From a virus, in IMG/VR virus record IMGVR_UViG_3300045738_000625, positions 1-22,748 of that record: a stretch of 22,748 nt of DNA; one strand, 5' to 3'. The translations under genes were made by a program, and so were the position numbers. This document shows, piece by piece, positions 1 through 22,748 of the stretch; positions within the stretch are counted from its first letter, which is position 1, and each line of letters begins with the position of its first letter. The notes below the pieces were generated by a model that worked only from the letters and a program-made list of their open reading frames with translations, had not been told where the DNA came from and ran no database searches.

Positions 1-613
1 ATGTCCAGAATGCCTCAATAAACCTTGAGTTAAGAGCATATTTTAAATAGAATATTACTCCTTTTTTCGTATCTGTCCCATTAATTATTTCTGAGAAAGC
101 TTCTGCTTTAGACCAGCTCTGGCTACATTTCATTTCACCTTGCTCAAATGCTGTTTTAAAGTAAGCTCCCCTTCCTCCACATAATATTCTTAAGCATGCT
201 GAGATAGGAAAATGAGATCGAGACATATATCCTGCAAACTTCTTATACTCTTGTAAACCTTTAGTTTTATACTTATGAAGGTGGTCTTTAAGTGTCCAAG
301 GTCTCTGAAACGCTGAGGCTTTTGAAACATCATCAAGATTTACTGAATCATCCACAGTATAGTAAACTGTTTTATTTTCAAGTTTAGCTGATAAGAATCT
401 GTGTTGACCATCTATGATACCCATTCCCGATCCATCACAGCTTGCATATCTTTCCATACTCTTTTCTTTACTATTACAGAGTATATCATACTGCTTAAGC
501 ATATTATTATTCTTAAGCTGTTTTCTAAGCCAATCAACTCTTTTCCAGTCTATTGGCCTGTTTTCACTGATAAGGGTGAATACGTTGTAGTTTTTAGTTG
601 GTATTTTTCTCAT
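1..613 (-). CDS. ParB-like / DGQHR-motif protein, truncated by the window edge
   Basis: The leftward reading frame begins at ATG 613-611 and stays open to base 1, giving 204 codons with no stop, so the C-terminus is missing. The start has a good ribosome-binding site (AAAGGAAG about 5 nt before ATG). Residues 68-72 read DGQHR within IIDGQHRFLSAKL. This is the signature of ParB/Srx-fold and DGQHR-domain proteins, where it forms the nucleotide-binding pocket. The segment ENRPIDWKRVDWLRKQL (residues 17-33) resembles the stretch before that motif in ParB-type domains. In phages such proteins are usually small early proteins acting on DNA or nucleotides, but their substrates are mostly unknown. 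It is last in the visible leftward cluster and is preceded by a structured gap (648-725). Family assignment is fairly firm; function is not. Confidence 0.75.
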   Translation of the reverse strand, partial: MRKIPTKNYNVFTLISENRPIDWKRVDWLRKQLKNNNMLKQYDILCNSKEKSMERYASCDGSGMGIIDGQHRFLSAKLENKTVYYTVDDSVNLDDVSKASAFQRPWTLKDHLHKYKTKGLQEYKKFAGYMSRSHFPISACLRILCGGRGAYFKTAFEQGEMKCSQSWSKAEAFSEIINGTDTKKGVIFYLKYALNSRFIEAFWT

Positions 614-647
614 TGTGTCTTCCTTTATGGTTATTGTTTTAAAAATT

Positions 648-725
648 AGGCCCACCTGTTTTGTGGAAGGAGTAATATGATTATCTCCACCTTATAGTTG
701 AGGACATAGGTAAACAAGTGGGCCT
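648..725 (-). other. Long inverted repeat: candidate structured 5' leader RNA or terminator
   Basis: Positions 648-661 and 712-725 are inverted repeats of 14 nt. Read on the minus strand the arms are AGGCCCACTTGTTT and AAACAGGTGGGCCT, which pair over all 14 positions with one G-U. On the plus strand the same position is a C-A mismatch, which favours a minus-strand RNA. Inside is a second hairpin (GTGGAG pairing with TTCCAC, plus TAAT/ATTA, about 663-690). The minus strand continues with AATTTTTAAAAC and then the start of the 1-613 gene. It could be a terminator for the 733-1819 cluster, a processing site or a leader element. Confidence 0.5.
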
Positions 726-732
726 CAGTTAG

Positions 733-1203
733 TTAATTAGTTATTTGATACCAGTATTTTCTGCCGCAATCATCATCCCAGACACTAAACTCATCTAGCT
801 TTATATTGCTATTGGTTTGTATGTAATTTAGATCATTTGACATTATTGGTTTCCAGTATCCTATTCTTAATTCTCGTGCTCCACCTATAATACCTTTAAA
901 CTGTATATCTTTCTTCTTATATCCCTTCATAACAAGCAACAATAATGCTTTATTCTCATGGATAGAGGTTGGTTTAGTTTCATTAGAATATTTAACTTTA
1001 TCACTAAGATAATACTTAGCAAACTGGTTATTATGCTTATTTGTTATCATTTTAGTATAAACAAATCTATTCTCTCTTATTCTATGGATAACAGAGGCTA
1101 ACCTGTAACATCTAAACTTTTCAATAGCTTCTTTCTGTGTAATAGAGTTACCTGCTAACATATATTCTTCTATTCTTTCTCTTTGTGTCTTGTTTTCACT
1201 CAT
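733..1203 (-). CDS. HTH_39-like helix-turn-helix protein
   Basis: This 156-residue leftward gene starts at ATG 1203 behind AAAAAGGAGTAAATA. Residues 19-50 (NSITQKEAIEKF, then CYRLASVIHRIRE) match the pattern of the small phage/prophage HTH_39 domain, in which an 'IT..EA...F...RLA..I..LR' helix-turn-helix opens a short protein. The remaining 100 residues are not recognised; they include several lysine-rich and aromatic segments and end in a WDDDCGRKYWYQI stretch. A DNA-binding role, perhaps regulating early transcription, is inferred from the N-terminal domain only. The start overlaps the end of the 1196-1486 gene by 8 nt, so the two are probably translated together. Confidence 0.7.
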   Translation of the reverse strand: MSENKTQRERIEEYMLAGNSITQKEAIEKFRCYRLASVIHRIRENRFVYTKMITNKHNNQFAKYYLSDKVKYSNETKPTSIHENKALLLLVMKGYKKKDIQFKGIIGGARELRIGYWKPIMSNDLNYIQTNSNIKLDEFSVWDDDCGRKYWYQITN

Positions 1204-1486
1204 TATTTACTCCTTTTTCTAATTCAAGTGTTTGCAATATAAAGTTTCTAGGGCCTTCATGTTTATTATAATAATATACATATGCTTCATATTTTGTATT
1301 GTCTTCATCAATTAATATTACCTGAGCCTGACCTCCAGACATAAATACACCTATTGGAGCATCATTAGGTATTAAATAATTACTGTCAGATAACCTATGA
1401 AACTCTAACGTTTTATCATTATAATTAAATAAAACATTAATAATATTATTGGTTAAACTATCTATTTGTAGGTTTTCTACTAACAT
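1196..1486 (-). CDS. Hypothetical phage protein, 96 residues
   Basis: This leftward gene starts at ATG 1486 behind a strong site (CAAGGAGTAAATA). It ends inside the first codons of the HTH protein gene at 733-1203, an 8-nt overlap typical of a real operon pair. The product has no motif I recognise. It looks like a small beta-rich soluble protein: alternating hydrophobic strands in the middle (IGVFMSGGQAQVILIDED, then KYEAYVYYYN) and no membrane segment. Codon use and AT content match its neighbours. Existence as a gene is well supported by the ribosome-binding site and overlap; the function is unknown. Confidence 0.7.
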   Translation of the reverse strand: MLVENLQIDSLTNNIINVLFNYNDKTLEFHRLSDSNYLIPNDAPIGVFMSGGQAQVILIDEDNTKYEAYVYYYNKHEGPRNFILQTLELEKGVNNE

Positions 1487-1500
1487 TATTTACTCCTTGT

Positions 1501-1608
1501 TTAATGTGTTATTACAACAATCATCATTGCACATCCTATGACAAGTGCTGTTGTTGCTACTGCCATTATACTAATGATAAGGAACTTCTCAAATAAGTCT
1601 TGTTTCAT
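1501..1608 (-). CDS. Small single-span membrane protein, 35 residues
   Basis: A short leftward frame runs from ATG 1608-1606 to TAA 1503-1501. Residues 1-9 are MKQDLFEKF, followed by an unbroken hydrophobic stretch of about 24 residues (roughly 10-33: LIISIMAVATT, ALVIGCAMMIVVI) and the tail TH. This is one clear membrane helix with a charged N-terminus. The leader CAAGGAGTAATAACAATG is identical to the 18 nt that start the next gene upstream (ATG 1819). It begins 20 nt inside the 3' end of that gene. The duplicated leader and textbook membrane profile make a real gene likely despite its size. Possible roles are a holin-like or superinfection-exclusion peptide, but nothing in the sequence decides this. 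Confidence 0.7.
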   Translation of the reverse strand: MKQDLFEKFLIISIMAVATTALVIGCAMMIVVITH

Positions 1609-1819
1609 TGTTATTACTCCTTGTTTCTTTTAAAACATTGCTTAATGATAAATTAACATCAACATCAATAGCATTTTGCCATATTGAATTTATGTTTTTA
1701 TTTACCTGTTTTTGTGTTGATGAATAAAGGTCAGTATCTCTTAACCAACTGCTTACACCATCATTCCAAATAATCTCTACTGACCATTCAATTACCTTAC
1801 TTTGTTTATTTTCTGGCAT
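1589..1819 (-). CDS. Hypothetical phage protein, 76 residues
   Basis: This leftward gene starts at ATG 1819 with the strong leader CAAGGAGTAATAACAATG and stops with TGA 1591-1589. The product is not recognised. It is small, polar and tryptophan-containing (WSVEIIWNDGVSSWLRDTD near residues 12-30), with an asparagine-rich C-terminal part (TRSNNNETRLI). There is no membrane segment and no zinc or nucleotide-binding motif. The first two thirds could be a single beta-alpha domain. It overlaps the 35-residue membrane-protein gene by 20 nt, and the two share an identical start region, so they are probably co-transcribed. The first visible gap upstream (1820-2344) is the likely location of a promoter. 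Confidence 0.65.
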   Translation of the reverse strand: MPENKQSKVIEWSVEIIWNDGVSSWLRDTDLYSSTQKQVNKNINSIWQNAIDVDVNLSLSNVLKETRSNNNETRLI

Positions 1820-1839
1820 TGTTATTACTCCTTGATTGT

Positions 1840-1940
1840 AGGACTAAAGGACTAGAGAAGGGTATTTTTACTAAACTATCCTATATGTGTACAAATGAAA
1901 TAGGTTTATGAAAAAGAGTAGCCTATAGTCCTATAGTCCT
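1840..1940. repeat. Mirrored pair of tandem octamers, candidate operator
   Basis: AGGACTA occurs at 1840-1846 and again at 1848-1854. Its reverse complement TAGTCCT occurs at 1926-1932 and 1934-1940. Each pair has a period of 8 nt, and the two pairs face each other across 71 nt, just upstream of the 1589-1819 gene. Such an arrangement suits a protein binding paired sites with looping, or an RNA stem. No conserved -35/-10 pair is obvious between them. Confidence 0.4.
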
Positions 1941-1953
1941 TTATTATTAATTA

Positions 1954-2016
1954 AAGTGGCTCCAACTAAATGATATTCATAGAGTCGTATCTTTAAACGA
2001 TACTCTTCAGCCACTT
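1954..2016 (-). repeat. Inverted repeat enclosing a second hairpin, candidate structured RNA
   Basis: AAGTGGCT (1954-1961) and AGCCACTT (2009-2016) form a perfect 8-bp outer stem. Inside, read on the minus strand, GTATC and GATAC pair around the 7-nt loop GTTTAAA, extended by AGA/TCT beyond a 3-nt bulge. There is no tRNA T-loop and no U-run, so it is neither a tRNA nor a standard terminator. It lies in the likely leader of the leftward cluster; the strand is inferred from that. Confidence 0.35.
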
Positions 2017-2303
2017 ATTATTGATTGATGGTTATACTAAAAGAGATATGTCTATAGTCTCTACAGGCCCGGATAATCCCCAGCAATAGATGTTCTACAA
2101 CAAAGATGTGTACATCATCACCATACCTCTTTAATGGTTAATGTCCAAGTGGATACAATACTGGATATAAATGTACTGCAAACATATGGTGTCTGTTCAA
2201 TACTTTATATCTGCCATCGATAGCTCGTACTGCACCCATAACAGACATAATGCGTTGTTATATAGCACATATTGTGAAATAAAGGTAATAATTAAGCGCA
2301 ATA

Positions 2304-2327
2304 GGGGCCCTCTATCACCTGGGCCCC
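2304..2327 (-). repeat. GC-rich hairpin downstream of the 2345-2656 gene
   Basis: GGGGCCC (2304-2310) and GGGCCCC (2321-2327) are perfect 7-bp inverted repeats around a 10-nt spacer, in otherwise AT-rich sequence. The hairpin starts 18 nt past the stop codon of the leftward 2345-2656 gene, where a transcript end or 3' protective stem would be expected. No U-tract follows on the minus strand, so it is not a standard intrinsic terminator. Confidence 0.45.
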
Positions 2328-2344
2328 GTCCATCACGTAATTCT

Positions 2345-2656
2345 TTATCGCTGGTTTTTAAGTGCCCATGCAACTTGTGACCACTTTCTAGCACTGAATC
2401 CATCTTTGTTCTGTCTGGCTAGTGTTGACTGAAGGTTAGCACGTATTGCTTTGTTCTTTCCAATGCGCCTGCGTTCAGCTAAAGATTTGTCCTCCATCTC
2501 TATGATGGCATTAGCAAGGAATTCATCAGCCTCAGCATCCATCACCTCCTGGACTGCATCATCAGCGGTCGCTATGGTATGCTCTGCCAGTATTTGGTCA
2601 GCAACAGATTGTGATATTGTTCCTGAATCAATTAGTTGTTTGATTAGTTTAGTCAT
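2345..2656 (-). CDS. Hypothetical phage protein, 103 residues
   Basis: This leftward gene starts at ATG 2656 with AAAAGGAGTCATTA before it and ends at TAA 2347-2345. The product is predicted to be almost wholly helical. Residues 1-56 are acidic (SVADQILAEH, then DDAVQEVMDAEADEFLANAI), and the C-terminal half is basic (LAERRRIGKNKAIRANL, then FSARKWSQVAWALKNQR). The basic tail could bind nucleic acid. No known family is recognised. It is the first gene left of the divergent control region, so it is probably an immediate-early product. Its base composition is unlike its neighbours: a hand count of 2341-2640 gives 132 G+C in 300, against about 28-30% in sampled parts of the other leftward genes. 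Confidence 0.65.
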   Translation of the reverse strand: MTKLIKQLIDSGTISQSVADQILAEHTIATADDAVQEVMDAEADEFLANAIIEMEDKSLAERRRIGKNKAIRANLQSTLARQNKDGFSARKWSQVAWALKNQR

Positions 2657-2714
2657 TAATGACTCCTTTTATTTAGTATTAATAGTATATTATATATTTA
2701 AAAATGAAAAATAA

Positions 2715-2751
2715 CGTAAATCATATTTACGATAATCCCCGGTAAGGGGAT
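2715..2751. promoter_or_regulatory. Two adjacent 17-bp dyads in the divergent gap, candidate operators
   Basis: CGTAAAT-CAT-ATTTACG (2715-2731) is a perfect 7-bp dyad with a 3-nt centre. Three bases later ATCCCC-GGTAA-GGGGAT (2735-2751) is a perfect 6-bp dyad with a 5-nt centre. Both are 17 bp long and lie between the leftward gene starting at 2656 and the rightward gene starting at 2921. A leftward TATAAT (2689-2694) sits 20 bp from the first dyad, so a bound protein could block leftward transcription. Operator function is inferred from position and symmetry. Confidence 0.5.
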
Positions 2752-2814
2752 ACCACAAGAAATAAGGTTACGCATCAAAATCATATAGTTTTTTTATATA
2801 ATAACTTGGGCAAA

Positions 2815-2843
2815 TTAACCTTTTGTATTATTTGACATATAGT
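2815..2843 (+). promoter_or_regulatory. Candidate promoter for the packaging and structural genes
   Basis: TTAACC (2815-2820) and TATAGT (2838-2843) are separated by 17 nt and match the sigma-70 consensus at 4/6 and 5/6 positions. Transcription would start near 2850, about 70 nt before the ATG at 2921. A perfect TATAAT also lies at 2797-2802 but lacks a good -35. In AT-rich DNA such matches arise by chance, so this is weak. Confidence 0.3.
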
Positions 2844-2920
2844 TTAAATTCAAGGGTGGTAGGGTCAGGGTTTAATAATAAATATGTATAAAAAATAAAT
2901 TGTGTTATAGAAAGGTTGTT

Positions 2921-3127
2921 ATGGCTGATTTAATTAAAGAGTTGAGTAGTTTACCAATGAAGACTCAAGAGGCGATATTAGGTAATTTGTCAAATGATAT
3001 GGTGCCTATTGAGATTGACAGTGATGTCTTTATGATACATAAAGAAGTCAGCAAGTTAATAGATAACCTTGTTATTCAAATAAGTGAGTTAAAGAAGAGA
3101 GATATTGATTGTCTGATAAGAGAGTAA
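2921..3127 (+). CDS. Hypothetical small protein upstream of TerS, 68 residues
   Basis: I place the start at ATG 2921, which follows GAAAGGTTGTT; an in-frame TTG at 2900 has no better site. The product is acidic overall and predicted helical (MADLIKELSSLPMKTQEAI, ending ISELKKRDIDCLIRE), with a short strand-like DSDVFMIHKEVS segment in the middle. The C-terminal half could form a coiled coil. No family is recognised. It is the first gene of the rightward transcript, and its last 19 nt overlap the next gene, which starts at TTG. Small proteins in this position are often accessory to packaging, but nothing here proves it. Confidence 0.65.
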   Translation: MADLIKELSSLPMKTQEAILGNLSNDMVPIEIDSDVFMIHKEVSKLIDNLVIQISELKKRDIDCLIRE

Positions 3128-3897
3128 TAAAAAAAGTTGCTCATTATGTCTATGATGATATAGACGAATTTAAAGAAACTCACCCAAATACGGTAGTCTA
3201 TCCAGACTGGAGGAGTGCAAATGAGGGGGATTGGGTGTATTCTGATGATGACAGAGTAGTACAATTACTAAAAGTATCGCATAGTGTGAAACATCACTCA
3301 GATAGAAAGAATTATAAATTCGCAAAAGGTTGGGTAAGGACTGTAGTCGGGAGCTTCCTGAACCGCTATAATGTTAAAATGGATACGGACTTTGATAATC
3401 ACCCAAACAGATATACATTCTCGACTAAAATAAAGAATACATCTAATCGTGTGTATAAAAGAGAAAAGACCACGAGTAAGGAGAAGGAATTTGCTACTAA
3501 TATTGTAGTTGGTATGGGAGCTGTAGATGCATATAAGAGAGCATACTCAGAAATATCAAACCAAAAAGCAAGAAAGAAAGCAACAATTTTATTAAAACAG
3601 GAAAGAGTTATGCATGAAATAGAGAAATCAGTGCTTGATGTAGCTAAAGAGATGGGTGTTGACCATAAATATGTACTTAATAAGTTAAAAAACCTCGCTG
3701 ATTTCAGTGAAGATGACAATATTGTTTTACAGTCGACTAAAGAACTGGGTAAGATAGTTGGAACATCAGGAATAATGGTGAAACAAAGAGAGGTGGGATT
3801 ACTTGGAGTGTTTCAAGGCTTCACTTCTGATGAAATTGATGGGGCCACAAGAGAACAAAAGAAATTAAGTGGAGAAATCACCAATGAGATGTCCTAA
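3109..3897 (+). CDS. Terminase small subunit (TerS) with N-terminal extension
   Basis: This is a 262-residue protein. Residues 124-175 (SKEKEFATNIVVGMGAVDAY, then YSEISNQKARKKATILL) follow the Terminase_2 pattern: a 'K...F...Y..G.(N)A..AY..A(G)YS...A...A..LL....V...I' helix-turn-helix that recognises viral DNA. A helical region at 176-250 with QREVGLLGVFQGFTSDEID could form the oligomerisation and motor-binding end. Residues 1-110 are an additional domain with GDWVYSDDD and a WVRTVVGSF segment, making it longer than many TerS proteins. The start is TTG at 3109, since the next in-frame ATG is at residue 91 and would remove the N-terminal domain; AAGAAGAGAG lies just upstream. TerL follows two genes later, supporting the call. 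Overlaps exist on both sides. Confidence 0.8.
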   Translation: MSDKRVIKKVAHYVYDDIDEFKETHPNTVVYPDWRSANEGDWVYSDDDRVVQLLKVSHSVKHHSDRKNYKFAKGWVRTVVGSFLNRYNVKMDTDFDNHPNRYTFSTKIKNTSNRVYKREKTTSKEKEFATNIVVGMGAVDAYKRAYSEISNQKARKKATILLKQERVMHEIEKSVLDVAKEMGVDHKYVLNKLKNLADFSEDDNIVLQSTKELGKIVGTSGIMVKQREVGLLGVFQGFTSDEIDGATREQKKLSGEITNEMS

Positions 3898-4771
3898 CTG
3901 CAATTCATTAAAGACAAAGAAAAACGGCACTAAGATTTTAGTGACTGGCAATAGAACACAGGAGTTTAACTGCAATGATTGTCACAGGTATTTTTCTATA
4001 CAGATTAATGTTAATGTTTTACACGAATTAAAATATGTTGAGCCTGGTGATATATTAGAAGTTGATGGTGGAAAAGAGTTAAGAGTGCATGGTCTTACTG
4101 ATATTCATGTAGGAGCAGTGGAGCATGACTTTAAAAAGTTTGGAGAAGCTATTGAGATTATAGAAAAAGATGATGGTGCCAGATGGTTTGGTAATGGTGA
4201 TTTATTAGAGTTAATCCCACCTCACTATAAAATTAATCAAAGAGGACAGGATATTCCACCAGAAGAACAATACTTAGAATTTGTAAGATTAGTGGAACCA
4301 ATAAAAGATAAATGTTTGTTTATCAGAGGCGGTAACCATGATTACTTACGCTCTTTCAATATTCTGGACTTTGATGTATGTAAAGTATTAGCAAAAGAAT
4401 TAGGAGTCCCATATTATAGGATGCCGGGTTATACAAGAATAACAGTAAGTGGTGAAACTTATAACCTTGTATCTGGCCATGGGAAAGCAGGTGGAAAGAA
4501 TGGAGATTTAGAATTAGATAGAATGGCTGCTGTATATAGTGAAGGAGACATATTCTTCTTGGGTCATAATCATCAGTTATATGTAAAACCTATGGATAGT
4601 TTAGTTATAGGAGATGACAATACAGAAGAAATGAAGAGAAGATGGTATATAAGAGGTGGTTCATTTCTAAGATATGCTGATTATGCGAGATATTCTTTTT
4701 ATCCTATAATAAGAACTGGTTGGACTACTATAGAGTTTAACGAAGAAGGTGTCCACTGTTGGGAAAATTAG
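3884..4771 (+). CDS. Zinc-ribbon calcineurin-like metallophosphoesterase
   Basis: I choose ATG 3884 (295 residues) because GGAG lies 9 nt before it; an alternative GTG at 3869 lacks such a site. Residues 3-33 hold two CxxC pairs (C3, C6, C30, C33), a zinc ribbon of the type that binds nucleic acid. The metallophosphoesterase motifs follow in order: TDIH (D73, H75), GNGD (D106), GGNHD (N151, H152), SGHG (H199) and LGHNH (H228, H230). These are the ligands of the two-metal centre of phosphodiesterases and nucleases. The substrate is unknown. Its place between TerS and TerL, overlapping TerS by 14 nt, suggests work on DNA during packaging or protection of DNA ends (inference). All catalytic residues look intact. 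Confidence 0.88.
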   Translation: MRCPNCNSLKTKKNGTKILVTGNRTQEFNCNDCHRYFSIQINVNVLHELKYVEPGDILEVDGGKELRVHGLTDIHVGAVEHDFKKFGEAIEIIEKDDGARWFGNGDLLELIPPHYKINQRGQDIPPEEQYLEFVRLVEPIKDKCLFIRGGNHDYLRSFNILDFDVCKVLAKELGVPYYRMPGYTRITVSGETYNLVSGHGKAGGKNGDLELDRMAAVYSEGDIFFLGHNHQLYVKPMDSLVIGDDNTEEMKRRWYIRGGSFLRYADYARYSFYPIIRTGWTTIEFNEEGVHCWEN

Positions 4772-4772
4772 A

Positions 4773-5369
4773 ATGAGTAATGTTGATACAAATGGGAAAA
4801 GGTTAAACCTCTTTCCAATGAAAAAGAAAAAAAAGAAAGTATCAAGCAATCAGGCTTTTGATATGATGGAATCGGTTGCAGATAAGACTGCAGTGGATAT
4901 ATTTCCAGCTGAATTTGATAAAAGTACAAAGGGGATACATAATGCATTAATGGCTGCTGGTATGACTCCCGCTTATGGAAATGTTGCTGACTTAGCAGAT
5001 GATACTCTATATGCGTTAGAAGGCGAGTTTGGTGAAGCTGGATGGTCAATGGCATCATTTTTACCTTTTATTGGACAAATTGTAGCAGCTAAAAAAATAC
5101 AAAAAGGAGTTGGTTCTTTACCTTCATCAGTCCAAAAAAAATTATTAAAAGGCGATTATATACCCAATTGGGTTAGTTATAACAGGGGAAAGGGAATTGA
5201 TAGAATTGGCAAAAGTGATTATAAATTCTTAAAAGAAGGTATTGTAAATCAAAAAATGGTGCAAAATATTATCAGACATAAGACAAAAGAAGGTCGCAAG
5301 TTTTTAGAAAAACTTCAAGAGGGAGAGAAAGCGCTTAAAAAATACGGAATAGATGTAAACGATTTTTAA
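4773..5369 (+). CDS. Putative virion protein with hydrophobic GN-V-AD glycine motif
   Basis: The start at ATG 4773 is the first in-frame ATG after the previous stop (4769-4771); a GTG at 4749 is possible. The product has 198 residues. A basic tract (MKKKKKK, 16-22) precedes the central segment 58-106: TPAYGNVADLADDTLYALEG, then AGWSMASFLPFIGQIV. This pattern of an (I)P-x-GN-x-AD helix, a short EG(E/D) turn and a second hydrophobic helix ending in (I)PFIG is seen before toxin domains of polymorphic toxins and in phage virion proteins, where it is thought to contact membranes or translocate. The C-terminal third is basic and helical. The stop overlaps the TerL start as TAATG. Role in ejection or head assembly is inference; I do not recognise a named family. 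Confidence 0.6.
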   Translation: MSNVDTNGKRLNLFPMKKKKKKVSSNQAFDMMESVADKTAVDIFPAEFDKSTKGIHNALMAAGMTPAYGNVADLADDTLYALEGEFGEAGWSMASFLPFIGQIVAAKKIQKGVGSLPSSVQKKLLKGDYIPNWVSYNRGKGIDRIGKSDYKFLKEGIVNQKMVQNIIRHKTKEGRKFLEKLQEGEKALKKYGIDVNDF

Positions 5370-6934
5370 TGAACATAAATTCTCAAAATGTATCAGAAGC
5401 AGAAGAAACTCTTAAGTTAGCCAGTAAAGACCTTATATCATTTGGTAAGTTATTCCTACCAGATGATTTTATGAGAAGTGAGACTCCCTTCTTCCATTAT
5501 GAAATAGCAGATGCTATTGATGATAACTCTGTAAAACAGACTGCAATTATTATTCCACGTGGTCATGGGAAAACAGTATTAACAAAGGCTTCTATCTTAA
5601 AAGATTTCTTATTCTGTCCTAAAGACGACTTTTTGTTCTATGGTTGGGTATCAGCTACTCAAAAACTTAGTGTTGGCAATATGGACTATATAAAACATCA
5701 TCTTGATTATAATGATAAGATAAAGTACTATTTTGGTGTCACAAGAGGCAATAAGTGGACAGAAGAAGATATAGAATTAAAAAATGGATGTAAACTAATA
5801 AGTAAATCTAATGTATCGGGTATCCGTGGTGGAGCTAAGTTACATAAGAGATATGATTTAATAGTACTGGATGATTTTGAACATGAAGCAAATACAATCA
5901 CAAGAGACGCAAGGGACAAAAATGCTAATCTTGTCACTGCTGTTGTATATCCCGCGCTTGAGCCTCATACTGGCAGGTTGCGTGTTAATGGCACTCCTGT
6001 ACATTATGATTCCTTTATTAACAATCTTCTCACAAATCACTCAAAGGCTAAAAAAAGCGGTAAAAAGTTTGCTTGGAAAGTAATTACATATAAGGCAATT
6101 ATAGATAATGGTTCTTCTTTATGGCCTTCATTTTTTAGTAAGAAGAAATTAAAAGAGAAAAAAAAGTTTTATTCTGATTCAGGGCAACCACAGAAGTTTT
6201 TCCAAGAGTATATGATGGAGGTTATGAGTGAGGAAGATGCAATTTGGAAAAGAGAGCATATCAGATACTGGGAAGGTTATTATAAAAATGAAGATGGTAT
6301 TAATTACATTTTTAAGGATAATGATGATATTCCTGTTAATACATTCATTGGTTGTGACCCAGCAACAGATATAGATACTAAGCATAGTGACTTCTCAGTA
6401 ATAATGGTTATTGCTATTGATACTAATAATGAATTATATGTATTGGAATATGAGAGGCATAGAAGTATTCCCACTATCGGTTCTAAGAACCCAGAGACTG
6501 GTGAGATACTTGGGAAGAGAGGAGTTGTGGATATAATCATAGAATTACATCAGAAATATAACTGCATGTCATCTACAGTTGAAGACGTTGCTATGAATAG
6601 AAGTATCTTTCAGGCTCTAAATGATGAGCGAAGAAGGCTAAATAAGTATGATATTGCAGTGATTCCTGAGAAACCGGGTGGGCAACAAAAGAGAAATCGC
6701 ATTTATTCTGGACTTTCGGCACGTTTTAGTACAGGAACAGTACATTTAAGGAAAAATATGTTTGATTTAATCAACGAAATCCTTACTTTTGGCCCTAAAA
6801 TGGCTCACGATGATACGATAGAGAGCTTATATTACTCACAAGTTCATGCTTTTCCACCAAATATGAAAAAGGATGAAAAGAAAAAAACATGGTTTAAGCC
6901 AAAAAGGAAAGCAAAAAATTGGCTGATAGCTTAA
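5369..6934 (+). CDS. terL: Terminase large subunit (TerL), ATPase plus nuclease
   Basis: A 521-residue DNA-packaging motor. The ATPase part has Walker A PRGHGKT (63-69), Walker B LIVLDDFE (164-171, with D168, D169, E171) and the coupling motif VNGTP (206-210). The C-terminal RNase H-like nuclease has the acidic residues expected: D330 in FIGCDPATD, E405-D406 in VEDVAMN and D481-D482 in AHDDTIES. It would cut concatemeric DNA and pump it through the portal using ATP. The length is normal for the family. The start ATG overlaps the previous stop (TAATG). The basic C-terminus (KKDEKKKTWFKPKRK) is consistent with DNA or portal contact. No frameshift or missing residue is seen. Confidence 0.96.
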   Translation: MNINSQNVSEAEETLKLASKDLISFGKLFLPDDFMRSETPFFHYEIADAIDDNSVKQTAIIIPRGHGKTVLTKASILKDFLFCPKDDFLFYGWVSATQKLSVGNMDYIKHHLDYNDKIKYYFGVTRGNKWTEEDIELKNGCKLISKSNVSGIRGGAKLHKRYDLIVLDDFEHEANTITRDARDKNANLVTAVVYPALEPHTGRLRVNGTPVHYDSFINNLLTNHSKAKKSGKKFAWKVITYKAIIDNGSSLWPSFFSKKKLKEKKKFYSDSGQPQKFFQEYMMEVMSEEDAIWKREHIRYWEGYYKNEDGINYIFKDNDDIPVNTFIGCDPATDIDTKHSDFSVIMVIAIDTNNELYVLEYERHRSIPTIGSKNPETGEILGKRGVVDIIIELHQKYNCMSSTVEDVAMNRSIFQALNDERRRLNKYDIAVIPEKPGGQQKRNRIYSGLSARFSTGTVHLRKNMFDLINEILTFGPKMAHDDTIESLYYSQVHAFPPNMKKDEKKKTWFKPKRKAKNWLIA

Positions 6935-6952
6935 AATAAAAAGGAAAATAAA

Positions 6953-7336
6953 ATGCCTATACATAAAACGTTTTCAAAAGAAGCAAGGTTAAGAAGGAAG
7001 GCTAAAAGAGCTGGCAGAAAGATTAGCAAGAAAATTGATCCATATATGAAGCCAGGTGGAATACAAAAAGCCCAAGCTGAACTTGATAAGTTTGAAGAAA
7101 AAGGTACAAAGAAACTTACTCAGCGTGGAAGACGGAAAGAGATTGGAGCTGCTAAAGGAACTAAGGTTTCAAGAGGTGCTGTTGGAGTAGAAAAAACAAA
7201 AGGCGGCGAGTACGTTAAATACGCTAAGAAATCAAAAGCGGCTGGTAAGTTTAGGTCTGCTTTTAAATCTGGTTGTGCTGGTGGAGCAAAATCCTTCACT
7301 TGGCAAGGTCGATCTTACACTTGCGCTAAGAAATAA
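6953..7336 (+). CDS. Small basic virion-like protein with C-terminal FTW-G-YT motif
   Basis: This 127-residue protein starts at ATG 6953 behind AAAAAGGAAAATAAA. It is strongly basic, with lysine/arginine runs (residues 11-27 ARLRRKAKRAGRKISKK). The C-terminal segment 100-124 has F100, A103, a glycine pair, FTWQGRSYTC at 115-124. An 'F..A...G...FTW.G..YT' ending is a short module found on small phage structural proteins, usually in genes near terminase and portal. Two cysteines (C108, C124) bracket it. The basic body could bind packaged DNA. Function is not established. The stop overlaps the peptidase start (TAATG). Confidence 0.65.
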   Translation: MPIHKTFSKEARLRRKAKRAGRKISKKIDPYMKPGGIQKAQAELDKFEEKGTKKLTQRGRRKEIGAAKGTKVSRGAVGVEKTKGGEYVKYAKKSKAAGKFRSAFKSGCAGGAKSFTWQGRSYTCAKK

Positions 7337-7716
7337 TGCCAAGGTTCGGTAGGCGTTCTAAAAAACGTCTAAAAGGCGTTGATGTAAAACTTGTTAATGT
7401 ACTAAACGAATTGATTAAGATAATGGATGTTACCATTATTGAAGGTCTTCGGAGTAAGGAGCGGCAAGAGCTATTGTTAGCACAAGGGAAAACTAAAACA
7501 AAGTATTCCAAACACATAGAAGGAAAAGCTGTTGATCTCGCTCCTTACCCGATTGATTGGAAAGATAGAGATCGTTTTCATTATATGGGAGGAATGTTGA
7601 GAGGAATAGGACAACAGCTAAGACTAAATATACGCTGGGGCGGCGACTGGGACAGCGATGGCGAAATTAAAGATAACAACTTCGATGACTTAGTTCATGT
7701 GGAGATAAAGGATTAA
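7336..7716 (+). CDS. M15-type peptidoglycan peptidase (endolysin or virion lysin)
   Basis: This 126-residue protein is a bare catalytic domain of the VanY/L-Ala-D-Glu peptidase type (Peptidase M15_4). The zinc site is complete: SKHIEGKAVDLAP gives H60 and D67 in the S-x-H-x(3)G-x-A-x-D motif, and LVHVE gives H121. EGLRSKERQ (36-44) is the family's 'GyRs..rQ' segment and IRWGGDWD (99-106) the 'lrwGgdW' segment. It would cut the peptide cross-links of the cell wall. There is no signal peptide and no cell-wall-binding domain. Neighbours are small basic proteins and the portal rather than a holin, so it could be a lysis enzyme or a virion-carried one. The start overlaps the previous stop as TAATG. 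Confidence 0.9.
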   Translation: MPRFGRRSKKRLKGVDVKLVNVLNELIKIMDVTIIEGLRSKERQELLLAQGKTKTKYSKHIEGKAVDLAPYPIDWKDRDRFHYMGGMLRGIGQQLRLNIRWGGDWDSDGEIKDNNFDDLVHVEIKD

Positions 7717-7718
7717 TT

Positions 7719-8141
7719 ATGGCTAGAAAGAAATCAAAAGGGTATATGCCTAAGAGTGATGATCTGAAGAGGTATTATAAAAAAATGTCCAAACAACCCG
7801 CAACCCTTAAAAATCCAGAGGTTGCGAAAATGTATAAAAAACTAGGCCTTAGTAAAGTAACTCTTAAACCAGAGGTTACGAAAAAGTTTAAGGCTTTATT
7901 GGAGGCTACTAAGGCTCCAGTTGCTAAAAAAGTAGTTGCTAAAAAAATTATTGGGAAGGTATTGAGAAAATTTATCCCAGGTGTAGGGGCAGCTATAATT
8001 GCACATGATATTGTCAAAGGTGTTTCAAAGTCAACTTGTTCAAAAAGAGGTGGTAAATGGGTTTCTGGTAAATGTGTAGGGACTAAGAAAACAAAGTTAA
8101 AAGCAGGTTCTAAAGTAAGAGACCCAATTTCTAAACGATAA
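7719..8141 (+). CDS. Small basic protein with IPGVG hydrophobic segment and Cys pair
   Basis: A 140-residue basic protein starting at ATG 7719 behind AAAGGATTAATT. Two related segments occur in tandem: LKNPEVAKMYKKL (30-42) and LKPEVTKKFKALL (49-61). A hydrophobic glycine-containing segment follows (84-102: KFIPGVGAAIIAHDIVKGV), which could insert into or disturb a membrane. Then comes TCSKRGGKWVSGKCV (106-120), two cysteines around a GGKW core. The tail is again lysine-rich. No named family is recognised. The combination of DNA-like basic parts and an amphipathic segment suggests a packaged or ejected protein, but this is inference from composition and location between lysin and portal. Confidence 0.6.
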   Translation: MARKKSKGYMPKSDDLKRYYKKMSKQPATLKNPEVAKMYKKLGLSKVTLKPEVTKKFKALLEATKAPVAKKVVAKKIIGKVLRKFIPGVGAAIIAHDIVKGVSKSTCSKRGGKWVSGKCVGTKKTKLKAGSKVRDPISKR

Positions 8142-8500
8142 TGGCTGACGATATTAGAAAAGCTGGTAAATATGATGAATATACTCAAAGGGCTAGAGAT
8201 ATAAGGATGAAAGATGGGGAGCAAATGGAAAGAGTTAATCTTGATAAATCTGGAAGAAGAGTAGGTGAATCAACGCATAAAATGAGAACAGAATATATGG
8301 ATGATAGGTGGGTTTCATTTCCTACATTGTTTCCTCATAAAGAAAAGACTAATAGGTGGATTGAATATCCAGAAAGCCCAAACGACCCACAACAGAGGAT
8401 GGCTTATGATGAAGCGGGAACTCGAGGTGAAAGATTTGAATTTGGGCAAGATAAAGAAGAAGCTCTAAAATTTGGAAGAGGAAGTTGGAAACCTAAATAA
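8141..8500 (+). CDS. Conserved phage protein of the WVSFPTL type, 119 residues
   Basis: The start overlaps the previous stop (TAATG at 8139-8143), and the stop directly precedes the portal ATG. The sequence is polar and charged. Its core, HKMRTEYMDDRWVSFPTLFP (46-65), followed by W73 and ending EEALKFGRGSWK (106-117), matches a recurring short phage motif ('h.m...e.dg.w.vfPTi.......EA..fg.gsW'), found near portal and capsid genes or fused to larger virion proteins. It lacks a membrane segment or catalytic motif. Role unknown; probably a minor virion component by position. Confidence 0.65.
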   Translation: MADDIRKAGKYDEYTQRARDIRMKDGEQMERVNLDKSGRRVGESTHKMRTEYMDDRWVSFPTLFPHKEKTNRWIEYPESPNDPQQRMAYDEAGTRGERFEFGQDKEEALKFGRGSWKPK

Positions 8501-10762
8501 ATGGCAAGAACAACTAAGAAAAATAAAGCACAAATAAATAAGCAAATATGGGAAAGGGCTAATAATTCCCATAGGCAAAGATGGCAACATTTAAGTCAGA
8601 AAGGATATGACTTTTATCTCGATGAGCAATTATCTAAGGAAGAGAAAGACCAATTAGAAGAATCGGGGATGCCTACATTCACTATTAATAGAGTAACTCC
8701 TATTATAGAGATAATGAAATACTTTGTTACTGCTAATAATCCTAAATGGAAAGCAGTTGGAGCTACTGGAGATGATGTAGATGTTGCTCAAGTACATTCT
8801 GATATTGCAGACTATTGTTGGTATTTGTCTAATGGTAAGTCTCTATATAGCCAAATTGCTCTTGATGCTTTAACTAAGGGTATAGGATATTTTCTTGTAG
8901 ATGTGGATAAAGACGCTGATAGGGGAATGGGAGAAGTAAGATTTAATAGATTAGACCCATATGATGTATATGTTGACCCCGCAAGTAGAGACTTTTTATT
9001 CAGAGATGCTAATTTTATACAAATACGAAAGAACATTGCCAGAACAAGACTTATTAATATGCTTCCAGAGTTTGAAGCTAAAATTAAAAAAGTATCTAAA
9101 AGCACCGATGTAATTTCATATTCCGAAAGGGATACTCAATTAGGTGGAGTAGCTCAACCAGAAGACATCACAATGGGGATTAGTCTCGATGCTGAAGATG
9201 AGGATATTATCCCATACTATGAAACATATTCTAAGAAGAAGTTCCCATACAGAAATGTTTATATAAAAGTCCAGCCTTCTCCAGCTGAAATGGATAATAT
9301 TAAAGAAGCTGTGCAAAAACAATTATCTGATTTTCAACAAGAAGTAGAAGTTGGTCTGATGGAAAAAGAATTACAGATTCAACAAGCTGTCCAATCTGGT
9401 GAAATTATACCTGAAAGGGCTCAATTAGAAATAAAGAAATCTCAGGAGATGGCTGCTCAGGCAATTAAAGAAAAAGAAATGCAGTTAATGTCTGAAGCTC
9501 AGGATGCAGCTACGCAAGTTAAACAACAAATAATGAGTGAAGCTGATTATAAGATTCTTGAAAGTAGTCCAGAGGCAAAAAAGAATATTTTAGATTCTAT
9601 AAAATTTTATGAAAATAGAATAATTCAAACTTGTAGTGTGGGTGATGATATATTTTTATATGAATATACTTTACCATTAAGTGAGTATCCTATTATACCA
9701 ATTCCTTATATGTATACTGGAACACCTTATCCTATGAGTGCGGTAACTCCATTAATAGGAAAGCAGCAGGAAATTAATAAAGCTCATCAGATAATGCTTC
9801 ATAACGCAAACTTAGCTTCTAATTTAAGATGGATGTATGAAGAAGGGTCAGTCCCTGAGGAAGAGTGGGAGAAATATTCATCAGCTCCGGGAGCATTACT
9901 GAAATACAGACAGGGATTTGCAACTCCAACTCCTATATTACCAGCTCCAATCAATAACGCATTTTATACAGTAGTCCAAGAAGGTAAATCAGATATAGAG
10001 TATATTAGTGGTGTTCCTTCTGCCATGATGGGATTTGCTCAAGACCAAGCAGAAACATATAGGGGATTACTTGCGAATGATGAATTTGGCACTCGTAGAT
10101 TAAAAGCATGGATGGGTAGTGTTGTAGAACCTGCATTAGAACATATTGGAAGAATATTTCAAATGATCGCTCAAAGACATTATTCAGTTGAGAAAGTATT
10201 TAGAATAGTACAACCTGAAGCAGGTCAATCTCCACAAGAACAAGAAAAAGAAGTAAGAATTAATATTCAAGTATATAATGATTATGGGGAAGCAATAGGA
10301 AGATTTAAAGATTATGCCACTGCAAGGTTTGATATAAGAGTCGTAGCGGGAGCTACAATGCCAGTGAACAGATGGGCATTAATAGAAGAATATTTTAAAT
10401 GGTTCCAAGCTGGGCTTATAGATGATATAGCAATGATTGCTGAAACTGATATTAGAAATAAGAAGTCCATTATTGAAAGAAAGTCTATGTATGCACAATT
10501 ACAGGGTCAGGTTTCTTCTATGGAGGAATCATTGAAAGATAAAGAAGGAACTATTGAAACTCTTGAAAGACAATTAGTGCAAGCCGGCATTAAAATGAAA
10601 GTTGGTGATGCATCTAATGAAATACGAAAAGATGTTCTCGAAACTGAAGCTCAGCAAAAACTTCTGAGAGGAATGTTGAAAGTTGAGTTTAACAAAATTC
10701 GAGACCAAATGAAAACAGATATGGAAGATACTAAACAAGATGTTTCTAAAAACGAACAATAA
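8501..10762 (+). CDS. Portal protein, P22 type
   Basis: A 753-residue protein beginning immediately after the preceding stop. Residues 20-190 match the opening of P22-like portals: HRQRWQHLSQKGYDFYL, then a PTFTINRVTPII segment (58-69), the AVGATGDDVDVA turn (85-96), and LDPYDVYVDP (151-160). The second core part includes YPIIPIPYMYTG (396-407) and the KQQEINKAHQIMLHN helix (421-435). Twelve copies would form the channel at the capsid vertex through which DNA enters and leaves. Residues 258-365 are a glutamine/glutamate-rich helical insertion. The last 90 residues are a coiled coil like the barrel of P22 portals. The length is close to P22 gp1. Gene order (terminase before, scaffold and capsid after) agrees. 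Confidence 0.9.
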   Translation: MARTTKKNKAQINKQIWERANNSHRQRWQHLSQKGYDFYLDEQLSKEEKDQLEESGMPTFTINRVTPIIEIMKYFVTANNPKWKAVGATGDDVDVAQVHSDIADYCWYLSNGKSLYSQIALDALTKGIGYFLVDVDKDADRGMGEVRFNRLDPYDVYVDPASRDFLFRDANFIQIRKNIARTRLINMLPEFEAKIKKVSKSTDVISYSERDTQLGGVAQPEDITMGISLDAEDEDIIPYYETYSKKKFPYRNVYIKVQPSPAEMDNIKEAVQKQLSDFQQEVEVGLMEKELQIQQAVQSGEIIPERAQLEIKKSQEMAAQAIKEKEMQLMSEAQDAATQVKQQIMSEADYKILESSPEAKKNILDSIKFYENRIIQTCSVGDDIFLYEYTLPLSEYPIIPIPYMYTGTPYPMSAVTPLIGKQQEINKAHQIMLHNANLASNLRWMYEEGSVPEEEWEKYSSAPGALLKYRQGFATPTPILPAPINNAFYTVVQEGKSDIEYISGVPSAMMGFAQDQAETYRGLLANDEFGTRRLKAWMGSVVEPALEHIGRIFQMIAQRHYSVEKVFRIVQPEAGQSPQEQEKEVRINIQVYNDYGEAIGRFKDYATARFDIRVVAGATMPVNRWALIEEYFKWFQAGLIDDIAMIAETDIRNKKSIIERKSMYAQLQGQVSSMEESLKDKEGTIETLERQLVQAGIKMKVGDASNEIRKDVLETEAQQKLLRGMLKVEFNKIRDQMKTDMEDTKQDVSKNEQ

Positions 10763-10824
10763 TAATTCTTGAATATTATAAAACATATTTGGTAAATTAA
10801 CAAAACTCTAAAAAGGAGATTAGT

Positions 10825-11688
10825 ATGTCAGAACAAGTAGGCAACGCCATTGAGGCCCCCGAAAGTACAAACGTACAAAGTGCAGTTATGGGCATGGACA
10901 CTGATGATTTTTTTGAATCATTAGATAGACAAGTCAATGGTGCAATCATAGATGAACCTTCGCAACCAACCTCGGAAATAGGTGATAATACACTGCCGAG
11001 CCCTAATGTAGAAGTTCAGGAAGAAGTATCTAATGAAGTGGATACTTTGCAAAAAAGGTATAGTGATTCAAGCAGAGAAGCTAAAAGGTTAAACGGAAAA
11101 CTTTCCGAAATTGAACCTTATATGCCTATTCTTGATGCTATGCGAGAAGACCCCAATTTAATTACTCATGTGAGGAATTATTTTGAGGGTGGAGGTCAAA
11201 CCCCACAAACAATGACTGAGAAGCTGAATCTTGATGAGGACTTTACGTTCGACGCGGATGATGCTTTTTCTCAACCTGAATCTGATTCAGCAAAAGTACT
11301 AGGAGCAACGATTGATGGAATTGTCCAGCGTCGTTTGAATGGTGCTTTGCAAGGGCAAAAGGTAGAAAACCAAAAACTAGCGAAGGAGACCGATTTTCGT
11401 TCACGTCATGAAATGGATGATGAACAATGGTCAAATTTTACAGAATTTGCGAAATCTAAATCTCTTGAACTTGATGATATATATTATCTGATGAATCGTA
11501 AGAATAGGGATGGGAAAATTGCTGATAACGTAAGGCAAGAAGTTCACAATAAAATGAGAGAAGTTCAACAACAACCCGGTACATTAGCCACGCAAGGCAG
11601 TACCGCTGTTGAAAAATCTCCAGACGATTCAGTCTTTGATGCCATTTTGGGTGAGACCAATGAACTAGAAAAGGCTTTTAGTATTTAA
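10825..11688 (+). CDS. Scaffold-like head assembly protein
   Basis: A 287-residue acidic protein starting at ATG 10825 behind AAAAAGGAGATTAGT. It begins with a low-complexity, serine/glutamate-rich part (residues 1-70), then a helical segment LQKRYSDSSREAKRLNGKL and a YMPILDAMREDPNLI segment. The C-terminal third is polar and helical. Acidity, helical content, disorder-prone ends and location directly between portal and major capsid protein are those of phage scaffold proteins, which guide capsid assembly and leave before packaging. There is no sign of an internal protease domain. Sequence similarity between scaffolds is weak, so the call relies on position and composition. Confidence 0.75.
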   Translation: MSEQVGNAIEAPESTNVQSAVMGMDTDDFFESLDRQVNGAIIDEPSQPTSEIGDNTLPSPNVEVQEEVSNEVDTLQKRYSDSSREAKRLNGKLSEIEPYMPILDAMREDPNLITHVRNYFEGGGQTPQTMTEKLNLDEDFTFDADDAFSQPESDSAKVLGATIDGIVQRRLNGALQGQKVENQKLAKETDFRSRHEMDDEQWSNFTEFAKSKSLELDDIYYLMNRKNRDGKIADNVRQEVHNKMREVQQQPGTLATQGSTAVEKSPDDSVFDAILGETNELEKAFSI

Positions 11689-11730
11689 GAGTATTAAGAG
11701 CCATTAACCCTTAATTAAAAGGTAAACAAA

Positions 11731-13227
11731 ATGGCTGATGTATTTAGCTTAAGTACCTATTCAGACGTAGCAGGTTGGTCTGATGGTACTTCAAAAGACA
11801 CCGGTGACCTTAGACGAAAGTACAATTTTGGGGATAGAGTTTCTGAACTGAACATTGCTCAAGACCCTTTTTTCCGATTTGTATCTAAAGTCGCTAAACA
11901 ACCTACGGATGACCCTGAGTTCAAATTTACTGAACGAAGGGGTTCGTATCATAAAAGATATGCATACATAACTGCGCATGGCCCTGATATAAGTGTATCA
12001 GATACAGGAGATGCGACAGTAAATGCAGGCTATCTTAACCAAGGAGATACTTACTATTTAAAAATGGGGACTGATTACGAGTCTGCCGGTAATATTGGTA
12101 ATGTTTCTGGTCAATCATCTGGTGCAATTGCTGTGGGAGCTGCGAATACCGCTCCTCAGTTCTTTCTTGAAAACCAGATTATTAAAATCAATACTAGAGC
12201 TGAAGACGAAGGTACTGATTTTACAATTCCAACTGGATATGTTCTTGCAAAAGTAAAGGGTACTCCAACCGCTGTTAGCACTACTCATCAAATACTTCAA
12301 GTTGAGATTGTTAAAGGCGAAGATGCTGCTAAAGACCTTATGTGGGAAAGCGCATCCGCTGCAGTAAGCACAACTTATAATAAAACAATTGCTACGGATT
12401 TAGAACCAAAGCGTTGTTATGTTGTTGGTTCTGCTCATGGTCAGGGAACTGGGTATCCAGAGACTTGGAAAGACCAACCTTTCTCAACTGGATTTGGACT
12501 TACTCAAATTTGGAAAACTGCTATGGCAATGGATAACACTACTCGTGCTACCGTGCTAAAGTATGAACCAAATGAGTTTGCAAGAATCTGGCGTGAAAAG
12601 TTGATTGAACACAAGTGGGATATTGAGCAATCATTATTGTTTGGGGCTCAGGGAACAGTTGATAGTGTTCAGTACACTGAAGGGGCTGTTGATTTTATTA
12701 TTAGTTATGGTAATATTTTCAGCGGAACTGGAATGAGTGCAACGGCTACTACTAAATCTCAAGATGATTTTCTTGATGATATGTCGCAGTTCTTAGACCC
12801 AAGATACAACAATGCAAATGCAACTCTGTTTATGGTTCCAACCGATACTTATAATTGGTTACATAAACTAGGTGGTTATTTTGCGGCTAATGTAGCCCAA
12901 GCTGAAGGTGGACAGACCAATTTTCAAGTTGGTGGAAAAAAGAACGTCTTTGGCGTAGACATTAGACAGATTCTTACTCCTTATGGGAATATGAATGTGT
13001 CTCGCAATGTACATCTTGATGGGACTCAGATAAAGATGCTTGGTGTCAATATGAAATATTGTAAGTATAGACCTCTTGTCGGTAACGGCTTGAATCGTGA
13101 TACTGCAGTTTATGTTGGTGTTCAGACATTAGAAAACAGTGGCGTTGACCGTAGAGTTGACTTAATTCAAACAGAAGCTGGGATGGAATGGCAAATGCCA
13201 GAAGCCCATGCGGTCTGGAAAGTCTAG
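11731..13227 (+). CDS. Major capsid protein (HK97-fold type)
   Basis: A 498-residue protein starting at ATG 11731 with AAAAGGTAAACAAA before it. The N-terminal arm (DTGDLRRKYNFGDRVSELNI, then DPFFRFVSKVAKQP) followed by FKFTERRGSY resembles the opening of the SU10-like/DUF5309 capsid family, in which 'gdRv..L....tPf...' is conserved. A beta-rich part (about residues 80-200) may be an insertion on the HK97 core. The C-terminal part has the core strand-rich FMVPTDTYNWLHKLGGYF segment and ends with RRVDLIQTEAGMEWQMPEAH. Location after scaffold, length and the intergenic ribosome site fit the most expressed virion gene. Family name is inferred; capsid role is strong. Confidence 0.85.
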   Translation: MADVFSLSTYSDVAGWSDGTSKDTGDLRRKYNFGDRVSELNIAQDPFFRFVSKVAKQPTDDPEFKFTERRGSYHKRYAYITAHGPDISVSDTGDATVNAGYLNQGDTYYLKMGTDYESAGNIGNVSGQSSGAIAVGAANTAPQFFLENQIIKINTRAEDEGTDFTIPTGYVLAKVKGTPTAVSTTHQILQVEIVKGEDAAKDLMWESASAAVSTTYNKTIATDLEPKRCYVVGSAHGQGTGYPETWKDQPFSTGFGLTQIWKTAMAMDNTTRATVLKYEPNEFARIWREKLIEHKWDIEQSLLFGAQGTVDSVQYTEGAVDFIISYGNIFSGTGMSATATTKSQDDFLDDMSQFLDPRYNNANATLFMVPTDTYNWLHKLGGYFAANVAQAEGGQTNFQVGGKKNVFGVDIRQILTPYGNMNVSRNVHLDGTQIKMLGVNMKYCKYRPLVGNGLNRDTAVYVGVQTLENSGVDRRVDLIQTEAGMEWQMPEAHAVWKV

Positions 13228-13239
13228 GAGGTATGAATA

Positions 13240-13746
13240 ATGGCTAATCCTTTATACGGACAAAATAAGTTTGATAACTCAGTGGGTGAGAAATTATACT
13301 CTGAAGCAGGTACTCTTCGTGAACACGAAAATACAACAACTGCCGCAGATTTATTTTCTTACACAATTCCAGCTAATAAGTTAGAAGTAGGTGACATTGT
13401 TAGAATTAAAGTTTTCTGCACAGTTGTAGATAGCAATAGTTCAGATACTTTAACACCTATTCTTAATTTTGCGGGTTCAGCTATTGCTACTGGAGCAGCT
13501 CTTGACGTTGCAGATAGTGACGTAGTATATGCTTGGGCTGACGTTCATGTAACAAGTGCAACTGCTATGACAGCTGTTTCTGAAATCAGAACAGATGCTT
13601 TAGGAGCGACTGTTGTTATAGCGGCAACAAACTTATCATCTAAAGATATTACAGCTGATATAGCTGTAGCTCTTAATGTTGATTGGAGTGTTGCTCATGC
13701 TGATAACGAAGTGAGAATTGACTCTGCTAGTGTTGAACTGGTTTAG
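13240..13746 (+). CDS. Capsid-associated beta-rich protein, possible decoration protein
   Basis: A 168-residue protein following the capsid gene by 12 nt. The canonical site TAGGAGGT (13225-13232) includes the capsid stop codon and lies 7 nt before ATG 13240, implying high translation. The product opens with MANPLYGQNKFDN, a phrase typical of the gene after the capsid gene in aquatic phages, and is otherwise a valine/alanine/threonine-rich beta-sandwich-like protein (LEVGDIVRIKVFCTVV, then VVYAWADVHVTS). No cysteine cluster or catalytic motif. A head decoration or stabilising protein is the simplest reading from position, expression and fold type; this is not proved. Confidence 0.6.
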   Translation: MANPLYGQNKFDNSVGEKLYSEAGTLREHENTTTAADLFSYTIPANKLEVGDIVRIKVFCTVVDSNSSDTLTPILNFAGSAIATGAALDVADSDVVYAWADVHVTSATAMTAVSEIRTDALGATVVIAATNLSSKDITADIAVALNVDWSVAHADNEVRIDSASVELV

Positions 13747-13780
13747 TATAATCTGAAATTCGTGATTAATAGCACGATAT

Positions 13781-13830
13781 AAGGAATGGTGTGGGGAGGC
13801 TCGATACCTCCCTGCACCACATAAAATATG
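13781..13830 (+). promoter_or_regulatory. Hairpin-bridged ribosome-binding site for the 13828 gene
   Basis: AAGGA lies at 13781-13785. TGGTGTGGGGAGG (13787-13799) pairs with CCTCCCTGCACCA (13807-13819) over 13 positions, two of them G-U, around the loop CTCGATA. ATG is at 13828. Linearly AAGGA is 42 nt from ATG; with the hairpin folded the gap is 9 nt. The closer GGGGAGG would be hidden in the stem. An in-frame TAA at 13822-13824 rules out an upstream start. No U-run follows, so it is not a normal terminator. Phage T4 genes such as 25 are known to use folded sites of this kind. Confidence 0.6.
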
Positions 13831-15552
13831 GCAACAACAAACATAGAATTAGATATAGAGAATATTACTGGGGTTACTGATGCAAATGACCAGTTTGTTA
13901 TTTCTGCTCAGAAGTTTGTAGTCGCTAGTATACCAAAAAATTTATTAAAGTGGGCCGCTTCTGAAACAGTGTCTGGCTCACATGGAGGTGATAATAGCCC
14001 AACGGCAATAACTCTTCCCGTAGGCACAGATAATATTATTGCAGTGAGAAGAGATTCTTATAATGCTAAAGAAGTTGGGTTAGAAAATAGGGCTTGGCTA
14101 GAATCAACTAGTGGAAGTTTGAAAATACCAACTGCATCATTTCCTAAGTATTACATTACCGCTGGAAATCAAGTAAGAGTTAAACCTGACCCGACAGCTT
14201 CTCTTACAGCTCATGTAACTTATGTAGATTTTTCCAAGATAGATGATGATTGTGATTTAAGAAATGTAGTTGTATTTCACGCAGCTTCAAATGAGTTTAC
14301 TAAACTTTCTTCCACTCAACTTCCGACATCTATAATATCATTAAATTCTGTCCCACCAGATACTCCAAGTTTAACAACTGTGAGTTACAGTGGGCCCGGA
14401 AGTGACTTAGATGCAACCTCTCCAACTTTTACAACGGCTACTCTTTCAGCTTCATCTGTATATACTGGGTCTGCTCCTACATATACTAAACCAACAATAA
14501 CAAGCCAAACAGCATTTAGTGGATATACATCTGGTCTAGTAGAAACAGACCCCGGTGTGTTTAGTTCTAATTCAGTCCCTCCAGATTCTACAACTGTCCC
14601 AGATTTTACTCTTACCGTCGGAACTGCTCTCCCAACATACACATCTCCAAAGGTAGGTGGTGCTACAGAAGAGCTTACAGCTACTATGGATTTGGATAGT
14701 GCGGGGTATGGGACTGATAATGATTTTAAAGATTTTTCTAAATGGTTCTCTGTCGCATCTGAATTTATAGAAGATGAAGAAGACAGTGAATTAGCTTCTG
14801 CTCAGTTAAATAAAATAAGTACATATATAAGTGCTTATTCTCAGGCTATGCAGGATAATTTAAATAGTTTTAATACTCAACTGCAAACATATCAAGCTGA
14901 ATTACAAAAGGAACTCCAAGAAGCTCAGTATGAGCAACAAGCGGAGTATCAGTCTCAATTACAGAAATATCAGGCTGAAGTCGGGGCTTATAGTGCTGAT
15001 GTAAACAAGGAAGTTCAGGAATACCAACAGAAGTTAACTCATTATAATAATGAATTGAATGTTTCGTTTCAAACTTGGTCAAAAACTGAATCTGATAATA
15101 TATCAGTTTTTCAGGCAGATATTTCAAATGAATTAAATGAGTATAATAAAGAAGTTACTTTATATCAGACAGCAGTTCAAGAATCAATGCAGGAGATACA
15201 AGTTGCTAATCAAGTTAATATAGCTCAGGCTCAATCTGATTTACAAATATCTATTGGGGATGAAGACAGAAGCCTTCAGAGACAACTCCAAAATGGGGTC
15301 AATAATATGCAGGCGACTATTAACGATAACAATAGTTTAATTCAAAAATATCAAGCAGAATTATCTGTTTTTTCTTCTGAAGTCAATAAAGAGATACAGG
15401 AGTATCAAACTCAAGTGCAAATCTCTCAAAAGTATGGACTAGAAGCGGATAAATATTATAAATGGGCACAAACAGAAGTAAGTTCATATGTGCAAAATAA
15501 TTCAAAAATGATTTCAGCAATGATGATGTCTAAGGCATCTCAGAAAGACTAA
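13828..15552 (+). CDS. Three-part structural protein: connector-like head, P/S/T linker, long helical region
   Basis: A 574-residue protein. Residues 1-165 look like a folded head: a helical ENITGVTDANDQFVISAQKF segment then IPKNLLKWAA, followed by beta strands, similar to head-to-tail connector proteins of aquatic phages. Residues 166-285 are proline/serine/threonine-rich with a repeating P-x-[YF]-T pattern (PTFTT, PTYTK, PTYTS, PDFTL) and a duplicated NSVPPD. Residues 315-560 are a glutamine-rich helix. Within it KYQAEVGAYSADVNKEVQEY (from 380) recurs as KYQAELSVFSSEVNKEIQEY (from 507). The size and coiled coil suggest a fibrous or tail-tube-associated virion component. Translation probably depends on the hairpin just upstream. 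Function inferred from architecture. Confidence 0.65.
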   Translation: MATTNIELDIENITGVTDANDQFVISAQKFVVASIPKNLLKWAASETVSGSHGGDNSPTAITLPVGTDNIIAVRRDSYNAKEVGLENRAWLESTSGSLKIPTASFPKYYITAGNQVRVKPDPTASLTAHVTYVDFSKIDDDCDLRNVVVFHAASNEFTKLSSTQLPTSIISLNSVPPDTPSLTTVSYSGPGSDLDATSPTFTTATLSASSVYTGSAPTYTKPTITSQTAFSGYTSGLVETDPGVFSSNSVPPDSTTVPDFTLTVGTALPTYTSPKVGGATEELTATMDLDSAGYGTDNDFKDFSKWFSVASEFIEDEEDSELASAQLNKISTYISAYSQAMQDNLNSFNTQLQTYQAELQKELQEAQYEQQAEYQSQLQKYQAEVGAYSADVNKEVQEYQQKLTHYNNELNVSFQTWSKTESDNISVFQADISNELNEYNKEVTLYQTAVQESMQEIQVANQVNIAQAQSDLQISIGDEDRSLQRQLQNGVNNMQATINDNNSLIQKYQAELSVFSSEVNKEIQEYQTQVQISQKYGLEADKYYKWAQTEVSSYVQNNSKMISAMMMSKASQKD

Positions 15553-15938
15553 TGGCGACGACATATAAAATAGTTTACAAGAATCACTGTACACCGCAAG
15601 AACAGATTTCCTCAGGTGGCAGATATTACTTAGATAGCGATTGTGGTAGAAAATTAACTGGGACAGCTGAAACATCGGCTACTGTATCTGGGTCTTTTGG
15701 TTATGATTTAAGTTTTGATGTTACTAGTACGGCTTCATCTGCTCTTACTAGTAGTCATGTATTTATCTTTGTAAAAAATACTGGTTCAACTGATGTTTTA
15801 CTTACTCTTGATGATAGTAATTATTTAATTAAATTATCAGAAGGACAGTCATTTGCATCAGAGATTAACAGTTCTGCAGTTGTGAAGGTAAAAACAGCAA
15901 GTGGAACTTCAACAGTTGAATATTTAGCGGGTAGATAA
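15552..15938 (+). CDS. Small beta-rich virion-like protein A
   Basis: A 128-residue protein whose ATG overlaps the previous stop (TAATG). It consists of short strands and turns rich in serine and threonine. The C-terminal half (68-128) reads HVFIFVKNTGSTDVLLTL, then a Y-x-I-x-L strand, a glycine turn and VKVKTASGTSTVEYLAGR. The same order (aromatic/aliphatic strand with NTG or NTS, central I/L strand, glycine, strand, serine/threonine turn, V-E-x) recurs in the proteins at 15938-16453 and 19406-19744, suggesting related beta-sandwich domains. The N-terminal part has Cys 12 and Cys 31. Probably a tail or fibre-associated protein; no named family recognised. Confidence 0.6.
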   Translation: MATTYKIVYKNHCTPQEQISSGGRYYLDSDCGRKLTGTAETSATVSGSFGYDLSFDVTSTASSALTSSHVFIFVKNTGSTDVLLTLDDSNYLIKLSEGQSFASEINSSAVVKVKTASGTSTVEYLAGR

Positions 15939-16453
15939 TGCCAAATGCTCGAAGAGTAATTTTTAGTAGTTATGTAATACCAACTCAATCTCTTGAGATG
16001 GAGGAGACATCGGTAAGAAAAACTTCGTTTATATCTTCCCCCGGCAAGACTCTTGGTGGAAAGGGCTCATCTACAATAAATTCTACACAATGGGGTGATG
16101 GATGGGTATCATTTTCGCATCAAGGAGCATATTGGGAAGACCAAAGTGATGTATGGGAATTGCAAGGTGAAACATGGAGTGGGACACTTAGCATTACTAC
16201 ATCTCCAACAGATTTAACTGATGATTCGAGCACTGTATTAGCCTTTTTATACATAAAGAATACTGGAGATACAAATAATTGTTTAGTATCTTTGAATGGA
16301 ACAAGTGGTAATTATTATATAATAATACCACCAAATGGAAGTGTAAATTTAAGAGGTGATGGGACAACTTTAGATTGCAATGAAGTTTTTGTGAAATCTA
16401 ATACCAGCACAACAACAATAGAATACATAATAGCAAAAGCAATAGCTTCATAA
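15938..16453 (+). CDS. Small beta-rich virion-like protein B
   Basis: A 171-residue protein starting at ATG 15938, overlapping the previous stop. The N-terminal 90 residues are tryptophan-rich (TQWGDGWVSFSHQGAYW, then WELQGETWSG), a pattern seen in short phage tail-associated proteins. The C-terminal half (97-171) carries the same beta domain as its left neighbour: LAFLYIKNTGDTNNCLVSL, a YYIIIPPNGS strand-turn, then VFVKSNTSTTTIEYIIA. The pair probably arose by duplication and divergence, with different N-terminal parts. No transmembrane or catalytic motif. Likely a tail or fibre-base component by position just before the first fibre gene. Confidence 0.6.
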   Translation: MPNARRVIFSSYVIPTQSLEMEETSVRKTSFISSPGKTLGGKGSSTINSTQWGDGWVSFSHQGAYWEDQSDVWELQGETWSGTLSITTSPTDLTDDSSTVLAFLYIKNTGDTNNCLVSLNGTSGNYYIIIPPNGSVNLRGDGTTLDCNEVFVKSNTSTTTIEYIIAKAIAS

Positions 16454-16484
16454 ATAAATAATGCCTTAATAAGGAGATACTGAA

Positions 16485-18113
16485 ATGGCAACTTTAACAG
16501 GACAATCAATAGCGGATAGCTATGAACAATTACTTTCATTACCTAATGGAGGATTAAATGGTACTACATTAGTAGCAATCACAGATGGTGATTCAAGCAC
16601 TGCTTGTTGCTTACAATTATCAACCACAAAAGCATTGATTGAGGGGGATGGTAGTACATTATATTTCTTTGATGAAGGTGGTGAATATATAAAAGCAGAT
16701 AATGCTGGAAAATTAACAATAGCTGGTGCTGCTGAGGTTGAGGTAAATACAGCAATTTTTGATGTAAATGCAAGCGGGTCAATTAGTATTGATTCTTCAG
16801 CAGGTTCTATTGATATGAATGTTGTTGATGGGCAGACAGTTGCTATAGGTTTGAATGGTGGTGTTGAAACATTATGGAAACCACATGGAACTGCTGGAAG
16901 TGAATTATGGTCAACAATCAATACCTCAGGTACTACAGACGGTACAGATGCTGCAGGTTCAATTCTATTAAGTGCAGTTGCAGGTGGTATCGGACTAGCA
17001 TGGGCTGACGGTAAAGACTTGTGGGCAGAAGGTGGTAGATTTGTTGTCACTGCTAATGAGAATGCGGCAGACGCAATCAAACTTCATGCAGATGCTGGGT
17101 CATCTCAAACAATAACAATTGTAAATGATGCAGGAACAGGAGCTGCCGCTATTGGTCTTACCGCATCTGCTGGTGGAATTACAGTTGGATTAGGTGGAGG
17201 AGCTGGGGATGATTTTATTGTTGATACTACTACATTAGTTGTAGAAAGTGATAATAATAGAGTCGGTATTGGGACTGCTGCTCCAGCAACAACACTCGAT
17301 GTTGTGTCTGGAGTATCTGCTGCATCTCCATCAACATCTTCAGATTCTACAACAACATCGGGTACAATTCTTCGGTTAGATGGTTCTGATGGTGGTGTTT
17401 GTGATTTTGGTATACAGTCTGGTGGAGGAGGAATATGGATACAAAGCACTGATCAAACTAACCATTCATTAAGCTATCCAATCCGTTTAAATGAAAATGG
17501 TGGCAAAGTAGGTATTGGGGTTGCTGCACCAGCAGCTATTCTTCATGTTTATGCAGAAGATACAGAACCTCTTGTTATTTTTGAATCTGATGATGATGAT
17601 GTGGATAGTGGAGATATAATACTACAATTAGATTTTAGTGATGATACTAATATTCACGGAGTAACTGCTAGATTTATATCTTTCCATGATGAAGGAGGTG
17701 AGATAGGCTATATAACTACTGCTGCTGATGGTTCTGTAAATGCTATAACTACTTCTGATGTTAGATTAAAGAAAGATATTGTAGATACAAGTATTAATGG
17801 AATATCAATTATTAATGCATTAAAGATTCGTGATTTTACTTGGAATGATAAAGCTGGTAAAGCACTTGAAGGTTTAGAAGTAAAAGCCCAATATATAGCT
17901 GATGAAGTATATGAAGTTTATCCTTTAGCAACAACAGGTACACCTGGTGCTATGAAAGATATTTTAGATGATGATGGAAATAAAACAGGCGAAGAGATAG
18001 ACCGTATGGGTGTGGGAGATGCAAGATTAATTTCTGTTCTTATTAAGTCAGTACAAGAACTATCAGCTTCTAATGATGCTTTAAAAGCAAGAATAGAAGT
18101 ATTGGAGGCATAA
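16485..18113 (+). CDS. Tail fibre with C-terminal S74 self-cleaving chaperone domain
   Basis: A 542-residue protein starting at ATG 16485 behind AAGGAGATACTGAA. Residues 1-50 (SIADSYEQLLSLP, then GTTLVAITDGDSS) are a common N-terminal virion-attachment segment of aquatic phage fibres. Residues 50-410 are a glycine/alanine/serine-rich beta shaft with two GIGT-P cassettes (VGIGTAAPATTLDV from 260; VGIGVAAPAAILHV from 342). The C-terminus is an intramolecular chaperone of peptidase family S74: TSDVRLKKDI (423-432) supplies the catalytic serine S424 and lysine K429, and the end is a coiled coil (about 519-541). The chaperone would guide trimerisation and then cut itself off before S424, leaving a mature fibre of about 423 residues. 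Host-receptor binding is the expected role. Confidence 0.88.
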   Translation: MATLTGQSIADSYEQLLSLPNGGLNGTTLVAITDGDSSTACCLQLSTTKALIEGDGSTLYFFDEGGEYIKADNAGKLTIAGAAEVEVNTAIFDVNASGSISIDSSAGSIDMNVVDGQTVAIGLNGGVETLWKPHGTAGSELWSTINTSGTTDGTDAAGSILLSAVAGGIGLAWADGKDLWAEGGRFVVTANENAADAIKLHADAGSSQTITIVNDAGTGAAAIGLTASAGGITVGLGGGAGDDFIVDTTTLVVESDNNRVGIGTAAPATTLDVVSGVSAASPSTSSDSTTTSGTILRLDGSDGGVCDFGIQSGGGGIWIQSTDQTNHSLSYPIRLNENGGKVGIGVAAPAAILHVYAEDTEPLVIFESDDDDVDSGDIILQLDFSDDTNIHGVTARFISFHDEGGEIGYITTAADGSVNAITTSDVRLKKDIVDTSINGISIINALKIRDFTWNDKAGKALEGLEVKAQYIADEVYEVYPLATTGTPGAMKDILDDDGNKTGEEIDRMGVGDARLISVLIKSVQELSASNDALKARIEVLEA

Positions 18114-18403
18114 TGACAGTTTTAGAAGCAATGGAAAGGACTGGCATTGACCAAGAAACATTAGCAATCGCTTGGATAAAAGACGCTATTCATCTCATAC
18201 AATCAAATTCTAAAGAAAAGATAAAAGTTAATAAGCAAGATATTATTAAGTCAGTAGATAGTGATGATAATATTTATGTATTACCGGCTGATATGATAGC
18301 TATTGAGAATATCAGTATTAAAGATACAAGTGATAGTAAATATAAAAGGATTAAGAGGCTCACAGGTCGACCTAGTTATATAATTGAGGATACATCACCA
18401 TGA
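18113..18403 (+). CDS. Conserved structural protein, helical, connector-like
   Basis: A 96-residue protein with ATG overlapping the fibre's stop (TAATGA) and GGAGG 5 nt before it. It opens MTVLEAMERTG, then AIAWIKDAIHLIQSNSKEKI (18-37), followed by a strand region (DNIYVLPADMIAIENISIKD) and RIKRLTGRPSY. This pattern of a short helical bundle followed by PADM and beta strands is typical of small head-completion or connector proteins in aquatic phages, lying next to a larger partner. The 4-nt overlap (ATGA) with the 18400 gene suggests the two are made together. Exact family not recognised. Confidence 0.6.
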   Translation: MTVLEAMERTGIDQETLAIAWIKDAIHLIQSNSKEKIKVNKQDIIKSVDSDDNIYVLPADMIAIENISIKDTSDSKYKRIKRLTGRPSYIIEDTSP

Positions 18404-19341
18404 GCAGTTATGTAGATAAAGAATATTTTTATTACCTAAGAGGTAGGGAATTACTTTTATATAAGTTACTTGGTGGTTCAAGCAATGAAAGGATTAGTCA
18501 ATCTGGTGTATTAAGAACTCGTGGTAAGGAGTTAATGTATCCAAATGAAGATATTGAAGATGGATTAAGAGTTGAATATACTGCCATAGATGAACCATTT
18601 GTAGCTGAAGCATTAGAGACAACAAATGCTGTTACTAGCTCCACTACAATAAATTTTCAAGTAGCTGGTTCTGCTTTTAAAACAGATGTTTCAGGTTTAT
18701 CATTTGTAGTGGTGGTTGAAGAGAATGATACTATAACTGGGTTTACTGATGCTGACAAATATTTTTATGTTGGACAATCAATAGCTGTTACTGGTTCAAC
18801 TGCTGGAGGCAATAATACAACTTATACTATTAGTGGTGTTACTTCTACTAGTATTACCGTTGCAGCTGTGGTCACCGCAGCCACGAGTCAAACTCTTACT
18901 TTTAAAAATAATGGGAATGCAATACTTGGAGGAGCAGCTGGTACAAATACATTTACAGATTTTCTTGCAGCTGATAAAATAAAAGTTCAGGGTTCTGCAA
19001 GTAATGATGCAGATTATACAATATCTTCAATTTCGTCTAATGGGGATGCTTTAGTTGTTTCATCTGCTCCGTCAGCAATTGAATCAGCAGGTGAAAGAAT
19101 AACAATTACTCAAATTTCAGTAGAAGACACTACTCCAGATGCGACTTCACATATCAACTTAAACAAAATGCTTAGTTTAGCAGTTGTAGATTATTTAAGA
19201 GCAATGACTTTTGAATCGGCTGGAGATATTGAAAGAAAAGAATATTACATGAAAGAATTTTTTGGTAAATTAGGCGATAACGAAAGTAATAAGAGGAACA
19301 TATCAATGACATTTCCGACTCAACCTTTCGCAATAAGATAA
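18400..19341 (+). CDS. Connector-like protein interrupted by a duplicated beta insert
   Basis: A 313-residue protein. Residues 1-70 (SSYVDKEYFYYLRGRELLLY, then YPNEDIEDGLRVEYTAIDEP) and 249-313 (TSHINLNKMLSLAVVDYLRA, then YYMKEFFGKLGDN) look like the two halves of one helical connector-type core. Residues 72-240 are serine/threonine-rich beta sequence with two related units: FTDADKYFYVGQSIAVTGST with NNTTYTISGVTSTSITV (from 115), and FTDFLAADKIKVQGSASNDA with DYTISSISSNGDALVV (from 185). Each resembles the small 'F.vGD.I.V.GS..N.G.YTI.SV' domain found inside phage virion proteins. The insert would be exposed at the head-tail junction. Role is inferred from this layout and its coupling to 18113. 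Confidence 0.62.
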   Translation: MSSYVDKEYFYYLRGRELLLYKLLGGSSNERISQSGVLRTRGKELMYPNEDIEDGLRVEYTAIDEPFVAEALETTNAVTSSTTINFQVAGSAFKTDVSGLSFVVVVEENDTITGFTDADKYFYVGQSIAVTGSTAGGNNTTYTISGVTSTSITVAAVVTAATSQTLTFKNNGNAILGGAAGTNTFTDFLAADKIKVQGSASNDADYTISSISSNGDALVVSSAPSAIESAGERITITQISVEDTTPDATSHINLNKMLSLAVVDYLRAMTFESAGDIERKEYYMKEFFGKLGDNESNKRNISMTFPTQPFAIR

Positions 19342-19405
19342 AAATCAATAGTTGTATAAGGAGCATCTCGCCTCGCAAGACAACTAAAACAATAAAGGAG
19401 ACATC

Positions 19406-19744
19406 ATGGCAAATATAGGCAAATTCAGAGCACACGAATCTTTAAACACAGATACTGCTGCAGTCTGGGATGTTATAACCGATGTAACTGATGCGGCTTC
19501 ATCTAGTGGTACAACAGAGAATATAGATGTTTCAGGGTATCATACACTTGGATTAACACCTGCTTCTGAAATATATATACATTTTCATAACACAAGTACG
19601 GCAACATTAGATAGAGATGATGCTTTAAAACTTGCTAGCGGATTATCGTTTATCAAGATTCCAAAAGGGCTTGGCAATACCATATATTTTAATTATTTAA
19701 GCACTAGTTCTTCTACTGTTGAACTACGTGTAGTAAAGATGTAG
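19406..19744 (+). CDS. Small beta-rich virion-like protein C
   Basis: A 112-residue protein starting at ATG 19406 behind AAAGGAGACATC. It resembles proteins A and B (15552, 15938): residues 53-112 have IYIHFHNTSTATLD, a central SFIKIPKGLG strand-turn and a final TSSSTVELRVVKM strand. The N-terminal half has a W26-D27 and a GTTENIDVSGYHTLGL strand region. With no catalytic or membrane motif and the giant fibre directly after it, it could be a fibre-base or capping protein. The relationship to A and B is visible only as a pattern and needs a profile comparison. Confidence 0.6.
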   Translation: MANIGKFRAHESLNTDTAAVWDVITDVTDAASSSGTTENIDVSGYHTLGLTPASEIYIHFHNTSTATLDRDDALKLASGLSFIKIPKGLGNTIYFNYLSTSSSTVELRVVKM

Positions 19745-19754
19745 GGGGTATAAA

Positions 19755-22748
19755 ATGGCTATATTAAATACATTATACGCAGGACAGGGTCTTTCAAGTT
19801 CTGGCGGTACAATATCTGGCGACCTGACCATATCAGGTGATTTAACTGTCAATGGAGATGGTTTAGGGGTATATGATGAAATAATTAATGGTGGGTTAGA
19901 AATAGCACACGATAAATCAAATTCAGCAGGTTCTGGACATATAATTTTTTCTAATTCATCTGCTGCTGATTTATTTGCTATTAGAATGTCTGAAGATGGA
20001 AACGATGATTTTACAATAGATGGATATTATAGTTCTAGTTGGAGTGAGTTAGTTAGAATAGATAGGACAGGCAATGTCGGAATTGGTACTGCGGCTCCAG
20101 AGTCTCTTTTGCATATATCGTTTAGTGATACTGACACCGACGTTGTAAGCACAGAGAGTCTAAAAATTGAAAATTCATCTGAATCAGGTAGTTCTTATGC
20201 GGGAATACTGTTCTCTACTCGTCCAAATAACCCCGGGAAAGCATTTATGGGATTTCAAAGGTCTGGGTCTTATGGCGTTGGAGACTTTGCTTTTTTCCTT
20301 GATGCAGTTGGTGACGATAATGGGGTATCGAATGCAGATGAAGTAATGCGTATTACTTCAGCAGGCAATGTCGGTATTGGAACTGCGAGTCCAGCTTATA
20401 GTTTAGATGTGATTCGTGCTTCAGGCGACCCAATGTTTAGAGTGGGTCGCTCTACAAGTAAATATATGGCTATGGAAGATGACAAGTTGCAGTTCGTTGG
20501 TATGGCGAGTAATGGTATGAGAATACAGACTGGTGATACAGCAAGTCTTATACTTGGTGTGAATAATGCATACCGTATGATTCTCGACACCAACTCCCGA
20601 ATCTCGCTATCGAATAATGATGGTAATACTTCAAATACAGTTTTTGGTAAAAATGCTTTTACAAATGCTGGAACAGTATTAGGAGATGTTGGAGCAGATT
20701 TCAATGTTGTAATAGGCGAAGATGCAATGGGGGCTACAAATAACACTACAGACGCTACATATAATGTTGCTGTGGGTTACAAAGCATTGACTGAAATTAT
20801 AGATGGAGATAATAATGTAGCGATTGGAGCGAGAGCTCTGTTAGTAGCTGATGGTACAGAGTCTAATAATGTTGCTATTGGTTTTGAGTCGATGTCGGCT
20901 CTCGAGAACGACTCTTCAGAAAAAAATATTGCGATTGGTAGATTGGCTCTGACTGGTGGAACTGGTATAGCAGTTGGCAATATCGCTATTGGTCATAAGG
21001 CTCTCGATGCTACTGCTGCTACAAATCAATATGGTAATATAGCAATAGGGTTTGAGGCATTAACTCTTCAAGATACCGCAACAGCTGTAGCTATAGGCGA
21101 CACTGCTAATCCAAATATTGCAATCGGGTATCAGGCTGGAGCAAGAATCACATCAGGAGATTCTAACGTATTAATTGGGCATTTGGCTCACGGTAAAGCT
21201 GCAGGGGATGGTCGTGGCTCCGATAATGTATATATTGGAGCAAGGTCAGGTTATACTGCTACCGATGCAGATGCAAATGTTGCTATTGGTAGAGATGCTC
21301 TTTATACAAATGTAGCAAATAGTTTTAATATTGCTATTGGTCACTCAGCATTATATACAGCTAATGATGACTCTATTGATGGTACTGTTGCAATCGGTTA
21401 TGATGCTTGTAAAGTACAAGTTGGTAATGGTTCAAGTGCACAATTTGCTAATGCGACAGTTGGAATCGGTTATAAAGCTCTCGCAGCCCTCACAACTGGT
21501 GCTGGGAATACGGCTGTTGGTTATCAATCATTGCTGACAAATGAAGACGGTGGTTATAATACGGCTGTTGGTTATCAGTCCTTATATACATTTGAGGCTG
21601 ATTCTGCTGGTCACGGTGATAATACAGCAGTTGGTTATCTATCTGGTAAATTTGTTTCCACTGGTACACAAAATACCTTTTTAGGTTATTATTCTGGAAT
21701 AGGGATTACTGGTACACCATTACTTGGAAATGACAATACTGCTATCGGTGCAAGTGCTGGAATAAAATTGCAAGGAGCTGCTAACTCTAATACAGTAGTG
21801 GGTTCGAGTGCAGGAATATCAATCACTATAGGTCATAGCAATGTAGCAATGGGATACGCTGCATTAGATGGAACGGATGATGGTGTTAATAATGTTGCAA
21901 TAGGCAGAGAATCATTAAGTGCTAATTGTGGAGATGGTAATATTTGTATTGGTTCAAATGCTGGATATGTATATACTGGTTCACAATTATTAGCTATAGG
22001 TCAAAGTGCGGCAGGGGCTGTCACTGGTATAAACAATATTGCAATTGGGCATGGTGCTATGGATGATTTAGTTGCGGGTACAAAGAATATTGCTCTCGGT
22101 TATAATGCTTTTGGTGGTGCTTTAGATGGAACTGCTGAGGCTTCTACAGACAATATATTTATTGGATATAATGCTGGGAGTGGAGATTGGGTAACTGCGG
22201 TTTCTAATTTTAATGTAGGCATTGGAAATAATGTAATGGATGCTGTTCTTAATGATGCTTTGTACAATGTAGCTCTCGGTCATAATTCTTTAACTGAATT
22301 AACTCAAGGGAGGTACAATGTATCTATTGGGGCAAATGCAGGTGCAGGACTTACGACAGGGGGAGATAATGTATTAGTAGGTATACATGCAGGTCAATAT
22401 ATGGATACAGCAAATACTCCTGCTATTGAATGTACTTATATTGGTGCTTGGTCTGGTAGATATATGGATGACGGAGCTAATAATGTTGGTGTGGGATTTA
22501 AAGCATTGTATGGAGCATCTGCTCAGGATAATGATGCCGCAAATAATGTTGCTGTTGGTTATCAGTCACTTTTAGCAATCACAGATGGTAATCACAATGT
22601 CGCAATTGGTGCTGGTGCTGGCGATACTATTACAACGGGGACAAATAATGTATTTGTTGGTTTCCATACCGAGGCAAGTGCTGTTGATGTCACTTATGAA
22701 ATAGTTATTGGAGCTGGTGTGGATGCAAGTAATGCTTTTGCTGGGGCG
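19755..22748 (+). CDS. Giant tail fibre/adhesin with YadA-head-like repeats, truncated at the right edge
   Basis: The frame opens at ATG 19755 (GTAGGGGGTATAAA before it) and has no stop in the remaining 998 codons. Residues 1-35 contain GGTISGDLTISGDLTVNGDG, a strand-and-turn shaft found in fibre proteins. GIGT cassettes follow at residues 108 (VGIGTAAPESLLHI) and 206 (VGIGTASPAYSLDV). From about residue 294 to the edge there are about 39 imperfect copies of an N-[VIT]-A-[IV]-G-x-x-[AS]-[LG] motif, on average every 18 residues. This resembles the left-handed beta-roll of trimeric autotransporter heads (YadA/Hia), so a long trimeric rod is likely. Host-receptor binding is the expected job. An S74 chaperone, as in the first fibre, may follow outside the window. 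Confidence 0.85.
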   Translation, partial: MAILNTLYAGQGLSSSGGTISGDLTISGDLTVNGDGLGVYDEIINGGLEIAHDKSNSAGSGHIIFSNSSAADLFAIRMSEDGNDDFTIDGYYSSSWSELVRIDRTGNVGIGTAAPESLLHISFSDTDTDVVSTESLKIENSSESGSSYAGILFSTRPNNPGKAFMGFQRSGSYGVGDFAFFLDAVGDDNGVSNADEVMRITSAGNVGIGTASPAYSLDVIRASGDPMFRVGRSTSKYMAMEDDKLQFVGMASNGMRIQTGDTASLILGVNNAYRMILDTNSRISLSNNDGNTSNTVFGKNAFTNAGTVLGDVGADFNVVIGEDAMGATNNTTDATYNVAVGYKALTEIIDGDNNVAIGARALLVADGTESNNVAIGFESMSALENDSSEKNIAIGRLALTGGTGIAVGNIAIGHKALDATAATNQYGNIAIGFEALTLQDTATAVAIGDTANPNIAIGYQAGARITSGDSNVLIGHLAHGKAAGDGRGSDNVYIGARSGYTATDADANVAIGRDALYTNVANSFNIAIGHSALYTANDDSIDGTVAIGYDACKVQVGNGSSAQFANATVGIGYKALAALTTGAGNTAVGYQSLLTNEDGGYNTAVGYQSLYTFEADSAGHGDNTAVGYLSGKFVSTGTQNTFLGYYSGIGITGTPLLGNDNTAIGASAGIKLQGAANSNTVVGSSAGISITIGHSNVAMGYAALDGTDDGVNNVAIGRESLSANCGDGNICIGSNAGYVYTGSQLLAIGQSAAGAVTGINNIAIGHGAMDDLVAGTKNIALGYNAFGGALDGTAEASTDNIFIGYNAGSGDWVTAVSNFNVGIGNNVMDAVLNDALYNVALGHNSLTELTQGRYNVSIGANAGAGLTTGGDNVLVGIHAGQYMDTANTPAIECTYIGAWSGRYMDDGANNVGVGFKALYGASAQDNDAANNVAVGYQSLLAITDGNHNVAIGAGAGDTITTGTNNVFVGFHTEASAVDVTYEIVIGAGVDASNAFAGA
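20634..22748 (+). repeat. Coding repeat array encoding NxAIG units
   Basis: About 39 degenerate repeats (typical DNA core: AATGTTGCTATTGGT and variants) inside the giant fibre gene, counted by eye from NTVFG to VIGAG. The average spacing is about 54 nt, but units vary in length and third codon positions have diverged, so this is an old protein repeat and not a fresh tandem duplication. One exception is a close pair around 21505-21590, where GGCTGTTGGTTATCA is shared exactly by two units. The array continues beyond the window. Confidence 0.85.

Follow-up and report, generated by a model that had tools for sequence, protein, structure and literature searches.

The window, a 22,748-nt stretch of viral DNA (positions 1 to 22,748 of IMG/VR record IMGVR_UViG_3300045738_000625), carries head genes and, across an intercistronic gap, the gene for a predicted head-to-tail adaptor (Table 1). 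The capsid gene is classed by its sequence as SU10-type, while the 168-aa last head protein gave no family match. The first 15 residues of the latter (MANPLYGQNKFDN; window 13240-13280) recur atop otherwise dissimilar proteins at the same locus (L084-L110, L138, and L162) and resemble a swappable capsid-attachment tag. The downstream gene most likely encodes a head-to-tail adaptor of the SU10/T7 gp11 fold with a long coiled-coil extension, because weak matches to PF24175 (SU10_adaptor) coincide with fold matches to portal-tail adaptors. PF24175 matched the N-terminal domain in 17 of 44 homologues, with the window's own score below the curated cut-off. An AlphaFold model of the protein (pLDDT 81.5) returned phage portal-tail proteins as its top Foldseek matches (E 5e-5 to 3e-4), and it matched the adaptors of cyanophage A4, GP4, crAss001, SU10 (tail; Z 5.9 over 146 residues), and T7 gp11; Z values of 5-8 are weak alone, and the top list is dominated by adaptors. 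The adaptor profile gave no match to PDB chains by sequence. At 16485-18113 the window also encodes a fibre-like protein with a Peptidase_S74 (endosialidase chaperone) domain.

Table 1. Features of the junction between the head genes and the predicted adaptor gene, in window coordinates.
Feature	Position	Strand	Remarks
Major capsid protein gene (SU10_MCP, PF17236)	11731..13227	+	Pfam E 2.4e-17
Last head gene, 168 aa, decoration-type, AGGAGG site	13240..13746	+	ORF
Previous stop, TAG	13744-13746	+	81-nt gap to ATG
Structured RNA motif (model R1), 38-40 nt: TAATCTGAAATT-CGTG-ATTAATAG-CACG-ATATAAGGAAT	13749..13787	+	CM hit 61 bits, E about 2e-12
Motif stem, 5' arm, UCGUG	13760..13764	+	Pairs with 13773-13777
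Motif stem, 3' arm, CACGA	13773..13777	+	Pairs with 13760-13764
AAGGA, Shine-Dalgarno-like, 3' strand of the 38-nt motif; AANGA in relatives	13781..13785	+	
Large hairpin, 5' arm	13787..13799	+	Pairs with 13807-13819; contains GGGGAGG
Heptaloop CTCGATA	13800..13806	+	Same in 15 hairpins of differing stems, which were retrieved by searching for CTCGATA itself
Large hairpin, 3' arm	13807..13819	+	13 bp, two G-U pairs
Linker CATAAAAT	13820..13827	+	No Shine-Dalgarno, no T tract
In-frame TAA	13822-13824	+	
Adaptor gene start, ATG	13828	+	
Probable head-to-tail adaptor gene, 574 aa	13828..15552	+	N-terminal adaptor domain and coiled-coil extension

The original prediction had described a hairpin that brings a distant ribosome-binding site to the adaptor start, and every coordinate it gave was correct on re-reading of the sequence. 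Between AAGGA and ATG there are 42 nt in the linear sequence and 9 nt when the 33-nt hairpin is folded, such that an intervening helix brings a distant Shine-Dalgarno within the 5-11 nt required of a split site. The assertion that no ribosome site lies between the hairpin and the ATG was likewise borne out, and its absence at 13828 is notable because an AAGGAG-type site precedes most of the window's other genes that follow a clear gap.

The hairpin has been conserved in evolution as an RNA structure that lies, in marine phages, between head genes and adaptor gene, and it is part of a larger, undescribed RNA element. The surrounding 121-nt region folded with a z-score of -4.45 (0/200 shuffles were as good), and the 45-nt stretch holding the hairpin was, at -23.6 kcal/mol, the most stable of the whole window (runner-up, -18.2 kcal/mol), a stability reached in none of 60 dinucleotide-shuffled windows. 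Within the CTCGATA class, 15 related hairpins exhibited both-side changes at eight of the 13 stem pairs, with 20 double-change cells versus 6.8 in shuffles (0/500) and far lower counts in slid controls. The stem has therefore been under selection for its structure, and to that extent the original prediction is supported. That prediction also anticipated that aligned relatives would combine compensatory stem changes with a conserved AAGGA, and only the first part held: in the nearest relatives as judged by the upstream protein (L037-L041, 88-91% identity) the hairpin is kept and AAGGA is absent. The second strongest hairpin of the window (GGGGCCC/GGGCCCC; 2296-2338, minus strand) lies beside the stop of a minus-strand gene at 2345-2656.

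AAGGA proved to be the 3' edge of a compact structured motif that had been overlooked in the sequence. Its 5-bp stem carries compensatory changes at three of five pairs (40 double-change cells versus 10.5 in shuffles) and is surrounded by numerous invariant unpaired bases; compensatory change thus exceeded the shuffled and slid controls in both the motif and the hairpin. The conserved flanks (AAUCUGAA, UAAUA, and AUAUAANGAU) include letters partly fixed by the search pattern, and copies found via protein homology alone agree with them. The GA of AAGGA can also pair with UC at 13752-13753; this closing pair is not proven, because it is invariant across relatives. The base preceding GA in AANGA was G in 34, A in 25, C in three, and T in two of 64 copies. 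A pattern search of the viral collection returned 100 stretches, about 65 of them distinct after removal of chance hits, and all of the motif copies it yielded were in marine phages, while 31 pattern matches in cellular genomes were judged to be at chance level. Scores of the R1 model were bimodal (over 50 bits or essentially nothing), and the motif is single-copy, with one strong match in each of the six large contigs that carry it. The window and 17 relatives had no match in Rfam 15 at the gathering score, and E-value mode yielded matches at chance level only; known Rfam RNAs were thus rejected as identities for the element, as were tRNAs, of which none was found, and a replication origin, there being no GC-skew switch at 13.8 kb. 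Among phage isolates, neither the junction (by DNA) nor the capsid protein found a match.

We collected 110 marine viral loci via homologues of both flanking genes. Essentially all relatives examined had a strong hairpin at the same junction, built of quite different, unrelated sequences: some have a UUCG loop, others the CTCGATA heptaloop of the window's class, and others long pyrimidine loops. The element is anchored on the last head gene's stop: the offset from stop to motif has a median of 0 nt (range 0-15), and the distance from motif to hairpin a median of 4 nt; the distance from hairpin to ATG is about 2-70 nt in most loci. In six loci (L112, L117, L129, L134, L165, and L193), motif and hairpin are retained before other downstream genes that have a strong Shine-Dalgarno of their own. 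Some loci (L052, L054-L062, and L071) have a further small gene (MAKLG... or MAKIG...), preceded by AGGAGG, between the 168-aa gene and the adaptor gene, and in those read (L052, L054, L057, L058, and L071) a structured junction lies 3' of this extra gene. The long-loop hairpins expose, on differing stems, pyrimidine tracts (GCUUCCUUUCU or CCUCCUUUUU) that resemble the 16S rRNA 3' end (L018, L054, L071, L116, L119, L121, L122, L128, L131, L140, L143, L147, L151, L156, L157, L196, and L203). Pairing of these tracts with the motif AAGGA was considered and rejected; AAAGA is equally common with such loops, and no covariation was visible by eye.

The absence of a proximal ribosome site at the adaptor start turned out to be an oddity of the whole family. 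At a criterion of -5 kcal/mol or better, a Shine-Dalgarno was present in 26% of the genes 3' of the hairpin (n=73), versus 81% in 168 other genes (gap 25 nt or more) and 88% where the gap was 25-150 nt (p 6e-16, relatedness ignored). L037 and L038 entered this comparison with slightly inaccurate start positions, which leaves the result unchanged. The unusual adaptor start is thus real, since genes following the hairpin mostly lack a Shine-Dalgarno.

We tentatively favor a reading, which we rate as falling a little short of probable, in which hairpin and motif constitute a post-transcriptional junction element separating expression of the abundant head proteins from that of the low-copy adaptor. 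In phage virions generally, the adaptor is present in lower copy number. This two-part intercistronic element would end the head-gene block across a large set of SU10/phiEco32-like phages, marine and uncultured, with (i) the 38-nt motif set against the stop of the last head gene, where it may bind a factor, and (ii) the strong, sequence-variable hairpin following it. Acting in the mRNA after transcription, the hairpin would mark or protect the head-gene segment, which is heavily translated, at its 3' end, perhaps through stability or processing, and set it apart from the adaptor gene, which would be expressed less, from an A/U-rich start lacking a Shine-Dalgarno. The attachment of motif and hairpin to the upstream stop, at a variable distance from the start, favors an element that acts on the head-gene mRNA and on the head:adaptor ratio, as does their retention before other genes with strong sites of their own. 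The missing Shine-Dalgarno of the adaptor would equally fit a role in translation initiation, and the homology of the downstream gene in 74 of 83 loci, versus upstream genes that split into several clusters, suggests in part that the downstream gene has a role.

The same bases could instead form a split ribosome-binding site, in which AAGGA binds 16S rRNA and the hairpin shortens the spacing so that the adaptor is started, as in T4 genes 25 and 38, which use a split Shine-Dalgarno (PMC3014915). The geometry is right in the window, and there is no proximal site; we nonetheless consider this reading unlikely, as it fails in most relatives. Among 82 distinct junctions (with the hairpin assigned by minimum free energy, which is uncertain in a few loci, e.g., L117, L193, L015, and L064), 21 had a proximal Shine-Dalgarno and 61 did not. 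Only 12 of these 61, the window included, kept a Shine-Dalgarno and split geometry (effective spacing 7-13); in 15, AAGGA lies upstream but the effective spacing is unsuitable (below 4 or above 13); in 34, including L037-L041, the hairpin is flanked by no Shine-Dalgarno at all. The last two groups speak against the original claim that adaptor translation depends on the fold, and the claimed geometry, while present in the window and the other loci of that dozen, is not kept across the family. Further, in all six loci in which the hairpin stops 2 nt short of the ATG the sequence is AAAGA, which pairs weakly, rather than AAGGA, and G occupies the variable base of AANGA in about half of the copies. 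Conservation of AANGA needs no split site, because these bases belong to the separate structured motif. In most relatives, then, the hairpin cannot work through delivery of a remote ribosome-binding site to the start; such an arrangement may still function in the window, but what the family conserves is something else. What looks in a single genome like a convincing split ribosome-binding site can thus arise as a by-product of a different conserved structure. Literature searches for intercistronic cUUCGg hairpins, and for split sites in systems other than T4, yielded nothing usable.

Alternatively, AANGA might serve a short leader ORF that runs through the hairpin to or over the adaptor start, such that ribosomes open the hairpin and reinitiate. 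The window offers a candidate, from ATG 13786 or GTG 13789 to TAA 13822, and a small ORF (about 44-51 aa in its complete copies) common to five loci (L128, L136, L143, L158, and L196) begins 7-10 nt past AA[GA]GA and runs towards or over the adaptor start. Its product, encoded just after the motif and through the hairpin, reads MR[CY]A..NGFPSFLVGECVIS..DDIITIEDITDLEEESAA. In L119, L122, and L195 the leader ORF overlaps the adaptor start (ATGA). A leader ORF was present in 35 of 67 loci versus 11.1 +/- 2.9 in shuffles, a control that breaks the hairpin and ignores relatedness. However, about half of the loci have none, the window's ATG directly abuts AAGGA, and in L162 and L199, both of the window's class, the ORF meets an early stop; the early stops in these two loci also led us to reject a conserved 12-residue leader peptide for this class. 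Coupling of this kind has good support in a single lineage but does not hold generally, and as an account of the junction we regard it as improbable. Stop-codon readthrough and ribosome hopping were considered and set aside, as the stop offset and reading frame differ between loci.

Also improbable, in our judgment, is a structured operator: a factor of the phage or its host would bind the 38-nt motif and thereby switch adaptor translation or the fate of the head mRNA, with the hairpin as a spacer or clamp. The invariant unpaired bases around a covarying stem and the single copy per genome are consistent with such an operator, and those of T4 gp43 and gp32 are known cases (PMC3014915); however, many relatives without the motif retain the hairpin and the start lacking a Shine-Dalgarno. 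That the hairpin is an intrinsic transcription terminator, as at the SU10/phiEco32 junction, is highly improbable: it occupies the same place, and many of the hairpins have UUCG loops like the SU10 terminator, but it is followed by CATAAAAT rather than by the T run that should succeed a G+C-rich hairpin, the first 8 nt past the hairpin contain a median of two T across loci, and the window's hairpin is absent from a terminator scan.

The virion-gene operon of abundant uncultured marine phages gains a covarying, single-copy RNA element located where cultured relatives split head and adaptor expression by a terminator and promoter, making control of virion stoichiometry testable through an RNA. 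It is possible, if doubtful, that motif and hairpin represent a class of cis-acting RNA not described before, common among ocean phages, which recognizes a specific partner and, through translation that begins without a Shine-Dalgarno, sets how much head shell is made relative to adaptor. On this reading, the copy of the 16S rRNA 3' end (CCUCCUUU) that the hairpin loop shows in certain lineages would suggest direct dealing with the ribosome.

Each of the known systems resembles the junction in part. As in T4 genes 25 and 38, an intercistronic hairpin lies between a Shine-Dalgarno-like sequence and a start, and shortens the spacing; unlike in those genes, a usable Shine-Dalgarno 5' of the hairpin is missing here from most relatives that have no proximal site, AAGGA belongs to a different structured motif, and the stem keeps its position relative to the upstream stop, not to the start. 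The translational operators of T4 gp43 and gp32 are likewise small conserved hairpins with conserved loop bases in phage intercistronic regions, but they differ in sequence and place, and the partner here is only putative. The gene order is shared with SU10 and phiEco32 (Kuravirus), which have the same head-Ig/adaptor junction and, in the SU10 terminator, a UUCG hairpin such as many of the marine relatives carry. There, the junction comprises a cUUCGg terminator with a T tract, a late promoter (tAATGTAt), and AAGGAGG, whereas here it has no T tract, no Shine-Dalgarno, and an additional 38-nt motif; the RNA element stands where the cultured relatives place a terminator and a new promoter.
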